A stretch of 64,000 nucleotides of DNA from Ochrobactrum quorumnocens. GTDB taxonomy: Bacteria > Pseudomonadota > Alphaproteobacteria > Rhizobiales > Rhizobiaceae. The stretch spans positions 558,001 to 622,000 of the forward strand of contig NZ_CP022603.1 of assembly GCF_002278035.1 (NCBI RefSeq), in the 5' to 3' direction. The notes below the pieces were generated by a model that saw only the letters and a program-made list of their open reading frames with translations, made no database searches and was not told the DNA's origin. This document shows positions 1 through 64,000 of the stretch, in pieces; within the stretch, counting starts at the first letter, position 1; each line of letters starts with the position of its first letter. The position numbers and the translations under genes were made by a program.

Positions 1-278
1 CCACCTGAGCCATGGGAAAATATAACAAGCGGAAACTGTCCGCTGTCGAAAGGGGCGTCTTTCGACGCCGCACTGCCTTTGAATATCCTGTCATCACCGA
101 ACAGAACCGGCTTCCGGGCTCCCGTTGCTGGATACCAGAGTGTTACTGTGAGATTTTTTCCTCGCGCTTGAGAAGGCACCTCAAATGTTCGGACACCCAC
201 ATCAGCAGCGAATGTAGTGAAAGCGGCGAAGGTGGTGCCAATGGCGATGGCTGAGAATAACAGATTAAAGCGGCTCAT
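1..278 (-). CDS. Alpha/beta hydrolase, dienelactone hydrolase-like (3' part outside window)
   Basis: The reverse strand opens with an ATG at 278 preceded by a GGAG ribosome site and stays open to the window edge, giving 92 residues. Residues 1-24 form a signal peptide ending near TTFAAD, so export is expected. The mature part contains LWYPA and then VIFSHGSG, the strand and oxyanion-hole HGSGG segment typical of predicted dienelactone hydrolases and platelet-activating-factor acetylhydrolase-like esterases. The nucleophile elbow and the catalytic Asp/His would lie beyond the window, so activity cannot be judged. It is divergent from the AraC-type regulator gene, which may control it. Confidence 0.7.
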   Translation of the reverse strand, partial: MSRFNLLFSAIAIGTTFAAFTTFAADVGVRTFEVPSQARGKNLTVTLWYPATGARKPVLFGDDRIFKGSAASKDAPFDSGQFPLVIFSHGSG

Positions 279-315
279 TGTGTATCTCCATAGTTCATAC
301 GATGAGCCATGTTTT

Positions 316-335
316 CCAGATATCGTATTATCTGG
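316..335. promoter_or_regulatory. Inverted repeat in the divergent hydrolase/AraC intergenic region
   Basis: CCAGATA and TATCTGG form a perfect 7-bp inverted repeat with a 6-nt spacer, 38 bp upstream of the hydrolase start and about 100 bp upstream of the regulator start. Its position suits an operator shared by the two divergent genes. Function is inferred only. Confidence 0.35.
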
Positions 336-437
336 CGTTCTAAATCACGATTCAGGTCGTTCAGAATCGCGATATAGATCATTGATCGCCAACATATCGC
401 CCATCAGATTGCGAGACTGCTTTTGATTTTCGTTCCT

Positions 438-1442
438 ATGCCCTTCGTCGTCGCGCTTTTATTACTCATCCTCTTGGTAGCGATGTGGCATCGTCAGGAG
501 AACGCTGCCTCCAATCACCCCTTCCAACTGTTGATCGCACTATGTGCGGTGCAATCCGTGACCGTCGGCCTTCGCTGGGGTTATGGGCTGGCAGAGTTTC
601 GCTATTTACTTCCCATTATCGCGAGCTGCTTGCCTCCACTCGCATATGCGAGTTTTCGCAGCCTGATACGTGGAGACGGCAAAGCTCAAACCCGACACCT
701 ATGGCATATTTCTGCTTTCCCGGTGGCAGTTACTGTCATCCTCCTGGCTTTTCCCGTTCTATTGGATTTTGGCCTTATTGTTCTGTTCGTCGGATACGCA
801 CTTGCACTTCTCTACATCGGTAGAACCGGCCCTGACGGGCTTGACGATGCGCGTTTCGACAGCGCGATTTCGGCACACCGCGCGCTTGTCTTTGCCGCAA
901 TATCGCTTTGTGTATCGGCCTTTTTTGATCTGGCAGTTTTGATGGATTTTGAATGGACGAATGGCAAGAATGCTGCGCTCATCGTCAGCAACGCCAATTT
1001 GCTCGGGCTATTTTTCGTGGGCCTGACAGCAATGGTAGCAAGTCGTGCAAAGCCTTCTGCATCCGCTCCACTTGAAGAAAATGAAGACGAGACCCGCGAT
1101 GAGCAAGAACGAAATAGTCTCGCACGTGTGGAACACGTCCTCATTCAGAACCGATTATATCTGGACGAAAATTTGACTCTCATACGGCTTGCGCGAAAAG
1201 TGGGGCTACCAGCACGCCAGATTTCGAGCTCCATCAACCGCATTACCGGCAAAAATGTATCCCAATACATCAATGATTATCGCATCACTGAAGCTTGTCG
1301 ACTGCTGCGAGAGACCGCGCTGCCCGTTACGACGATTATGTTTGAATCAGGGTTCCAGACCAAATCCAATTTCAATCGGGAATTTAGGCGCGTCACTTCG
1401 TTAAGTCCTGCAAGCTGGCGCGACCAACAGGTAATGGAATGA
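438..1442 (+). CDS. AraC-family regulator with N-terminal membrane domain
   Basis: 334 residues from the ATG at 438; a TTG at 423 would add five residues and neither start has a clear ribosome site. Residues 1-210 are strongly hydrophobic with about six or seven predicted membrane helices. A charged linker (EENEDETRDEQ) follows, then a C-terminal AraC double helix-turn-helix (about residues 235-330) with the family pattern LARKVGLPARQISSSIN and the second-helix segment FESGFQTKSNFNREF. This architecture is known from membrane-bound AraC regulators that sense envelope or extracellular cues. It is divergent from the exported hydrolase, a plausible target. The ligand is unknown. Confidence 0.85.
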   Translation: MPFVVALLLLILLVAMWHRQENAASNHPFQLLIALCAVQSVTVGLRWGYGLAEFRYLLPIIASCLPPLAYASFRSLIRGDGKAQTRHLWHISAFPVAVTVILLAFPVLLDFGLIVLFVGYALALLYIGRTGPDGLDDARFDSAISAHRALVFAAISLCVSAFFDLAVLMDFEWTNGKNAALIVSNANLLGLFFVGLTAMVASRAKPSASAPLEENEDETRDEQERNSLARVEHVLIQNRLYLDENLTLIRLARKVGLPARQISSSINRITGKNVSQYINDYRITEACRLLRETALPVTTIMFESGFQTKSNFNREFRRVTSLSPASWRDQQVME

Positions 1443-1530
1443 TGAAAAATATGAGAGTTGGATATTATTTCTAAAGGATGATTTGAAAGATTCTGCCCCG
1501 CAAGTTGCGAGGCAAAACTTTCGCGGCTCT

Positions 1531-1731
1531 TTAACCAAAAAGACCTTTACCGCCGCCGCTTGGCGCAGATATTCTACCCATCCGGTTTGGGCCAGCTGCC
1601 AACTGCATGGTGTCGCCCTGCTCCTGCTTCACGGTAGTGGATGTATCAACCTGACCGCTGGTTGGAGTTGCGGCGAACGCAGCGCTAGCAGTCATCAACG
1701 AACCGGCTGCAAACAACAAAATAGTCTTCAT
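1531..1731 (-). CDS. Small exported hypothetical protein
   Basis: 66 residues with an excellent GGAGG ribosome site 5 nt before the ATG. Residues 1-20 are a signal peptide (MKTILLFAAGSLMTASAAFA, cleavage after AFA). The mature part is about 46 residues, rich in Thr, Ser, Gly and Gln, without cysteines and ending in a glycine-rich GGGKGLFG. No family recognised. It stands alone between the AraC regulator (other strand) and a repeat-bearing gap. The strong ribosome site and clean signal peptide argue that it is real. Confidence 0.65.
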   Translation of the reverse strand: MKTILLFAAGSLMTASAAFAATPTSGQVDTSTTVKQEQGDTMQLAAGPNRMGRISAPSGGGKGLFG

Positions 1732-1884
1732 CTTTTCCTCCGATACTGGCTAAGGCCAGAAAGCGCCATGAACCAACGTATGAGGAGATCATGCTGGCGC
1801 TGCTTTCATAATCCAGCATGACATTAGTCGGTGGAGTTAAACCAGCACATACGTCATATGTCGTATTTCGTTATAGCCGGAGCC

Positions 1885-1945
1885 CATTGGATTGAATTTG
1901 ACGTCTGTATCGAGGGTTGCAAATTTCGGAATCAGACCACTAGTA
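1885..1945. repeat. Partial copy of the TGGATTGAATTTGACG palindromic repeat
   Basis: The core TTGGATTGAATTTGACGT matches the left arm of the palindrome at 36400-36480, and the segment ends near ACCACTAG, resembling the CTAGTGG ends there. It lies in the gap after the outer-membrane protein gene. It is degenerate and has only one recognisable arm. Confidence 0.5.
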
Positions 1946-1957
1946 TTTCAATGCGAT

Positions 1958-2755
1958 TTAGAAATGAAGTACCACCCCTAATATAGGTCCTTTTTGAACC
2001 ACATCGTAAACGAAACCATTGTGGTTATAATCGACACCGAGCGCGCGATAGCCTGCAACGGCAGATAGATTTTCCTTGAACTGGTATCCGAGTGTTCCGG
2101 CAACATCCCAATCCATTTTTGCCTGCCCCGCACCCACGACACCCCAGCCACTGAAGTAAAGATCATTCGTCAGGAAGTACTTACCGCGCATTCCAGCAAC
2201 GGCATCAACCCACGTCGCGCTATCGCGCCCGCTGTGCCCATCAAATAATCCACCATCGAAAGATATCTCCGTGCTCGCGTACCAGACACGTCCTCCTGCC
2301 ACGACATCAAGACGGTTTCTTCCCTCTTCAAGAAGACTGTAGCCTCCACCAAAAAAGCCGGAAAACGTCTCAGATTTTATATCGACGCTGTTGCTCAACA
2401 CTCCGTAAGGGGTCTGACCGCCTGTCGAAATTTTTGTATAGATGATATCGCTGAACAGACTATAGCGATCATAGTGCCCTTCAATAACACCCATGAACGA
2501 GAAGTCGAGTTCTTTGAAGAGGTTCCCGAAGTTGGATTTCATTTTTGCCGGTGGCAATCCAAACTGCCCGGCAGTACCGCTGATACCTGCCGCCCAGAAA
2601 TAAGGACTTGCGCTAAAGCGCCATCCATCCAGCTCGACTTCTTGCCCTACAGCCCCAGACACTGCAGGTCCCACCGAAATATCGGCAGCGATGGCCATAT
2701 ACTGACTGCCAATCAGAGCAGTCAGTAAAATCACGAAAAGTCTATAGTGATGCAT
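1958..2755 (-). CDS. Outer-membrane beta-barrel-like protein
   Basis: 265 residues from the ATG at 2755; the frame extends 72 codons further upstream but that part is not signal-like. A signal peptide ends near AIAAD (about residue 22). The mature part alternates aromatic and polar residues in short strands (WRFSASPYFWAAGISG, SGFFGGGYSLLEEGRNRLDVVAGGRVWY, GYRALGVDYNHNGF) and ends in the C-terminal Phe (VLHF) characteristic of outer-membrane proteins. It resembles the exported proteins of the DUF481/OmpW-like broad class, with no specific function. It follows the acid phosphatase gene by 49 bp and may be cotranscribed. Its ribosome site is a run of eight G. Confidence 0.7.
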   Translation of the reverse strand: MHHYRLFVILLTALIGSQYMAIAADISVGPAVSGAVGQEVELDGWRFSASPYFWAAGISGTAGQFGLPPAKMKSNFGNLFKELDFSFMGVIEGHYDRYSLFSDIIYTKISTGGQTPYGVLSNSVDIKSETFSGFFGGGYSLLEEGRNRLDVVAGGRVWYASTEISFDGGLFDGHSGRDSATWVDAVAGMRGKYFLTNDLYFSGWGVVGAGQAKMDWDVAGTLGYQFKENLSAVAGYRALGVDYNHNGFVYDVVQKGPILGVVLHF

Positions 2756-2758
2756 TGT

Positions 2759-2766
2759 CCCCCCCC
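2759..2766 (-). other. G8 homopolymer acting as ribosome-binding site
   Basis: On the coding strand eight consecutive G lie 3 nt before the ATG of the beta-barrel gene, in place of a normal Shine-Dalgarno sequence. Homopolymer tracts of this length can slip during replication. Confidence 0.6.
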
Positions 2767-2804
2767 GAAATTCTGCTTCGGCGATCAGTTGAGGGAATGG
2801 GTTG

Positions 2805-3626
2805 TCATTGAGTTTGCTGTGAGAGCACTTGATCCTCGACAGCACAATCAACAGTCGGGCTGCTTGCTGTTTCCAATTCTTTGCGCGCAGCCTGAATATC
2901 AGTAAGGAATTCGGGATTGCTATGTAGTTTAGCAACTGTTGCCGCCCCCATAATGCGTCCGGCATCGACATCGCTTTGCCAGTGAGCGTTACAAATCACC
3001 CTGCTTTGGCCAAACGACAATCCGCGCTTGAACAGATCATCTGCGCGCTTTGGATTGACCTCGGCCAATGTGAGCGCCCATGCCCAACCCGCAGCTGTGT
3101 GCCCAGATGGGTAGGAACCGTCTTGACGCAACACATCTTCTTCGTCTGGCTGGCATGTGCCTTCGTTGTGCACGACGAAAGGTCGAGTTCTGTTATACTT
3201 GTTCTTGATGCCATAGGTCGAAAGCCCCGCATCAGTAAGAACTCGCTGCATCAAATTATAAAGATGTGGGGTCTTCGCTTCACTGATATCCACGCCCATA
3301 GCGCAGGAGAAATTCTTCGCAGGCTGGGGGAATTGCAGATCAGCATCTGTCCGCGCCTGATCCCAACGCGCTTTTCCGCGTAGTGCAATAGTAGCCTCTC
3401 TTGCTGCCTCATCACGTGCCAGTGCAGCACTTCCCTCCGCTGGAGGCGAACCCAGCAAAACAAGGCTGTTGGGGAGCTCGCTCGACTGCAGATAACCCGG
3501 TTTGAGGTGAAAATGCGGGTCCGTTACCTTCGGCCCAACGGCATTTTCTGCCATAACGGAACTCACAACTTGTCCAGCGAATACCGCAGCGGTGAGCAAG
3601 GTCGTTTGGCCGATCTTCGACAGCAT
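2805..3626 (-). CDS. Class A nonspecific acid phosphatase (PAP2 superfamily)
   Basis: 273 residues with an AGGAG ribosome site and a signal peptide ending near VMAEN (about residue 26), so periplasmic. The three parts of the phosphatase signature are intact: K141-x6-R148-P149, the PSGH motif at 173-176 inside GSYPSGHT, and S208-R209-x5-H215-x3-D219 (SRVICNAHWQSD). Family enzymes (PhoN/PhoC type) hydrolyse organic phosphomonoesters through a phosphohistidine intermediate, usually for phosphate scavenging. The length is typical. It sits between the DUF1254 gene upstream (130-bp gap) and the outer-membrane protein downstream, all on one strand. No Pho box was recognised. Confidence 0.9.
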   Translation of the reverse strand: MLSKIGQTTLLTAAVFAGQVVSSVMAENAVGPKVTDPHFHLKPGYLQSSELPNSLVLLGSPPAEGSAALARDEAAREATIALRGKARWDQARTDADLQFPQPAKNFSCAMGVDISEAKTPHLYNLMQRVLTDAGLSTYGIKNKYNRTRPFVVHNEGTCQPDEEDVLRQDGSYPSGHTAAGWAWALTLAEVNPKRADDLFKRGLSFGQSRVICNAHWQSDVDAGRIMGAATVAKLHSNPEFLTDIQAARKELETASSPTVDCAVEDQVLSQQTQ

Positions 3627-3756
3627 TCAATGCTCCTAGATTTATAGTTTCAAGTTGCTCAAAGACAGACGCCGTCACTGCTTTACAGATAACCGAGACT
3701 TTGTGCTTCGCCGTGCGTCTTTTGTCGTTGTAAACTTGGTGTTTTAGCGATGTGAA

Positions 3757-4794
3757 TTAGTTTGAACGCGGCTGGGCCTCTGGAAATTTCCATTCGCCAC
3801 TAACAACAGATTGATCTGGCCGATAAAGCCTTACCGTGTAGTTCCAGCCCTCAACAACGGGCAGGCAGTTTGGAATTTTGCCATCACAACCACCAAATTG
3901 CGCAGTGACCGATCCGTCCGCATTTTTTGTGGCAGTGAGGTTGTTGATTGAATAGGCATTGTATTCGTTTTTCTCGAAGAAGCCTTTGGCATTGTAGACA
4001 CTGATCGACCAGAAAGCCTTAACCGGCACGGTCTTTGGCACATTGAGGGTATAGACGGTTTTTCCGTCGTTTTTCTCAGGCGTAAAACTTGGATACATTG
4101 CATCCTTTTCTGGAATGCCGCCCCATCCAGAGGCTGTACCAATCAAATGCCGGATCGGATCAACCTGGCCGCGCGCTCCAAATGAACCATTATACGACGC
4201 CTGATGTTTTGCGAGCGCGAGCAACGCATTGCGGATGTCTGTCAGGCTTGCGTCATCCCAGTTTGGGATATCGAGTTTGCCCGGTTCCTTTTGGCTAACC
4301 TTGATGGCATCCTGGAGCCTATGGACTTCGTCGAGATCCTTCGGATCATTGGGGTCCACCAGCGTCCGGACAGCGACGAAAGCATATCTGGTGCCAACGG
4401 ATTTTTGAGTTAGCGTAACTGGCTTCGTGCCATAGGCAACCACTGGCAAATAGTGATCCTGATCAACGACCATCATTGACATATAACGCTTGCCCGTATC
4501 CGGCAGCGAGATCGTTGCTGGCCCGGCAGCAAGATCAAATACTGCAAATGAATAAAGCGTATCGCGGTTCATACGGATGACGGTCTGCTTATCGATCGCC
4601 ACAGGCTCGCGAGCATGCTTGAACTGGCCCAGTCGGCCTATGTCCTTCACATTGGCTGCAAGATAATGATCGGTCTCAGCGCGGACGAAACTGTCAACGG
4701 TGACCGGCATTTTGCTGCCCAAAGTCTGGGCATATGCTCCACCGGACCATGCAATCGAGGCAACTGCGAGACTAAGCCCAACCGAACGGAACAT
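3757..4794 (-). CDS. DUF1254/DUF1214 exported protein
   Basis: 345 residues from the ATG at 4794, chosen because AGAGG lies 6 nt upstream; an in-frame ATG at 4809 is poorly supported. The signal peptide ends near GGAYA. An N-terminal DUF1254 region carries VIRMNRDTLYS and ISLPDTGKRYMSMMV; the C-terminal DUF1214 region carries FWSISVYN, the YSINNLTA segment and a closing NYTVRLYRP. Proteins with this pair of domains are widespread and exported; their biochemical role is not settled. An operator-like sequence shared with the neighbouring transporter-like gene lies about 125-165 bp upstream. Confidence 0.85.
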   Translation of the reverse strand: MFRSVGLSLAVASIAWSGGAYAQTLGSKMPVTVDSFVRAETDHYLAANVKDIGRLGQFKHAREPVAIDKQTVIRMNRDTLYSFAVFDLAAGPATISLPDTGKRYMSMMVVDQDHYLPVVAYGTKPVTLTQKSVGTRYAFVAVRTLVDPNDPKDLDEVHRLQDAIKVSQKEPGKLDIPNWDDASLTDIRNALLALAKHQASYNGSFGARGQVDPIRHLIGTASGWGGIPEKDAMYPSFTPEKNDGKTVYTLNVPKTVPVKAFWSISVYNAKGFFEKNEYNAYSINNLTATKNADGSVTAQFGGCDGKIPNCLPVVEGWNYTVRLYRPDQSVVSGEWKFPEAQPRSN

Positions 4795-4919
4795 GGAATA
4801 CCTCTTCATTCAATCTTACTAACGACCACGGTGCCCCCTCCACAGAATGCGGCAGGGATCAATCCAAACATCCTCAGCAAATCATTATTTGATCAGCTGA
4901 CAAATCCTATCCAGATCGC

Positions 4920-4957
4920 TTCTAACACTCGCGAAATACCAGTCTTGCCATTTTGTG
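4920..4957. promoter_or_regulatory. Putative AraC-regulator operator, copy 1
   Basis: TTCTAACA, 12 nt, then CAGTCTTGCCATTTTGTG. The same bipartite sequence with identical internal spacing recurs at 5952-5989. This copy lies upstream of the DUF1254 gene. The AraC-family gene at 6028-7029 is the obvious candidate regulator. Confidence 0.55.
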
Positions 4958-4984
4958 ACATTTCCATTCGCCGTCGCCATTTCC

Positions 4985-5815
4985 CTATTCAGGGAACATA
5001 AATGTCAAGGTCGTGCGCAGTCCCCACTCCGGAGTACCGGCGGGACCTTCAGCGTAATAACGCCCACCCACCTGAAGGCTCATAGCCTGATCCTTCACCT
5101 TGAAAACCTGCGTAGCACCCAAATTAATTGGCACCGTCCACTGCTCGGCCTCCCAGTCATAAGTTGAATCCACGCTGAGTGACATCGATCTTCCGTGGCC
5201 AAAATTATAGGAAACAAACGGCTGCAACAGGCTGGCACTCACGTCTTGCCTGCCCGAAGGCCCAGCGACAGACCAAATGTGATTACCCAATGCACCGATG
5301 GTCCACGCCTTTTCCTGAATAAGAGCTACTGCTGTCGGACCAAGTCCAAACTTTCCGCTACCTAGATAATCGTCAGTGGCCGTAGGAAGAAGAAACACCG
5401 GACCAACGCCCCATATCAAACCACCGGGGCCCGTTTTTTTGGGAGACAGAAAAAAGCTGGCATTTATATCGCCTAACCCGGAAACGCTGCCACCAGGCAT
5501 ATAATCCCGATAAGCGATTGGTATAATTGTGCGCGATATAACGTTCCAATCTTCATTTAAGCTGAATGGAATAACAGGCTGAATGTTGAGACCATAGGCA
5601 AAACCGTTTTTGTTCGGGCCTGCCTTGAAGTCAAAATTATTTTGAAAAGGAACACTGATAAGACTGGCCAGAGGATTGGCAAGCTGTTGCGAAAGATCGT
5701 CAGCCGAAGATTGGGACCACGCCGCACCAGTATTAAACGTCATAAAGCCTGCGATTGATATAATTACGGCGCCGGGTCTCTTGGACCCACCGAACAGACC
5801 ATTTATGCCCTGCAT
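4985..5815 (-). CDS. Outer-membrane transporter-like protein (phenol MetA-like)
   Basis: 276 residues; GGGGGAAAG ribosome site before the ATG. There is a hydrophobic export signal at about residues 15-34 (ending GAAWSQ), then short amphipathic strands typical of beta-barrels: FDFKAGPNKNGFAYGLNIQPVIPF, GDINASFFLSPK, WGVGPVFLLPTATD, and a C-terminal TLTFMFPE. The GLGDI and GPVFLLPTA segments resemble the MetA-pathway/transporter family often named from phenol catabolism clusters. Substrate unknown. It lies between the AraC regulator (212 bp upstream) and the DUF1254 gene and shares an operator-like repeat with the latter. Confidence 0.7.
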   Translation of the reverse strand: MQGINGLFGGSKRPGAVIISIAGFMTFNTGAAWSQSSADDLSQQLANPLASLISVPFQNNFDFKAGPNKNGFAYGLNIQPVIPFSLNEDWNVISRTIIPIAYRDYMPGGSVSGLGDINASFFLSPKKTGPGGLIWGVGPVFLLPTATDDYLGSGKFGLGPTAVALIQEKAWTIGALGNHIWSVAGPSGRQDVSASLLQPFVSYNFGHGRSMSLSVDSTYDWEAEQWTVPINLGATQVFKVKDQAMSLQVGGRYYAEGPAGTPEWGLRTTLTFMFPE

Positions 5816-5951
5816 CTTTCCCCCTTAAACATACACTGAACCTGCCTTGCATTAGCAAGATGATGCCATTGCACAGAGCGTGAGTTGGACCAACGCTAAC
5901 GGCATCGAATCGATCAATAAGTGATTGGCGAACAAGCTCTCTTCAAACTGT

Positions 5952-5989
5952 TTCTAACAGGGGTAGATCATCAGTCTTGCCATTTCGTG
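5952..5989. promoter_or_regulatory. Putative AraC-regulator operator, copy 2
   Basis: TTCTAACA, 12 nt, then CAGTCTTGCCATTTCGTG, one substitution from copy 1 in the matched bases. It lies about 140-175 bp upstream of the transporter-like gene and just past the end of the AraC-family gene. Confidence 0.55.
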
Positions 5990-6027
5990 CCAACTTTGGT
6001 CAGGCGACGTTGTTCCGGGTGAAACAC

Positions 6028-7029
6028 TTATAGCGACCGCGACTGCTCACGAAACTGGCGTGGGGTAACACCAGAAATCCGGCGAAATGCTCGAGTGAAA
6101 TGAGCTGGGTCAGAATAGCCAGATGCAAATGCGATATCTATGATCTTGGAATCGGATTCACGTAATAAGCTGCTTGAGCGTTCAAATCTTACGGCATCCA
6201 GAATATCTGAATATACAAAATCAACATTCGCGAGTTTGCGCTGGAAGGTACGCGCACTGACGCCCGCCATCTCAGCAATCTCAGCAAGCGTGGGAACTCC
6301 TCCATCAAGATATGATGGCAACATTAGTTTGAGAAGTTCCACGATATCATAGCCAGAAGGCCCATCCTCGTGGTCTTGCACAGGGTGAAATGATTCAGGA
6401 AAATAGTTGGAGAGACTAAGGCATGAAATTGGGATGCTGATCCACGCCGCGTTTTGTCCAGATAGGAAGCGCACATTTGGCCAGAAGGATTGCGTCACTT
6501 CACTCGGCGAATAGTGCGCTTCAAAAGCCATCACCGGCGGTGTCCAGTTGGGGCCAGTGAATTGCCGGACAATATAGATCGAGAAAATATTCTGAAGCCA
6601 TTGTGCATGCTCCAGGTGCTGAAGCTCTTTTGTTATTGCGAGCTTACTGCAAACCCGTACGTGATCACTATCGTGTTCGATCCACATGCTCAGGATAGTA
6701 TCTTCCCTTGAAGCCTCGTTGCAGGCATGCCGCAACGCAACAAGCAATGTTGGAGAATGCGCGATCAGTGCTCTGGTTTTTTCTCTCAGATGAGAAAAAT
6801 GCAGCCGCTGGCTGGCCAGGAAACCAAAATCTGTAATGCCCTGAGAGATTTGGGCCGTTTCGATAAACCGGATTGCCGGCAATACCGGAATATAGAGATC
6901 GCTCTTTGTCTCGAGAGAGGATGGTAGCCGAGCTTTTTCCAAAAGCGCACTCGTAGGCGCTCCCAACTCATCAAGTATCCCCATGAAGGGAAGAAGAAAC
7001 TGGCTACGCGTTAAAGGGATGTTGGCCAT
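6028..7029 (-). CDS. AraC-family regulator with arabinose-binding-type N domain (OruR/ArgR-like)
   Basis: 333 residues from the ATG at 7029, preceded by GGAGAAGAG; an upstream in-frame ATG at 7068 is less likely. The N-terminal 200 residues fit the pfam Arabinose_bd type of ligand domain (FLLPFMGILDELGAP, IRFIETAQ, GFLASQRLHF). The C-terminal HTH_18 contains LAEIAEMAGVSARTFQRKL and the second helix IAFASGYSDPAHFTRAFRR, with the closing GVTPRQFR. Such regulators usually activate an adjacent catabolic or transport operon in response to a small molecule. The adjacent genes on the same strand carry the repeated operator-like sequence, which makes them likely targets. Confidence 0.9.
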   Translation of the reverse strand: MANIPLTRSQFLLPFMGILDELGAPTSALLEKARLPSSLETKSDLYIPVLPAIRFIETAQISQGITDFGFLASQRLHFSHLREKTRALIAHSPTLLVALRHACNEASREDTILSMWIEHDSDHVRVCSKLAITKELQHLEHAQWLQNIFSIYIVRQFTGPNWTPPVMAFEAHYSPSEVTQSFWPNVRFLSGQNAAWISIPISCLSLSNYFPESFHPVQDHEDGPSGYDIVELLKLMLPSYLDGGVPTLAEIAEMAGVSARTFQRKLANVDFVYSDILDAVRFERSSSLLRESDSKIIDIAFASGYSDPAHFTRAFRRISGVTPRQFREQSRSL

Positions 7030-7316
7030 TGCATCTCTTCTCCATCGCCAGCTGATGTTTTCTTGCAAGAAAACAGGCCTAATACAACGCTTATATTATC
7101 GGTCTGGACCAATTAACTGGTAGAAAATGCGTTACTTTCCAAAAAGATGCAACCGATAGTTAACCCGCGGAGATAAAGAAAACTTGGTTAGTATGCTTCC
7201 TCAAAATTTTTATCAACCACATTGCTTGGCCGCACATAGGACGAGCCCATGAAAAACTTGTATGCGCCAGATGCAAATCACCGTCCGCTTTGCATAACAA
7301 TGTTTTCCATGCAGCG

Positions 7317-7649
7317 TTAGGACGAACTTTCCAGTGGCCACACCTCAACAACACCACGAGCAACAGCACAGGGAGTTTGTGACACTAACTTTATGACTTC
7401 CTCCAGATTGGCGGCCTCGATTATAGCAAATCCGGCCACTGGCAGGGAGGACCTCATGAACGGTCCGTTGGTCGTTTCAACCTGATTAGCGTCAAGATTG
7501 CGAACCAACACGGGCGCGCCCGCGATGCCGATCAAAACCCCATTCTTCTGCAATTTCGCATCGTGGGCATGAGCTGCGTCGCGGATGGGTTTCGGAGTCC
7601 GATCATAACCTTCTTGATCGCCATATCCGATCGTCACGAATTTTGGCAT
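7317..7649 (-). CDS. YCII-related domain protein
   Basis: 110 residues with a perfect AGGAGG ribosome site. It has the ferredoxin-like YCII fold signature: a first beta strand (MPKFVTIGYGD), HDAKLQKNGVLIGI, ETTNGPFM (the T-DGPF-like element), AGFAIIEAANLEEVIKLV and a final VVEVWPLE. In related YciI proteins a His and Asp line a putative active site; the conserved HDA (about residues 28-30) is present. Function unknown. It is a monocistronic-looking gene between the AraC regulator and the sugar-acid operon; a 248-bp stretch (7069-7316) on its 3' side shows no gene. Confidence 0.75.
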   Translation of the reverse strand: MPKFVTIGYGDQEGYDRTPKPIRDAAHAHDAKLQKNGVLIGIAGAPVLVRNLDANQVETTNGPFMRSSLPVAGFAIIEAANLEEVIKLVSQTPCAVARGVVEVWPLESSS

Positions 7650-7687
7650 AACTATCCTCCTCTTAAGGTGCGTGTTAAATCAAACAC

Positions 7688-7726
7688 CTATAACGCCGAT
7701 CTGCTTCAATCAGATCGGCGTTATAG
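7688..7726. repeat. Palindromic repeat / hairpin
   Basis: Perfect 16-bp inverted repeat (CTATAACGCCGATCTG and its complement) with a 7-nt loop. It resembles the left palindrome of the element at 50427-50525 (TAGAGCGCCGATCTG). It could terminate transcription from the dehydratase operon, though no T-run follows directly. Confidence 0.7.
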
Positions 7727-7772
7727 AATAGCTATGCTTACCTGCTTCTATTTCAACCGCTTCAACAGTTCA

Positions 7773-9557
7773 TTAGTGGTTATGGCGCGGCGGTGTTTTG
7801 GCCAGTTGGCGGAATTTATCAGCATCGCGGATCGTAGCTCCATCGGCCAGCTGCGTTACCGTCTGTCGATAGATCATCTGCCAAGGCGTTGCATCTGCAG
7901 GTGTCTGCGGAATGCCTTCCGCCTTGCGGCGCGCAATTTCTGCCTCGTCCACCAGCATATCACACCGCCCCTTGTTGAAGTCGATACGAATGGTATCGCC
8001 GTTACGCACCCAGGCCAGACCACCACCCGCTGCACTTTCCGGTGAAGCATTGAGAATGGACGGGCTATCTGCTGTGCCCGATTGGCGACCGTCACCGATG
8101 GTTGGCAAACTTGTGATTCCACGCTTGATCAGATGATCCGGCGGCTGCATATTTACGACTTCGGCAGACCCCGGCCAACCGAGTGGACCAGCGCCCCGAA
8201 TAACGAGGATGCAGCGTTCGTCAATGTTGAGCGCAGGATCGTTGATACACTTATGATAATCTTCCGAGCCATCAAAAACGATAGCCCGCCCATCGAAAAT
8301 CCCCTCGTGTCCCGGCTCTGACAGATAGCGATCGCGAAACTCAGGTGAGACCACACTCATTTTCATAATGGCAAAATCAAACAGATTGCCCTTCATAACA
8401 AGGAAGCCAGCGCGCTCCTTGAGTGGTTTGTCGTAAGGGAAAATGACGTCGCGGTCCGATGATTCCCGACCTTCAAGATTCTCCGCCATCGTCTTTCCAG
8501 TAACACTCGCGCAGGAACCGTCGATTTTGCCTGCGGACAGCAGTTCCCACATAATCGCAGGCACACCACCGGCGCGATGGAATTTCTCGCCAAGATATTT
8601 GCCAGCAGGCTGAATATTGGCAAGCAGCGGAATATCAAAGCCTTCGTCCTGCCAATCGTCAGGCTTCAGCTCCACACCCGCATGTTTTGCCATCGCCATA
8701 AGATGTGGCTGAGCATTGGTTGAACCACCAATGGCGGAGTTGACCTTGATGGCGTTTACAAACGCTTCGCGTGTCAGAATATTGGATGGTCGAATGTCTT
8801 CGAATACCAACTCCACCGCACGACGACCCGTCCGATACGCCATCTGACCGCGCTCACGATATGCAGCCGGGATAGCAGCGCAACCGGTGAGCGACATGCC
8901 TAAGGCCTCAGCCATTGCATTCATCGTGGAGGCGGTGCCCATTGTATTGCAATGGCCGACCGAAGGCGCGGAACTGAGCGCCGCTTCGAGAAATTCTTCC
9001 TTGGTGATTTCACCCGCCGCATATTTTCGACGCGACTGCCATATTACCGTGCCGGAACCGACGAGCTTGCCTTCATGCCAACCATCAAGCATGGGCCCAC
9101 CGGAAAACACGATAGCCGGAATATCCACCGTGGAAGCCGCCATCAGTGCGGAAGGCGTGGTCTTGTCGCAACCGGTTGTGAGGACAACACCATCAAGCGG
9201 ATATCCATAAAGGATCTCGACAAGCGCCATATAGGCCAGATTCCGGTCGAGCGCTGCAGTTGGTCGCTTGCAGTTTTCAAACAGCGGGTGGCTCGGAAAC
9301 TCGATCACTATTCCGCCTGCATCGCGAATGCCGTCGCGGATGCGTTTGGCAAGATCAAGATGGTGACGATTGCAGGGGTTAAGATCGCTGCCAGACTGCG
9401 CAATGCCGATAATCGGCTTGCCTGATCTGAGTTCTTCGGGCGTCGTACCGTAATTCATGAAGCGCTCCAGATAAAGCGCTGTCAGATCAAGATGGTCGGG
9501 ATTGTCGAACCAGTCCTGCGAGCGCAGGCGGCGCGGTGTGTTTTGATCATCACTCAT
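7773..9557 (-). CDS. xylD: Sugar-acid (pentonate/xylonate) dehydratase, IlvD/Edd family
   Basis: 594 residues. The family's cysteine ligands for the iron-sulfur cluster are present at C62 (NPCNR), C130 (TTGCDKTTP) and C203 (GHCNTMGTAST), together with GGSTNAQPH and the C-terminal GDGRQSGTADSPSILNASPE. From memory the protein is very like Caulobacter crescentus XylD (xylonate dehydratase) including its SRDWFDNPDH-type N terminus and RHNH C terminus, rather than IlvD or Edd. It would convert a pentonate to 2-keto-3-deoxypentonate. The start overlaps the previous gene by 4 bp (ATGA), so it is the third gene of a tightly coupled operon. The exact epimer used is not determinable. Confidence 0.85.
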   Translation of the reverse strand: MSDDQNTPRRLRSQDWFDNPDHLDLTALYLERFMNYGTTPEELRSGKPIIGIAQSGSDLNPCNRHHLDLAKRIRDGIRDAGGIVIEFPSHPLFENCKRPTAALDRNLAYMALVEILYGYPLDGVVLTTGCDKTTPSALMAASTVDIPAIVFSGGPMLDGWHEGKLVGSGTVIWQSRRKYAAGEITKEEFLEAALSSAPSVGHCNTMGTASTMNAMAEALGMSLTGCAAIPAAYRERGQMAYRTGRRAVELVFEDIRPSNILTREAFVNAIKVNSAIGGSTNAQPHLMAMAKHAGVELKPDDWQDEGFDIPLLANIQPAGKYLGEKFHRAGGVPAIMWELLSAGKIDGSCASVTGKTMAENLEGRESSDRDVIFPYDKPLKERAGFLVMKGNLFDFAIMKMSVVSPEFRDRYLSEPGHEGIFDGRAIVFDGSEDYHKCINDPALNIDERCILVIRGAGPLGWPGSAEVVNMQPPDHLIKRGITSLPTIGDGRQSGTADSPSILNASPESAAGGGLAWVRNGDTIRIDFNKGRCDMLVDEAEIARRKAEGIPQTPADATPWQMIYRQTVTQLADGATIRDADKFRQLAKTPPRHNH

Positions 9558-10444
9558 CTATCGTCTTCCCGCTGGCGATTATTGATCTTTTCGATATGCA
9601 GCAAAATTCCCGAATGATCCGTTTCCGCATGTCCGGCTTCTACAAAAGTGCGGAACTCATCGCGAATTTCTTCGGTCAATGGCAACGTCAGCGAAAGGCT
9701 CTCAGCCATAGCTGCCACGGCTTCCAGATCTTTCAATTGCAGCCCTGAAGGACCGCCCGGTTGGAAAGTACGATCCACCATGCGTTTCCCATGCAATTCA
9801 AGAATACGACTTTCTGCAAAGCCACCCCGAATGGCATCACGGAACTTGCCACGATCCGCACCACCGGCTTCCACCAGCATCATCGCTTCCGCAACTGCAC
9901 CAATCGTAATTGCTACAATCTGCTGGTTAGCCAGTTTGCAAATCTGTCCTGCACTGGAGGGACCGACATGAGTGACACGCCCCAGCGCCGCAAATACATC
10001 TGCCAGTTCTTCGATCAAGACTGCATCACCGCCAGCCATTAATGCCAGTGTTCCTGCTTCCGCACCAACTGTGCCGCCTGACACAGGACAATCGATGTGA
10101 CGAATGCCGAGAGCAGAAAGTTTCTCGGCATGTTCTCTTGCAATTGGCGGCGCGATTGAAGACGTGTCGATAACGATGGCACCAGCTTTCAAAGCTGTCG
10201 CGACCCCGCCGTCAAACAACACTGATCCCACAGCCTTGCCATCGGACAGCATAGTGAAGACAATATCGGCGTTCGCGACTGCTTCAGCAGCACTTGATGC
10301 TACTACCGCGCCGTTTTTGACCAATGCTTCGGCTTTGGCGAAGTCACGATTCCAAACGCTAACGCTAAAGCCAGCATTTAGAAGGCGGCGCACCATCGGT
10401 GCACCCATAAGGCCAGTGCCAAGAAAAGCAATTTTACGCGTCAC
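9554..10444 (-). CDS. NAD(P)-dependent 2-hydroxyacid dehydrogenase, 3-hydroxyisobutyrate/threonate dehydrogenase family
   Basis: 296 residues with a GTG start that overlaps the upstream stop by 4 bp (GTGA). N-terminal Rossmann motif GTGLMGAPM (about 8-16), the substrate-binding signature DCPVSGGTVGAEAGTLA (about 118-134), and the catalytic-lysine region GQICKLANQ (Lys about 170) identify the beta-hydroxyacid dehydrogenase family. Characterised relatives oxidise 3-hydroxyisobutyrate, L-threonate or reduce tartronate semialdehyde. In this operon (DenD-like, this gene, XylD-like) a role in oxidation or reduction of a C3-C5 sugar acid is most likely. The precise substrate is open. Confidence 0.85.
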   Translation of the reverse strand: MTRKIAFLGTGLMGAPMVRRLLNAGFSVSVWNRDFAKAEALVKNGAVVASSAAEAVANADIVFTMLSDGKAVGSVLFDGGVATALKAGAIVIDTSSIAPPIAREHAEKLSALGIRHIDCPVSGGTVGAEAGTLALMAGGDAVLIEELADVFAALGRVTHVGPSSAGQICKLANQQIVAITIGAVAEAMMLVEAGGADRGKFRDAIRGGFAESRILELHGKRMVDRTFQPGGPSGLQLKDLEAVAAMAESLSLTLPLTEEIRDEFRTFVEAGHAETDHSGILLHIEKINNRQREDDR

Positions 10445-11424
10445 AGCGAACCTCCAAGCTCATCCTCAATATGAGCACGGATAATTTCGTCAAACGAGGT
10501 TTCGGCGGTAAAGCCCAACTCTTGCGCGCGTTTGGCTTCAAAACCCGGAGCCCAACCCGCGCACATGCGCATGATCATTTCATCCGGTTCACGACGGATG
10601 AGAGCAACAGCCTTATCACCCGCTACACGGCGCAACGCTGCAATCTGCTCTCCCACGGTAGCGGAGAGGCCGGGCATAGACAGATTACGACGCGAGCCCA
10701 TGCGTTGGAGATCCATTGTCGCTCCATGGATCAGGAAGCCAACAGCTGAACGCGGCGAAGTGTGCCAATGGCGAACATCATCCGAAACCGGCAATACGGC
10801 TTCCTGGCCGACCAGCGGTTCACGCAGGATATTTGAGAAAAAGCCGGACGCAGCCGCATTGGGTTTGCCAGGCCGAATGCAGATTGTGGGCAGTCGGATG
10901 CCTATGCCATCGAAGAACCCGCGACGGGTGTAATCGGACAGCAAAAGTTCGCAAATTGCCTTCTGCGTGCCATAGCTGGTGAGCGGTGTCAGATGAAATT
11001 CGTCGGGAATTGGGAAAGGAAGTGGCGCACCCACGACCGCAATCGACGAGGTGAAGACAATGCGTGGGAAATATCCATCTTCATTGTGGGTGATACGAAC
11101 CGCATCGAACAGGTAACGCGTACCGTCAAGGTTGATACGGTAGCCTTTGTCGAAATCAAGCTCTGCTTCGCCCGAAACAATAGCTGCCAGATGGAAGATT
11201 ACATCTGGGCGACTTGCGACCAGTTTTTCAGCAGTGCCGGGTGCGGAAAGGTCAACGGTTTCAAGGGTTACCTGTCCGGTAAAACCCGCAGGTGCCTGCG
11301 GCGTCACCACATCCACCAGTGTAAGCGCCTCAATCGTCCTACCATCAAGCGAACCGTCTTTCGTCAGACGCTCCGCGAGTTTTCGGCCCACCATGCCTGC
11401 CGCGCCGATGATCAGAATGTGCAT
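10441..11424 (-). CDS. NAD-dependent epimerase/dehydrogenase, D-erythronate dehydrogenase (DenD)-like
   Basis: 327 residues from the ATG at 11424 with GGAGGAG upstream. Extended short-chain dehydrogenase: nucleotide motif GAAGMVGRKLAERL, FHLAAIVSGEAELDFDKGY, TSSIAVVG and the catalytic Y-x3-K in TSYGTQKAICE. It closely follows the pattern of D-erythronate dehydrogenase DenD (PDEFHLTPLTSYG and the tail with FGPDIA-type region replaced by MRMCAGWAPGF). Such enzymes oxidise C2 or C3 of tetronates. It is the first gene of the minus-strand operon and is divergent from the FAD-linked dehydrogenase; an operator-like palindrome lies in the 166-bp intergenic region. Confidence 0.8.
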   Translation of the reverse strand: MHILIIGAAGMVGRKLAERLTKDGSLDGRTIEALTLVDVVTPQAPAGFTGQVTLETVDLSAPGTAEKLVASRPDVIFHLAAIVSGEAELDFDKGYRINLDGTRYLFDAVRITHNEDGYFPRIVFTSSIAVVGAPLPFPIPDEFHLTPLTSYGTQKAICELLLSDYTRRGFFDGIGIRLPTICIRPGKPNAAASGFFSNILREPLVGQEAVLPVSDDVRHWHTSPRSAVGFLIHGATMDLQRMGSRRNLSMPGLSATVGEQIAALRRVAGDKAVALIRREPDEMIMRMCAGWAPGFEAKRAQELGFTAETSFDEIIRAHIEDELGGSL

Positions 11425-11498
11425 TTGTTTCTCCTCCACCATGTGCCCAAATCGATTTCAACATCGTAAAAACAACGATTGCGAAAAAGTATTTGTAA

Positions 11499-11513
11499 GG
11501 TTGTCTGATAACC
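11499..11513. promoter_or_regulatory. Putative GntR/FadR-type operator, site 1
   Basis: GGTTGTCTGATAACC is an imperfect palindrome of the FadR-subfamily kind, flanked to AAGG...CCTT (11497-11515). It lies between the divergent DenD-like and FAD-dehydrogenase genes. A near copy occurs at 13892-13906. Confidence 0.55.
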
Positions 11514-11590
11514 TTATATCATGCACTTGAAAACCAAAATAATGAAGTTGCTACCTACTTCGCATTCGCAGGCAGGCAGCAGGAGGAATC

Positions 11591-13060
11591 ATGTCCCAGA
11601 ACGGCAAAATGATGAGCGTCGACACCACAACGCATGAGCATATACAGGCGCTGGTCGACAGCCTCGGCATGGACCTTGTTCTCTCAGGCGAAGAGGTAGT
11701 GCGCTATTGCAGCGACTGGCACGACGACGTGAAGAGCAATGCAGTTGCGGTGCTTCGCCCTCGCTCCACGGCGGACGTATCTGCTTGTGTGAAAGCTGTT
11801 CGCGCTCGCGACCTGTCTATTGTTCCACAAGGCGGCAACACTGGCCTCGTACTGGGAGCAACACCCGACTCACCGGAATCCCAGGTCATCATCAGCCTCG
11901 AACGCATGACGGCTATTCGCAGCATCGATGCAGATGACTTTTCCGCCGTGGTCGATGCGGGCTGTATTCTGTCCGAATTCAAGGACAAGGTAGAAGCAGC
12001 GGGAATGTTCTTTCCGCTGGCATTGGGCGCACAAGGTTCTTGCCGCATCGGTGGCAACGTGTCGACCAATGCGGGCGGCATCAATGTGTTGCGATATGGC
12101 ATGACACGTGAGCTCGTTCTCGGCCTTGAAGTAGTCCTGCCCGATGGTTCCATTTTCGATGGTCTTTCAACTTTGCGTAAAGACAATCGCGGCATCGATC
12201 TGAAGCAGCTTTTCATTGGCGCTGAGGGAACTTTGGGGATTGTTACAGCGGTCGCGGTAAAGCTTATGCCGCAACCGGGGCAGGTTGCGACTGCGCTGCT
12301 CAGTCTCAACGCTCTCGAAGACGCTATCGCGCTTTATCGACGCGCACGGCGCGATTGTTGCGACTTGATGTCGGCATTCGAGTTTATGCCCCCGCTTGCT
12401 TTCACATTGGCGCGAGAAGCAATGCCGGACTTGGCCATGCCGATGGGCGGTAATTATTCAGCCTATGTTCTGATGGAAATCTCCGGTTCCGGACTGATCG
12501 ACATCGAAGATCTTATGGGTCGCTTCCTTGAAAAGGTTATGGAAGACGGGGTGGTTGCAGATGGTGTCATCGCGACATCCCGAGACCAATCCCGCAAGTT
12601 GTGGCTGTTCCGCGAAGGTATGAACGAAGGCCAAGCCAAGCGGGGCCCACATTTGCGTACCGACGTTTCCGTGCCCCTATCGCGCCTTGCGGATTTTGTG
12701 CGTGATGCAGAGGCTGCGGTCTACGCCGGTCTGCCGGACTGTGTCTGCGTATCTTATGGTCATGTGGGCGATGGGAATGTCCATCTTAATGTATTACCGC
12801 CGAACACGCTCGACCGCGCGGAGATCGATGCTCGTATCTACAAAGCGAAAAACATCATCAACGATGTGCTTGATAGCTATCGCGGCTCCATGAGCGCAGA
12901 GCATGGAATTGGCCGACTTAAAAGACCGGATTTTGAAAAGCGTATGCCTGACGTGCAGCGCCAATTGCTATCTGCAATCAAGACTGCGATAGACCCTAAC
13001 CTTATGATGAACCCCGGTTGCCAATTGAGTTTGCTGCCTTGTTCAGAGACGAGCAATTAG
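11591..13060 (+). CDS. FAD-linked D-2-hydroxyacid dehydrogenase (GlcD/D-lactate type)
   Basis: 489 residues with AGGAGG before the ATG. The PCMH-type FAD-binding domain occupies the N-terminal half: PQGGNTGLVLGA (about 80-91), GSCRIGGNVSTNAGG, and GAEGTLGIVTAV. The C-terminal substrate-cap domain ends with the family signatures YGHVGDGNVHLNV (metal-binding His residues) and SAEHGIGRLKR. Relatives oxidise D-lactate, glycolate, D-2-hydroxyglutarate or sugar-derived 2-hydroxyacids and pass electrons to quinone or a flavoprotein. It is followed after 11 bp by the GntR regulator, and with divergent dehydrogenases it probably handles an intermediate or side product of sugar-acid breakdown. The exact substrate is unknown. 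Confidence 0.88.
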   Translation: MSQNGKMMSVDTTTHEHIQALVDSLGMDLVLSGEEVVRYCSDWHDDVKSNAVAVLRPRSTADVSACVKAVRARDLSIVPQGGNTGLVLGATPDSPESQVIISLERMTAIRSIDADDFSAVVDAGCILSEFKDKVEAAGMFFPLALGAQGSCRIGGNVSTNAGGINVLRYGMTRELVLGLEVVLPDGSIFDGLSTLRKDNRGIDLKQLFIGAEGTLGIVTAVAVKLMPQPGQVATALLSLNALEDAIALYRRARRDCCDLMSAFEFMPPLAFTLAREAMPDLAMPMGGNYSAYVLMEISGSGLIDIEDLMGRFLEKVMEDGVVADGVIATSRDQSRKLWLFREGMNEGQAKRGPHLRTDVSVPLSRLADFVRDAEAAVYAGLPDCVCVSYGHVGDGNVHLNVLPPNTLDRAEIDARIYKAKNIINDVLDSYRGSMSAEHGIGRLKRPDFEKRMPDVQRQLLSAIKTAIDPNLMMNPGCQLSLLPCSETSN

Positions 13061-13071
13061 AGGGACGCAAC

Positions 13072-13785
13072 ATGTCAACGGATTTTGGCCATATAAAGCG
13101 CAGTGAACACCTTCCTGCGCGGATCGCTGCGCAGATCGGCAGCGATATCCATGAAGGGCGTTTAAAGCCTGGCGACAAGCTGCCGACTGAACACGTCCTT
13201 TCAAAATCCTTTGGCGTAAGCCGCTCTGTTGTTCGCGAAGCGATTGCACAGTTACGCAATGAAGGCCTCGTCGATACCCGTCAAGGCGTCGGTGCGTTCG
13301 TTACTGAGCGACAGGCACGACTGATCCGCATAGATGAGGATGAATTGTTCAGCCGCGATAGTTTTCGCGACCTGTTCCAGTTGCGCTTCCCTCTCGAGAT
13401 TGAAGCCGCAGGATTGGCTGCCGCCCATCACACAGCCAAAGATTTGGCGCGCCTTGATGAAGCACTTGAGCAAATGACCGGGGCGGCGAAATGGACCGAT
13501 CAAGGTATCGTTGCAGACCTCGCCTTTCACAAGGCAGTGGCTGATGCCACCGGGAACGAATATTTTTCTACATTCGTCGGGTTTATTACTGAGCGTATCA
13601 GTCATGCAATCAATGTTGCCCGCTCAAAGGCCGTTCTGGAAGAGATCGTCAATATAACGATTGAGGAGCATGTCAATTTACGCGACACCATTGCCAGCCG
13701 CGATCCAGTGCTGGCGCGCGATGCCATGCGCAAACATCTTATGGGAGCCGCGGCCAGGATCGGACTGGCACTTGAATCTTATTAA
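13072..13785 (+). CDS. FadR-subfamily GntR transcriptional regulator
   Basis: 237 residues from the ATG at 13072 (GAGG upstream); an earlier in-frame start at 13018 lies inside the preceding gene. N-terminal winged helix: IGSDIHEGRLKPGDKLPTEHVLSKSFGVSRSVVREAIAQL followed by the wing GVGAFVT is summarised here by its ends only; the C-terminal FCD domain (about 90-230) has the metal/ligand histidines in DLAFHKAVADATGN and EEHVNL. FCD regulators typically repress sugar-acid catabolic genes and release DNA on binding a pathway metabolite. Its position inside the island and the two similar palindromes nearby point to autoregulation and control of the divergent operons. Confidence 0.9.
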   Translation: MSTDFGHIKRSEHLPARIAAQIGSDIHEGRLKPGDKLPTEHVLSKSFGVSRSVVREAIAQLRNEGLVDTRQGVGAFVTERQARLIRIDEDELFSRDSFRDLFQLRFPLEIEAAGLAAAHHTAKDLARLDEALEQMTGAAKWTDQGIVADLAFHKAVADATGNEYFSTFVGFITERISHAINVARSKAVLEEIVNITIEEHVNLRDTIASRDPVLARDAMRKHLMGAAARIGLALESY

Positions 13786-13891
13786 ACTGGGTCACCGCCT
13801 GTGATTCAAAGAAGGCGAAAAACTGCATTTTTCTGAACAACCGATTTCGGTTCTAGACAGCGATAAATTCTCGAACTAAAACGATACCTAC

Positions 13892-13912
13892 GGTTGTCAG
13901 ACATCCTGACAA
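13892..13912. promoter_or_regulatory. Putative GntR/FadR-type operator, site 2
   Basis: GGTTGTCAGACATCC matches site 1 (11499-11513) at 12 of 15 bases and overlaps a perfect 7-bp inverted repeat TTGTCAG/CTGACAA with a 5-nt spacer (13894-13912). It lies 190-205 bp before the XylX-like gene in a 313-bp gap that otherwise shows no gene. Confidence 0.5.
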
Positions 13913-14098
13913 TAAGGCAAGTTGGCTTTGGAGGGTCGCTGCCTGAACAGTGGGAGGCGCCGCAACTGGCGAAAAGGATGAGATACACCGACGGGTTAAA
14001 CCGTGGGGAACTATCAACCTTCTAAAACCACTGCGCCTGACTGGAGCCATATAATTGTAGCTTTCCATTTTGATGGAGACTGCGGGGAGGAGGACAGC

Positions 14099-15268
14099 TT
14101 GACTTCAAAGCATTCGTTGAGTGCACAACAAATTTTGCCGGACGATGCCACGACCACCGTTCTGGTAGGACGTGTCTGGTCTAAAGTTGCAGACGGCCCC
14201 TGCCCTGTTTTGGTGCGCGATGAACGGGTGCTTGACCTGACAGCTATTGCCGCAACCGTATCGAGCCTTTTTGAGATCGATGGTATTGCAGCGAAGCTTG
14301 CCACCGCAACAAGCCTGCGGGATCTCGGCTCTTTGGACGACTTTCTGAGTGGTACGACTGGCCACCTTTTGGCTCCGATTGATCTGCAAGCAATCAAGGC
14401 TGCTGGTGTCACTTTTGCCGACAGCATGCTGGAGCGCGTCATTGAAGAACAGGCAAAGGGTGATCCTTCTCGCGCTCGTTCTATCCGTGAAAAGCTTGCT
14501 CCCGTCCTCGGGGACAGTCTGCGCGGTGTTACGGCTGGCTCAGAAAAAGCAGCCAGCATTAAAACCCTTCTTCAAGACATGAATCTCTGGTCGCAATATC
14601 TCGAAGTCGGCATTGGACCGGATGCCGAGATTTTCACCAAGGCACAGCCGATGTCTTCTGTAGGATGCGGCGATAAGGTAGGCATTCACCCGATTTCAGA
14701 ATGGAATAACCCGGAGCCGGAGGTGGTTCTGGCGGTGCGTTCCGATGGTGAAATTCTCGGCGCAGCGCTCGGTAACGATGTCAATTTGCGCGACGTCGAA
14801 GGCAGATCTGCTCTGTTGCTTGGAAAAGCCAAGGACAACAATGCATCCTGTTCAGTTGGCCCATTCATCCGCCTGTTCCACGATGCCTTCACACTTGACG
14901 TTCTTTCTAAGGTTCGCGTTTCACTGCTGGTAAAGGGTGAAGACGGCTTCGAAATGACTGGCGAAAGCCCGATGGAAGCCATCAGCCGCTCACCTGCCAA
15001 TCTGGTATCGCAGCTTCGTAATCGTAATCACCAATATCCCGATGGGGCCGTCCTGTTCCTGGGAACCATGTTCGCCCCCGTCAAAGACCGACGCGGTGTC
15101 GGCCAAGGTTTCACGCACGAAATCGGTGACCGCGTGGAGATTTCGACGCCGTTGCTAGGCCGTCTTATCAACTGGGTCGATCGTACTGATGCGTGCCCGG
15201 AATGGACTTTCGGTACAAGAGCGCTCTTCCGGAACCTTGCCGCTCGCGGCCTTCTCACAAAGGTATAA
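14099..15268 (+). CDS. xylX: 2-keto-3-deoxypentonate dehydratase, FAH family (XylX-like)
   Basis: 389 residues from the TTG at 14099, which follows GGGGAGGAGG; the longer open frame from 14003 has no ribosome site. The fumarylacetoacetate-hydrolase fold is marked by the metal-binding WNNPEPEVVLAV (two Glu) and ALGNDVNLRDVEGRS (Asp), and by DNNASC and LFLGTMFAP. These blocks and the N-terminal LLAPIDLQ...KAAGVTFA match, from memory, Caulobacter XylX, which dehydrates 2-keto-3-deoxy-xylonate to 2-oxoglutarate semialdehyde in the Weimberg pathway. An XylD-like dehydratase in the same island supports this. The next enzyme, the semialdehyde dehydrogenase, is not in the window. It is followed after 4 bp by the TRAP genes. 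Confidence 0.82.
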   Translation: MTSKHSLSAQQILPDDATTTVLVGRVWSKVADGPCPVLVRDERVLDLTAIAATVSSLFEIDGIAAKLATATSLRDLGSLDDFLSGTTGHLLAPIDLQAIKAAGVTFADSMLERVIEEQAKGDPSRARSIREKLAPVLGDSLRGVTAGSEKAASIKTLLQDMNLWSQYLEVGIGPDAEIFTKAQPMSSVGCGDKVGIHPISEWNNPEPEVVLAVRSDGEILGAALGNDVNLRDVEGRSALLLGKAKDNNASCSVGPFIRLFHDAFTLDVLSKVRVSLLVKGEDGFEMTGESPMEAISRSPANLVSQLRNRNHQYPDGAVLFLGTMFAPVKDRRGVGQGFTHEIGDRVEISTPLLGRLINWVDRTDACPEWTFGTRALFRNLAARGLLTKV

Positions 15269-15272
15269 TTCC

Positions 15273-15809
15273 ATGATACAGAAGCTGATTGACCTGTTCT
15301 TTCGCTTTCTGGCGCTGCTTATGATTTTAGCTCTGGCAGGCATGGCACTGATGGTTTTCGTCAATGTCGTCCTTCGTTATGGCATGAATTCAGGCATTGC
15401 CATTTCCGATGAAATGTCCCGATACTTTTTTGTCTGGCTGACCTTTATTGGCGCGGTCGTTGCTCACCGTGAAAACCTGCATATGGGTGTGGAAACAGTG
15501 GTTTCTCGCTTCGGGCGAAAGGGTCGAGTTGTCCTTATGGGCATTTCCAATCTGGTTATTCTGGGCGTTTCCGCAATCCTTTTTCTGGGAACCTGGCAGC
15601 AGTTGCCCATCAACGCCTCAATGGTTGCACCTGTAAGTGGCCTTTCCATGGGCTGGGTTTACGGCATCGGATTGTTCACTGGTGCCGGCATTTTCCTAAT
15701 CTCGCTTGAAAGATTGTTTCGAATTTTGACAGGTCGCATCACCGAAGAAGAGATTTCGGCATTCGCCGGCGAACATATGAGCATTGAACAACTTTCGGAG
15801 CGTGCCTGA
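15273..15809 (+). CDS. TRAP transporter small permease (DctQ family)
   Basis: 178 residues from the ATG at 15273 (AAAGG upstream), only 4 bp after the XylX-like stop. Four membrane helices are visible (about 8-33, 45-65, 85-108, 125-150) with the family motif VNVVLRYGMNSGIAISDEMSRYFFVWLTFIG abbreviated here to RYGMNSGI...EMSRYFFVW, and AHRENLHMGV. This subunit pairs with DctM in the inner membrane. Its stop overlaps the DctM start by one base (TGATG). Confidence 0.93.
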   Translation: MIQKLIDLFFRFLALLMILALAGMALMVFVNVVLRYGMNSGIAISDEMSRYFFVWLTFIGAVVAHRENLHMGVETVVSRFGRKGRVVLMGISNLVILGVSAILFLGTWQQLPINASMVAPVSGLSMGWVYGIGLFTGAGIFLISLERLFRILTGRITEEEISAFAGEHMSIEQLSERA

Positions 15810-17086
15810 TGACTCTTCTCGTATTCATTGGATCGCTCGTCGGCGCTATGGCCATCGGCGTTCCGGTCGCTTTCGCGCTTATGCTCTGTGGTGTCGCTCT
15901 TATGTGGCACATGGACATGTTCAATTCGCAAATCATTGCGCAGAACATGATTGCAGGCGCAGATACATTCACGCTGCTGGCTATCCCGTTCTTCATTCTG
16001 GCTGGTGAGTTGATGAATTCGGGTGGCTTGTCCCGACGTATTATCGACTTCGCAATTGCCTGTGTTGGCCATATTCGTGGTGGGCTTGGGATCGTCGCTA
16101 TTTTTGCCGCGATCATCATGGCATCGATTTCCGGCTCTGCAGCTGCGGACACTGCGGCCCTGGCTGCTATCCTCATACCGATGATGGCCAAAGCAGGCTA
16201 CAATGTTCCACGCTCTGCCGGTCTTATCGCTGCAGGCGGTATTATTGCCCCTGTCATTCCACCTTCGATGGCCTTCATTGTCTTCGGAGTGGCCGCAAAT
16301 GTCTCCATTACCAAGCTGTTCATGGCCGGTGTATTCCCCGGCATTCTGATGGGGGCATCCCTCATCGTCACCTGGCTGTTTGTTGTTCGTAAGGACAAAG
16401 TCGAAACCCTTCCACGCGTTTCAGGCAAAGAGCGCCTGAAAGCCAGTGGTCGCGCTGCATGGGCACTCGGTATGCCTGTCATCATTCTGGGCGGCATCAA
16501 GGCTGGTATAGTAACGCCAACGGAAGCCGCTGTGGTTGCTGCCATGTATGCACTCTTCGTGGGTATGTTCATTTACCGCGAACTGAAGATCACTGACCTT
16601 GGTCACGTGTTCCTTCGCGCAGCGAAAACGACTTCTGTCGTTATGTTCCTCGTCTGTGCCGCACTTGTGTCTGCATGGCTCATTACGGCAGCCAACATTC
16701 CGGCCGAAATCAGCAACTACATCGAACCGCTGATCGACCGTCCGACTTTGTTGCTCTTCGTCATCATGCTTCTGGTTCTGGTGGTCGGCACAGCGCTTGA
16801 TCTGACACCAACGATCCTGATCTTAACACCAGTTCTGATGCCGATTATTCAGAAAGCAGGGATCGACCCCGTTTACTTCGGCGTCCTCTTCATCATGAAC
16901 ACATCTATCGGTCTTCTCACACCACCAGTCGGTGTCGTGCTGAATGTCGTTTCAGGCGTTGGCCGCGTTCCATTGGGTCGCGTTATAAAGGGCGTGTTCC
17001 CGTTTCTGCTTGCCGAGATTTGCGTATTGTTCCTTCTGGTTCTGTTCCCCGATCTCGTTCTCGTTCCCGCCAGCTGGCTCTATTGA
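15809..17086 (+). CDS. TRAP transporter large permease (DctM family)
   Basis: 425 residues, about 12 membrane helices. Family hallmarks include GVPVAFALMLCGV, IPFFILAGELMNSGGLSRRI, the ASISGSAAADTAAL segment, GIIAPVIPPSMAFIVFGV and the C-terminal NTSIGLLTPPVGVVLNV. It catalyses sodium-driven import of an organic acid delivered by the DctP-type binding protein. Start coupled to DctQ. Given its neighbours, the solute is probably a sugar acid such as a pentonate. Confidence 0.95.
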   Translation: MTLLVFIGSLVGAMAIGVPVAFALMLCGVALMWHMDMFNSQIIAQNMIAGADTFTLLAIPFFILAGELMNSGGLSRRIIDFAIACVGHIRGGLGIVAIFAAIIMASISGSAAADTAALAAILIPMMAKAGYNVPRSAGLIAAGGIIAPVIPPSMAFIVFGVAANVSITKLFMAGVFPGILMGASLIVTWLFVVRKDKVETLPRVSGKERLKASGRAAWALGMPVIILGGIKAGIVTPTEAAVVAAMYALFVGMFIYRELKITDLGHVFLRAAKTTSVVMFLVCAALVSAWLITAANIPAEISNYIEPLIDRPTLLLFVIMLLVLVVGTALDLTPTILILTPVLMPIIQKAGIDPVYFGVLFIMNTSIGLLTPPVGVVLNVVSGVGRVPLGRVIKGVFPFLLAEICVLFLLVLFPDLVLVPASWLY

Positions 17087-17130
17087 GCCACTGGTACTCT
17101 TTCATTTTCTCTAACTCTGGGAGGATACTC

Positions 17131-18141
17131 ATGAGAAAATTCCTAATCGCAACAACCGCACTCGTTTCTGCCGTTGCCACTTTTGCCGTCGGGCCAGCGC
17201 AGGCCGAATTCAAGAGCCGCAACATCCGCGTCTCCAATGGCATCAATGCCGATCATCCGGTCGGCGATGGCATCAAAGCGATGCAGGCATGTCTCGATGA
17301 AAAGTCGAATGGCAATCTGAAGCTCACAGCGTTCTGGGGCGGTGCATTGGGCGGTGATCTTCAGGCAACTCAAGCTCTGCGCTCGGGCGTTCAGGAAGCT
17401 GTTGTCACTTCCTCATCGCCTCTGGTTGGTATTGTTCCGGCACTTGGCGTCTTTGATCTCCCATTCCTGTTTGCCAATTCCGACGAAGCCTATACCGTCA
17501 TGGATGGTGAGTTTGGCGATCTGTTGAATGAAAAGCTCGAGGCAGCCGGTCTGGTTAATCTGGCTTATTGGGAAAACGGTTTCCGCAACCTGTCCAACTC
17601 CAAGCATCCCATCAACAAATGGGAAGATCTTGAAGGGATGAAGGTTCGCGTGATGCAGAACAATATCTTCCTCGATACGTTCAAGAATTTTGGTGCTAAT
17701 GCCACCCCGATGGCATTTGGTGAAATTTTCTCAGCGCTGGAAACCAAGGCCATCGACGCTCAGGAAAACCCATACGTGACGATCGACACTTCAAAATTCT
17801 ATGAAGTGCAAGCCTATGTTTCGGAAACAAAACACGCCTACACACCATTCCTTTTCTTGTTCTCAAAGCCGATCTTCGACACCTACTCTCCTGAAGAGCA
17901 AGCTGCTCTGAGGGAATGTGCTGACGTCGGTCGTGATGTAGAGCGCAAGGTAATCGGCGAACTGAACAAGAAGTCGCTCGAAAAGATCGAAGCGGCTGGC
18001 GTGAAGTTCAACACGATTACCCCAGAAGAACAGGCGCGTATTCTCGAAAAGTCTCAGGTGATTTACGAGAAGCATAAAGCTGATATCGGCACTGATATCG
18101 TGGAACGCGCTCAGAGTATCCTGGCCGACCTGCGCAAGTAA
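17131..18141 (+). CDS. TRAP transporter substrate-binding protein (DctP family)
   Basis: 336 residues from the ATG at 17131 (GGGAGG upstream); the frame opens earlier but only inside DctM. Signal peptide of about 26 residues ending GPAQA. Mature domains show the DctP pattern: ADHPVGDG near the N terminus, LQSGV-like ALRSGVQEA, the helix LFANSDEAY, YWENGFRNLSNSKHPI, and the substrate carboxylate-binding Arg in GMKVRVMQN, followed by NATPMAFGEIFSALETKAIDAQENP. It is the last gene of the transporter operon and is followed by a terminator. Confidence 0.95.
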   Translation: MRKFLIATTALVSAVATFAVGPAQAEFKSRNIRVSNGINADHPVGDGIKAMQACLDEKSNGNLKLTAFWGGALGGDLQATQALRSGVQEAVVTSSSPLVGIVPALGVFDLPFLFANSDEAYTVMDGEFGDLLNEKLEAAGLVNLAYWENGFRNLSNSKHPINKWEDLEGMKVRVMQNNIFLDTFKNFGANATPMAFGEIFSALETKAIDAQENPYVTIDTSKFYEVQAYVSETKHAYTPFLFLFSKPIFDTYSPEEQAALRECADVGRDVERKVIGELNKKSLEKIEAAGVKFNTITPEEQARILEKSQVIYEKHKADIGTDIVERAQSILADLRK

Positions 18142-18164
18142 GTCTCGGTTCAGACGCACAAGAA

Positions 18165-18197
18165 AGCCTGCGGCGATCTCTCACCGCGGGCTTTTTT
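18165..18197 (+). terminator. Intrinsic terminator after TRAP operon
   Basis: AGCCTGCGG and CCGCGGGCT pair with a 10-nt loop (one G-T pair), followed by six T. It lies 24 bp after the DctP stop and separates this operon from the convergent EamA gene. Confidence 0.85.
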
Positions 18198-18233
18198 AAG
18201 AGAGGATTTTATGGGGCACAATTGCCCGTCCGT

Positions 18234-19130
18234 TTACGCTCCCCGTTTCACTCGTTGTTCGCGGAAGAAAATAAACAATCCTGATCCGACGATCAGCGCT
18301 GCGCCAACCACCATGCTCGTCTTCGGAATATCCCCGAAGAACATCCAGCCGAATAAGACAGCCCACAGCAACAGCGTATATTGGAGCGGTGCGACGGTTG
18401 CTGCATCAGAGATCTTTAGCGCACGGTTGACGAGCATATGAGCAGCCATCGCCACAATACCCAAAAGCAGCATGAGTGTGATATCGGTAGACGTCCCCAG
18501 CGGACGCCAATCAAACGGCGCAAAAATAATGCCTGCGATCAGCGCCCCTATTAATTGGAAGAAAACGAGCGACTTGTCTGGTGTGGCGCGCAGACTGCGA
18601 CCCGAAATCATCATGAATGCAAAGGCAATCGTGCCAAGGATCGAGATGATGGCTGGAGCAGTAAACATGGCGCTGGACGGATTGAGCGCGATAATGACGC
18701 CCACAAAACCGATGCCGATAGCTGTCCAGCGCCGCCAGCCAACCTTTTCGCCAAGCAGAAAAGGCGATGCCGCTGCCACATAGATCGGTGCAGCCAGCCA
18801 ATAAGTCATGACATCAGCCAACGGCAGATACATGACAGCATAGTAGAACGCAAAGACCTCAAAGGTCGAAAAGAAAACACGCGCGGCCTGAAGAAGCCGC
18901 TTCTCCGCTTTTACAATGGGTTGCAGCCCGGCCCGCCAAAGAAAAGGAGCCAGAATGACAAGTGCTGCAACACTGCGGATCAGAATGACCTGACCCACGC
19001 TGTAACTGGCGACAAGCCATTTTCCCATTGCGTCGTTTAATGAAAACATCAGCATGCCCAAAAGCATGAGTGCAGGTCCGGCAATTGCCGGAAGTGCGCT
19101 GCCGCCCTGCTGTTGCGTTGTGGCAGACAT
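18234..19130 (-). CDS. EamA/DMT-superfamily permease
   Basis: 298 residues with GGAGGCTCC before the ATG. Ten membrane helices in two EamA repeats (about residues 15-145 and 155-285); repeat landmarks are LMFSLNDAMGKWL, YAVMYLPLADVMTYWLAAPIYV, and in the second half INRALK-like VNRALKISDAATVAPLQYTLLLWAV. DMT exporters and importers carry amino acids, sugars or nucleotide precursors, and the substrate cannot be read from sequence. It lies 37 bp downstream of the enolase-superfamily dehydratase on the same strand, suggesting that both act on one sugar acid. Confidence 0.88.
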   Translation of the reverse strand: MSATTQQQGGSALPAIAGPALMLLGMLMFSLNDAMGKWLVASYSVGQVILIRSVAALVILAPFLWRAGLQPIVKAEKRLLQAARVFFSTFEVFAFYYAVMYLPLADVMTYWLAAPIYVAAASPFLLGEKVGWRRWTAIGIGFVGVIIALNPSSAMFTAPAIISILGTIAFAFMMISGRSLRATPDKSLVFFQLIGALIAGIIFAPFDWRPLGTSTDITLMLLLGIVAMAAHMLVNRALKISDAATVAPLQYTLLLWAVLFGWMFFGDIPKTSMVVGAALIVGSGLFIFFREQRVKRGA

Positions 19131-19167
19131 GGAGCCTCCAATCAGAACTGTGGGTTATCGCCCGACA

Positions 19168-20370
19168 TCACATCGAGGTCGCATCTGAAATACGGCGACT
19201 TACCGTGAATGCCTTATCGAGCTCCGGATTTAACTCCATACCGAGGCCGGGACCGGGAGGAACCGTGATCATACCGTTCTTCACCTCTGGGAGAGCTGTG
19301 ACCAGATCGCGATACCAGGTCCGATAAAAGGCGCGGACACTCTCCTGCACCAACGCGTTCGGCGCATTTAGTGAAAGATGGGTCGAAGCACACAAAACCA
19401 CTGGACCTGTGCAATCATGCGGAGCAACCGGCAAATGCCATGCTTCGGCCATCGACGCAATTTTCCGGGCCTCGGACAACCCACCACACCAGGAGATATC
19501 CAGCATGACAATTCCAGCAACGCCGGTTTCAAGATAATCGCGAAAACCCCAGCGGGATGCGAGTGTTTCGGATGCGGAAATGGGCGCAGGAGAGACTTCT
19601 GCATAGCGCTTAAGGCTGGAAAGGCTGTCCATCTTGATCGGATCTTCATGCCAGAAAGTGCCATATGGCGTTAGTGCTTTCGCGATCTGCATGGCCGGCA
19701 AAAGCTGCCACATGGAGTGAAACTCCACCATAATGTCGATGCGATCACCAACAGCTTTGCGGATCTTTTCAAAAGGTTGAAGCGCGGCTTTCATATCCGT
19801 TGAAGAGATATATTGCCCCCGTGTTTTTTCCGCAGCAGCATCGAATGGCCAGATTTTCATGGCCGTGATGCCCTCTTCAAGAAGAGAGTGGGCCAATTCA
19901 TCAGCCCTGTGCAAAAAGCCGTTGAGATCATCGTAATCGCGACCGGTTGAAAGACCATAATTGCCCGTAGTCTGACCAGTTGCTTTCTTGATATACTCAG
20001 TACCCGCACAGGTATTGTAGGTTCGAATTTCCCGTCGCGAAAAACCACCCAGAAGCTGCGCTATCGGTTGGTTGGTGGCTTTGCCGAATATATCCCACAA
20101 CGCAATATCGAAAGCCGAGTTTCCGCGGACTTCTGCGCCGGACGAGCGAAAGCCCACATAACCAACGAGATCCGCTGCGAGCAGGTCGATTTCCAAAGGA
20201 TCGCGACCTATTACCCTTGGTGCAACATATTCGTGAATATAAGCCTCGACCGTTTCTGCGCCGAAAAATGTTTCACCAAGCCCGGTAATACCTTCGTCGG
20301 TATGGACAAGAACCCAGAGCAGGTTAGCGCGTTCAGCCACGCGCACGGTTTCCAGCGCAGTAATCTTCAT
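19168..20370 (-). CDS. Mandelate racemase/muconate lactonizing enzyme-family sugar-acid dehydratase
   Basis: 400 residues with AGGAGG before the ATG. N-terminal capping domain (MKITALETVRV, GITGLGETFFG) and C-terminal barrel. Magnesium ligands of the enolase superfamily are visible in order: the Glu of MVEFHSMW, the Glu of WHEDPI and the Glu of SASETLASRWG; the general-base region is MKIWPFD and the distal catalytic His is in PVAPHDCTGPV. The RSSGAEVRGNSAFDIALWDI segment is usual for galactonate/gluconate-type dehydratases. It should dehydrate an aldonate to a 2-keto-3-deoxy acid; which one is not predictable. It forms a two-gene operon with the EamA permease and converges with the TRAP operon. 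Confidence 0.85.
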   Translation of the reverse strand: MKITALETVRVAERANLLWVLVHTDEGITGLGETFFGAETVEAYIHEYVAPRVIGRDPLEIDLLAADLVGYVGFRSSGAEVRGNSAFDIALWDIFGKATNQPIAQLLGGFSRREIRTYNTCAGTEYIKKATGQTTGNYGLSTGRDYDDLNGFLHRADELAHSLLEEGITAMKIWPFDAAAEKTRGQYISSTDMKAALQPFEKIRKAVGDRIDIMVEFHSMWQLLPAMQIAKALTPYGTFWHEDPIKMDSLSSLKRYAEVSPAPISASETLASRWGFRDYLETGVAGIVMLDISWCGGLSEARKIASMAEAWHLPVAPHDCTGPVVLCASTHLSLNAPNALVQESVRAFYRTWYRDLVTALPEVKNGMITVPPGPGLGMELNPELDKAFTVSRRISDATSM

Positions 20371-21022
20371 AAATTCCTCCTAAACGCACCCCAAGATCAC
20401 TCCTCATAAGTCCTTGGGATTGCTCGCAATCCTGCCTGATTAAAGTATCAGATTCGTTAGCATCTCGCGGATAAAGCGCTAAAAAATCAGATGATTTTTT
20501 CATGGTGCCATTTTGAGATGAAAGCTGTGAACGGCAGGCTACACGGACACTTGCGAGGAGCGGGAATTATTGAAAATGGTGCAGTATTTGCCTGGCTGGG
20601 ACCACTGGAGCGGTGTTTTTTTGCTACCACAACGCATCTCGGCAATCGGTGAGTAGTTTCTCGCAACTCAACGAACGCGGGCAGAAGATGAGCGAACCTT
20701 TGGAAGTACGCGCTTGACCGGAAATGTGTCACTGCCGGCGGTTTGAGCATGTGCTAGGTGGCATTCTGGGATAACTAAAGCATTCCAGCAAAGTACGAAA
20801 CGGTTTTTCGTATAATACCGTGTAAAAACAATTAGTTACAACAGGTCCAACGATTCAATATTAACTGGAACTCAATAAGGAGCTCGCGCCGAACATTTCG
20901 TGAATGCGCGCGTGGTGCATAATGTGGCGCTTTATGAGGCATCAAAAACAAGGGGATACGCAATGTGCGACGTTGGTAAATCAAAGCTATATATAAATAT
21001 CATCCACTTAGGGGAAATTAGA
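20371..21022. other. Long intergenic region without a supported gene
   Basis: About 650 bp between the dehydratase start and tRNA-His. Short open frames occur (an 87-codon one on the minus strand at 20487-20750) but they have no ribosome site, domain or signal peptide. The region contains a degenerate palindromic repeat at 20777-20871. It may hold the dehydratase promoter and decayed coding sequence. A weak match to the GntR palindrome (TATCAGA near 20446) is not convincing. Confidence 0.5.
20777..20871. repeat. Degenerate AAAGCATTTCCAGCAAAAGTG-type repeat (split here as AAAGCATT...AACTGGAAC)
   Basis: A 95-bp segment starting AAAGCATTCCAGCAAAG and ending ATTAACTGGAAC. It aligns over its length with segments at 26909-26990, 43147-43252 (opposite orientation) and 47605-47673 (opposite, partial). 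Typical features are the GCGAAGCGG-like block, the GTAAAAACAA block and GGTTCCAACGATT near the end. Confidence 0.7.
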
Positions 21023-21099
21023 TGGTACGGACGGGTGGATTCGAACCACCGACCTCAGGAGCCACAATCCTGCGCTCTAACCAACTGAGCTACGACCGC
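21023..21099 (-). tRNA. tRNA-His (anticodon GTG)
   Basis: Full cloverleaf on the minus strand. D stem GCTC/GAGC, anticodon stem CAGGA/TCCTG with loop TTGTGGC (anticodon GTG), T stem GGTGG/CCACC with TTCGAAT loop, and an encoded CCA. The acceptor stem GCGGTCG pairs with CGTCCGT giving G1-U72 and a U5-U68 mismatch. Position 73 is A and the base before G1 is C, so the usual extra G at -1 is not encoded. This is the unusual alphaproteobacterial tRNA-His type. Confidence 0.95.
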
Positions 21100-21452
21100 G
21101 TACCTAAATCTCAACGAACTCGCTTGTGGTGTCCGCTGACAGGGGGTCACATACGGAGAATCGATCCACATTGCAAGTGATTACAACGATCTTTTTTGAA
21201 GAAATCCACGTTTGTTAGCCAAAGCGGCCCAATCGTTAAAATTGGACGGGTTTTGATTACCATGTTTTATGCATGCCTGTGCACAAAGCTGGATAATCGC
21301 TCGACACATAAAATTGCCGCACCCGCATTAACTAATGGAACAGAAAATGAGGTCCATATCGAATGGCAATATGGACCCGAACCCGCAAGCAGCTTATTAA
21401 CAGGTCGTTAAAGGGCACTTTGGGTGGTCGGAAGAACAGGTAAAGGACCGGT
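21100..21452. other. Intergenic region upstream of pdhS
   Basis: About 350 bp between tRNA-His and the histidine kinase gene. It should contain the promoters of both divergent transcription units. No convincing open frame or repeat was found; a 71-codon frame at 21196 begins with TTG without a ribosome site. Confidence 0.5.
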
Positions 21453-24400
21453 ATGTCAGGATCATACCCCTTCATCGACATTGCCGCGCTGGATCATATC
21501 CGCGAAGGCTTTGCCAAGGGCGATGCGCAGCTCGTGCTGACGCACGACCTTTCGACCGTTCTATGGATCAATGGCCCAGGAGCCAAGCTGTTCGGTTTTG
21601 AACGGATCGAAGATGTCATCGGTGACGAACTGGATCTGCCAGTTGCAACCCGCCGCCAGATTATGGGATCGAGTGGTGAAGTTGACACTGCGCCACGCGT
21701 TGTGGCCGTGCGTCTGGGTGCTGGCATGCGTTCAGAACTCACACGCCTTCAAGTTTCCCACCTGACAATGCCTGACGGCATCGAAGCGCTCTTGCTTGCT
21801 GTCGAGAAGCAGAATGCCACCCCTGACATAATTATTTCCGGCCTTGAAGATAATGCGACACATGTCGCGCTGATCGATGCTAGAGCGAAGGTGATTGCCT
21901 CAAGCCCTAGCTTTCCAGCCCTCGATATTTCTGCGTCAACGCTTGAAGATCTTATTGTTGAAGCAAGCGATGCCAGCGATCGGATCGTAAAGCGCCGTAT
22001 TCGCGCAGGCAGAAGCTCAGTGCCAGGTGCAATCGCACGGCTTATTGACAATCCAGCCTTACATCTTATCTGCATCGCCGTAGAAGCAGCCATAAAGCCT
22101 GCAACGACCAATGATACGAAAACAAATGCAGTCGCAGACAGCATCGCGCATGACGAAGAGATTGCGGTAAAAGAAACCAAGCCGAAAAGCTTTGTCTTTG
22201 ATCGCAATGGCCCACCTGCCCGTTTCATCTGGAAGACTGACGCGGCGGGATCGTTTACAGAGGTTTCACCGGAATTGGGTGTCATCATCGGTCCAAATGC
22301 GGCTGATGTCATAGGCAGGCGCTTCGCGGAAGTCGCCAATGTTTTCGCCTTCGATACGGATGGCAGCATCGGCTCGCTTCTGGAAAAACGCGACACCTGG
22401 TCTGGCAAAAAACTGCTTTGGCCTGTGGAAGGCACAAACCTCCGCGTGCCGGTCGAGCTTGCCGCCCTGCCCGTTTATTCGCGTGATCGTGAATTCATCG
22501 GCTTCCGGGGATTTGGCCTTGTGCGCCCCGAAGATGCGGAAGAAGACCCGGAGACAATCGGCCTTGTGCTTGCTGGCGGTATTCCGCAGAAGCGTGAAGC
22601 AGCTCCCACAATACAGGAAATGCTGAGCGCTGATGGTGATGACGATGTGTTGGCGCTTTCCGAAGAAGTAGCCAATGACGACCATCCAGACACCGGGCAT
22701 CAGATCACAGCTGCAGAGACGTTGCCTTTTGAGCTGACGCAAAACCCCGGTCGTCGTGAGTCCGACAAGGTCATTGAGTTACTCAATGCAGCCGCACGCG
22801 AAAAAGTGGAAGCGGATCAGGCAAAGCAGTTCAAGGGCAAAGAACAACGTCCTGAAGGCGGATTGACCGCAACCGAGCGCAACGCATTTCGAGAAATTGC
22901 TGATCGTCTGCGCAAGCAAGGACTGGCTAATTCTCGTCAGGACGGCGATGCACCAGTCGCAAAACCAGTAGAAAAGATTGAACAGCAGCAGCCCGCAGCA
23001 GAGCGTAACGCGCCGGTTGCGGTCAGGTCTGAAAATTTGCCTGCGGCGGACGACAAACCAGAAGCTGCAAAGCCAGACCAAAAACAGCCTGCCGATGAGA
23101 CAGCACTGCTCGCTAATCTGCCTATCCCCGTCATCATCCATTCGGGTGACCAGATTCATTATGTCAATGAGGCACTTCTCGGCCTAACAGGTTATGAAAC
23201 GCTCGAAGACATCCGTGATGCGGGTGGCGTCCAGGCATTATTTAACAGTGACAGTGATGAAGGTGGCAACCCTCAAGGTATGGTGCTGCGCCGTGCAGAC
23301 GGCAGCGAAGAGCCAGTAGATGCACATCTCAACGCCATTGGCTGGCGCAACGGTCGTGCGCTCATGCTGAGCCTTATGCCCGTTGCACCTGCATCCAACG
23401 AAGTTGAGGTTCCAGCAAAAGCCGAAATATCCAGTGAAAACCATACTGAAAAGCAGGCACTTAAAGCTCAGGTCGAAGAACTTAAGATTATTCTCGACAC
23501 GGCAACAGATGGCGTTGTGCTGATTGATCCCGAAGGTCGCATTCGCTCGATGAATCATTCTGCCGCCGCCCTTTTCGGCTATGACCGGACTGACGCCGAA
23601 GGCAAATTCTTCTCGATGCTGTTTGCGATCGAGAGCCAGCGTGCAGCGATGGATTATCTGCACGGGCTGTCCGAAAATGGTGTTCTCAGCGTCTTGAACG
23701 ACGGCAGGGAAGTGATTGGTCGAGAAGCTCAGGGAGGGTTTATCCCCCTCTTCATGACAATGGGTAAGCTTCCACACACCAGCGGTTTCTGCGCCGTGTT
23801 GCGCGACATCACGCAATGGAAGCGTACCGAAGAAGAGCTGACGAATGCGCGCAAGGAAGCTGAACGTGCATCCAACCAGAAAACTGACTTTCTGGCCCGT
23901 ATCAGCCACGAGATTCGCACACCACTTAACGCGATCATCGGCTTTTCCGAGTTGATGGCTGATGAGAAATTCGGCTCGATAGGAAATGATCGCTATCGCG
24001 ATTATCTGCGCGACATCAACCGTTCAGGCAACCATGTTCTGGCATTGGTCAATGACTTGCTCGATATCTCCAAGATAGAGGCCGGTGCACTCGATATGCA
24101 GTTTGAGGCGGTTTCGCTCAATGATGCGATTGGTGAAGCCATTGCTCTGATGCAACCGCAAGCAAACCGTGAGCGCGTCATTATACGCTCGAGTTTCCAG
24201 TCGAATCTGCCTGACATTGTCGCTGACGCACGTTCGATCAAGCAGGTAGCGCTCAATCTGTTGTCTAATGCGGTTCGCTTCACAGCAACTGGCGGACAGG
24301 TGATCGTCTCCACCAATTATGAATTGAATGGTGATGTGGTCATGCGCGTTCGTGATACGGGCGTAGGCATGACGAAGGCCGAAGTCGAGCAGGCTCTGAA

Positions 24401-24602
24401 GCCTTTCCGCCAAGTCAACACGATGCAGCGCAGACAGACAGAAAGCGCAAAAGACTGGCGCAATGAGGGTACGGGCTTAGGCCTGCCCCTTACAAAAGCG
24501 ATGGTCGAAGCAAACCGCGCGCAGTTTGCGATAGACTCGACGCCCGGACGCGGCACCGTGGTGGAAATAATCTTTCCGCCGACCCGCGTTCTCGCAGATT
24601 GA
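21453..24602 (+). CDS. pdhS: PAS-domain sensor histidine kinase, PdhS-like (PleC/DivJ homologue)
   Basis: 1049 residues, AAAGG ribosome site, no membrane helix or signal peptide, so cytoplasmic. The N-terminal third has PAS-like repeats (for example about 10-110 and 265-370), followed by an acidic/Gln-rich linker and two further PAS domains (about 545-640 and 670-790). The kinase core has the H box with H819 in RISHEIRTPLNAIIG, the N box VALNLLSNAVRF, G1 MRVRDTGVGMT and G2 GTGLGLPLTKAM. Size, order and cytoplasmic nature fit Brucella PdhS, an essential old-pole kinase acting on DivK. The nearby aceA matches the known Brucella neighbourhood as I recall it. Confidence 0.85.
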   Translation: MSGSYPFIDIAALDHIREGFAKGDAQLVLTHDLSTVLWINGPGAKLFGFERIEDVIGDELDLPVATRRQIMGSSGEVDTAPRVVAVRLGAGMRSELTRLQVSHLTMPDGIEALLLAVEKQNATPDIIISGLEDNATHVALIDARAKVIASSPSFPALDISASTLEDLIVEASDASDRIVKRRIRAGRSSVPGAIARLIDNPALHLICIAVEAAIKPATTNDTKTNAVADSIAHDEEIAVKETKPKSFVFDRNGPPARFIWKTDAAGSFTEVSPELGVIIGPNAADVIGRRFAEVANVFAFDTDGSIGSLLEKRDTWSGKKLLWPVEGTNLRVPVELAALPVYSRDREFIGFRGFGLVRPEDAEEDPETIGLVLAGGIPQKREAAPTIQEMLSADGDDDVLALSEEVANDDHPDTGHQITAAETLPFELTQNPGRRESDKVIELLNAAAREKVEADQAKQFKGKEQRPEGGLTATERNAFREIADRLRKQGLANSRQDGDAPVAKPVEKIEQQQPAAERNAPVAVRSENLPAADDKPEAAKPDQKQPADETALLANLPIPVIIHSGDQIHYVNEALLGLTGYETLEDIRDAGGVQALFNSDSDEGGNPQGMVLRRADGSEEPVDAHLNAIGWRNGRALMLSLMPVAPASNEVEVPAKAEISSENHTEKQALKAQVEELKIILDTATDGVVLIDPEGRIRSMNHSAAALFGYDRTDAEGKFFSMLFAIESQRAAMDYLHGLSENGVLSVLNDGREVIGREAQGGFIPLFMTMGKLPHTSGFCAVLRDITQWKRTEEELTNARKEAERASNQKTDFLARISHEIRTPLNAIIGFSELMADEKFGSIGNDRYRDYLRDINRSGNHVLALVNDLLDISKIEAGALDMQFEAVSLNDAIGEAIALMQPQANRERVIIRSSFQSNLPDIVADARSIKQVALNLLSNAVRFTATGGQVIVSTNYELNGDVVMRVRDTGVGMTKAEVEQALKPFRQVNTMQRRQTESAKDWRNEGTGLGLPLTKAMVEANRAQFAIDSTPGRGTVVEIIFPPTRVLAD

Positions 24603-24610
24603 CAATTTTA

Positions 24611-24636
24611 AGCCCTCCACATGGAGGGCTTTTTTA
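24611..24636 (+). terminator. Intrinsic terminator after pdhS
   Basis: AGCCCTCC and GGAGGGCT pair around a short loop and run into T6, 8 bp after the pdhS stop. Confidence 0.9.
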
Positions 24637-24646
24637 TATACAAACC

Positions 24647-24674
24647 AAAAAAAACGCCGATAAAAATCAGCGTT
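24647..24674 (-). terminator. Minus-strand intrinsic terminator with no visible gene upstream
   Basis: On the minus strand AACGCTGAT pairs with ATCGGCGTT (9 pairs, one G-T) around TTTT and leads into a run of eight T (A8 at 24647-24654 on the plus strand). It faces the pdhS terminator. No coding sequence is visible on the minus strand between here and 24950, so a non-coding transcript is possible. Confidence 0.6.
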
Positions 24675-24950
24675 GGAGAATCTCAGAGACAAAGAGACAC
24701 AAAAGCAATCGCAAATGAGGGCCTGACGGCGGCTCGATAGTTACTCAGTGTTGCACTTTTTATGACGCATAGCCGGTTAATCGGTCGTTAAAATTAAGGT
24801 TCAGAGTTTAGACATTGGAAACTCCTGTAAAATCAGGGTTAATTTCCTAGAAACAATTGTTTAACCATATGTCAGAATCAGCATGGACGGCTTTGCTTTG
24901 CCACAGTGCTGGTTTAGATTACAGAATATGTCTCACTGATAGGATGGTTG

Positions 24951-26888
24951 ATGCGCTGGCCCAGATTTACGCGCCTTATTGTTGCGATCATCATTCTTAG
25001 CGCGGCAGCCGTGGCAACACTGCTTGCCCTCATACCTTTTATCGTCTCCACAGATTCAATTCGTGTTCGAGTGGCCCAGGAAATCAGCGCCTGGACCGGC
25101 TATAGTGTCGAACTGCGAGAAGCACCGCGTCTGCGCGTATTCCCGGTTTTACGAGCCTCGCTTGAAGGTGTGACACTCAGCAAGCTTTCCGAGCAAGGCG
25201 CCAAGCCATTCATGAGCGCCAGTCGGATTGAGGTCGAACTGTCGCCTCTTGATGCGTTGATGGGGCGCTTGTCTTTCTCAGAAACACAGATTGTCAGACC
25301 GCATTTCAACATCGGCGGCCCAGTCGATAACTTCTCCGGCCTGCTTGATGCCATCGCAAGTTCCAACGGACGTCTTGGCACCGCGATCCGCGCTCAACGC
25401 GCATTGCAGCAAAATGGAGAAAACGACAAAACGCTTGCTGCACAGCAAGCCTCTCAACCTTTTGGTCGCGTCGTTATCCGGGACGGTACCGTCTCATTCA
25501 ATCGAGCAGACGCCGAAGAGGAACCGAAGGAAGATCAACAGATTACCAAGTTGAATGCCACGCTTGAATGGCCACGCACTTCGAGCGCGGCAACACTGCG
25601 TGGCAGCGCGCTTTGGCGCGGGGAAAATACCCAGTTCAACCTGACTGCATCGCAGGCTTTGCCACTCCTTGCCGGTGGTACATCTGATGTTACTGCGAGT
25701 TTCACTTCCAATCCGGTCAACATTACATTTGAAGGCAAGGCCAACATCTCCAACGACCGCTTCTTCGAAGGTGCGTTGAGCGCCAAAACCCCTTCGCTCA
25801 GCAATGCTGTTCGCTGGCTTGGTCTGCCTCCCGTTGCAGGCAGCACTGAAATTGGCGTCTTCTCGCTCGATTCAACGATCACCTCGACGCCGCGTCGATT
25901 GAAGTTCGATAATGTCGAGATGACCACAGATGAAAGCCCGGCCAAGGGCGTTATCGAAATCGGATTTGAGCAAGATACACCGGCTGTGACCGGGACGCTT
26001 GCATTCGATAAACTCGATCTGCGCCGACTATTTTCCATCTTCGTACCATTGCCCGACAACCGGCCTCGTCCCCCGAATGAGCGCGATCAAAGCGGGCAAG
26101 ACAATATCGATACAAGCTTTATCGATCGCGCTGAACTAGACCTTCGCCTCTCAGCACAAACGGCTACCGCCGGTCCCGTCTCTATGGCGGGTGTGGCTGC
26201 GGCTGTGCAGATCAGAGGCGGTCGGGCGATGTTTGATATTGGTGACGCCAAAGCTTTCAATGGCGTCCTTCAAGCCAATTTGCAGATCGTTCGCGACCTT
26301 AAAACTGCCACTGGAGAACTCCGTTTCAACGCATCTGATATTGATAGTTCTCAGCTCTTCGCAGCACTCGGTTTTGATAAGCCATTCGTCAACGGCAAAG
26401 GAAACGTCTCGCTATTCATGAAAGGACCGGCGAACCGTTGGTCGGCACTCTTGACCGGTGCACAGGGCAATGTTTCAGTGCAGCTCAACAACGGCCAGAT
26501 GCAAGGTTTCGCGGTACAGGATTTTCTGACCAAGGCTCAGAGCCAGGGCTTTTTCGCACTCGAACGGCAGGAAAATGTTTCACTTGCATTCAACCGTCTC
26601 GATCTTAAGGCCAATCTTTCGGACGGCGTAGCAACACTCGAAAACGCACGCCTTGGCACGACCGACGGCACCCTCAATCTTGCTGGCATTGTCCCGTTTG
26701 TTGATCGCAGTCTGGCGCTCAGTGGTGAAGTGATCTTCCCTGAAAGCCAACAGCAACAACAAGAAAACATAGACGGACAACAAGCCGAAACAACCCTTAC
26801 CAAGCCACCGCTGCATTTCTTTGTCGGCGGCTCATGGGATCGTCCGTTCATCTCGCCATCATCGACAGGAACAGCCACGGGGCAGTGA
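24951..26888 (+). CDS. AsmA-family protein
   Basis: 645 residues from the ATG at 24951 (AGGATGG upstream; a TTG one codon earlier is also open). One N-terminal membrane helix (about 8-32) anchors a large periplasmic part. The AsmA N-terminal signature is clear (VRVAQEISAWTGYSVELREAPRLRVFP given here as ISAWTGYSVELR...LRVFPVLRASLEGV), and the C-terminal AsmA_2-type region includes NGVLQANLQIVRDLKT and GATLN-like DGVATLENARL. AsmA-like proteins are thought to act in phospholipid transport between the membranes or outer-membrane assembly. It is followed by a composite repeat. It ends in a Gln-rich segment near residue 600. Confidence 0.88.
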   Translation: MRWPRFTRLIVAIIILSAAAVATLLALIPFIVSTDSIRVRVAQEISAWTGYSVELREAPRLRVFPVLRASLEGVTLSKLSEQGAKPFMSASRIEVELSPLDALMGRLSFSETQIVRPHFNIGGPVDNFSGLLDAIASSNGRLGTAIRAQRALQQNGENDKTLAAQQASQPFGRVVIRDGTVSFNRADAEEEPKEDQQITKLNATLEWPRTSSAATLRGSALWRGENTQFNLTASQALPLLAGGTSDVTASFTSNPVNITFEGKANISNDRFFEGALSAKTPSLSNAVRWLGLPPVAGSTEIGVFSLDSTITSTPRRLKFDNVEMTTDESPAKGVIEIGFEQDTPAVTGTLAFDKLDLRRLFSIFVPLPDNRPRPPNERDQSGQDNIDTSFIDRAELDLRLSAQTATAGPVSMAGVAAAVQIRGGRAMFDIGDAKAFNGVLQANLQIVRDLKTATGELRFNASDIDSSQLFAALGFDKPFVNGKGNVSLFMKGPANRWSALLTGAQGNVSVQLNNGQMQGFAVQDFLTKAQSQGFFALERQENVSLAFNRLDLKANLSDGVATLENARLGTTDGTLNLAGIVPFVDRSLALSGEVIFPESQQQQQENIDGQQAETTLTKPPLHFFVGGSWDRPFISPSSTGTATGQ

Positions 26889-26908
26889 ACCCACTCTGTT
26901 TCGCTTAT

Positions 26909-27112
26909 AGCATTTCCAGCAAAAGTGCGAAGCGGTTTTGCGCAGAATAATGGGTAGAAACAAATGGTTACAGCGGTTCCAACAATTAAAGCATGTCGCG
27001 CTCAAATGGATTCATTTAGCGTTCGCGAACATGCGACAGTTAAAAAAATCTAGAGCGAGCGCCATGAGTGCGATTAAGCGCGACATGCTGTCAACTGGAA
27101 CCGCTTTAAGAA
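26909..27112. repeat. Composite palindromic repeat between the AsmA gene and potI
   Basis: It begins AGCATTTCCAGCAAAAGTG (same family as 20777-20871), continues through GGTTACAGCGGTTCCAACAATT, then a longer palindrome in which GCATGTCGCGCT (26991) is complementary to AGCGCGACATGC (27077-27088), and ends AACTGGAACCGCTTTAAG next to the potI stop. It fills essentially the whole gap between two convergent genes. Confidence 0.75.
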
Positions 27113-27934
27113 CTACCCCAGCCTGAATGCAGCCTGCTCATCGCGGCGGCGCTGAACTTCCCGACGCTTGTTAACAACCGAGGCGATGATAACGCCCGTT
27201 GTCACCAACGCGATCAGGATCGTACACACCGCATTGATTTCCGGCGTCACTCCAAGGCGAACCTGGCTGTAGATTTTCATCGGCAGCGTGGTTGCACCCG
27301 GTCCAGATGTGAAACTTGCAATCACCAGATCGTCGAGCGAAAGCGTGAAAGCAAGCATCCAGCCAGAAACCACCGCAGGCAGGATCACCGGCAGGGTGAT
27401 TTTCATAAACGTCGTCACCGGTGGCGCGCCGAGATCCATGGCCGCCTCTTCCAAAGAGCGATCAAAGCTTACCAGTCGGGACTGCACAACAACGGCCACA
27501 AAGCACATTGAGAAGGTGATATGCGCAAGTGTGACTGTCCAGAAACCGCGGTCAAAATTCATAGCCACAAACAGAAGCAGCAGCGACAGACCCGTGATGA
27601 CATCAGGCATTACAAGCGGTGCATAGACCATGCCTGAAAACAGGATACGTCCTCGAAAGCGCGTGTAACGGGTCAGCGCAAGTGCTGCCAGCGTGCCAAG
27701 CACAGTGGCAACCGTTGCTGACAGAAGACCAACGCGGATTGTCACCCACGCCGCATCCATCAATGCCTGATTTCTGAAAAGCTCAACATACCATTTGGTC
27801 GAGAAACCCGCCCACACAGTGACCAGACGGGATTCATTGAACGAATAGATGACCAGCAGAACAATCGGCAGATAAAGGAAGGCAAAGCCAAGTGCGACTG
27901 AGGCGATATTGAAACGGGACCAATTATTGTTCAT
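27113..27934 (-). CDS. potI: Putrescine ABC transporter permease PotI
   Basis: 273 residues, six membrane helices. It has the permease loop EAAMDLGAPPVTTFMKITLPVILPAVVSG (cited here as EAAMDLGA...ITLPVILPAVVSG), which docks on the ATPase, plus SFTSGPGATTLPMKIYS typical of PotC/PotI. It belongs to the inner-membrane channel of a polyamine importer. It starts 3 bp after potH. Substrate specificity (putrescine rather than spermidine) is inferred from the set and the puuAB genes 6-9 kb away. Confidence 0.9.
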   Translation of the reverse strand: MNNNWSRFNIASVALGFAFLYLPIVLLVIYSFNESRLVTVWAGFSTKWYVELFRNQALMDAAWVTIRVGLLSATVATVLGTLAALALTRYTRFRGRILFSGMVYAPLVMPDVITGLSLLLLFVAMNFDRGFWTVTLAHITFSMCFVAVVVQSRLVSFDRSLEEAAMDLGAPPVTTFMKITLPVILPAVVSGWMLAFTLSLDDLVIASFTSGPGATTLPMKIYSQVRLGVTPEINAVCTILIALVTTGVIIASVVNKRREVQRRRDEQAAFRLG

Positions 27935-27937
27935 GGC

Positions 27938-28849
27938 CTATTTCCCCTTTTCCTGCTGACGCGCCTGTACTTGCTGGAAGATCACAATCGGTATGATCAG
28001 TATCAACAGAAGCACGACAGCTACAGCCGATGCGACCGGCCAGTCGCGGTTGGAGAAGAACTCGCTCCAGATCGTCTTACCTATCATCAATGTCTGAGAT
28101 CCACCGAGAAGGTCAGGGATAACAAACTCGCCCACAGCGGGAATGAAGACAAGGAAGCAGCCAGCCAGAACGCCCGCAAGCGACAGAGGAAATGTGATTT
28201 TCCAGAAAGCAGCGATTGCAGTACAGCCAAGATCCTGTGCCGCTTCGATCAGCGAATAATCCATCTTTTCCAATGATGAATAGATCGGCAAAATCATGAA
28301 TGGCAAATAGGAATAAACAATACCGATATAAACTGCCGTATCCGTATTGAGGATGGTCAGTGGCGTATCGATGATGTTCAGCCACATTAAAAACTGGTTG
28401 AGTAGGCCTTCTGGTTTCAGAATGCCAATCCACGCATAAACGCGGATCAGGAACGACGTCCAGAATGGCAGGATCACCATCATCAGGAGTGTCGGACGGA
28501 TCGTTGATGGTGCGCGCGCAATGCCGTAAGCCATAGGATAGCCAACAAGCAGCGCCAAAACGGTGGAAATGGCAGCAATCCGAACGCTCGATAGATAAGC
28601 CTTGTAATAAAGCGGGTCGTCAAGCAGCCATAAATAATTATCGAATGACAGCTGCTTAATTTTTTCCCAGCTTTGCGCAAAACTGTCAGCCCAATCAAAA
28701 GCTGGCATATAGGGCGGGATCGCCATCGTGACTTCAGACTGAGAAATTTTGAAGACGATGAAAAACGGAACCAGAAAGAACAGCAGCAGCCAAAAATATG
28801 GCACCGCGATCACGAGGCGACTGGTTATGGAGGCGATCAGCTTTTGCAT
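27938..28849 (-). CDS. potH: Putrescine ABC transporter permease PotH
   Basis: 303 residues with six membrane helices. Landmarks are PYFWLLLFFLVPFFIVFKIS near the N terminus, PFWTSFLIRVYAWIGIL, and the ATPase-contact loop LIEAAQDLGCTAIAAFWKITFPLS (cited by ends: EAAQDLGC...KITFPLSLAG), with FVIPDLLGGSQTLMIG. It pairs with PotI. The potG gene ends 13 bp upstream. Confidence 0.92.
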   Translation of the reverse strand: MQKLIASITSRLVIAVPYFWLLLFFLVPFFIVFKISQSEVTMAIPPYMPAFDWADSFAQSWEKIKQLSFDNYLWLLDDPLYYKAYLSSVRIAAISTVLALLVGYPMAYGIARAPSTIRPTLLMMVILPFWTSFLIRVYAWIGILKPEGLLNQFLMWLNIIDTPLTILNTDTAVYIGIVYSYLPFMILPIYSSLEKMDYSLIEAAQDLGCTAIAAFWKITFPLSLAGVLAGCFLVFIPAVGEFVIPDLLGGSQTLMIGKTIWSEFFSNRDWPVASAVAVVLLLILIIPIVIFQQVQARQQEKGK

Positions 28850-28862
28850 GCGCGTCCCCTCC

Positions 28863-30008
28863 TTAAGCCGTCAGCACCAAGCCGGCGTCAGTATCAAATG
28901 AGACCCATACCCGATCATCATAACCAAGCGGGTTATCGGTCTTGCGCACGGCATTAAGGCTTGCAGCCTTGATGGTGCGACCATTCTCAAGACGAACGTG
29001 GAACACCGTCATATCGCCAAAATATGCGATATCCCACAGCTCACCTTCGACCGCATTGACCGATGCGTCTTCCGGTTTGTCGCGGGTAATGCGGGTCTTT
29101 TCGGGCCGCACCGCATACCAGACCTTCTGGCCCGGATTAAGCTGTTCACGTGTTTCGGTGTGAATATGGAAGCCGAATTTTTCAGTGGCGATTTCCGTCT
29201 CGCCATTCGCAGCTTTTACCACCTCACCTTCGATGATGTTCACATTGCCGATGAAGTCAGCCACAAACTTTGAGCGTGGCGCTTCGTAAACTTCCGCAGG
29301 CGTTGCAACCTGCATGATACGGCCCTTGTCCATAACCGCGATACGGTCGGACATGGTCATCGCTTCTTCCTGATCGTGGGTAACGACCATGAAGGTCATA
29401 CCGAGCTTGACCTGCAAATCCATCAGTTCGAACTGAGTTTCCTCACGCAGCTTCTTGTCAAGCGCGCCAAGCGGCTCATCAAGCAGCAGAACTTTGGGAC
29501 GTTTGGCAACGGAGCGCGCAAGCGCCACGCGCTGGCGCTGGCCACCGGAAAGTTGATGCGGTTTGCGCTTGCCGTATTGCTCCAGCTTCACAAGCTTGAG
29601 CATTTCAGCGACGCGCGCATCGATTTCCGATTTCGCCATTCCGTCCTGCTTGAGGCCGAACGCGATATTGCTTTCAACTGTCATATGCGGAAACAGGGCA
29701 TAGGACTGAAACATCATGTTCACGGGACGCTTATACGGCGGAATACCGCGCATATCCTGACCGTCAAGTGTAATGCGGCCGGACGTCGGCTCTTCAAAGC
29801 CCGCCAGCATACGCATGAGCGTAGTCTTGCCGCAGCCCGACGCCCCCAGCAGCGCAAAGAACTCACGATTGAAGACATTGAGTGACAGATTATCGACGGC
29901 AGTAAAATCGCCAAACACCTTCGTCACATTCTCAAAAGAAATATAAGGTTTCGCTGCCGGATCATTCCACGGTGCGAATTTGCGGCGAAAGCTGCCAAAA
30001 GATTCCAT
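28863..30008 (-). CDS. potG: Putrescine ABC transporter ATPase PotG
   Basis: 381 residues. Walker A GASGCGKTT (about 54-62), the ABC signature LSGGQRQRVALARS, Walker B VLLLDEPLGALD, the switch His in VVTHDQEEAM, and a C-terminal TOBE-like regulatory domain (VRPEKTRI and beyond). It energises uptake through PotHI. The length and the 20-residue N-terminal extension before the first strand (SFENVTKVFG) are usual for PotG. Confidence 0.94.
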   Translation of the reverse strand: MESFGSFRRKFAPWNDPAAKPYISFENVTKVFGDFTAVDNLSLNVFNREFFALLGASGCGKTTLMRMLAGFEEPTSGRITLDGQDMRGIPPYKRPVNMMFQSYALFPHMTVESNIAFGLKQDGMAKSEIDARVAEMLKLVKLEQYGKRKPHQLSGGQRQRVALARSVAKRPKVLLLDEPLGALDKKLREETQFELMDLQVKLGMTFMVVTHDQEEAMTMSDRIAVMDKGRIMQVATPAEVYEAPRSKFVADFIGNVNIIEGEVVKAANGETEIATEKFGFHIHTETREQLNPGQKVWYAVRPEKTRITRDKPEDASVNAVEGELWDIAYFGDMTVFHVRLENGRTIKAASLNAVRKTDNPLGYDDRVWVSFDTDAGLVLTA

Positions 30009-30081
30009 TCCGTTCCCCTATCGACTTATCAGGAACCCGATCCACAGACCGCAGCCTGCCATTGATGTATGTCACAAGACG

Positions 30082-30117
30082 TAGAGCGGCCCTCCTGCAT
30101 GAACAGTGAGCCGCTCT
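30082..30117. repeat. Inverted repeat between potF and potG
   Basis: AGAGCGG and CCGCTCT form a 7-bp stem around a 21-nt loop, with a TAGAGC start like the palindromic repeat family elsewhere in the window. In the 167-bp potF-potG gap it could act as a processing or attenuation hairpin that lowers potG expression relative to potF. Confidence 0.5.
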
Positions 30118-30175
30118 CAGATTTTAAACGGGCAAGCCCGCATCGGCTAATAATAGCCGTCATATTATTCGACTG

Positions 30176-31279
30176 TTACTGGCCTGTGACGATCTTGGTC
30201 CAGGCGCGCGTAACAACACGCTGTACCTTGGTGTCGTAAGGCGTCGGCACAAACAGCTTCTTCAGAACTTCATCGCTTGGATAGATTGCCGGATCATCGA
30301 GAATTTCCTTGTCGATGAATTCCTGCGATGCCTTGTTGCCGTTTGCATAGAACACAAAGTTCGACGCCTTGGCTGCAACTTCCGGACGCATGATATAGTT
30401 CATGAATTCAAGCGCTTCAGGCACATTCTTCGCATCTGCCGGGATCGCCATCTGGTCGAACCACATCAGTGCGCCTTCCTTCGGGATAGAATAACCTATC
30501 TCTACGCCCTGTTTGGCCTTCTCGGCACGGTCACGGGCCTGGAAAATATCCCCGGAATAGCCGACTGCCATACAGATATCGCCATTCGCCAGCGCATTGA
30601 TGTATTCCGATGAATGGAACTTGCGAATATTTGGACGGATTTTCAGATAAAGTTCCTGTGCCTTTTCCAGATCATCTGGTGATGGCGAATTCGGATCAAG
30701 GCCGAGATAGTTCAAAGCTGGACGCAGCATTTCGCTGGCCGAATCCAGAAGATAGATACCGCAGCCTTTCAGCTTTGCCGACATTTCCGGATCGAAGAGC
30801 ACATCCCACGAGTCAATCGTGTCTGTGCCGAGCGCTTCCTTAATCTTGGCCTTGTTATAGCCAATGCCGGTCGTGCCCCACATGTAGTTGATGGAATATT
30901 CGTTGCCCGGATCATACGTGGCGGCGCGGGTCGAAATTTCGTCCCACATATTCTTGAGGTTCGGGAGCTTGTCCTTATCGAGTTTCAGGAACACGCCTGC
31001 AGGGATCTGGCGGCCAAGAAATTCACCCGATGGCACCACAAGATCGTAGCCGCTACCGCCAGCAAGGAGCTTGGTTTCGAGAATTTCGTTGGAATCATAA
31101 ACGTCGTAAACGACCTTGATGCCGGTTTCCTTGGTGAAATCCTTTAGGATCGAGTCGTCGATGTAATCTGACCAGTTGTAGATATTGACCACCCGCTCCT
31201 GCGCGCTTGCAGGAAATACGGCGGCGCTCACAAGGCAAGACGCCATTGTTGTCGCCAGAAGAAAGGATTTCATCCTCAT
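30176..31279 (-). CDS. potF: Putrescine-binding periplasmic protein PotF
   Basis: 367 residues from the ATG at 31279, chosen for the GGAG 9 nt upstream; ATGs at 31291 and 31273 are alternatives. Signal peptide ends near FPASAQ. The mature protein shows the PotD/PotF pattern: VVNIYNWSDYIDDSIL (the W and D contacting the diamine), YDVYDSNEILETKLLAGGSGYDLVVPS shown by its ends, NYMWGTTGIGYN, and NALANGDICMAVGYSGD. It delivers putrescine to PotGHI and is the first gene of the operon. Confidence 0.93.
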   Translation of the reverse strand: MRMKSFLLATTMASCLVSAAVFPASAQERVVNIYNWSDYIDDSILKDFTKETGIKVVYDVYDSNEILETKLLAGGSGYDLVVPSGEFLGRQIPAGVFLKLDKDKLPNLKNMWDEISTRAATYDPGNEYSINYMWGTTGIGYNKAKIKEALGTDTIDSWDVLFDPEMSAKLKGCGIYLLDSASEMLRPALNYLGLDPNSPSPDDLEKAQELYLKIRPNIRKFHSSEYINALANGDICMAVGYSGDIFQARDRAEKAKQGVEIGYSIPKEGALMWFDQMAIPADAKNVPEALEFMNYIMRPEVAAKASNFVFYANGNKASQEFIDKEILDDPAIYPSDEVLKKLFVPTPYDTKVQRVVTRAWTKIVTGQ

Positions 31280-31441
31280 CGCGTGCTCCATTCTGCACCA
31301 TCATTCCCGGTACAGCTCAAGGGTGGGTAAACTGTTTCAACTTCATACCTTTTTAGATTGTGAACCATTCGTCAACCGGGTGATGACACCACGAACATAA
31401 AAAGTTGTGGTGCACACGTCCCGATCCGAAATATCGCGGTC

Positions 31442-32848
31442 CTACTGGAAGTCAAAAGCCGATAATCCTGCCACCATTTCGTCGAGACCGAGCGGTCGGG
31501 TCAGTGGCGGTTCGGCGCGTGTAATGCAACCCTGACGCTCACAAAGTCGGCAGGCTGGCCCGATTTCCGTGCTGAGAGCATTTCGCGCACCGTAAATAGT
31601 TTCATCACCCAGTTCGCGAGAGCAGCCCAAAAGCATGGCCGTGCGTCGGGGGCGCTCATTGAATGCGCCCTGCGGACCTTCAAGCGTTCGCGCTATTGTG
31701 AGGAAAGCGGAACCATCGGGCAGTTCTGCAGGTTCAACCAACACCTGCCCGGCCTGAGCAAATGCTGCATAGACCGGCAATTTCGGGCATTGCCCGCCAA
31801 AGCGGATCGGAAAACCTTCAGCGCCAACCATGCGAAGACGATTGCCTGCGTGGTCGATTTCCATCAGGAAAAACGGCAGAGCGGTATTGCCCTGGCGTTG
31901 CAAGGACGTCAAACGGTTCGCAGCCTGTTGAAACGACACGCCAAAACGCGAGCGCAAAACATCGACATCGTAACGCGCGCGCACTGCCGCATCGCGAAAT
32001 TGCCTGTAGGGCATCATCAACGCTTGTGCTGCATAGCGCGCCAATTCAAATCTTGCGATGCGCTTTGCCTCCCCGGACGACAGTTTCAGCCCTTCGGTTT
32101 CGGCACCAATCATCACCTGCATACGGATGAGCGCTGCTTCCATCGCAATTTCCTGCAACTGGTCAAAGGGCGACAATCGTTCCGAAATAAACAACCGCTG
32201 CGAATGCCTGTCATAACGTCTGCGCCAGTTCGGCATAGTCGTAACAGGCAAACTTCGCACGGTAATGCTGTGTTCACGTCGCAGCCATTCTTTCAACGCG
32301 CCTGACAAATCCCCTTCGGGCTTAAGCAATGCGTAAAAGCTTTCCGCCTCCTCTTCGATACGCGGATAATGATTAGGTCGTCGAGCCATCACATCGCGTA
32401 CTTCATCAAGGGGCAAACGCGTTGCGGAAAGCTGCGCATCGCTTCCCTCATGAGAAAGCAGTTGAGACAGATCAGAAAGACGCTGCTGCTGTTCGCGATA
32501 AGCGCGATAAAGCTTGACGATCCCGCTGGCAGCATTGGGTGCTGCCTCGCCGATTTCCACGAGCTCCTGATCGCCCGGCAATTCTCCCGTCAGCAGCGGA
32601 TCGGAAAACACTTCCTTTAGGCCCGCAACCGTCGCGCCGCTTTCTGCCTGAAGGCTATCGAGATCAAGCTTGTAAACACTGGCTAGCTTTAACAGCAGCT
32701 GCACCGTCAGCGGACGCTGATTGCGCTCAATGAGATTGAGATAGGACGGCGAAATACCAAGCGCCTCGGCCATGGATGTCTGCGTCAAACCGTGCTCGTT
32801 GCGGATGCGCCTGATACGGGGACCAGCAAATATCTTGCGTTCGCTCAT
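31442..32848 (-). CDS. XRE-family regulator, ScfR/RamB type (short-chain acyl metabolism)
   Basis: 468 residues from the ATG at 32848 (GGGAGGACC upstream). N-terminal HTH (about 8-65): GPRIRRIRNEHGLTQTSMAEALGISP and SYLNLIERNQRPLT, shown in parts. The middle IrrE/ImmA-like DUF955 region lacks the HExxH zinc-protease motif (it reads LQEIAMEAALIRMQ), as is normal for this regulator family. The C-terminal DUF2083 part carries the cysteine cluster CRLCERQGC. Homologues (RamB, ScfR) control glyoxylate-cycle and acyl-CoA genes. It is divergent from aceA with a 248-bp shared promoter region, so control of aceA is likely. Confidence 0.88.
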   Translation of the reverse strand: MSERKIFAGPRIRRIRNEHGLTQTSMAEALGISPSYLNLIERNQRPLTVQLLLKLASVYKLDLDSLQAESGATVAGLKEVFSDPLLTGELPGDQELVEIGEAAPNAASGIVKLYRAYREQQQRLSDLSQLLSHEGSDAQLSATRLPLDEVRDVMARRPNHYPRIEEEAESFYALLKPEGDLSGALKEWLRREHSITVRSLPVTTMPNWRRRYDRHSQRLFISERLSPFDQLQEIAMEAALIRMQVMIGAETEGLKLSSGEAKRIARFELARYAAQALMMPYRQFRDAAVRARYDVDVLRSRFGVSFQQAANRLTSLQRQGNTALPFFLMEIDHAGNRLRMVGAEGFPIRFGGQCPKLPVYAAFAQAGQVLVEPAELPDGSAFLTIARTLEGPQGAFNERPRRTAMLLGCSRELGDETIYGARNALSTEIGPACRLCERQGCITRAEPPLTRPLGLDEMVAGLSAFDFQ

Positions 32849-32930
32849 CAGGTCCTCCCAAACCAAGAACGATGAGTTTTACAACTCATGACAAAATAGC
32901 TGCAATTGATAGCTTTGACAACATTTACAA

Positions 32931-33028
32931 ATTTACAGATCACATCAGTCAATTTTCAGACAGCGTTACTTCAATTATCAGCCGTTTTTACGGGTTTTTC
33001 TGGCTGTTCGATCCTCACAACTGTAAAT
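32931..33028. promoter_or_regulatory. Inverted half-sites in the aceA/scfR-like promoter region
   Basis: ATTTACAG at 32931-32938 and its exact complement CTGTAAAT at 33021-33028 bracket the middle of the divergent intergenic region. They are candidate binding sites for the neighbouring XRE-type regulator. The arms are short, and binding is inferred only from position. Confidence 0.35.
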
Positions 33029-33096
33029 CTAGTCACAGATGGAGCGGCGATAATCTGCTCTTCAAAAACCTGGTCCAAGTGTGAGGAGACACCGAA

Positions 33097-34386
33097 ATGA
33101 CAGATTTTTACAGCCTTATCCCTTCGGCACCCAAGGGTCGTTTTGACGGCATCCAGCGTGCGCATACAGCCGAAGACGTGAAGAGGCTGCGCGGTTCGGT
33201 GGAGATCAAATACTCACTGGCCGAGATGGGTGCAAACCGCCTCTGGAAATTGATCCACGAAGAAGATTTCGTCAACGCGCTCGGCGCTCTCTCCGGCAAT
33301 CAGGCCATGCAGATGGTTCGTGCCGGTCTGAAGGCGATATACCTGTCCGGCTGGCAGGTTGCTGCGGATGCCAATACGGCATCAAGCATGTATCCTGACC
33401 AATCGCTCTATCCGGCAAATGCTGCTCCGGAACTGGCAAAGCGCATCAACAAGACATTGCAGCGTGCCGACCAGATCGAAACATCAGAAGGCAAAGGTCT
33501 GTCGGTCGATACTTGGTTTGCACCAATCGTTGCCGATGCAGAAGCTGGCTTCGGCGGACCACTGAATGCTTTTGAAATCATGAAGGCCTTCATCGAGGCA
33601 GGTGCGGCAGGCGTTCATTATGAAGACCAGCTGGCTTCTGAGAAGAAGTGCGGTCATCTCGGCGGCAAGGTCCTGATCCCGACGGCGGCACATATCCGCA
33701 ACCTGAATGCGGCGCGCCTTGCGGCCGACGTCATGGGTACTGCAACGCTGGTTATCGCCCGAACGGATGCGGAGGCCGCCAAGCTTCTGACTTCGGACAT
33801 CGACGAACGCGATCAACCTTTCGTTGATTATGATGCAGGCCGCACCGCCGAAGGCTTCTATCAGGTGAAAAATGGCATCGAGCCATGCATCGCCCGTGCG
33901 ATTGCTTATGCGCCCTATTGCGATCTGATCTGGATGGAAACATCCAAGCCAGATCTCGAACAGGCTCGCCGCTTTGCCGAAGCCGTGCACAAGGCATACC
34001 CGGGCAAGAAACTCGCTTACAATTGTTCGCCGTCATTCAATTGGAAAAAGAACCTCGACGACGCGACGATTGCCAAGTTCCAGCGTGAGCTGGGCGCGAT
34101 GGGTTACAAGTTCCAGTTCATCACGCTGGCCGGTTTCCACCAGCTCAATTTTGGCATGTTCGAACTGGCACGCGGCTACAAGGATCGTCAGATGGCAGCT
34201 TATTCAGAGCTGCAAGAGGCGGAATTTGCGGCAGAAGCCAATGGCTACACCGCGACCAAGCATCAACGCGAAGTTGGCACCGGTTATTTCGATGCCGTGT
34301 CGCTCGCAATCACCGGCGGTCAGTCTTCGACCACCGCCATGAAGGAATCGACAGAAACAGCACAGTTCCGCCCAGCTGCGGAGTGA
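33097..34386 (+). CDS. aceA: Isocitrate lyase
   Basis: 429 residues, GGAG ribosome site. The catalytic loop KKCGHLGGK (183-191, nucleophile C185) is intact, as are [10 protein letters not shown], the metal-binding DAEAGFGG (147-154), [10 protein letters not shown] and the C-terminal YNCSPSFNW and TLAGFHQ. The enzyme splits isocitrate into succinate and glyoxylate, the first step of the glyoxylate bypass used on acetate and fatty acids. Length is that of the short (Escherichia-like) class. Malate synthase is not in the window. Confidence 0.98.
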
Positions 34387-34401
34387 CACCCAATATTTAT
34401 T

Positions 34402-34453
34402 TAACGCGCATCTTGTCCGAAAACCGTTTCACACTTTTCGGGATGCGCTCTTA
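34402..34453. repeat. Palindromic repeat GCGCATC...GATGCGC
   Basis: GCGCATCTTGTCCGAAAA and TTTTCGGGATGCGC pair imperfectly. The same sequence with changes fills the right half of the element at 50427-50525, and a fragment (CACTTTTCGGGATGCGCTCT) recurs at 36501-36520. Confidence 0.7.
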
Positions 34454-34467
34454 AGAGGAGAACAACC

Positions 34468-34704
34468 ATGGCTTCGATTGCACGTGTTAAGGAAAGAGCA
34501 GAAGAGCAGTCAACCTCGATGAGCACCGATCAGCAAAGCGCGATCCGTATGCTTGCCAATGATCTGCACCGCCTCAACCAGTCGGTCATGAATGCAGTCG
34601 AGGCCGGTGTTTCCGTTGAGCTGGTTCGTTCAGCCCGCCATCATGGCGGAGAAGGCAACTGGGGCGACCTTCTGATCCCGGTTATCGTCACCAAAAACCC
34701 ATGA
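34468..34704 (+). CDS. Small conserved hypothetical protein
   Basis: 78 residues with AGAGGAG before the ATG. Soluble, probably helical (ADLHRLNQSVMNAVEAGVSVELV region, cited as HRLNQSVMNAVEAG), with RSARHHGGEGNWGD near the C terminus. No known domain recognised. It lies 81 bp after aceA, beyond a palindromic repeat. Its stop codon overlaps the start of a possible 40-residue membrane peptide. Confidence 0.65.
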   Translation: MASIARVKERAEEQSTSMSTDQQSAIRMLANDLHRLNQSVMNAVEAGVSVELVRSARHHGGEGNWGDLLIPVIVTKNP

Positions 34705-34823
34705 TGGTCGTCATCGCAATCACCGTCGCCACCGTGCTTTTCACTTCGAAAACGCTGTGGCGGCGGAAACAATCAAGCGTAAAAGTCGCACTTCGGTCGT
34801 TTCATCCAAAGAACATATATTAG
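34701..34823 (+). CDS. Possible 40-residue single-span membrane peptide
   Basis: The frame starts at an ATG that overlaps the preceding stop as ATGA. It encodes a hydrophobic N terminus (MMVVIAITVATVLFTS) followed by the basic segment KTLWRRKQSSVK, consistent with one membrane helix with a cytoplasmic positive tail. It stops at 34823 and an intrinsic terminator follows. Overlap-coupled translation is plausible. No homologue is recalled. Confidence 0.4.
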   Translation: MMVVIAITVATVLFTSKTLWRRKQSSVKVALRSFHPKNIY

Positions 34824-34871
34824 AACTTGATATACCAGTTCATTCATGTTGGACTGGCCCCACTGACCTCC

Positions 34872-34901
34872 CCGGCTGGCTCTGCCAGTCGGTTTTTTTT
34901 T
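34872..34901 (+). terminator. Intrinsic terminator
   Basis: CCGGCTGGC and GCCAGTCGG pair around TCT and run into nine T. It ends the small-protein transcript and overlaps the last bases of the convergent bestrophin gene. Confidence 0.9.
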
Positions 34902-35823
34902 ACATCAGCAGATAATCTTTCGGCTGCGGCATGTCCGGTAAATCCGTTTCCCCCAAAGCTTCCCGCACATTGATCTCAATCGTATCAGCGATAGCGCCAA
35001 TTGGCAGATCGTTGGGCAGCGTACCAAATGGCTCTTCCAACTCATCGCCCAGAGCATCAAGGCCGAAGAAGGTATAAGCAACCAGTGTGGTTGCAAAAGG
35101 CGTCCCCCAGCCGAGCATATCGGCAAAGCCAAACGGGATGAAAAAGCAGAAAAGATAAGCGGTGCGGTGCAAAAGCAAAGTGTAGCCGAACGGCACCGGC
35201 GTAAAACGTAAGCGCTCGCTTGCAGCTTGCACTTCAGCAAGGCTGTTCACCGTTTCATCGAGTGTCTGAAAATCAATTGCCTCAATACGACCCGTCCCAC
35301 GCAATTCAGCGAGCGTCTCACCCATCTTGCGAAGGATGAAGTCAGGCCCATTGCGGCTTGCATCAAACGCCTTCTGCTCATCGGCGGAAAGCCACTTTTG
35401 GAACTTCGCTTGCCCATCACCCGGTCGAAGGTGCGGAACCATCGCTTGTGTGAATGCAATCACATAGTGAAGCAACTTTTCACGGGCGCTTTCTGCTCCC
35501 GGCAACCGATGCAGAATCATTGTCTGGCGGGCGAAACTGCGCGTCACATATACGAGCTTACCCCAGACTTTTCGCGCTTCCCACCAGCGGTCGTAGCAAG
35601 CATTGTTGCGAAAGCCGAGGAAGATCGAAAGCGCAATACCCAACAACGCAAAGGCCGTGCCATTATTGAAAGCAGGCACCCAACCCGGGAAAGCGCGATG
35701 TGCCCAGACCACAACGAGCGAGAGCACGAAAACTGCAAATATCTGCGGCAATATCCGCGTGACAATCGAGCCTTTGAGGATGAAGAACAGTTTCCACAAA
35801 GGCGGGCGCGGACGAACGATCAT
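34900..35823 (-). CDS. Bestrophin-family membrane protein (UPF0187/YneE type)
   Basis: 307 residues. The N-terminal MIVRPRPPLWKLFFILKGSIV, two hydrophobic hairpins (about 22-60 and 205-245) and FLGFRNNACYDRWWEARKVWGKL, summarised by FRNNACYDRWWEAR, are the family hallmarks, together with PFGYTLLLHRTAYLFC and DELEEPFGTLPNDLP. Bacterial bestrophins form pentameric ion channels. No clear ribosome site is seen, but the N terminus aligns with the family. Role in this organism unknown. Confidence 0.88.
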   Translation of the reverse strand: MIVRPRPPLWKLFFILKGSIVTRILPQIFAVFVLSLVVVWAHRAFPGWVPAFNNGTAFALLGIALSIFLGFRNNACYDRWWEARKVWGKLVYVTRSFARQTMILHRLPGAESAREKLLHYVIAFTQAMVPHLRPGDGQAKFQKWLSADEQKAFDASRNGPDFILRKMGETLAELRGTGRIEAIDFQTLDETVNSLAEVQAASERLRFTPVPFGYTLLLHRTAYLFCFFIPFGFADMLGWGTPFATTLVAYTFFGLDALGDELEEPFGTLPNDLPIGAIADTIEINVREALGETDLPDMPQPKDYLLM

Positions 35824-35985
35824 GTCAATGGATTTCCCAGAATGTTACTGACTGTCTTTATAGTCTTTGCGCCTCTTCACCAAGCATCGCAAGTTACCAC
35901 CTTGATCAACTCTTGATGCGTTCTTGACAATGACCGGCAATAAAAATGGCAACCATCGTCGTTGTAGACGCAATCAGGAGCCTTC

Positions 35986-36402
35986 ATGTCTATTCAATCA
36001 CTCATCGATACTGTCGCCAATAGGGTCAACATCGAACAACCATTGGCAGAAAAACTGACAGGATCGGTCTTTTCCGTATTGCAGCACAGCACACCTGAAA
36101 TCGGAGAAAAAGTGTTTGTGCTGTTGCCTGACGCAAAGCCACTGGCTGCAAACCATGATGTACTCGCAGCAGGGAGTGACGGTTTTATGGGAACATTCTC
36201 AGGATTGATGGATACATTTGCTGGAGAAAAAATGAGTGCCCTGCTGAAAGCCGCAGCCAGCTTACGTTCGAGCGGCCTCTCCAGCGAACAGATCACCGAT
36301 GCGGGAAATCAGGTGTTCTTATATATCCGCGAGCGCGATCCAGATCTGGTAGATCAACTGTTCATCGCAGCACCATCTATCAAAGAGCATTTTGGTCTCT
36401 AG
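35986..36402 (+). CDS. Conserved hypothetical protein
   Basis: 138 residues, CAGGAG ribosome site. It looks soluble and mainly helical: an N-terminal helix with IDTVANRVNIEQPLAEKL, a Gly-rich turn GSDGFMGTFSGLMDTFAGEKM shown by its ends, then ALLKAAASLRSSGLSSEQI. The pattern is reminiscent of DUF2267/DUF2780-like proteins but I cannot assign it. It stands alone. Its TAG stop is the first three bases of a palindromic repeat. Confidence 0.65.
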   Translation: MSIQSLIDTVANRVNIEQPLAEKLTGSVFSVLQHSTPEIGEKVFVLLPDAKPLAANHDVLAAGSDGFMGTFSGLMDTFAGEKMSALLKAAASLRSSGLSSEQITDAGNQVFLYIRERDPDLVDQLFIAAPSIKEHFGL

Positions 36403-36480
36403 TGGATTGAATTTGACGTTTGAATCCCGACTGACACACAAGCTGTTTCAAACGTCAAATTCGAAAAATCCAATAGATTC
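36400..36480. repeat. Palindromic repeat starting at a stop codon
   Basis: TAGTGGATTGAATTTGACG pairs with a right arm containing CGTCAAATTC and AATCCAATA. The left TAG is the stop codon of the upstream hypothetical gene. A CTAGTGG sequence recurs at 36490. A fragment of the GCGCATC-type repeat (36501-36520) follows before the beta-lactamase gene. One arm of the same repeat is at 1885. Confidence 0.75.
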
Positions 36481-36560
36481 ATAAGTTTGCTAGTGGTCTT
36501 CACACTTTTCGGGATGCGCTCTGACGCGCCATCAAAAATATTAAGATGGCGCGTTCTTAA

Positions 36561-37388
36561 TTATTTCAGGGTCTTTTCAAGTATCGCCCATTGTTCATCA
36601 CGCGTTACGGTCCCCATGCCATTGTTATGTGCGGGCATATTCCGATTAAGGCGAACGAAAACCACTTTCTCATCGCCTTTCTCAGCCCACCCGACATACC
36701 AACCGAACTGGCGACGCCGATCAGGCTTCCCCTTCGGGCCTGTTTCAAATGCGGAGCCGGTTTTGCCATGGGCGGTCCAGCCATTAGAAAGTGAATGGGT
36801 TGGAAGAATAGCCATGGTTTTGGTCATCGCTGCCTCCGAGAATGGCAGCTTGTTATTGACCATTTTCAAAAGAAAATCGGCCTGTTCTGTTGGCGATATG
36901 GTCAATGACGACGATATCCACGAACGCAACATGCCATTGCTCTTGCCGGGGTCACCGCTCAGGTCGCGATTGCCGTAGTTGAGCTGATCTGTGTATTTCT
37001 GGAAGTTGTCTTTCCCGAGCTTCCGCGTCAGCTCCTGCGAGAACCAGACCACCGACTGATCTTCCCAGTATGTCGGATCAACCGATTGCTTCCAAGACTC
37101 ACGCCAAGCTGGATATCCTTCCTTAAATGGCCAGGATGGATTATGACTGTCTTGCAATATGCCGCTCTCAAACCCCATCAGCGCCAGCGGTACTTTGAAG
37201 GTCGATGCAGGGCTATTGCGCTTGTCACAAATCTCGCCCTCCTTGGCGATCACCTCACCGCTCTTTGCGTTGAGCATGATCATGCAGGTGAGCTTTTCGC
37301 CTGCAGCGAAAGCCTGCCCTTGCAAAACGAATGCCGCAAGCATGGTGCCGCCTGCTATTCCCAAAGCCGCTTTGATTGGTCTTTGCAT
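36561..37388 (-). CDS. Class D (OXA-type) beta-lactamase
   Basis: 275 residues from the ATG at 37388 (GGAG upstream); an earlier in-frame ATG at 37463 lacks a signal-like start. The signal peptide ends near QAFAA. All class D motifs are present: S62-T-F-K65 (nucleophile and carboxylatable lysine), S112-V-V, Y138-G-N, WISSSLTISPTEQ, and K209-T-G. The Trp after YGN that stabilises the carbamylated lysine is within the W157 segment. Periplasmic hydrolysis of penicillins is expected; the spectrum cannot be read. It has no mobile-element flank and normal base composition, so it looks like a resident chromosomal gene. Confidence 0.93.
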   Translation of the reverse strand: MQRPIKAALGIAGGTMLAAFVLQGQAFAAGEKLTCMIMLNAKSGEVIAKEGEICDKRNSPASTFKVPLALMGFESGILQDSHNPSWPFKEGYPAWRESWKQSVDPTYWEDQSVVWFSQELTRKLGKDNFQKYTDQLNYGNRDLSGDPGKSNGMLRSWISSSLTISPTEQADFLLKMVNNKLPFSEAAMTKTMAILPTHSLSNGWTAHGKTGSAFETGPKGKPDRRRQFGWYVGWAEKGDEKVVFVRLNRNMPAHNNGMGTVTRDEQWAILEKTLK

Positions 37389-37611
37389 CAACAAAATCTC
37401 CAAAAGAATGCATCTGGGAATTCTCTTCTCAAACATGGCGCCAACATTGCACAAAAATGGCAATCCACACGTTTATGCCAAGCATCTTATGAACTCGATT
37501 TCACCCATTTATCACTCCTGATATTTAATGTTGTTGTTGCTCAAAGGCCATTTGTCATTGTCGAGCGTCCCCGCTATCATGCCAACATACGAAATCATTT
37601 TTTGGTGTTGG

Positions 37612-39042
37612 ATGTCTGCTGATACGACGGAAAAGAAGGTAACGCGCACGCCGCGTCGCCGTACGCCTACTTATGTCAAATCGCTTCGCGGCGTGAAAAA
37701 CTGGAAGCAGGCCACTGAGTGGCTTGCATGGCGTGACATTGAAGACATCGAATGCATCACACCCGATCAGGCTGGCGTTGCCCGCGGCAAGATGATGCCG
37801 TCCAAGAAGTTTACGTCCAACACATCGCTTGCCCTGCCATCGGCAGTGTTCATGACAACTATTTCCGGTGATTACCCGGAAGACGGCCATGGCTTCCAAT
37901 ATCCGGAAGACGACGGCGATCTGAAGCTTCTGCCGGACCTTTCAACCCTTTGCACCGTGCCTTGGGAGTCTGATGCCACGGCGCAGGTGATTTGTGACCT
38001 CGTTTATCAGGACGGACGCGCTGTCGAATTTACTCCGCGCAATGTGCTGCGCTCGGTTGTCGCCGCTTACCACAAGCGTGGCCTCAAGCCCGTGGTCGCG
38101 CCGGAAATCGAATTTTATCTCGTGCGCAAAAACCCAGACCCCGACTATCCGCTGACCCCTCCGGTAGGCCGTTCAGGCCGCGCGATTGGTGGCGGTCAGG
38201 GCTATTCGATTGCGGGCGTCAATGAATTCGATGAACTGATCGATGACATCTATCACTTCTCTGAAGGTCAGGGCCTTGAAATCGATACGCTGATCCACGA
38301 GGAAGGCGCTGGCCAGCTTGAAATCAATCTGCGTCATGGCGACCCGGTTGAACTGGCCGATCAGGTCTTCATGTTCAAACGTACGATCCGCGAAGCAGCC
38401 CTTAAGCACGATATGTATGCGACTTTCATGGCCAAGCCTATTCAGGGTCAGCCGGGTTCGGCCATGCATATCCACCAGTCGATCGTCGACAAGAAAACTG
38501 GAAGAAACATCTTCTCCAATGAAGATGGCACTGAAAGCGAAGCCTTCCGCCATTTTATCGGCGGTATGCAGCGACATGTGCCTAACGCGCTCGTCATGTT
38601 TGCACCCTATGTAAATTCCTATCGCCGTTTGACGCCAGATGCTTCGGCTCCGGTCAACGTCAAATGGGGGTATGACAACCGCACCACGGCCTTCCGCGTT
38701 CCGCGGTCGGAGCCGGGCGGCAGGCGCGTCGAAAACCGCATTCCTTCTTCCGATGCCAATCCATATCTAGCGCTGGCTGCCTCGCTTGCCTGCGGTCTGA
38801 TCGGCATGGTGAACAAGATCGAAGCGGATCAACCTGCATCGACAAGCGTGAACACTAAGGAGATCGACCTTCCACGTGGTTTGATTGAAGCGGTGCAACT
38901 GTTTGAAAACGATCAGGAGTTGCGCAACCTGTTCGGCAGCTCGTTCGTAACCACTTATGCAGCGATCAAGCGTGCTGAATTTGAAACCTTCATGGAAGTC
39001 ATCAGCCCGTGGGAGCGTGAGTTCCTGCTGCTCAACGTCTGA
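37612..39042 (+). CDS. puuA: Glutamine synthetase-family gamma-glutamylputrescine synthetase
   Basis: 476 residues from the ATG at 37612; an upstream ATG at 37579 is in frame and the ribosome site is weak for both. The glutamine-synthetase fold shows PEIEFYLV (metal Glu), EEGAGQLEINLRHGD, PGSAMHIHQS (catalytic His), NVKWGYDNRTTAFRVPRS and the late RVENRIPSSDANPYLALAA, each typical of the PuuA/GlnA3 class rather than GlnA. It joins glutamate to putrescine using ATP. puuB follows 10 bp later, and a putrescine importer lies 6 kb upstream. Confidence 0.85.
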   Translation: MSADTTEKKVTRTPRRRTPTYVKSLRGVKNWKQATEWLAWRDIEDIECITPDQAGVARGKMMPSKKFTSNTSLALPSAVFMTTISGDYPEDGHGFQYPEDDGDLKLLPDLSTLCTVPWESDATAQVICDLVYQDGRAVEFTPRNVLRSVVAAYHKRGLKPVVAPEIEFYLVRKNPDPDYPLTPPVGRSGRAIGGGQGYSIAGVNEFDELIDDIYHFSEGQGLEIDTLIHEEGAGQLEINLRHGDPVELADQVFMFKRTIREAALKHDMYATFMAKPIQGQPGSAMHIHQSIVDKKTGRNIFSNEDGTESEAFRHFIGGMQRHVPNALVMFAPYVNSYRRLTPDASAPVNVKWGYDNRTTAFRVPRSEPGGRRVENRIPSSDANPYLALAASLACGLIGMVNKIEADQPASTSVNTKEIDLPRGLIEAVQLFENDQELRNLFGSSFVTTYAAIKRAEFETFMEVISPWEREFLLLNV

Positions 39043-39052
39043 CCGGTTCCAC

Positions 39053-40351
39053 ATGCTCAATCAACGGCCTTATCAAAGCCCCATCTCGCCCGGATTTTCA
39101 TGGTACGAGGCGAGTGTTTCTGAGCGTCCGCAATATGCCGAACTTGATGGTGCTCGGCAGGCCGATGTCGTCGTCATCGGCGGGGGCTATACTGGGCTGT
39201 CGGCAGCTCATCATCTGGCGAAACAAGGCGCTGACGTCGTCCTGATCGAGGCTGCTCGTTTCGGCGATGGAGCTTCCGGGCGCAATGGCGGACAGTTTGG
39301 CACAGGTCAACGCACATGGGCGGAAGATCTTGAAAAGCAGTATGGTTTGGAGCGTGCGAAAGCTCTCTTCAACATAGCGGAGGAGGCCAAGGCGCATCTC
39401 CTCGGTTTTGCGCGCGAGCACAATATCGACATGGAATATATGCCCGGCCAAATCTCTGCCGTGCATAAGCCGCGCTACCTCAAGAACTATCAGGAACATG
39501 CGGAATTGATGGCGACACGCTTCAGCTATCCGCATATTCGCTATGTCGAACGCGAGGAAATGGCAACGTTGCTCGGCTCTAACCGCTATCATGGCGGCGT
39601 TTATGATGCGGGCACAGGCCATATTCATCCGCTGAAACTGTTGATCGGCTTGGCCAAAGTTACCGAAGCAGCTGGTGCTCATCTTTACGAAAACACCAAA
39701 GCTACAAAGATCAGCACGGTAAGCGGTCGCATCGAAGTGGAAACACCGCGCGGCACGATTTCAGCGAAGAACGCCTTCATCGCGGTCAATGCTCATGGCG
39801 GCGATCTGGAACCGACAAGTGCCGCCCACGTCATGCCGATCCGGTCTTTCATTGGCGCAACAGCACCTTTGGGCGATGACAGTCCAGTCATCCCCGGCGG
39901 AGAGTCGGTCGATGACTCGCGCTTCGTTGTACGCTATTTCCGCAAATCCAAGGATGGTCGCCTGCTGTTTGGCGGTCGTGAGGCCTATACAGCCGACAAT
40001 CCCCGCGACATAAGCGAACATATCCGCCGACAGATCGCGGAGATTTACCCCGCCCTGGACAAGGTTGAAATCACGCAAGCCTGGGGCGGATCGGTAGGCA
40101 TAACCATGCCACGCCAGCCATTTGTGCGCGAAGTAATGCCCGGTGTCATTTCTGCAGGCGGCTATTCCGGCCATGGGGTGATGCTGGCCAATTATATGGG
40201 CAGGCTTTACGCAGAGGCAGTCAGCGGCAAGCGCGAGAATCTCAAACTCTTTGAAGAGTTACGTATTCCCGCTTTCCCCGGCGGCCGCACTTTCCGCGCA
40301 CCTCTGCTATTTGTGGCTCTGTCATGGTACGCGCTGATGGATCGGATTTAA
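39053..40351 (+). CDS. puuB: Gamma-glutamylputrescine oxidoreductase (DAO-family FAD enzyme)
   Basis: 432 residues from the ATG at 39053. N-terminal FAD motif DVVVIGGGYTGLSAAHHLAK (about 37-56), the second-strand acidic residue in VVLIEAARFGDGASGRNGGQ and the C-terminal SAGGYSGHGVMLANYMG are hallmarks of the DadA/PuuB family. The N-terminal SWYEASV motif is also typical of PuuB. It oxidises gamma-glutamylputrescine to the aminobutyraldehyde, with hydrogen peroxide. It forms an operon with puuA; puuC and puuD are not in the window. Confidence 0.88.
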   Translation: MLNQRPYQSPISPGFSWYEASVSERPQYAELDGARQADVVVIGGGYTGLSAAHHLAKQGADVVLIEAARFGDGASGRNGGQFGTGQRTWAEDLEKQYGLERAKALFNIAEEAKAHLLGFAREHNIDMEYMPGQISAVHKPRYLKNYQEHAELMATRFSYPHIRYVEREEMATLLGSNRYHGGVYDAGTGHIHPLKLLIGLAKVTEAAGAHLYENTKATKISTVSGRIEVETPRGTISAKNAFIAVNAHGGDLEPTSAAHVMPIRSFIGATAPLGDDSPVIPGGESVDDSRFVVRYFRKSKDGRLLFGGREAYTADNPRDISEHIRRQIAEIYPALDKVEITQAWGGSVGITMPRQPFVREVMPGVISAGGYSGHGVMLANYMGRLYAEAVSGKRENLKLFEELRIPAFPGGRTFRAPLLFVALSWYALMDRI

Positions 40352-40357
40352 AAAAGA

Positions 40358-40385
40358 GGGTGGTATATCCTCTGATATACCACCC
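40358..40385. terminator. Hairpin after puuB
   Basis: GGGTGGTATATC and GATATACCACCC make a perfect 12-bp stem around CTCT, 7 bp after the puuB stop. The T-run is short (TTTT six bases on), so the hairpin may stabilise the message as well as terminate. Confidence 0.7.
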
Positions 40386-40434
40386 GTGAGTTTTCATGCC
40401 CTGTTACTCTATAAGACTGTTACTCAGACACTAT

Positions 40435-40539
40435 TAGAGCGGCGTGCACCCAATTAGGCACATTAGGTCGCTTTAACACTTTAAAATCAGAGCATAGTTT
40501 TACCCTTAAACTGATCCAAGTTTAAGGAATTATGCTCTA
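40435..40539. repeat. TAGAGC palindromic element overlapping the Hint-protein 3' end
   Basis: 105 bp with ends TAGAGC and GCTCTA. The left part (AGAGCGGCGTGCACCC...) is a degenerate copy of the unit at 60995; the right part has CCTTAAACTGAT and AGTTTAAGGAATTATGCT, which recurs inverted at 54039-54185. The last bases encode the final two residues and stop of the Hint-domain gene. Confidence 0.8.
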
Positions 40540-41321
40540 GCCAGTCGCTGGTAGGTTTCTTCCACGACATCGCGGAATGGAAGCACACCACTAAGGCAAA
40601 GCAGAGCATGCATGTGTTCACGTGCACCTTCATAGCCCATGATTGGCGCGAAAGGCTGCATGACAACGTTCGGCTCTTCTGAATAAAGCTCCTCATACTC
40701 CGCAAAGTTTGTGAAGCTCTTGTAGCTTTCGCCGCGCATCAGAAAAGTTTCAACTGCTGTCCCTTCAGCCAGAACCACCTCATGACTATCCAGTACGATG
40801 TTGTAATAATCGACAGCGTCTTGTGCAAAAACACGCGTGATGGTCCGACCATTCACGAGATCCTTTGCACGGATCAGAACACCATCGATGTAAAGCGCAT
40901 GGTTCGGCGACAGATAGAGATCACGGTAAGGGGTTTTTCCGTCCAACGCATGGCGCGCGACACGGATCGGCATGATGCTTTCGTTCCACTCTGCTCCGCT
41001 TTTCCTGTGACTTTGCCAACCGATCCATTTCACAGGCATCACTGCATCGATGGTTTTCACAAGATCACCGACGCTGAGCTTTTCCACAGCAATGGGACCT
41101 TCCGTCGTCTCAACGAGCGTCCCTTTCAAAAGACAGTTGGAGCCGGAACCTCCGCCTCCGCTTTCCCACCATTTCGTGCCCATAGCGCGCGCTGGCAGCG
41201 ACGATAGAGAAGCAGACAAAGCGCCAATAGCTGCCGCTTTGGCAGCCAGCCCGGCGGCTGCTCCTAGAAAGTGTCGGCGCGCACGATTGCGAGGCGAGTG
41301 TGGGTTATTATCAGGTGACAT
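40530..41321 (-). CDS. Tat-exported Hint-domain (Hedgehog/intein-type) protein
   Basis: 263 residues from the ATG at 41321 (GGAGGG upstream). The N terminus has a twin-arginine signal (NRARRHFLGAAAG, R15-R16) with a hydrophobic stretch ending LPARA. After a Gly-rich linker the Hint domain starts at C63 (NCLLKGTLVET), followed by EKLSVGDLVKT, the block with LYLSPNHALYIDG (T/S-x-N-H-like) and YYNIVLDSHEVVLAEG. This is the Hint_2 arrangement found in many proteobacterial extracellular proteins. Whether it self-cleaves is unknown because the usual C-terminal HN is not seen. The last residues (RA) come from a palindromic repeat. Confidence 0.82.
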   Translation of the reverse strand: MSPDNNPHSPRNRARRHFLGAAAGLAAKAAAIGALSASLSSLPARAMGTKWWESGGGGSGSNCLLKGTLVETTEGPIAVEKLSVGDLVKTIDAVMPVKWIGWQSHRKSGAEWNESIMPIRVARHALDGKTPYRDLYLSPNHALYIDGVLIRAKDLVNGRTITRVFAQDAVDYYNIVLDSHEVVLAEGTAVETFLMRGESYKSFTNFAEYEELYSEEPNVVMQPFAPIMGYEGAREHMHALLCLSGVLPFRDVVEETYQRLARA

Positions 41322-41516
41322 GTATCCCTCCGCTCTTCGAGTGCTGGGCATCGGGCTAAAATCAGCTTGGATTTTTTGCAAAGCACGATGCGCCAAATCA
41401 AAAATTTAAAGCTTCAATCCGTGTTGCGCGGATCGCCGCTTCTGTTGCTTCGCCCCAAGATCACGAATCTGATCATACCTGATGACCCGGCCTAAAATAT
41501 TCCAGCAATCCGGGCT

Positions 41517-41623
41517 AAAGCCTCCACGAATAGGCGTAGGCTTTACCTCGAAAGGTGGTTGTTTCGGTGAGGTTTGAGGGTTTTGAAAACCCGAATATGT
41601 TGATCGAGATTAAGCAACCACCT
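41517..41623. ncRNA. Candidate structured RNA upstream of the amino-acid permease
   Basis: Three complementary pairings occur in about 107 bp: AAAGCCT/AGGCTTT (41517-41523 with 41538-41544), AGGTGGTTG/CAACCACCT (41553-41561 with 41615-41623, closing a multiloop) and, inside it, GGGTTTTGAAAACCC (41578-41592). The 463-bp gap between divergent genes has no open frame. It could be a leader or small RNA. No named family recognised. Confidence 0.4.
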
Positions 41624-41784
41624 GATTTGCCCGCCCCGTAATTCCTCATTCGTTCGGAACCACTTCGCATTCTCGTCATTAAAGATGACTGAGTTGATTT
41701 GCTGTCAATGGTTTCGAAAACAGCTGCAACCCGCTGCTTTCCTGCAGTTTCGCAGCTGCTTGTGCCCGGAATGAGGAGGACTCG

Positions 41785-43161
41785 ATGGAAAATCCGATCG
41801 GTAATGCGGGCGAAGAAAAAACAGAACTGAAGCGGGTGATGGGACCCGGATTACTTTTACTATTCATCATCGGTGACGTTTTGGGGACAGGTATTTATGC
41901 CCTCACCGGCGAAGTTGCTGCCGAAGTTGGCGGTGTCGTTTGGCTACCCTTTCTTATTGCGTTCGTGGTTGCCCTGCTAACCGCTTGCAGCTATCTGGAA
42001 CTCGTCACCAAGTACCCGCGTGCAGCCGGTGCAGCGCTCTACACGCACAAGGCATTCGGCATTCACTTCATCACATTTCTTGTCGCTTTCGCCGTCATGT
42101 CTTCGGGCATAACGTCTGCATCCACCGCCTCACGCGCCTTTGCAGCAAACTTCGAAGCATCGCTGGGCTTAGGTTTCGGTGATTGGGGCACACCGCTCAT
42201 TGCTGTGGGCTTTATCGCACTCATTGCCGCTGTAAATTTTCGCGGTGTCGGCGAAAGCGTGAAAATGAATGTCGTTCTCACAGTTGTTGAAGTCACCGGC
42301 CTATTGATCATTATTGGCATTGGCCTCTGGGCAATCGCTGGCGGTCAAGGTGATGTCTCTCGTGCATGGACTTTCGAAACACCCGAAGGCAGCGGCTATT
42401 TCTGGCCCGTCATCGCCGCTACCACTCTTGCTTTCTTTGCCATGGTTGGCTTTGAAGACTCGGTCAACATGGCTGAGGAATGCAAAGAACCCTCGCGTCT
42501 TTTCCCGAAAGTGCTGCTCACCGGTCTCGCTATCACCGGCGTCGTCTATGTGCTGGTTTCCATTTCGGCCATTACGCTGGTCTCTGCTGCTGAACTTGGC
42601 GAAGGGGACACACCGCTTTTGAAGGTAATTCAGGCAGGCGCACCGGGCTTTCCTATCAGTATATTTGCAGTGATTACCATGTTCGCCGTCGCCAATTCGG
42701 CGCTCATCAACATGATGATGGCAAGCCGCCTTATCTACGGTATGGCACGCGAAGGCGTTGTCCCTGAGGCCCTGGGCAAAGTACACAAAGGACGCCGTAC
42801 TCCCCATATCGCGATCATCTTCACATCGCTGCTGGCTGTTGGCCTCATTCTTTTCGCAGGCGGCGTCCCGGCACTCGGCGGCACAACAGCGCTGCTATTG
42901 CTGTGCGTCTTTGCGGTGGTCAATGTTGCGGTCTTGGTCCTGCGCAGCGATCATGTCGATCATAGGCACTTCCGCACACCAACTGTCCTGCCGGTGTTGG
43001 GCGCAATCAGCTGCACCTTCCTCGCGGGGCCATGGACCGGCCGCGATACGGAGCAATATGCGATTGCAGCGGTACTACTCGGTATCGGTGTCGTGCTCTG
43101 GTTTGCCACAGTTCGCTATATGCGTGCTGCTAACCAGACTGCTTACAGCAGTTCCAGTTAA
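41785..43161 (+). CDS. APC-superfamily amino-acid permease
   Basis: 458 residues, GAGGAGG ribosome site, 12 membrane helices. The conserved helix-1 pattern GDVLGTGIYALTGEVAAEVGG (shown as GDVLGTGIYALTGE) and the helix-6 FFAMVGFEDSVNMAEECKEPSR signature (shown as FAMVGFEDSVNMAEE) define the amino acid/polyamine/organocation family; the late MASRLIYGMAREGVVPE is also typical. Substrate not predictable. The closing SSSS and stop are encoded by the edge of a palindromic repeat. A leader of about 460 bp with strong secondary structure precedes it, including a GCAGCTG hairpin just upstream. Confidence 0.9.
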   Translation: MENPIGNAGEEKTELKRVMGPGLLLLFIIGDVLGTGIYALTGEVAAEVGGVVWLPFLIAFVVALLTACSYLELVTKYPRAAGAALYTHKAFGIHFITFLVAFAVMSSGITSASTASRAFAANFEASLGLGFGDWGTPLIAVGFIALIAAVNFRGVGESVKMNVVLTVVEVTGLLIIIGIGLWAIAGGQGDVSRAWTFETPEGSGYFWPVIAATTLAFFAMVGFEDSVNMAEECKEPSRLFPKVLLTGLAITGVVYVLVSISAITLVSAAELGEGDTPLLKVIQAGAPGFPISIFAVITMFAVANSALINMMMASRLIYGMAREGVVPEALGKVHKGRRTPHIAIIFTSLLAVGLILFAGGVPALGGTTALLLLCVFAVVNVAVLVLRSDHVDHRHFRTPTVLPVLGAISCTFLAGPWTGRDTEQYAIAAVLLGIGVVLWFATVRYMRAANQTAYSSSS

Positions 43162-43252
43162 AGCTGAATCGTTGGAACCGCTGTAACTGTTTGTTTTTAC
43201 GCATTTCCGAACGTAAAACCAGTTCCCACTTTTACTGGAAATGCTTTAAACC
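43147..43252. repeat. Palindromic repeat overlapping the permease 3' end
   Basis: CAGCAGTTCCA (43147-43157, coding) pairs with TGGAACCGCTG (43173-43183); the remainder reads, on the opposite strand, AAAGCATTTCCAGTAAAAG...GTAAAAACAA, the same family as 20777 and 26909. The permease TAA stop (43159-43161) lies in the loop of the first palindrome. Confidence 0.75.
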
Positions 43253-43259
43253 ACCATTC

Positions 43260-43607
43260 TCAGACCTTTAGCTTTGATCCATTTGCCTGCATCCAGCAGG
43301 CAAGTGAATCAAGCGTATTACGCAGGGTCTTGCCCAGAGCGGTAACCTCATATTCCACACGCGGTGGCATTTCTGGATAAACGACACGGGTAATCAACCC
43401 GCGCGTTTCAAACAGTCGGAGCTGCCGCGTAAGTTCCTTCTGAGTAATCGGTGCAACGGCACGTTGAAGCTCTCCAAAGCGAATGGGGCCATCCGTAACG
43501 ATCAACCGATAAAGGATCGGTATCGCCCATTTTCCAGCGATCAGGTTGACGAAATCCACCATGGGACACCGGCTGTTGGTAGATACGTCTACTGATAAGT
43601 CGCCCAT
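43260..43607 (-). CDS. HxlR-family transcriptional regulator
   Basis: 115 residues with GAGGCGGG before the ATG. The winged helix covers the protein: SRCPMVDFVNLIAGKWAIPIL (given as CPMVDFVNLIAGKWAIPIL), RFGELQRAVAPITQKELTRQLRLFETRGLI (shown by RFGELQRAV...ITQKELTRQL) and YEVTALGKTL. A Cys at residue 14 is in the usual position of the redox or aldehyde-sensing cysteine in this family. It is divergent from the SDR gene 130 bp away, a common regulator-target arrangement. Confidence 0.92.
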   Translation of the reverse strand: MGDLSVDVSTNSRCPMVDFVNLIAGKWAIPILYRLIVTDGPIRFGELQRAVAPITQKELTRQLRLFETRGLITRVVYPEMPPRVEYEVTALGKTLRNTLDSLACWMQANGSKLKV

Positions 43608-43645
43608 CAGCCCGCCTCGCGATATTGGAAAATTATTCCTTTAGT

Positions 43646-43656
43646 ACCAAATTGGT
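43646..43656. promoter_or_regulatory. Putative HxlR operator
   Basis: ACCAA-A-TTGGT, extended imperfectly to TAGTACCAA...GCCTA (43642-43661), lies between the divergent HxlR and SDR genes. HxlR-type regulators often bind such palindromes at the promoter of the adjacent oxidoreductase. Confidence 0.45.
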
Positions 43657-43737
43657 GCCTACTATACATTAGATACTAATGGACACAATGTCCTTTCTCC
43701 CAGAAGCGAAAATGCTTCGAATGAAGAAAGGTGAATT

Positions 43738-44487
43738 ATGGGTCGTCTCGAAGGAAAATACGCGCTCATCACGGGCGGAACGAGCGGTATCGGGCTTGAA
43801 ACTGCTAGACAATTTACCCTTGAAGGTGCAACGGTAGCCATCACCGGACGAAAGGCAGAAGGTTTGGAGACTGCTTCCCGCGTACTGCCTGAAAATGTCC
43901 TGAAAATCCAAAGCGATTCCGGCGATATTGTAGCACAGGAGCAGCTTGCACAGAAACTCCGGGAACAGTGGCCGCAACTTGATGTCCTTTACATAAATGC
44001 GGGCGACGTCACTCACAGCCCGCTTCAGGACTTTAATGAAGACGCCTACGACCGGCTGATGGCGACCAATCTGAAAGGTCCGTTCTTTCTGATCAAAGCA
44101 CTGCTACCACTTCTGGCCAATCCGTCATCAGTCATTCTGTGCGGATCAGCCAGCGCGCATATCGGTCTTCCGCAAAGCAGCGCCTATGGTGCGAGCAAAG
44201 CCGGGCTTCTGTCATTGGCACGCACCCTTTCCGGCGAATTAGTAGATCGCGGAATCCGTGTGAACGGCCTCAGCCCCGGCCCCACAGAAACACCAGCATT
44301 CGGCAAACTTGGGCTCGCGCCTGCGCAGGAAGAAATCTTACGCTCAGATATACGCAAACTCGTGCCAATCGGACGGATGGGTAAGCCTGTCGAACTCGCG
44401 AAAGCTGCGGTTTTTTTGGCGTCTGACGAATCCACTTTCGTCGTGGGATCAGAGATCCGGGTTGATGGCGGCGTGACCAATCTTTGA
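43738..44487 (+). CDS. Short-chain dehydrogenase/reductase
   Basis: 249 residues, AAAGG ribosome site. Classical SDR: cofactor motif TGGTSGIGLETA (about 12-23), NAG (YINAGDVT), catalytic Ser in ILCGSASAHIGLP and Y-x3-K in SAYGASKAG, closing with the C-terminal GGVTNL. The catalytic tetrad is complete. It is the likely target of the divergent HxlR regulator, which suggests a role against a reactive carbonyl or quinone. Substrate unknown. The hairpin GGCCGCATTG/CAATGCGGCC at 44506-44535 probably terminates it. Confidence 0.88.
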   Translation: MGRLEGKYALITGGTSGIGLETARQFTLEGATVAITGRKAEGLETASRVLPENVLKIQSDSGDIVAQEQLAQKLREQWPQLDVLYINAGDVTHSPLQDFNEDAYDRLMATNLKGPFFLIKALLPLLANPSSVILCGSASAHIGLPQSSAYGASKAGLLSLARTLSGELVDRGIRVNGLSPGPTETPAFGKLGLAPAQEEILRSDIRKLVPIGRMGKPVELAKAAVFLASDESTFVVGSEIRVDGGVTNL

Positions 44488-44505
44488 TTGCTCAATTAAC
44501 CGCAA

Positions 44506-44535
44506 GGCCGCATTGAAGCTGTTGACAATGCGGCC
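44506..44535. terminator. Hairpin after SDR gene
   Basis: Perfect 10-bp stem GGCCGCATTG/CAATGCGGCC with a 10-nt loop, 19 bp after the SDR stop. No T-run follows, so a rho-independent role is only possible. Confidence 0.55.
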
Positions 44536-44556
44536 TCGCAGGAATAGCAAAGCATC

Positions 44557-44607
44557 ATGATTAAAGCGCTCATCAACACCCGTTCTTATTACGCCCCGCT
44601 CATATAG
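44557..44607 (+). promoter_or_regulatory. Possible leader peptide with tandem tyrosines before the dehydrogenase gene
   Basis: A 16-codon frame MIKALINTRSYYAPLI ends at the first of two hairpins: CCGCT/AGCGG (about 44594-44611) and AACCGCTG/CAGCGGTT (44633-44654). AGCGG of the first can alternatively pair with CCGCT of the second. The following gene resembles an arogenate/prephenate dehydrogenase, so a Tyr-sensing attenuator is conceivable. The ribosome site (AGGA, 14 nt upstream) is distant. Confidence 0.3.
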
Positions 44608-44703
44608 CGGCGGGTTTGCTTTGTCATAGTTCAACCGCTGCATTGCCAGCGGTTTCGTATGAAGACAGTGCCTCTGGCGATGCTGCCATTCAGAGGTCAG
44701 TCC

Positions 44704-45471
44704 ATGTCTCGCGACAAAAATCATCAGCATAAAACAATCGGTATTATCGGCCTTGGTGCATTCGGGCAGCTTATTGCCCGCTACCTCAGCCCATATTTCC
44801 GGCTGTATGCTTATGACCCTGCCGCAGGGCTGGCTAACGTTGCTGGTGCTCTCTCCGTAACATTGACCTGCATAGAAGATGCAGCCCGCTGCGACGTCGT
44901 TATTCTGGCAACGCCCGTCTCAAATCTTGAGCCCGTCGTTGAAGCAATTGCGCCACATTTGCGGCCCGGCGCGCTCGTGATGGATGTGGGATCAGTGAAA
45001 GTCGGCCCAGCCAACGTGATGCTCAGAGGTCTGCCGGATAATGTGGATATTGTCGCCACGCATCCACTTTTTGGCCCGCAAAGCGCCAGCAATGGTATTG
45101 CCGGATTGAAGATTGCCATTTGTCCGGTTCGCGGCAAACAAGGGCCTCGCATTGGTGCATTCTTACGCAAGCATCTGGCGCTTGATGTCATCATGACCAC
45201 TCCAGAAGATCATGATCGCGATGCGGCCATGGTTCAGGGGCTGACGCATCTGATCGCAAAAGTGCTGGTGCAGATGGAGCCTCTGCCCACACGCATGACG
45301 ACCAGAAGCTTTGACCTGATCATGCAGGCGGTGGGCATGGTGCGCCACGATGCGCCGGAGGTTTTCCATGCCATCGAACGTGCAAATGATTTTGCGCCGC
45401 AAATTCGTCAGCGTTTTTTCGAACTGGCTGCTAATGTGAATGAAGAATTGAGCCGAGTCCCTCAATCATGA
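44704..45471 (+). CDS. Prephenate/arogenate dehydrogenase-family protein (TyrA-like)
   Basis: 255 residues from the ATG at 44704 (AGAGG upstream). Rossmann motif IGIIGLGAFGQLIARYL (about 12-28) with an acidic end of strand 2 (YAYDP), the ATPVSNLEPVVEAIAPHLRPGALVMDVGSVK stretch (shown by ATPVSNLE...MDVGSVK), ATHPLFGPQS with the catalytic His, and TPEDHDRDAAMVQGLTHLIAK (shown by DHDRDAAMVQGLTH), all as in TyrA-type dehydrogenases. It lacks the chorismate mutase domain and is shorter than typical TyrA, like plant-type arogenate dehydrogenases. Its stop overlaps the next frame, and a structured leader precedes it. Confidence 0.85.
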   Translation: MSRDKNHQHKTIGIIGLGAFGQLIARYLSPYFRLYAYDPAAGLANVAGALSVTLTCIEDAARCDVVILATPVSNLEPVVEAIAPHLRPGALVMDVGSVKVGPANVMLRGLPDNVDIVATHPLFGPQSASNGIAGLKIAICPVRGKQGPRIGAFLRKHLALDVIMTTPEDHDRDAAMVQGLTHLIAKVLVQMEPLPTRMTTRSFDLIMQAVGMVRHDAPEVFHAIERANDFAPQIRQRFFELAANVNEELSRVPQS

Positions 45472-45512
45472 CTCTGGTGTCGTGTTCAGAACCAATAATG
45501 GAAGTTGAAATC

Positions 45513-45860
45513 ATGAATCGCGATACGCTTTACCTTTTGCAGCCGGGTTTTGATGACCCGGCCTATCCCGGTCAAAAATTCTATTGCGAGCATTGCGCCC
45601 TGATGGAAGGTGTTCTGGCTTCATTTCCTGAACTCGGAAAAAATCTCGACATCAGGCACATAGCCTGGCCACGTCCGCGGCAAGAAGTCATCGCGCTTGT
45701 GGGGGAAGAAAACCAGTCGTTACCTTTGTTCATATTGACGAAAGGTAATCGCTCGGTCCATCAGACGGGTGAATATGGGGGCAATGCTTTTGTTTCTGAC
45801 AAGGATGCAATTCTCGCAGTGCTTTCTGAGCGGCATGGTTTTCCAAATCCACATCCGTAA
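45513..45860 (+). CDS. DUF3088 protein
   Basis: 115 residues from the ATG at 45513 (GGAAG upstream); the frame is open from 45468. The fold looks thioredoxin-like: DTLYLLQPGFDDPAYPGQKFYCEHCALMEG contains the C-x2-C pair (YCEHC), followed by LPLFILTKGN. The C-x2-C is unusual in lacking the WCGPC context. DUF3088 function is unknown. It is near, and possibly cotranscribed with, the TyrA-like and DUF523 genes (16-bp gaps). Confidence 0.75.
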   Translation: MNRDTLYLLQPGFDDPAYPGQKFYCEHCALMEGVLASFPELGKNLDIRHIAWPRPRQEVIALVGEENQSLPLFILTKGNRSVHQTGEYGGNAFVSDKDAILAVLSERHGFPNPHP

Positions 45861-45875
45861 CTAAAGGTTCAAGCC

Positions 45876-46370
45876 ATGAGCGGCAAAATACTGATCAGTG
45901 CCTGCCTCGCCGGGCATCCGGTCCGTTACAACGGATCGGCAAAACCGCTCGCACATCCGCTTGTCGATCAGTGGCGTGCTGAAGGACGGTTAGTGACGGT
46001 TTGCCCAGAAGTAATGGCAGGTTTCGGCGTGCCTCGCCTCCCCGCAGAAATTGCAGCAGGAGACGATGGCGAGGCAGTACTTTCAAGCCACGGTCGTGTT
46101 ATTGAAGAAAATGGGGGCGATGTCACCGCACAATTCGTCGCTGGCGCTCAAGCAGCGCTTGCCGTGGCACGAGCAAACGATTGCCGTTTTGCTCTATTGA
46201 TTGATGGCAGCCCATCCTGTGGCAGTCGCTCGATCTATGACGGCAAATTCATCGGCCAAAAACATTTCGCAGCCGGTGTCACTGCCACACTTCTTCGCAG
46301 CCACGGATTAGAAGTATTCGCCGATTCAGAGAATGAAGACCTTGGCATTCGTCTTCAAGCTTTAACTTAA
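45876..46370 (+). CDS. DUF523 protein
   Basis: 164 residues. The DUF523 pattern is complete: ISACLAGHPVRYNG near the N terminus (first Cys at about 9), VCPEVMAGFGVPRLPAEI, and LIDGSPSCGSRSIYDG with the second conserved Cys pair, then FIGQKHFAAGVTATLLRSHG. The conserved cysteines suggest metal or sulfur chemistry; homologues include a partner of TudS-type thiouracil desulfidase proteins. It ends convergently overlapping the LysR gene by 9 bp. Confidence 0.85.
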   Translation: MSGKILISACLAGHPVRYNGSAKPLAHPLVDQWRAEGRLVTVCPEVMAGFGVPRLPAEIAAGDDGEAVLSSHGRVIEENGGDVTAQFVAGAQAALAVARANDCRFALLIDGSPSCGSRSIYDGKFIGQKHFAAGVTATLLRSHGLEVFADSENEDLGIRLQALT

Positions 46371-47243
46371 CTCGCCCAAAATCCATTCACGGAAGGCGCG
46401 GACTTTAGGCATATTCTTTCGCGCCTTTGGGTAAACCAGCCAATAGGCCCTTCCGTCATCGCAGAGAAGGTCAAAGGGTTGAATCAATTGCCCTGATGCC
46501 AATTCAGCAGTATGGAATGCAGGTGTTAGGATGCCCACGCCCTGCCCGGCAGCGGCTGCACGCCCTTCGAGGTGCTGAGCGCCATAACGGCTGAATGCAT
46601 TGCCCTTTATTTCCGGGTTTTCAATTCCGGCAGCCTCGTACCAGATTTTCCACCATGGATCCGTTGGATCTACCGCGCGCAGACGCAACAGATCGGCAGG
46701 TTCGTTAATTCCTCCCACCGACTCCATAAGCTTCGGGCTGAGCATCGGCGAGAATTGCGCCTTAATGAGTTCATGCGAGATCATACCCGGCCAATCACCT
46801 CTTCCGCTGCGAATAGCCATATCGATATTCGACGTCGAGAAGTCGACCATATCATTGGACGTATCCAACCGCACCGCGAGCGAAGGATGCTTCATCTGAA
46901 ACGACCCCAACCGCTGCACAAGCCAGTTTGACGCGAAGGTGACGACAGCGCTGATCGTCAGAACGCCCTGCGTGTCTTCACGCGCCGATGCGAATGCCGT
47001 CCGCATGGCTTCGAAGGCTTCATTGATGGCAGGAGCAAGACGCACGCCCAATTCGGTCAGTTCCACCTGGCGCGGCTTGCGCAGAAACAGCGGCGCGCCG
47101 ACACGCTCTTCCAGCAATTTTATCTGATAGCTGACGGCAGCCTGAGTCATTCCAAGCTCTTCCGCAGCACGCGTAAAGCTTGCATGGCGGGAAGCGGATT
47201 CAAAAACGCGAATAGCTGAGAGCGGCGGCAGGGGCGACGTCAT
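46362..47243 (-). CDS. LysR-family regulator, GcvA/AmpR-like
   Basis: 293 residues from the ATG at 47243; an ATG at 47270 is an alternative. N-terminal helix-turn-helix: LSAIRVFESASRHASFTRAAEELGMTQAAVSYQIKLLEERVG (shown as RHASFTRAAEELGMTQAAVSY) with FLRKPRQVELTELG. The C-terminal effector domain has the GcvA-group features VRLDTSNDMVDF, SNIDMAIRSGRGDWPG, and CD at the late residues. Group members regulate amino-acid and beta-lactam related genes. It is divergent from a small DUF1127 gene. Effector unknown. Confidence 0.9.
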   Translation of the reverse strand: MTSPLPPLSAIRVFESASRHASFTRAAEELGMTQAAVSYQIKLLEERVGAPLFLRKPRQVELTELGVRLAPAINEAFEAMRTAFASAREDTQGVLTISAVVTFASNWLVQRLGSFQMKHPSLAVRLDTSNDMVDFSTSNIDMAIRSGRGDWPGMISHELIKAQFSPMLSPKLMESVGGINEPADLLRLRAVDPTDPWWKIWYEAAGIENPEIKGNAFSRYGAQHLEGRAAAAGQGVGILTPAFHTAELASGQLIQPFDLLCDDGRAYWLVYPKARKNMPKVRAFREWILGELS

Positions 47244-47382
47244 AATACATAAGTTCTCCTTATGCATCATAATCGACGTTCAATTGGAAAACAACGCGTT
47301 TTTCCGTCATAACTATAGGCACAGTTTAACCGACAGCCCAGCCTCCCACTAGGCTCTAAGCTCAGAAAAATCGAGATTGACC

Positions 47383-47604
47383 ATGCGTGATGTTGAGATC
47401 AACTCATCAGCGATTGCCGTTGTTTGCCCTGAAAAAATAGCGTCGTCCGGCCTGCGTGCGTGGATTGCAGGTTTGTTCAAGCGGAAGCCGAGCCATTACG
47501 TCATCAGCGAAAATTCGCCGGAATATCTGCTGCGCGATGTAGGCATCAAAGAGGGACGACCACCCCGCTTTGACCGTGCCGGACACAAACTGCCTGAATG
47601 GTGA
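47383..47604 (+). CDS. DUF1127-like small protein
   Basis: 73 residues from the ATG at 47383 (a TTG 6 nt earlier is less likely). The C-terminal half resembles the DUF1127 module, with SPEYLLRDVGIKEGRPPRFDRAG in place of the usual LRDIGL-x-R motif. Proteins of this type can bind RNA and influence phosphate or carbon metabolism in related alphaproteobacteria. It is divergent from the LysR gene. A palindromic repeat starts right after its stop. Confidence 0.6.
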   Translation: MRDVEINSSAIAVVCPEKIASSGLRAWIAGLFKRKPSHYVISENSPEYLLRDVGIKEGRPPRFDRAGHKLPEW

Positions 47605-47673
47605 AAGTTACCTGTTTTTACGCATTATCCTACGCAAAACCGCTTCGCACTTTTGCTGGAAATGCTTTTAGCC
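47605..47673. repeat. Palindromic repeat fragment (opposite orientation)
   Basis: On the minus strand it reads AAAAGCATTTCCAGCAAAAG, then GCGAAGCGGTTTTGCG and GCGTAAAAACAG, matching the units at 20777, 26909 and 43147. It overlaps the final bases of the neighbouring GntR gene (47668). Confidence 0.7.
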
Positions 47674-48333
47674 ACTAACCACCGCAAAGCCACGCGCTTT
47701 CAGGCCCCGCCGGTCTTCGCGCAGATTACCGATCAGGCGCGACCGGCTTCCGCCAAGATGCAATGTCATCAAAGCCATGGCTTGAGACGCGTTTCCTTCT
47801 CGCACCGCATCAAGAATTGCACGATGCTGCTGCCATGCGCAAGCTAGCGCGTCCGCATCTCGCACTTCTAGCCAGCGTGCCCGTGAAAGCCGTTGCATGG
47901 CATCGCGAACACCACGGTTTAGAAATTCATTGCCTGAAAGTCGCGCAAGTTCGATATGGAAATCCATGCCCACACGATGCCATTTCTCGCGTGCGCTCGC
48001 GGCATCGCAACTATTGAGCATTTCAGCAATTGCCTCAACACCACTGCGATCTTCCAATGCGCAAGTAACTTTCAGAGCCGCAATTTCGAGCGCCTCGCGA
48101 TAGACGCCGATCTGCTCAATCTCCGCAAGATTGATCGGTGAAACAGTCCAGCCGCGCCCTTCCCTTCCGACGAGCCCTTCGGCTTCAAGACGTAAGAGTG
48201 CAGCACGGATAGGCGTGCGCGATGCATTGAACTGCGCTTCGATCCAGCGTTCGGTCAGCCGTTCGCCCGGCCCCAGCTCAAGCCCGAGGATCAAATCGCG
48301 AAGCTGTTCTTCGACTTGCCGCATCTGTGACAT
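47668..48333 (-). CDS. FCD-type GntR transcriptional regulator
   Basis: 221 residues from the ATG at 48333, chosen because GAGGG precedes it by 4 nt; longer starts at 48390 and 48498 run into the promoter region. Winged helix at the N terminus (LRDLILGLELGPGERLTERWIEAQFNASRTPIRAAL, shown by ERWIEAQFNASRTPIRAAL) and the FCD domain with the His-containing DFHIELARLSGN and AWQQHRAILDAVREG. It is divergent from the MFS gene, with an 8-bp palindrome between them, so it probably represses that exporter. Ligand unknown. Confidence 0.9.
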   Translation of the reverse strand: MSQMRQVEEQLRDLILGLELGPGERLTERWIEAQFNASRTPIRAALLRLEAEGLVGREGRGWTVSPINLAEIEQIGVYREALEIAALKVTCALEDRSGVEAIAEMLNSCDAASAREKWHRVGMDFHIELARLSGNEFLNRGVRDAMQRLSRARWLEVRDADALACAWQQHRAILDAVREGNASQAMALMTLHLGGSRSRLIGNLREDRRGLKARGFAVVSG

Positions 48334-48394
48334 TGGACCCTCGATAATTCTGGCGAACGGCTGATTGACAAGCCACTGCGACAGGCGCATGTGT

Positions 48395-48426
48395 GTATTC
48401 CAATTTGGTATCCCAAAATGGAATAC
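48395..48426. promoter_or_regulatory. Putative operator between GntR and MFS genes
   Basis: GTATTCCA and TGGAATAC are exact inverted arms with a 16-nt spacer that itself contains TTGGTATCCCAAAA. The position, 35 bp before the MFS start and 62 bp before the chosen GntR start, suits a shared operator. Confidence 0.5.
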
Positions 48427-48460
48427 AAAGCAATCATATCTAATTTCAACGGAACAGAGC

Positions 48461-49729
48461 ATGCGTACCCAGCCGGCCGAATACGGCAGCAAGGCCACAA
48501 CACAATCGCCAGCCGCGATTGCAAATGACGAGAACCAGGAACGCTATTGGAAGCAGAACCTTGTTATCTGCCTCGTCGGTTCCTTCACGACACTCGTAGC
48601 CATGTCGCTGCTTCTGCCGTTTCTTCCGCTTTATGTGGAGCAACTGGGCGTCGTTGATCATGCCGCAATCGTGCAATGGTCGGGCATCGCCTATGGTGCG
48701 ACGTTTCTGGCTGCAGCAATTGTCGCCCCATTCTGGGGCAGACTTGGCGACCGTTATGGCCGAAAACTGATGCTGATCCGCGCAAGCCTCGGCATGGCGA
48801 TTGCCATGTCTTTGATGGGAATGGTTACAGATATCTGGCAACTTGTGGCCCTGCGGTTGTTCGTCGGCATTGCGGGCGGCTACTCGTCGGGTTCGATGAT
48901 CCTTGTCGCCACGCAAACGCCAAAAGACAAAACTGGTTGGGCGCTGGGCGCCCTTTCTGCGGGCATTATGGGCGGCAATCTGGCTGGCCCTTTGCTCGGC
49001 GGTGCGCTACCGCCATTGATCGGTATTCGTGCGACTTTCTGGTTGGCGGGCAGCGTGATTTTTCTCACCTTCCTGGCCACTACATTTCTGATCCGTGAGG
49101 AACGGAAACCACCCAAGCGCAGCAAGGAACAGAAACAAGAATCTGTCTGGTCCGCCATTCCAGATCGCAAACCGATCATCGCCATGCTCGCGACAGGCAT
49201 GCTGTTGATGTTCGCAAATATGTCGATCGAACCGATCATCACAGTCTATGTCATGCAATTGATGGACGACCAGACCAAAGTGACGCTGATTTCCGGCGTG
49301 GTAATGGCTGTCGCGGCACTCGGCAGCATCCTGTCTGCCTCCAGGCTTGGCCGTCTGGCAGACCGTATCGGCCACACACGCGTCATCATCGGTGCACTGA
49401 CGATCGCAGCCCTCCTGCTGATCCCGCAAGCCTTCGTCACGCAAGCCTGGCAGCTGATTGGCCTGCGCTTTCTGATGGGCTTGGCATTGGGTGGTCTTCT
49501 GCCCTGTATCAGCAGCGTCATCCGACACAATGTTCCCGACCGGGTCGCAGGCAGTGTGCTCGGGCTTTCAGTTTCGGCGCAGTATGTGGGTCAGGTCGCA
49601 GGTCCCGTTGCTGGCGGGTTTATCGGCGGTCGCTTTGGAATGCCCGCAGTATTCCTCTGCACATGCGCGCTCATGGGGGCAGGAGCAATTTATAACTGGG
49701 GTGTTCTGAGAAAAGCTTCACAGAATTGA
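48461..49729 (+). CDS. MFS multidrug/drug-resistance transporter (MdtG-like)
   Basis: 422 residues from the ATG at 48461 (GGAAC ribosome site), 12 membrane helices. Motif A is WGRLGDRYGRKLMLIRAS after helix 2 and a second copy is RLGRLADRIGHTRVII. Helix-5 motif C is represented by GIMGGNLAGPLLGGALP. These place it in the DHA1 12-helix drug:proton antiporters, close to MdtG. Substrate unknown. It is probably controlled by the divergent GntR regulator. Confidence 0.9.
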   Translation: MRTQPAEYGSKATTQSPAAIANDENQERYWKQNLVICLVGSFTTLVAMSLLLPFLPLYVEQLGVVDHAAIVQWSGIAYGATFLAAAIVAPFWGRLGDRYGRKLMLIRASLGMAIAMSLMGMVTDIWQLVALRLFVGIAGGYSSGSMILVATQTPKDKTGWALGALSAGIMGGNLAGPLLGGALPPLIGIRATFWLAGSVIFLTFLATTFLIREERKPPKRSKEQKQESVWSAIPDRKPIIAMLATGMLLMFANMSIEPIITVYVMQLMDDQTKVTLISGVVMAVAALGSILSASRLGRLADRIGHTRVIIGALTIAALLLIPQAFVTQAWQLIGLRFLMGLALGGLLPCISSVIRHNVPDRVAGSVLGLSVSAQYVGQVAGPVAGGFIGGRFGMPAVFLCTCALMGAGAIYNWGVLRKASQN

Positions 49730-49778
49730 TGCATGAGGGCGATAGTTACCCTCATTCCGCGATTCTTTGAGACAAGCC

Positions 49779-50429
49779 ATGACGACACATCTTTTTGCGC
49801 CCCATGATGTTCTTGCAGCCAAGCTTTTGCCACACGCACTCGACAGCCATGAGGATGGATCACATGATCTGTCTCACCTTACTCGCGTATGGAAAAATGC
49901 GGCCCTCATTCAGCAGACAGAGGGCGGAGACGCAGAAATATTATGCGCAGCCGCCCTTATGCATGATTGCGTGAGCGTAGAGAAAAATTCACCTGAGCGT
50001 CACCTTGCCTCGCGCTTAGCTGCCGAAAAAGCAACCAGCCTGCTGCGTGAACTTAGTTGGAGTGAAGAACGGATCGCAGCAACAGCGCATGCAATTGAGG
50101 CACATAGCTTCTCAGCCAATATCGAGCCACGCACTGTTGAGGCTAAGATCTTACAAGATGCGGACCGGCTCGATGCTATCGGTGTCATTGGAGCAGCACG
50201 CTGCTTTTACATCGCAGGCCGTATGGGCAGCGCGCTTTATGATTGGCAAGACCCGAAGGCGAAAAGCCGCCCACTTGATGACAAACGTTATGCGCTTGAT
50301 CACTTCCGAGCCAAATTGTTCAAGCTTGCTTCCGGATTCAAAACAGAAACGGCAAGCCGCATGGCTACGGAGCGCCATGAAAAGCTGGAGGCTATATTCA
50401 ACGATTTCCTGTGTGAAGCAGGCAGTTAG
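49779..50429 (+). CDS. HD-domain phosphohydrolase
   Basis: 216 residues from the ATG at 49779. HD motif residues are SHDLSHLTRVWKNA (first His), CAAALMHDCVSV (HD pair at about 70) and a late DADRLDAIGVIG. The HD order and size match the YedJ/YpgQ-type uncharacterised phosphohydrolases, which act on nucleotides. The stop codon TAG at 50427-50429 is the left end of a palindromic element. Confidence 0.85.
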   Translation: MTTHLFAPHDVLAAKLLPHALDSHEDGSHDLSHLTRVWKNAALIQQTEGGDAEILCAAALMHDCVSVEKNSPERHLASRLAAEKATSLLRELSWSEERIAATAHAIEAHSFSANIEPRTVEAKILQDADRLDAIGVIGAARCFYIAGRMGSALYDWQDPKAKSRPLDDKRYALDHFRAKLFKLASGFKTETASRMATERHEKLEAIFNDFLCEAGS

Positions 50430-50525
50430 AGCGCCGATCTGGTTGGATCAGATCGGCGCTCTAACAGTTTGTTTTAACACGCATATTTGTCCGAAAACCG
50501 TTTCACGCTTTAGCTATGCGCTCTA
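50427..50525. repeat. 99-bp palindromic element supplying two stop codons
   Basis: Ends TAGAGCGC and GCGCTCTA. Left part: hairpin GCGCCGATCTG/CAGATCGGCGC. Right part: GCATATTTGTCCGAAAACCG, as at 34402. The first TAG is the stop of the HD gene on the plus strand, and the last CTA is the stop (TAG) of the convergent SDR gene on the minus strand. Confidence 0.9.
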
Positions 50526-51272
50526 AATCGAATAACCGCCATCAACGCTGAGTGCTGTTCCCGTAATCATCGATGATGCATCCGACGCCAGGAAAAGCGC
50601 TGCTTCCGCAATGTCTCCAGGTTTGGAGAAACGGCCAAACGGGATCGTGCCTTTCAGGCTCTCGCGTGCCGCGGGGGTGTCTTCTGCGAGAAACATCCCT
50701 AAAGCTTCGCCGTCGCTTTCAGCGGGGCAAATACAGTTGACGCGAATATTTTTTTCGGCGAGTTCCAGCGCCATCGCCTTGGTCGCGCTTACAACCCAGC
50801 CTTTGGACGCCGCAAACCACGTAAGACCTTTGCGCGGACGATTGGCCATTGCAGATGCAGTGTTGATGATCACGCCGCTGCCCTGATGCTCCATGATTGG
50901 CACGACCAGCAGCGTCGAATGGTAGATCGCCTTCATGTTGACCGCATTGATGAGATCAAACGCGTGCTCATCCACTTCCGTCAAAGGCATATTGCGATGC
51001 GTGAAACCCGCATTGTTGACCATGATATCGATGCGACCGAACTTATCAAAAGCCGCACGTGCCAGCCGTTCCATATCATCCTTGCGTGACACATCAGCCT
51101 GCACGGACAACGCATCTTTGCCGATATCGGCAAGTTCGTCTTCCAGGCGTTTCACATTCACATCGGCCAGCACAACCTTGGCGCCCTCAGCTGCAAAGCG
51201 GCGCGCTATGGCAGAACCGAAACCAGATCCAGCACCTGTGATAATCGCAACCTTGTCCTGCAGCCTCTTCAT
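50523..51272 (-). CDS. SDR-family protein with catalytic Tyr replaced by Phe
   Basis: 249 residues, AAGGAG ribosome site. The SDR fold is complete: TGAGSGFGSAIA (12-23), NNAG (86-89), VIINTAS with S140, GGYSI at the end. But the Y-x3-K motif reads F153-A-A-S-K157, where F153 is encoded TTT (one base from TAT). The rest of the tetrad is present. The fold suggests a 3-oxoacyl or polyol dehydrogenase relative (GlcDH/FabG-like). It could be inactive or use another base, and the codon should be confirmed. It ends in the palindromic element above. Confidence 0.85.
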   Translation of the reverse strand: MKRLQDKVAIITGAGSGFGSAIARRFAAEGAKVVLADVNVKRLEDELADIGKDALSVQADVSRKDDMERLARAAFDKFGRIDIMVNNAGFTHRNMPLTEVDEHAFDLINAVNMKAIYHSTLLVVPIMEHQGSGVIINTASAMANRPRKGLTWFAASKGWVVSATKAMALELAEKNIRVNCICPAESDGEALGMFLAEDTPAARESLKGTIPFGRFSKPGDIAEAALFLASDASSMITGTALSVDGGYSI

Positions 51273-51516
51273 GTCATTCTCCTTTTGCGGATGTAGGATA
51301 TGATCCGCCCGTCAAATCAGTAAAAACTTTGTTCAGCACTGCTGTGTTCATGCCTGAATATGGCTCTATGTTGAACATGTCATCTATGCATATGCGGTTA
51401 ACCGAGATGCAAAGACAGCTGTAATTGGCAACATTCGCGAGAATGTTACATTGGATGGTTGAATTTAAATCGATTAGATTATAGACAGAGGCTGTACGAA
51501 AATCGCATTCTGCTAT

Positions 51517-51621
51517 TAGTGCGCCGTGCGCCCTCTTGGGCGCATAAAGGACGCTCTGAACTATTAAATCTACGCATCGTACTTTCCAAAAATCGATTCC
51601 GATTTTTGGGCCGATGCTGTA
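51517..51621. repeat. 105-bp palindromic repeat upstream of zwf (copy A)
   Basis: About 90% identical and co-linear with 60995-61099 (about 10 differences in 105 bases). It starts TAGTGCGCCGTGCGCCC, contains GACGCTCTGAACTATT and ends GGGCCGATGCTGTA. It lies 39 bp before the zwf start. The zwf reading frame is open through it but has no supported start there. Confidence 0.9.
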
Positions 51622-51659
51622 GCAGACTGATTTGCGTTAGAAGTGGAAGAGAGCAATAT

Positions 51660-53135
51660 ATGACCAGCCAGATAATACCGGTAGAGCCCTTCGATTGCAT
51701 CGTTTTCGGCGGTTCCGGCGATCTTGCCGAACGCAAACTGATTCCTGCGCTGTATCAGCGTCAGCGTGCAGGTCAGCTCAGTGAGCCGACACGCATCATC
51801 GGCGCTTCGCGTAGCGCTATGACAGATGAGGAATATCGCAAGTTTGCACGGGATGCGATCAACGAGCACGTGAAGGCTTCGGAAATCGACGCCAAGGAAG
51901 TCGAAGCATTTATTGCGCGTCTTACCTATGTTGCAGTCGATGCGAAGTCTGAAGATGGTTGGGCCGCTCTCAAGGAAGCCATTGGCAAAAAGCCAGAGAA
52001 GATCCGCGCTTTCTATCTTGCCGTAAGCCCGACTCTGTTCGGTGACATTGCCAGCCGCCTCAAGACGCACGGCCTGATCACTCGTGACACGCGCATTATC
52101 GTTGAAAAGCCAATTGGTCGCGATCTTGAATCCGCCAATGCGCTTAACGACACGATCGGCAGCGTTTTCCGCGAAGATCAGATTTTCCGTATCGATCATT
52201 ATCTCGGCAAGGAAACCGTTCAGAACCTTATGGCTCTGCGCTTTGCCAATGCACTCTATGAGCCGCTCTGGAATTCAGCGCATATCGACCACGTGCAGAT
52301 CACAGTTGCTGAAGCTGTCGGCCTTGAAGGTCGTGCCGGTTATTACAATACCGCTGGCGCGCTGCGCGATATGGTGCAGAACCATATTCTCCAGTTGCTT
52401 TGCCTCGTCGCTATGGAACCGCCTTCGTCACTCGAAGCCGATGCAGTGCATGACGAAAAGGTCAAGGTGCTTCGCTCGCTGAAGCCAATCACGACCGCCA
52501 ATGTTGAAGATGTTACCGTTCGTGGTCAGTATCGCGCAGGCGCGTCGGCAGGCGGCCCGGTCAAGGGTTATCTGGAAGATCTCGGCAGCGACACCAGCAA
52601 CACGGAAACCTTCGTGGCGCTCAAGGCAGAAATCGACAACTGGCGTTGGGCAGGTGTTCCTTTCTACCTGCGCACCGGCAAGCGTCTTGCCACCCGCGTG
52701 TCGGAAATCGTCGTCACTTTTAAGCCGATCCCGCATTCGATCTTCGGTGAAAATGCTGGTAAGGTTGTGGCCAACCAGCTCGTCATTCGTTTGCAGCCTG
52801 ATGAAGGCGTGAAGCAGTGGCTGATGATTAAGGATCCAGGTCCGGGCGGAATGCGCCTGCGTCACGTTCCATTGGACATGAGCTTTGCGGAATCGTTCAG
52901 CGAACGCAACCCGGATGCTTATGAACGCCTGATCATGGACGTTGTCCGAGGCAATCAGACACTGTTCATGCGCCGCGATGAAGTGGAAGCTGCATGGCGC
53001 TGGGTTGATCCGATCCTTCAGGGATGGGAATTGAACAACCAGCAGGTTCACGGTTACACGTCAGGTACATGGGGCCCATCGTCTTCCATCGCTCTTATCG
53101 AGCGCGACGGACGGACCTGGCACGAAAGTCTCTAG
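51660..53135 (+). CDS. zwf: Glucose-6-phosphate 1-dehydrogenase
   Basis: 491 residues from the ATG at 51660 (GAGAG upstream); the frame extends 67 codons upstream through a repeat, which I reject. The cofactor motif is FGGSGDLAERKL (about 15-26), followed by EKPIGRD and the active-site RIDHYLGKE (His-Asp pair), then NYLLQLLCL-like ILQLLCLVAMEPP and PFYLRTGKRL. It oxidises glucose 6-phosphate to 6-phosphogluconolactone. It is the first of zwf-pgl-edd, the entry to the Entner-Doudoroff pathway. Confidence 0.98.
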   Translation: MTSQIIPVEPFDCIVFGGSGDLAERKLIPALYQRQRAGQLSEPTRIIGASRSAMTDEEYRKFARDAINEHVKASEIDAKEVEAFIARLTYVAVDAKSEDGWAALKEAIGKKPEKIRAFYLAVSPTLFGDIASRLKTHGLITRDTRIIVEKPIGRDLESANALNDTIGSVFREDQIFRIDHYLGKETVQNLMALRFANALYEPLWNSAHIDHVQITVAEAVGLEGRAGYYNTAGALRDMVQNHILQLLCLVAMEPPSSLEADAVHDEKVKVLRSLKPITTANVEDVTVRGQYRAGASAGGPVKGYLEDLGSDTSNTETFVALKAEIDNWRWAGVPFYLRTGKRLATRVSEIVVTFKPIPHSIFGENAGKVVANQLVIRLQPDEGVKQWLMIKDPGPGGMRLRHVPLDMSFAESFSERNPDAYERLIMDVVRGNQTLFMRRDEVEAAWRWVDPILQGWELNNQQVHGYTSGTWGPSSSIALIERDGRTWHESL

Positions 53136-53163
53136 CGCTGGATAATGCGTCAAAGCCAATAGT

Positions 53164-53205
53164 TAGAGCGGTTCCAACGATTCAATCTTAACTGGAACCG
53201 TTCTA
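53164..53205. repeat. Short palindromic element between zwf and pgl
   Basis: TAGAGCGGTTCCA and TGGAACCGTTCTA pair with one mismatch around a 16-nt loop containing ACGATTCAATCTTAAC. It is the GGTTCCAACGATTC part seen in the other units. Confidence 0.8.
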
Positions 53206-53342
53206 CGCACGAGACCCCCAGACCCGGAAGAAACGTTGACAGAAAATTCCGGATCAGTCTTTGTGCCAAAAAAGAAAGAGCGAGCGCGAATACCCGACAA
53301 GGGGTGCTCGCTCTGGACTGTCCTGACTTTGAAAGGTATGGC

Positions 53343-54041
53343 ATGAGCATCGAACGGCACGATTTCACCAGCGGAACGGAACTGGCACAGTCGCTTTCTG
53401 AAGCGATTGCGAACAAGCTGGCTGCCGCTATCGCTGAGCGGGGGCAAGCGACACTCGCTGTTTCCGGCGGCACGACGCCGCTCAAGCTGTTTGACATCCT
53501 ATCGCGCAAGATGATCGACTGGACGCTCGTCACAATCACGCTTGTCGATGAGCGTTTCGTACCCCCAACAAACGAACGTTCAAACGAAAAGCTGGTGCGC
53601 GATCATCTATTGCGCGATCATGCAGGTGTTGCGAAGTTCGTCGGTCTTTATAATCCGGCCGCAACAGCTGAAACTGCAGCTCTTGCTGCCGCCAATCGTA
53701 TCGATGCACTGCGCCGTCCTTTTGACGTCGTTGTGCTCGGCATGGGCAATGATGGCCACACGGCATCGTTCTTCCCTAATGCCGACAGGCTCGATCAGGC
53801 GATTGATCCGACAACAAAGGCCGTTGTTCTGCCAATCCATGCCGAAGGTGCTGGCGAGAAGCGCCTGACCCTTACGCTGCCATTGCTCGCTGAAGCTGAT
53901 ATGCTGGTTCTGCACATCGAAGGTGCGGCCAAGCAGGCGACACTTGAGCAAGCATTGGCTGGCGATGACGAGACTGAAATGCCAGTGCGTGCGGTCTTCC
54001 GCCATGCCCGCAAACCGATCCAGCTTTACTGGACCAGTTAG
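53343..54041 (+). CDS. pgl: 6-phosphogluconolactonase
   Basis: 232 residues from the ATG at 53343 (AAAGG upstream). The glucosamine-6-phosphate isomerase-like fold is recognised by ATLAVSGGTTPLKLFDIL, TLVDERFVPPTNERSNE (given by TLVDERFVP...ERSNE), and the substrate-binding LGMGNDGHTASFFP (His catalytic). It hydrolyses 6-phosphogluconolactone. Its TAG stop starts the following repeat. It lies between zwf and edd on the same strand. Confidence 0.95.
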   Translation: MSIERHDFTSGTELAQSLSEAIANKLAAAIAERGQATLAVSGGTTPLKLFDILSRKMIDWTLVTITLVDERFVPPTNERSNEKLVRDHLLRDHAGVAKFVGLYNPAATAETAALAAANRIDALRRPFDVVVLGMGNDGHTASFFPNADRLDQAIDPTTKAVVLPIHAEGAGEKRLTLTLPLLAEADMLVLHIEGAAKQATLEQALAGDDETEMPVRAVFRHARKPIQLYWTS

Positions 54042-54185
54042 AGCAGTTCCAATTAAGAACGCAGCAGTTTGCGTTCGGGCTACAGCATAATTCCTTAAAC
54101 CTGAATCAGTTTAAGGTAAAATTATGCTGTAAATATAGAGTGTTAGAGTGACCTTTGTGCGCCCAAGAAGGCGCACAGCGCTCTA
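54039..54185. repeat. Composite palindromic element between pgl and edd
   Basis: Begins TAGAGCAGTTCC, with TAG being the pgl stop, and ends AGCGCTCTA. It contains ACAGCATAATTCCTTAAAC paired with GTTTAAGG...ATTATGCTGT (also at 40435-40539, inverted). Its right part 54145-54184 is an inverted degenerate copy of the start of the 60995 unit (GTGCGCCC/GGCGCAC). Confidence 0.85.
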
Positions 54186-54234
54186 TTGGAATAAACTACA
54201 GGCAAACCTCGCACTATTTTAGCAGGTGATACCC

Positions 54235-56058
54235 ATGACGACGCAGACCGCACATATCCGCATCAAGGAAATTACCGAGCGCATCGTTGAGCGCTCGAAA
54301 CCAAGCCGCGAGGCATATCTTGGACGCGTCCACGAGGCTGCGTCCAAGAAACCGCATCGCGCTGTGCTTGGATGTGCCAATCTCGCTCATGGTTTTGCAG
54401 CCTGCGGCCCGAATGACAAGGCGGCACTCACCGCCGATGTGGTGCCCAATTTGGGCATTATCACCGCTTATAATGACATGCTCTCGGCGCATCAGCCGTT
54501 TGAGACCTACCCTGAGCTGATCCGCAAGGCTGCCCGTGAAGCTGGCGGTGTGGCACAGGTCGCAGGTGGTGTGCCAGCAATGTGCGACGGCGTCACACAA
54601 GGTTTCGCTGGCATGGAACTTTCGCTGTTCTCACGCGAAGTGATCGCCATGGCCGCAGCCGTTGGCCTCTCGCACGATATGTTCGATGCTGCCGTCTACC
54701 TCGGCGTCTGCGACAAGATAGTGCCGGGACTAATCATCGGCGCCCTGACGTTCGGGCATCTGCCTGCGGTGTTCATTCCGGCTGGTCCCATGACGAGCGG
54801 CTTGCCGAACGATGAGAAAGCCAAGACCCGTCAGCTTTATGCCGAAGGCAAGGTTGGGCGTACGGAATTGCTGATCTCTGAATCGAAATCCTACCACGGT
54901 CCGGGCACCTGCACATTCTATGGCACGGCAAACTCCAACCAGATGCTGATGGAAATCATGGGGCTGCATTTGCCCGGTTCATCCTTCATCAATCCGGGCA
55001 CACCTTTGCGTGACGCCCTCACCCGCGAAGCGGCCAAACGCGCCCTGGCGATTACCGCATGCGGCAACGAATATACACCTGTCGGTGAGATGCTCGATGA
55101 GCGCTCTTTTGTGAACGGTATCATTGGGTTGAACGCCACAGGCGGCTCGACCAATCATACGATTCACCTGATCGCCATGGCGGCTGCGGCAGGCATTAAG
55201 CTCACATGGCAGGATATTTCAGAAATTTCGGATGTCGTTCCACTTTTGGCACGCGTCTATCCAAATGGACTTGCCGATGTGAACCATTTCCATGCTGCAG
55301 GCGGCATGGGCTTCCTGATCCGTGAACTGCTTGACGGCGGCATTCTGCATGAAGATGTCCGCACAGTCTGGGGCGAAGGGTTGCGACCATACGCAATCGA
55401 ACCCAAGCTCGGTGTCGATGGCAATGTCGTGCGCGAGCCGGTGCCTGAAAAAAGCGGAGACGACAAGGTTCTGGCGAAGGTCCATTCGCCGTTCCAACCT
55501 TCAGGCGGCATCAAGGTTTTGACTGGCAATATCGGCAACGCGATCATCAAGGTTTCAGCCGTGAAGCCTGAACGCCATGTTATTGAAGCACCTGCAAAAG
55601 TCTTCAATGATCAGTCGGAATTGCAGGCCGCATTCAAGGCGGGCGATCTCACTGGTGATTTCATCGCAGTTGTCCGCTATCAGGGACCGAAAGCCAATGG
55701 AATGCCAGAACTGCACAAGTTGATGACTGTGCTTGGCATTTTGCAGGATCGTGGCCAGCGGGTAGCGCTCGTTACTGATGGGCGTCTTTCCGGCGCATCC
55801 GGCAAAGTGCCTTCCGCAATCCACGTGACCCCTGAAGCACTCGACGGCGGTGCAATCGGTAAAATCCGCAATGGGGATATTGTGCGGCTTGATGCGATGA
55901 ATGGAACGCTGGAAGTGCTTATCAATGATGCTCTTCTTGCTGAGCGCAGCGAACCGCGCCCCGACCTTTCGGGCAATGAGCACGGAATGGGGCGTGAACT
56001 TTTTCGCGCCTTCCGTCAGATTGCTGGCCGTGCCGATGAAGGTGCTTCCGTCTTCTGA
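54235..56058 (+). CDS. edd: 6-phosphogluconate dehydratase
   Basis: 607 residues from the ATG at 54235 (AGCAGG upstream). IlvD/Edd family with Fe-S cysteines in [11 protein letters not shown] and GVCDKIVPG, and [10 protein letters not shown]. The [15 protein letters not shown] and [19 protein letters not shown] segments (the latter given in part as [16 protein letters not shown]) and the length are typical of Edd, unlike the 594-residue pentonate dehydratase at 7773. It dehydrates 6-phosphogluconate to 2-keto-3-deoxy-6-phosphogluconate. The aldolase eda is not in the window. Confidence 0.97.
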
Positions 56059-56077
56059 AAGACGACGCCAATGAAAT

Positions 56078-56109
56078 AAGGCAAAGCGGTTTTTAAGCCG
56101 CTTCGCCTT
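56078..56109. terminator. Terminator hairpin between edd and folD
   Basis: AAGGCAAAGCGG pairs with CCGCTTCGCCTT (one mismatch) around an 8-nt loop; a short T-run follows. It lies 20 bp after edd and 52 bp before the end of folD, so it can serve both convergent genes. Confidence 0.75.
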
Positions 56110-56161
56110 TCAAACTGGACAATCATTTAAGAAAAGGCGTGAAAAACACCTTTAAATTGCG

Positions 56162-57061
56162 TCAAAATACTGGCTTTTCGAAGTCAACACTGCGGCAGGC
56201 AGCTGTCAGCGTATTTGCCATAAGCATGGCAATGGTCATCGGACCGACGCCGCCGGGAACCGGCGTGATGGCACTGGCCACTTTTTCCGCATCTGCAAAA
56301 TCAACATCGCCAACCAGACGTGTTTTTCCTTCACCCTTTTCAGGCGCAGGAATGCGGTTGATACCCACATCAATTACGGTTGCACCGGGCTTGACCCAAT
56401 CGCCTTTTACCATTTGCGGGCGACCGACAGCGGCAACCAGAATATCGGCAGTGCGTGCAATCGCAGGCAGGTCCTTGGTGCGGCTATGCGCAACGGTCAC
56501 GGTCGCATTTGCTGCAAGAAGCAGATTGAACATAGGCTTGCCGACGATGTTGGAACGACCAATCACCACGGCATTCAGGCCCGACAAATCGCGGCCATGA
56601 ACACGCTCGATCATGATCATTGCGCCAGCCGGAGTGCATGGAACAAATGCCGTATCCAGCTCACCTGTGCCAAGCTTGCCTACATTGATGAAATGGAAGC
56701 CATCGACGTCCTTTTCCGGCGAAATAGTCTGGATCACACGACCTGAATCGATATGCTTTGGCAGCGGAAGCTGTACCAGAATACCGTGGATGGCCGGATC
56801 GTTGTTGAGGCTGTCGATCAGATCGAGAAGTTCGGCTTCAGTTGCATCTTCAGCCAAGTCGTGCTGAACGGATACAAAGCCACATTCCTTGGCCTTTTTG
56901 CCCTTCGAGGCAACATACACCTGGCTTGCCGGATCTTCGCCGACAATCACCACTGCAATGCCGGGCACAACCCCGGTCGCACTAACGAGCTTTTCGGTCT
57001 CACGCTTCACCGTGGAAACAACATCCTCGGCGAGCTTCTTGCCGTCGATCAATTGGGCCAT
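56162..57061 (-). CDS. folD: Bifunctional methylenetetrahydrofolate dehydrogenase/cyclohydrolase
   Basis: 299 residues, GGAGC ribosome site. Both active-site motifs are present: the catalytic region [13 protein letters not shown] (Lys in the SxxxK pattern) and [25 protein letters not shown], and the NADP site [13 protein letters not shown], ending with [14 protein letters not shown]. It interconverts methylene-, methenyl- and formyl-tetrahydrofolate. It appears to be a single-gene unit convergent with edd. Confidence 0.97.
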
Positions 57062-57170
57062 ATCGAATGCTCCATTTTAAACAGGCGATGCCTTGGGATA
57101 CATCGCCTTTATCCAGCAGACATGCCAATAAGCGTCATGAATGGATATGACAATCTCGAAAGCTGAAGTT

Positions 57171-57773
57171 TCAGGATAAAGTCGCAAAATGCCTGAGTGT
57201 GAAGGCTATTTCATATAGGAGTGCGACGGTCACGAATATCGCATGATAGCGCCGATTATCGGTGAACATCGCGATAAGACTTCCCGCAATCAGCGCACCC
57301 ACGCGAATAGGATACTCGATCCCGTAAAGCTGATAATGTTCCATTCCCTTAAGAAGGGTGTCGACGACGTCGGCGACATAAACCATTGCGAGAATGCCGA
57401 AGAACCATTTGCGCCGAGAAATAAAATAATCCCGATAGCCTGTATATTCCTCCATACTGTCCGGGAAGAGCAGCGTGCACAGCAGGAAATAAAGCCCCGC
57501 ATAGAAGATCACGAAGAAATATTTCTCGAATGTCCAAAGATGAATGGTTCTCAGACTGAACTCGAACCACCAGAAATGGATGACCGAAAGCAGAATGAAG
57601 GCCACCCACGCCAGATGAACCGGATAGATTTTCTGCTTCCCCGGATGCTGGATAAACCGCGCAAAGCCCGTCAGAAGGCGTGATACGCAAAGACCAAGAA
57701 TGATGCCGATGATGATGCGGACATGGGTGAATGCTTCCGCAGGCGGCACGCCAGTCGTTAAGGCCGGATCCAT
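57171..57773 (-). CDS. Hypothetical membrane protein
   Basis: 200 residues from the ATG at 57773, chosen for GAGGGGAAC upstream (an ATG at 57812 lacks one). About five or six membrane helices (residues roughly 17-38, 50-72, 82-102, 123-143, 155-172, 180-197). Features are FWWFEFSLRTIHLW and YTGYRDYFISRRKW. Function unknown. It is preceded on the same strand, across an 138-bp gap with a hairpin, by an exported hypothetical gene. Confidence 0.7.
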   Translation of the reverse strand: MDPALTTGVPPAEAFTHVRIIIGIILGLCVSRLLTGFARFIQHPGKQKIYPVHLAWVAFILLSVIHFWWFEFSLRTIHLWTFEKYFFVIFYAGLYFLLCTLLFPDSMEEYTGYRDYFISRRKWFFGILAMVYVADVVDTLLKGMEHYQLYGIEYPIRVGALIAGSLIAMFTDNRRYHAIFVTVALLYEIAFTLRHFATLS

Positions 57774-57850
57774 TGTTCCCCTCAATGCTATTTGCTCAGC
57801 ATCTTGGAACAAAAAAAGTAAGCAATCAATAAATCACAGCAAAATTATAA

Positions 57851-57888
57851 ATTGAGAGCGACGCTAACTTGCGTCAGCGTCGCTCAAT
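57851..57888. terminator. Hairpin between two hypothetical genes
   Basis: GCGACGCT pairs with AGCGTCGC, extended by ATTGAG/CTCAAT with a two-base bulge, around a 10-nt loop. The flanking A/T-rich sequence on the minus strand fits a terminator for the exported-protein gene. Confidence 0.65.
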
Positions 57889-57911
57889 ATAACCATCAAC
57901 GCCCCAAGGGT

Positions 57912-58415
57912 TTAGTTGATCGAATTCAGGAAGCTTTCCCAGCTTGCTGACCAATGCGTGCGGCTCTTTTCATCGGCAGAGCGAACATTACAGGTCTGCA
58001 AATCGCTTTCAGGAATGTCCTTCTTCGTTGCTTCACATACCCAGACGTCGCTTTTTTCCGGTGTGTAGGAGGCTACGAAGCTGACGATCTTATTGTCTTT
58101 GATGCCGACTAGGATATCAAAGTCAGCCTCATCGTTGTTGAATGCCCAGGAGCAATACTCATCGAAATCCGGGCGGTTTTCGTCCGGTACGCCGCAAGCC
58201 TTGTCGTGGTCTGGAGCCAGCTTGTCCATAAAGGCTTTTCCCGCAGGTGACGAAACCACAAGATCGGCATCAGACAGTTTGCTGATTTCTTCAACACCCC
58301 ATTTGGGACCGGTAGGTTTTTCAGCAGCCGCTGCACCTGCAGCCATGATACCGGCAACCATGACACCTGCCGCAATCGCAGCGACACGCACGATATGGAA
58401 AGCTCTTCCAAGCAT
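57912..58415 (-). CDS. Exported hypothetical protein
   Basis: 167 residues from the ATG at 58415 (AAAGGTG upstream; a GTG three codons earlier is alternative). The hydrophobic signal ends near GAAAAEK (about residue 32). The mature part has four cysteines (KACGVP, EYCSWA, VWVCEA, QTCNVR), suggesting disulfides, and acidic patches. No domain recognised. It is a periplasmic or secreted protein standing alone. Confidence 0.65.
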   Translation of the reverse strand: MLGRAFHIVRVAAIAAGVMVAGIMAAGAAAAEKPTGPKWGVEEISKLSDADLVVSSPAGKAFMDKLAPDHDKACGVPDENRPDFDEYCSWAFNNDEADFDILVGIKDNKIVSFVASYTPEKSDVWVCEATKKDIPESDLQTCNVRSADEKSRTHWSASWESFLNSIN

Positions 58416-58662
58416 TTGCTTCACCTTTTAAAGCGATGTTTTACAATAGAATTATCAGTCAATGTTCAATCTCAGAAACGAGAGTTATCTATAAAACCAC
58501 TTTTATTCAACAACGAATTTCTCCCAAGTTTGGACTGATAAAGCCGTATCACCCTTCGGACTTTTTACCATCCAGCCTTGCGATTTGTGTCTACGGAAGG
58601 CTATACCGGACACAATAAACGACAGTGCTTCAACACTCGATTCATGAAGGCGGAACATTCTC

Positions 58663-59478
58663 ATGCAAGATACAGTTATTCTCGTTGGTTGCGGCAATAT
58701 GGGTTTCGCCATGCTGAAAGGCTGGCTCGACAGCGGCATTTTGCAATCCGAGAATGTGCATGTCGTCGAACCATCAGAGGCACTTCAGAGCCGCGCGGCT
58801 GGCGCTGGAGTTAATGCCTGCTCGAGTGCGGACTCCCTGTCCGATGATCTCAACCCGCGCATGATCCTCATCGCGGTCAAACCACAGGTCATGGGCGACG
58901 TTTTGCCTGCTTATAAGCGTTTTGCACCGAACGCGACCTTTGTCAGCGTGGCAGCAGGTATTCCTGTTTCATTTTTTGAACAGCATCTTGGCAGTGACGC
59001 CCGGATCATGCGCTGCATGCCCAATACACCGGCTGCAATCGGCAAGGGCATGCTTGTGACCTACAAGAACGCCAATGTGAGTGAGGATGATGCGGCTTTT
59101 GTAAAAAGCCTTCTCAAGACATCCGGCAAGGTGACAAGCATCGATGATGAAGCGCAGATGGATGCGGTGACCGCTGTTTCCGGCTCCGGCCCTGCTTATG
59201 TGTTCCATTTCATCGAAGCATTGACCGATGCCGGCGTCACCGCTGGTCTTCCGCGTGAAACCGCGGCACTTCTTGCCATGCAAACTGTTATGGGCGCCGG
59301 TGCACTTGCAGCAGCAAGCAACGACAGCCCGACAAAACTGCGCGAACAGGTGACAAGCCCCAAGGGTACCACTGCAGCTGCACTGGACATTTTGATGGGA
59401 GAAGATCGCCTCAAGAATCTGGTTGCCGAGGCCGTTGACGCCGCGCGCAAGCGTTCGATCGAGCTTGGGAAGGTCTAA
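58663..59478 (+). CDS. proC: Pyrroline-5-carboxylate reductase
   Basis: 271 residues. N-terminal cofactor motif LVGCGNMGFAMLKGWL (about 7-22), IAVKPQVM, RCMPNTPAAIGKGM, the substrate-binding signature DAVTAVSGSGPAYVFHF, and SPKGTTAAALDIL. It reduces pyrroline-5-carboxylate to proline with NADPH, the last step of proline synthesis. It has a GGCGGAAC ribosome site and is convergent with the ABC operon, overlapping its last gene by 4 bp. Confidence 0.96.
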   Translation: MQDTVILVGCGNMGFAMLKGWLDSGILQSENVHVVEPSEALQSRAAGAGVNACSSADSLSDDLNPRMILIAVKPQVMGDVLPAYKRFAPNATFVSVAAGIPVSFFEQHLGSDARIMRCMPNTPAAIGKGMLVTYKNANVSEDDAAFVKSLLKTSGKVTSIDDEAQMDAVTAVSGSGPAYVFHFIEALTDAGVTAGLPRETAALLAMQTVMGAGALAAASNDSPTKLREQVTSPKGTTAAALDILMGEDRLKNLVAEAVDAARKRSIELGKV

Positions 59479-60218
59479 ACCAGAATCCTCGGAACAGCTT
59501 CGATAAGCGCCTTTGTAACAGGCGCTTGCGGCGCTGCGATCAGCTCCTGCGTCGGGCGACATTCAACAATCCGCCCGCGCTCCATCACCGCAATGCGGTC
59601 CGCCATTTGTGCAGCAACCGCCAGATCATGCGTGATGAACAGATAGGCCGTGCCTTCGGCCTTCTGTATCTCCTGCAACAATTTCAGAATTGCACCACGC
59701 ACCGTCACATCAAGTGCCGAGACAGCTTCATCCAGAACGATGAGCGATGGCGATGTGGCAAGCGCACGTGCAATTGCCACCCGCTGACGCTGACCGCCGG
59801 AAATCTCATGCACACCGCGTGTCGCCAGTTTGGGATCAAGGCCGACCTTCTGCATAAGCTCGGCAATATCGCGTTTCAGCCCGTGAATACGCAGCGGCTC
59901 CCGAAGCACTTCATGCACAGTCGCACGCGGATTGAATGCGGAAAGCGGATCCTGAAATACCATCTGTAAGCGTGCGCGACGCCTGCGAAGAACCGAACCT
60001 TGTGGTCTGAGCCAATCTTCGCCCTCGAAATGGATTGATCCTGTATCAAGCGTATGTAGTCGCAACAATGCGCACGCAAGCGTAGATTTTCCGCTGCCCG
60101 AAGGACCAACGAGCGCCAACGTTTCGCCTTGGAAGATTTCAAGGCTTACCCGTTCAAGTGCGAGCTTATCGCCGTAGCGCACGCTGAGTTCGCTTGCCTG
60201 CAGCAGAGCCTTATCCAT
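59475..60218 (-). CDS. Peptide/nickel-type ABC ATPase (DppF-like)
   Basis: 247 residues from the ATG at 60218; the longer frame lies within the previous gene. Walker A GPSGSGKST, signature ISGGQRQRVAIARA, Walker B LIVLDEAVSALD and the switch His in LFITHDLAVA. The DppD partner overlaps it by 8 bp. Within the operon (binding protein, two permeases, two ATPases) it powers oligopeptide or nickel-type import. Substrate unknown. Confidence 0.9.
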   Translation of the reverse strand: MDKALLQASELSVRYGDKLALERVSLEIFQGETLALVGPSGSGKSTLACALLRLHTLDTGSIHFEGEDWLRPQGSVLRRRRARLQMVFQDPLSAFNPRATVHEVLREPLRIHGLKRDIAELMQKVGLDPKLATRGVHEISGGQRQRVAIARALATSPSLIVLDEAVSALDVTVRGAILKLLQEIQKAEGTAYLFITHDLAVAAQMADRIAVMERGRIVECRPTQELIAAPQAPVTKALIEAVPRILV

Positions 60219-60966
60219 GAGTTGACTCCAGCGGGGGAACGGCACTGATGAGCGCCTTCGTATAGTCGCTTTGTGGATTGCCAATAATCTCGCGCGCGGT
60301 GCTGCTTTCCAAAAGCTCACCACGATGAAATACGGCAATGCAATCTGCCAAATTTGAGGCCAGTGCAATGTCATGCGTGATGAAAATCAACGTCATGCCA
60401 TCTGCGCGCACCAGTTCGCGCAGGAGCGTCACGATTTCCTTCTGCACGATTGTATCGAGCGCACTTGTCGGCTCATCGGCAATCAACACACGCGGATTTG
60501 CAGCGATGGCAAGAGCTATGGCGATGCGCTGCTTCTGACCACCAGAAAACTGGTGCGGATATCGCAAGAAACTGTCTTCCGGTTCGAGAATATGAACCCG
60601 TTCTAAAAGCCTGATCGCTTTGCGTTTTGCCGCTTTGCCGTCGACCTTTTCGTGAGCGCGGATTGTCTCAACCAGTTGCGCGCCAACACGCATCAGCGGA
60701 TCGAAGCTCGAAGCTGGGTCTTGAAATACAAACCCGATATCGCGGCCCGGCTTCGGCTGCCCATCTCGCCAATTGATGTAGCCTGACACCGTAGCATTGA
60801 CAGGCAGAAGATCGGCTATTGCCAGCGCCAGAGTGCTCTTGCCGGAGCCGCTTTCACCAATAATAGCGAGGATTTCACCAGCCTCGATATCGACAGAAAC
60901 ACCTCGCAAAGCCGCATCCTGACCATAACGAATGCCAAGATTGTCAAGTCGCACCAGGGGGGTCAT
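60211..60966 (-). CDS. Peptide/nickel-type ABC ATPase (DppD-like)
   Basis: 251 residues. Walker A GESGSGKST, Q-loop FVFQDPASSFDPLMR, signature FSGGQKQRIAIALA, Walker B VLIADEPTSALD and IFITHDIALA. It lies 81 bp after the permease gene; most of that gap is a palindromic repeat. It is one of the two ATPases of the transporter. Confidence 0.92.
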   Translation of the reverse strand: MTPLVRLDNLGIRYGQDAALRGVSVDIEAGEILAIIGESGSGKSTLALAIADLLPVNATVSGYINWRDGQPKPGRDIGFVFQDPASSFDPLMRVGAQLVETIRAHEKVDGKAAKRKAIRLLERVHILEPEDSFLRYPHQFSGGQKQRIAIALAIAANPRVLIADEPTSALDTIVQKEIVTLLRELVRADGMTLIFITHDIALASNLADCIAVFHRGELLESSTAREIIGNPQSDYTKALISAVPPLESTHG

Positions 60967-60994
60967 GATTGCACCACTCGTCGTGCAGCCGTAC

Positions 60995-61099
60995 TAGAGC
61001 GCCGTGCGCCCTCTTCGGCGCACAAAGGACGCTCTGAACTATTGAACCTATGCATCGTGCTTTCCAATAATCGATTGCGATTTTTGGGCCGATGCTGTG
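60995..61099. repeat. 105-bp palindromic repeat overlapping the permease 3' end (copy B)
   Basis: About 90% identical to 51517-51621. Bases 61048-61099 are coding on the minus strand and encode the last 16 residues of the permease (TASAQKSQSIIGKHDA) and its stop. The rest is intergenic. Confidence 0.9.
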
Positions 61100-61896
61100 G
61101 TAATCCCCTCGCCTGCGAGGTAAACACCGACAACAGTAAGCGCCAGTGCCAACCCCGGCAAGATCGACAGCCACGGCGCAGAACGCAGGACTGTGCGCCC
61201 TTCAGCGATCATGCCGCCCCATGTCACGCGATTGGGATCACCCAATCCGAGAAATGACAATGCGGCTTCAATCAGAATAGCGGACGCAACAATCACCGGC
61301 ACAAGCGCCAAAACTGGCGGCAATGCATTGGGCAATATCTGCCGGAAAGCAATCTCCAGCGGATGCATTCCAATAACGCGGGCAGACGCCACATAGTCGC
61401 GCTCGCGGATAGACAGCACTTGCCCCCGTGTTAGGCGTGCCGCCTGCGTCCAGCTCGACAGGGCGATTGCAGCAACCAATACTGGAAGCGACGGTCCGGC
61501 AATGCTGACCAAAGCAAGCGCCAGGAGAAAGCCCGGTACGGTCTGAAAAGCTTCCGTTATTCGCATCAGCACTTCATCGGCAAGTCCGCCAGCGAACCCC
61601 GCCAACGTTCCGACGATGCTTCCTATCAAGATGGAAGCGGCGGCGGCAGTAAGACCCACGATCAGCGATGTGCGACTTGCATGAAAGAGCTCGGCCAGCA
61701 CATCGCGACCCAGCCGATCTGTTCCAAGCGGAAAAGACGCATTGTCGAAAGGCGCAAGCAAAGGTGATGCAACAATGCGCAGTGGATCGCCAGGAAAGAG
61801 CGTGGGCGCGATGAGAGCTGCAGAGATCAACACAAGCAGAATAATCGCACCCGCAATGCCCTCACCGGTTCCGAAATAGCGTTTGAACCCGCTCAT
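61048..61896 (-). CDS. Peptide/nickel-type ABC permease (DppC-like) with repeat-derived C terminus
   Basis: 282 residues, six membrane helices, starting by ATGA overlap with the upstream permease. Family features are LGTDRLGRDVLAELFHASRTSL, the cytoplasmic ATPase-contact loop VIGMHPLEIAFRQILPNALPPVL (shown by GMHPLEIAFRQILPNA), and ALSFLGLGDPNRVTWGGMI. After VYLAGEGI the last 16 residues are encoded by the repeat at 60995-61099, not by family sequence. Confidence 0.9.
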   Translation of the reverse strand: MSGFKRYFGTGEGIAGAIILLVLISAALIAPTLFPGDPLRIVASPLLAPFDNASFPLGTDRLGRDVLAELFHASRTSLIVGLTAAAASILIGSIVGTLAGFAGGLADEVLMRITEAFQTVPGFLLALALVSIAGPSLPVLVAAIALSSWTQAARLTRGQVLSIRERDYVASARVIGMHPLEIAFRQILPNALPPVLALVPVIVASAILIEAALSFLGLGDPNRVTWGGMIAEGRTVLRSAPWLSILPGLALALTVVGVYLAGEGITTASAQKSQSIIGKHDA

Positions 61897-62879
61897 GACC
61901 CGGCCTTTCCTGCAGCAATGCGCGGATCGAGCCAGAGATAAAGAAGATCGACGAGGAAATTGACCCCGATCACCATGATTGCGCTCGTCAGAATGACACC
62001 AAGCAACAACGGTGTGTCACGGCTTGCGACTGCTTCCTGCGCCAGTCGTCCGAGACCCGGCACGGCAAAGACGCTTTCGATCACGACGCTCCCGCCAAGC
62101 ATGGAAGCTGCTTGCAGCCCCAGCATAGTCACAAGCGGAAGCAATGCATTGCGCGCCACGTGCCGCAACACAATGCGCGGGCGCGAGATACCGCGCGCTT
62201 TCAATGCACGGACAAAATCCATGCGCCAGATATCGGCCATTGAAGCACGCATGACACGGAGATAAAGCGCCAGATAGATCAGCGCCAGCGACACAACCGG
62301 CAGCACCAAATGGCGCGCTATATCGATGGCGCGAGCCCATCCTTCTTTACCGGAGGCAATGGTTTCGATCCCGCTCGACGGCAGCCAGCGCAACCGGATC
62401 GAAAAAAGGATCACCAGGACCAGCGCCAACCAGAAACCGGGAATGGCATAAAGCACAAGCGAGGCGACAGACAGAAAACGGTCGCGGAAGCTGCCGGGCT
62501 TTGCACCGGCCACAATACCCAAAGCTGACCCGACGGCAAAAGACAGCGCAGTCGCAGTACCCATAAGCAACAATGTGTTGGGCAGACGCTCAAAGATCAC
62601 ATCGAGAATGGGGCGATTAAAACTGACGGACCACCCAAGATTGCCTTGAAAAAGGGAGGCAAGATAAGCGCCAAGCCGGTGCCAGATTGACTGATCCAGC
62701 CCCCAGCGGGCGCGCATTTCGGCAATAGCTGCAGCATCGCCGCCAAAACTGACGGCATAGGCATCCACAGCGTCGCCGGGAGCTGTTTCCAGCAACAGAA
62801 AACAACCAATGATAACAATCAGCAGCACGATTATGCTGCCGATCAATCGTTTCCTGAAAAGAGCAAGAATCTGCGTCAC
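61893..62879 (-). CDS. Peptide/nickel-type ABC permease (DppB-like)
   Basis: 328 residues with a GTG start, six membrane helices. DppB marks are APGDAVDAYAVSFG, RWGLDQSIWHRL, GNLGWSVSFNRPI, the ATPase loop FVRALKARGISRPRIVLRHVARNALLPLVT (shown by VRALKARGIS...RHVARNALLPLVT), and SVFAVPGLGRLAQEAVASRDTPLL near the C terminus. It forms the channel with the DppC-like partner. It follows the binding protein by 31 bp. Confidence 0.92.
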   Translation of the reverse strand: MTQILALFRKRLIGSIIVLLIVIIGCFLLLETAPGDAVDAYAVSFGGDAAAIAEMRARWGLDQSIWHRLGAYLASLFQGNLGWSVSFNRPILDVIFERLPNTLLLMGTATALSFAVGSALGIVAGAKPGSFRDRFLSVASLVLYAIPGFWLALVLVILFSIRLRWLPSSGIETIASGKEGWARAIDIARHLVLPVVSLALIYLALYLRVMRASMADIWRMDFVRALKARGISRPRIVLRHVARNALLPLVTMLGLQAASMLGGSVVIESVFAVPGLGRLAQEAVASRDTPLLLGVILTSAIMVIGVNFLVDLLYLWLDPRIAAGKAGS

Positions 62880-62910
62880 GAGCCGACGATACTATCAACC
62901 TTACAGTTCG

Positions 62911-64000
62911 TCACTGTGCAATCCAGATATTCGCCCAGTTAGAGACTGCCCAGCGTGGATTGTTGGAGACGTTTTTCACGCGCTCGTTAGCGACCGTTAT
63001 AAAGCCCCATTCGGCCACGTTGATGAGCGGGAGATCGCCTTCAACCAATTGCTGGAATTGATGATAAAGCGCAGTGCGCTTCTTTTCATCGATTTCATGC
63101 GCGGCTTTGGCAATCACCGCGTCCAGTTCTGCATTGGCGTAGCCACCCTGATTGGAGAACGGAACGCCCGCAGGAATTCCACTTTCAACCAGAATGGTGG
63201 TCGAAATAGCAGGATCACCGCGATAAACAGTTGGCGCGATTGCGAGATCAAAATCATGATCCGTATAAACCGCCTTCTGATGTGCAGCGGAATCATTGTT
63301 GACGATACGCGCATCAATTCCGATAACCGCAAGCGCTTGCCGCAGATAATCGCCAAACTGCTTGGTTTCATTGAAATAAGGTGCTGGCAGCAGTTTCAGC
63401 TCAAAGCGCATGCCATCATTACCGCGCTTGTAGCCAGCCTCGTCCAGAAGCTTGTTCGCCTTTTCCACATCGAAGGGATAAGCAGCGACATCGTCAGTAT
63501 AAAACTGGCTGTCGTATTGCGGAACGGGTCCGGTCGAAGACTTGGCATAGCCAAGGAAAATGGTCTTCACCACAAAATCGCGATCAATGGCATGGGCTAT
63601 TGCCTGCCGTACCTTGAAGTCTGCCAGTTCTTTGCGTCGATGATTGATCTCCACCACCAGCTGATAGGTAAGCGCCTCATAACCTTTGGAAACAACCGTC
63701 AGCCCCGGTACTTTTGAGATACGGTCGTGGTCAGCGAGAGGGACAGCAGAAAATGCTGCCAGGTCGATCTCTTCCGCTTCCAGCGCTCCAGCTGCTGCTG
63801 CACGGTCCGGCAGCACACGATAGATGATTTCATCAAGATAAGGCTCACCCTCAGCCCAATAATTCTCATTCTTCGCAAGCCGATAATATTCACCGGTCTT
63901 GTGTTCGGCATATTTGAAAGGTCCAGTGCCGATGAGTTTTTCATTGGCCGGGTTTGCAGCAATGTCAGTGCCCTCAAAAACATGTTTCGGTAGAACGGCA
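62911..64000 (-). CDS. Peptide/nickel-type ABC substrate-binding protein (5' end outside window)
   Basis: The frame is open from the stop at 62911 to the window edge (363 codons), so the N terminus and signal peptide are missing. The part seen has SBP_bac_5 signatures: AVLPKHVFEGTDIAANPANEKLIGTGPF (shown by KLIGTGPFKYAEH), YWAEGEPYLDEIIYRVLPD (shown by EPYLDEIIYRV), VRQAIAHAIDRDFVV, and the late DLPLINVAEWGF. It binds the transported solute and is the first gene of the operon. A peptide, nickel complex or opine-like solute is possible. Confidence 0.9.
   Translation of the reverse strand, partial: AVLPKHVFEGTDIAANPANEKLIGTGPFKYAEHKTGEYYRLAKNENYWAEGEPYLDEIIYRVLPDRAAAAGALEAEEIDLAAFSAVPLADHDRISKVPGLTVVSKGYEALTYQLVVEINHRRKELADFKVRQAIAHAIDRDFVVKTIFLGYAKSSTGPVPQYDSQFYTDDVAAYPFDVEKANKLLDEAGYKRGNDGMRFELKLLPAPYFNETKQFGDYLRQALAVIGIDARIVNNDSAAHQKAVYTDHDFDLAIAPTVYRGDPAISTTILVESGIPAGVPFSNQGGYANAELDAVIAKAAHEIDEKKRTALYHQFQQLVEGDLPLINVAEWGFITVANERVKNVSNNPRWAVSNWANIWIAQ

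What the first reader, a model, noticed from the sequence alone, without database searches (positions are those of the whole stretch)
50427..50525. A palindromic element whose two ends are the stop codons of both convergent neighbours
The 99-bp element starts with TAGAGCGC and ends with GCGCTCTA. Its first TAG ends the HD-domain gene on the plus strand and its last CTA ends the SDR gene on the minus strand, so there is no intergenic sequence other than the element. Related elements start exactly at the pgl stop (54039) and, for a second repeat family, at the stop of the hypothetical gene at 36400. This suggests insertion or retention at TA-containing stop codons. Short palindromic repeats are known in Brucella (Bru-RS1/Bru-RS2), some as insertion targets for an IS element; the stop-codon coupling is my observation.
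Basis: partly seen in the sequence, partly recalled or inferred. Interest (0 to 1): 0.7.

Follow-up and report, generated by a model that had tools for sequence, protein, structure and literature searches.

The report
Mobile repeat that rebuilds stop codons
A 99-base mobile DNA repeat landed exactly on the two letters shared by the stop codons of two facing genes and, by copying those letters, gave each gene back its own stop codon; similar landings are seen at other genes of this group of bacteria.

Summary
Window 50427-50525 is a two-hairpin mosaic repeat whose outer TAG and CTA are the stop codons of the HD gene (+) and the SDR gene (-). Its right module matches 141 places in the window's genome. 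It resembles the Bru-RS/CIR repeats of alphaproteobacteria. In 13 of 21 same-genus relatives the gap does not exist: the two convergent stops overlap on one TA (YTAR). The window copy sits at that TA with the TA doubled; three relatives carry different TAGAGC-type elements at the same TA. 23 of 23 copies with both ends intact rebuild to YTAR when removed. At four further stops the protein end is the same, with or without an element, in 111 of 114 loci. Stop coupling is strong against random position (19 of 41, 3.3 expected) but not against YTAR sites of the same gap (17 of 35, 18.6 expected), though stop YTARs are used about three times more than YTARs of element-free gaps. So this is a TA-duplicating MITE whose target overlaps stop codons and whose TA-G ends rebuild TAG. 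An IS630-type transposase as mover is inferred.

The parts
50427..50525 (.). 99-bp TA-flanked repeat element (mosaic of two hairpin modules; consensus of ten copies 104 bp)
50427..50463 (.). first hairpin module, near-perfect stem
50464..50479 (.). linker between the modules, T-rich on the + strand
50480..50525 (.). second hairpin module (CGCATA...TATGCG) and right end GCGCTCTA; the module whose core was used as pattern to count copies
50427..50429 (+). TAG: left element end, stop codon of the HD gene; its TA is one copy of the target duplication
50523..50525 (-). CTA (TAG on -): right element end, stop codon of the SDR gene; its TA is the other copy
49767..50429 (+). HD-domain gene (PF01966)
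50523..51272 (-). short-chain dehydrogenase gene (PF13561/PF00106)
36400..36477 (.). element of a second family (TAGTGGATTGAATTTGACG...) at the stop of the hypothetical gene 35986-36402; right end decayed, so its limit is approximate
54039..54058 (.). 20-base remnant of another element end at the pgl stop

Best explanation
The element is a non-autonomous, TA-duplicating mobile repeat (MITE-like) of the Bru-RS/CIR kind. It inserted at the TA shared by the overlapping stop codons of two convergent genes. The target is YTAR; every TAA/TAG stop is TAR, and two convergent stops overlapping by two bases are exactly YTAR. The TA is doubled, and the element begins TA-G and ends C-TA. A hit stop, TAA or TAG, is therefore rebuilt as TAG on each side, and both proteins keep their ends. 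Such insertions are nearly harmless and persist; insertions in coding or promoter YTARs are lost. Shown: the empty sites, YTAR, the doubled TA, the unchanged protein ends, repeated hits at the same stops. Inferred: movement by an IS630/Tc1-mariner-type transposase in trans, and purifying selection as the reason for the pattern.
For: Empty site: 13 of 21 same-genus relatives have HD and SDR stops overlapping on one TA (CTAA, TTAA, CTAG or TTAG). Of the other 8, two keep the YTAR with a changed HD frame, three carry other TAGAGC-type elements at the same TA (L033, L035, L041), and three carry an unrelated repeat. Target: 23 of 23 copies with both ends intact rebuild to YTAR (TTAA 15, TTAG 4, CTAA 3, CTAG 1); judged by one end alone, 34 of 36 left ends follow Y and 40 of 46 right ends precede R. 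L097: the two nearest relatives read TTC-TAA-GTGC and TTC-TAA-CTGC, own TTT-TA[GAGC..]TAA-CTGC. Protein ends: at four further stops the stop lies at the same residue in 111 of 114 loci, 4 of them own, with or without an element. Another order: in Asticcacaulis excentricus pASEM-1 the annotated TonB gene ends on the element's own TAG; this is 1 of 6 annotated foreign loci read. Mover: in 14 of 14 IS630-family (DDE_3) copies whose ends I accepted, the ends are TA-GAGC, TA-GAAC or TA-AAGC and the site is YTAR.
Against: No transposition was observed. The match of IS630 ends to element ends beyond the first five bases is good for few: 4 of 18 ends have p below 0.04 (best 0.002), all on one module, uncorrected. 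Six of 46 right ends are not followed by R and two of 36 left ends not preceded by Y. Stop YTARs are used about three times more than YTARs of element-free gaps (19 of 41 against 25 of 172, Fisher p 2.7e-5), so YTAR alone does not say which gaps are hit. Gene calls came from a home-made gene finder. 57 of 98 copies were dropped from the count. In five of six foreign loci the element's TAG is not the annotated stop.
Confidence: 0.86

Rival explanations
1. The elements are kept at gene ends because they work there, as bidirectional terminators or RNA stabilisers, and selection places them next to stops.
For: Strong hairpins on both strands (z -4.5 and -5.1); one terminator-like match at 50425-50465 +; elements are rare in divergent gaps (2 of 41 against 44 of 172 control YTARs) and about three times enriched at stops over control YTARs.
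Against: The terminator match is no more than shuffles give (1 found, mean 0.7). 13 of 21 relatives have no gap at all. Two of the four filled HD/SDR sites, own included, have lost the HD-side TAG by point mutation (L033, L041). Within a gap stops are not preferred over other YTARs.
Confidence: 0.15
2. The element landed inside a gene and its TAG cut the protein short, so the stop coincidence is a by-product of truncation.
For: An intragenic insertion would put TAG in frame in one of three cases (reasoning).
Against: The stop lies at the same residue in 111 of 114 loci at four sites, most of them without an element, and HD and SDR end at the shared TA in the 13 empty relatives.
Confidence: 0.03
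3. REP-type palindromes moved by a RAYT (TnpA-REP) single-strand mechanism.
For: GTAG REPs also often provide TAG stops to flanking ORFs (PMC3733652, passages).
Against: Here TA is doubled at a TA target and both ends are inverted repeats of each other, as in double-strand DDE transposition. No RAYT search was run.
Confidence: 0.05
4. The mover is not IS630-like but the IS5-family element (IS711-like, 15 copies in this genome), which also uses YTAR.
For: 15 copies with the same 845-bp length, TA-flanked, 14 of 15 beside a recognisable element end, judged by eye; IS711 doubles TA at YTAR and goes into Bru-RS1 (PMC3163539, PMC2266754, passages).
Against: Its ends (TA-GGCTCC.., TA-GGGTCC..) do not resemble TA-GAGC (scores 3 and 5 against 7-12 for the IS630 ends). 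It uses element ends as target rather than sharing them.
Confidence: 0.12

Closest known systems
Bru-RS1 / Bru-RS2 of Brucella
   Same: 103-106 bp, palindromic, repeated (PMC10800456 and PMC3163539 passages; a table row in PMC2267715 read without its heading); target of IS711 with TA doubled at YTAR (PMC3163539, PMC2266754, passages); same genus in the wide sense
   Different: Published Bru-RS letters were not at hand, so identity was not tested; stop-codon coupling and empty sites are not in the passages seen
CIR (CcrM-associated intergenic repeats) of Caulobacter, Brucella and others
   Same: About 110 bp, two arms joined by a linker, TA at the ends, intergenic (PMC2229807 section 7 and a table passage)
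   Different: GANTC is absent from the window copy and present in 16 of 98 copies
RUP of Streptococcus pneumoniae / IS630-Spn1
   Same: 107 bp, TA target, ends like those of an IS630, proposed to be moved in trans; enriched between convergent genes (PMC2229807, PMC3049150, passages)
   Different: Other phylum, other sequence; the end match is described as high there and is weak for most ends here
BOX of S. pneumoniae
   Same: The repeat encodes the stop codon of 36 genes without strong evidence of truncation (PMC3049150 passage)
   Different: No relation in sequence known to me (not tested); the passage gives no target-site reason
GTAG REPs
   Same: Ends often give TAG stops to flanking ORFs; close to 3' ends, mostly tandem and convergent gaps (PMC3733652 passages)
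   Different: REPs are 20-40 bp (abstract, listing); no TA duplication (recalled)

Membership tests
TA-duplicating MITE | short, terminal inverted repeats | tested here: met
   99-104 bp, ends TAGAGCGC/GCGCTCTA
TA-duplicating MITE | target duplication shown by empty sites | tested here: met
   HD/SDR site, L097; 23 of 23 two-ended copies rebuild to YTAR
TA-duplicating MITE | ends shared with an autonomous element in the same genome | tested here: inconclusive
   IS630-type copies L157-L159 have ends TA-GAGC or TA-GAAC; wider match weak (p 0.09-0.14)
Bru-RS1/Bru-RS2 | 103-106 bp palindromic repeat in Brucella | tested here: met
   genus: contig lengths of G012 C2 and G016 C8 equal records of B. 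pituitosa and B. rhizosphaerae; size 99 bp, consensus 104 bp
Bru-RS1/Bru-RS2 | sequence identity with the published elements | not testable with these tools
   Halling and Bricker 1994 was seen only in reference lists
Bru-RS1/Bru-RS2 | target of an IS711-like IS at TA | tested here: met
   14 of 15 IS5-family copies abut an element end at TA, by eye
CIR | two stem-loop arms joined by a linker, about 110 bp | tested here: met
CIR | GANTC at the loop | tested here: not met
   none in the window copy; anywhere in the element in 16 of 98 copies
RIME (rhizobia) | sequence of RIME1/RIME2 | not tested
   no RIME sequence at hand; the first 39-42 bases of the query match Sinorhizobium, Rhizobium and Agrobacterium plasmids at 90-95%

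The most novel reading that the evidence does not exclude
The pair of target YTAR and ends TA-G is a stop-codon-repairing design: it lets a mobile repeat live at gene ends at almost no cost, pulls apart convergent genes that share a stop, and plants a hairpin between them. Over time this may set the spacing and stop-codon use (TAA to TAG) of convergent genes across alphaproteobacteria.
Probability: 0.3. Interest if true: 0.65.

Novelty: new member of a known kind. Interest (0 to 1): 0.45.

Why it matters
It offers one simple reason why small repeats supply stop codons: a TA-duplicating element whose ends restore TAR does not damage a stop that it hits. It gives a clean test, empty against filled sites, for whether repeats at gene ends are parasites in a safe place or useful terminators. 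It also warns gene annotators that the TAG of some genes here belongs to a mobile element.

Tried and rejected
Rejected: truncation by intragenic insertion, at the sites examined: protein ends unchanged. Stop-specific targeting within a gap: 17 of 35 observed, 18.6 expected; in the 13 informative gaps 4 observed, 4.6 expected. The earlier run, with the doubtful row L005 kept, gave 20 of 36 against 18.8, and the test on the 23 two-ended copies gave 10 against 9.25 for YTAR and 7.2 (P 0.08) for any TA, L005 counted as a hit. This within-gap test is weak: in 22 of 35 gaps it cannot discriminate.

Changed on checking: I first took the TAGAGC at the pgl stop (54039) for diverged native sequence; one search shows an 18-of-20 match with another element end, so it is now called a remnant.

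Led nowhere: Rfam at gathering scores found only a tRNA in the window; no match in E. coli genomes; of the IS5-type loci L084-L088, L085 gave ends unlike the element's and the other four gave none; no promoter-like match in 50300-50700. Searches for a published link between Bru-RS, YTAR or MITEs and stop codons (listings capped at 10-20 papers) led to the BOX and GTAG-REP precedents and to none for this family. Halling and Bricker 1994 and Chen and Shapiro 2003 were not read.

Rows dropped: of 98 copies, 52 lacked a clean right end, 4 lacked a gene on one side, 1 (L005) had an overlapping gene call; 41 remained. Some dropped copies (L111, L143, L153) also have their left end on a stop. The window's own copy is not among the 98, as it does not fit the pattern. 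One search listed 100 of 141 places. Loci L217 and L218 (short matches) were left out; searches were given loci for their 30 best places only. In one search, 36 IS630-type loci were examined; 14 pairs of ends went; L161 and L299 gave inverted repeats of other kinds and were left out, and the rest gave none.

Full report
What is there. Window 50427-50525 lies between an HD-domain gene on + (49767-50429) and a short-chain dehydrogenase gene on - (50523-51272); Pfam supports both. The first three bases of the element, TAG, end the HD gene; its last three, CTA, end the dehydrogenase gene. The element is a mosaic of two stem-loops with a linker: hairpin 50427-50463, linker, second module 50480-50525. 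It is one of many: a DNA search of the window's genome (G000, 5.65 Mb, 4 contigs) gave 51 matches, with 40 of 158 candidates scored, and a pattern for the core of the right module with up to 3 mismatches gave 141 places against 0 for the reversed control. Ten aligned copies give a 104-bp consensus. The same pattern is found in 35 of 35 genomes of the genus searched, at 2 to 171 places; the reversed control was found once in all 35.

Where it comes from. G000 has no name. The genus is therefore Brucella in the wide sense that takes in former Ochrobactrum (the last point recalled). Outside the genus, the full 104 bp is found at 80-86% in plasmids of Bartonella sp. HY strains and Asticcacaulis excentricus, and the left hairpin alone at 90-95% in Agrobacterium, Sinorhizobium and Rhizobium plasmids.

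The empty site. The HD gene was found in 21 of 34 relatives, and I read the junction in all 21. In 13 the two stop codons overlap on one TA: the site reads CTAA, TTAA, CTAG or TTAG and is at once the stop of both genes. In one (L037) the HD frame differs but CTAA is there; in one (L052) the HD frame is broken upstream but CTAG is there. Three carry TAGAGC-type elements at this TA, each different: G006 the same kinds of module in the opposite orientation (L041), G014 the opposite orientation with another hairpin (L035), G016 the same orientation with another first hairpin (L033). Three (L043, L045, L048) carry an unrelated repeat. In L033 and L041 the left TAG has since mutated and the HD frame runs on to a TGA inside the element. 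The window copy is thus an insertion at a shared TA, with TA doubled.

More sites. At the hypothetical gene ending at 36402, G014 has TAA at the same codon without the element, G024 has TGA, and G016 has a TAG-starting element of another kind. The gene ending at 40351 has TAA in the window, while G012 and G006 have a TA-GAGC.. element there. At the pgl stop the six relatives have TAA, and the window has a 20-base remnant of an element end. Four own-genome copies at gene stops were then compared with relatives. In 111 of 114 loci, 4 of them own, the stop lies at the same residue (exceptions L231, L235, L276 by 1-2 residues). At L097 the nearest relatives give a clean empty site, and only the own locus of 30 has an element at the stop. 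Judged by eye, at the L012 stop 8 of 30 loci have an element starting on the stop itself, of several kinds, and 5 have one just after a TGA stop; at the L004 stop 6 of 30 have an element of one or another family. Different elements at one stop in different species are therefore not rare.

Target and statistics. In the 23 copies with both ends intact and a gene on each side, removing the element and one TA leaves Y-TA-R in 23 of 23; by one end alone, 34 of 36 left ends follow Y and 40 of 46 right ends precede R. Of 98 distinct copies, 41 had a clean right end and usable gene calls; in 19 an end is a gene's stop. Placing each element at random in its own gap gives 3.3 (0 of 200,000 runs reached 19). 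Allowing only YTAR sites of the same gap gives 18.6 expected against 17 observed of 35, and 4.6 against 4 in the 13 informative gaps: no preference for stops as such, though the test is weak. Against YTAR sites in element-free gaps of up to 600 bp in the same loci and the window, the elements are more often at stops: 19 of 41 against 25 of 172 (Fisher p 2.7e-5); convergent 10 of 16 against 9 of 29 (p 0.06); tandem 9 of 23 against 16 of 99 (p 0.02); divergent gaps hold 2 of 41 elements but 44 of 172 control sites. In the window, coding DNA holds 126 YTARs, non-coding 121, stops 19. The simplest reading is insertion at YTAR anywhere, then loss of insertions in genes and promoters; insertions on stops or behind them survive. 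A benefit at stops is not excluded.

How it works. A stop TAA or TAG is TAR. Two convergent stops sharing TA are YTAR. The element starts TA-G and ends C-TA. Insertion with TA doubling turns the shared stop into two TAG stops, one for each gene. TA doubling and unchanged protein ends are shown; the enzyme is inferred. IS630-family (PF13358) elements occur in 29 of 35 genomes of the genus. In 36 loci examined, 14 gave acceptable TA-flanked end pairs; these begin GAGC, GAAC or AAGC and 14 of 14 sit at YTAR (TA was part of the search, Y and R were not). The first bases agree with the elements; agreement beyond five bases has p below 0.04 for 4 of 18 ends, all on one module, and is weak for the rest, the own-genome copies L157-L159 among them. 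Separately, an IS5-family element with 15 copies uses the TA of element ends as its own target in 14 of 15 cases by eye, as reported for IS711 and Bru-RS1 (PMC3163539 and PMC2266754, passages).

What is known. Bru-RS (PMC2267715, PMC10800456, passages), CIR (PMC2229807, passages and section 7) and RUP (PMC2229807, PMC3049150, passages) are the nearest kinds. Repeats supplying stop codons are in print for BOX (36 genes; PMC3049150) and GTAG REPs (PMC3733652). I found no statement that YTAR equals a shared convergent stop in the searches named in Tried and rejected. The window copy lacks the GANTC that is described for CIR, so I file it as a Bru-RS/CIR-like TA-duplicating MITE, not as a CIR. In foreign annotated records, 1 of 6 loci read (A. 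excentricus, L312) has the element's TAG as annotated stop; in two Bartonella loci (L310, L311) the stop ends one base before the element, and in three (L309, L313, L314) it is further away or the neighbouring gene faces otherwise.

Noticed in passing
L069-L083: An 845-bp IS5-family element in 15 near-identical copies; 14 of 15 sit at the TA of a TAGAGC-type element end, some between two elements that share one TA.
   Followed up: partly
L043, L045, L048 (HD/SDR gap): An unrelated 80-130 bp repeat sits at the same HD/SDR junction in three relatives; the dehydrogenase stop is then TGA.
   Followed up: no
window 59475-59478: Another convergent pair sharing one TA in its stops, with no element: an unoccupied site of the same kind.
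   Followed up: no
window 1888-1911 and 36403-36426; L166: Second TA-started repeat family (TAGTGGATT..ATTTGACG), also found on a stop codon in G016.
   Followed up: partly
window 7688-7726: A solo hairpin of about 39 nt like the first module, seen as a repeat pair with it.
   Followed up: no
window 54039-54185: Behind pgl: a 20-base remnant of an element end at the stop, the native hairpin, then two further hairpin elements from about 54078 and 54143.
   Followed up: partly
L312:1501-1503: In Asticcacaulis excentricus plasmid pASEM-1 the annotated TonB gene ends on the TAG of a full-length relative of the element.
   Followed up: yes
window 51514-51620 and 60992-61098: A 107-nt direct repeat, 91% identical, of another kind.
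   Followed up: no
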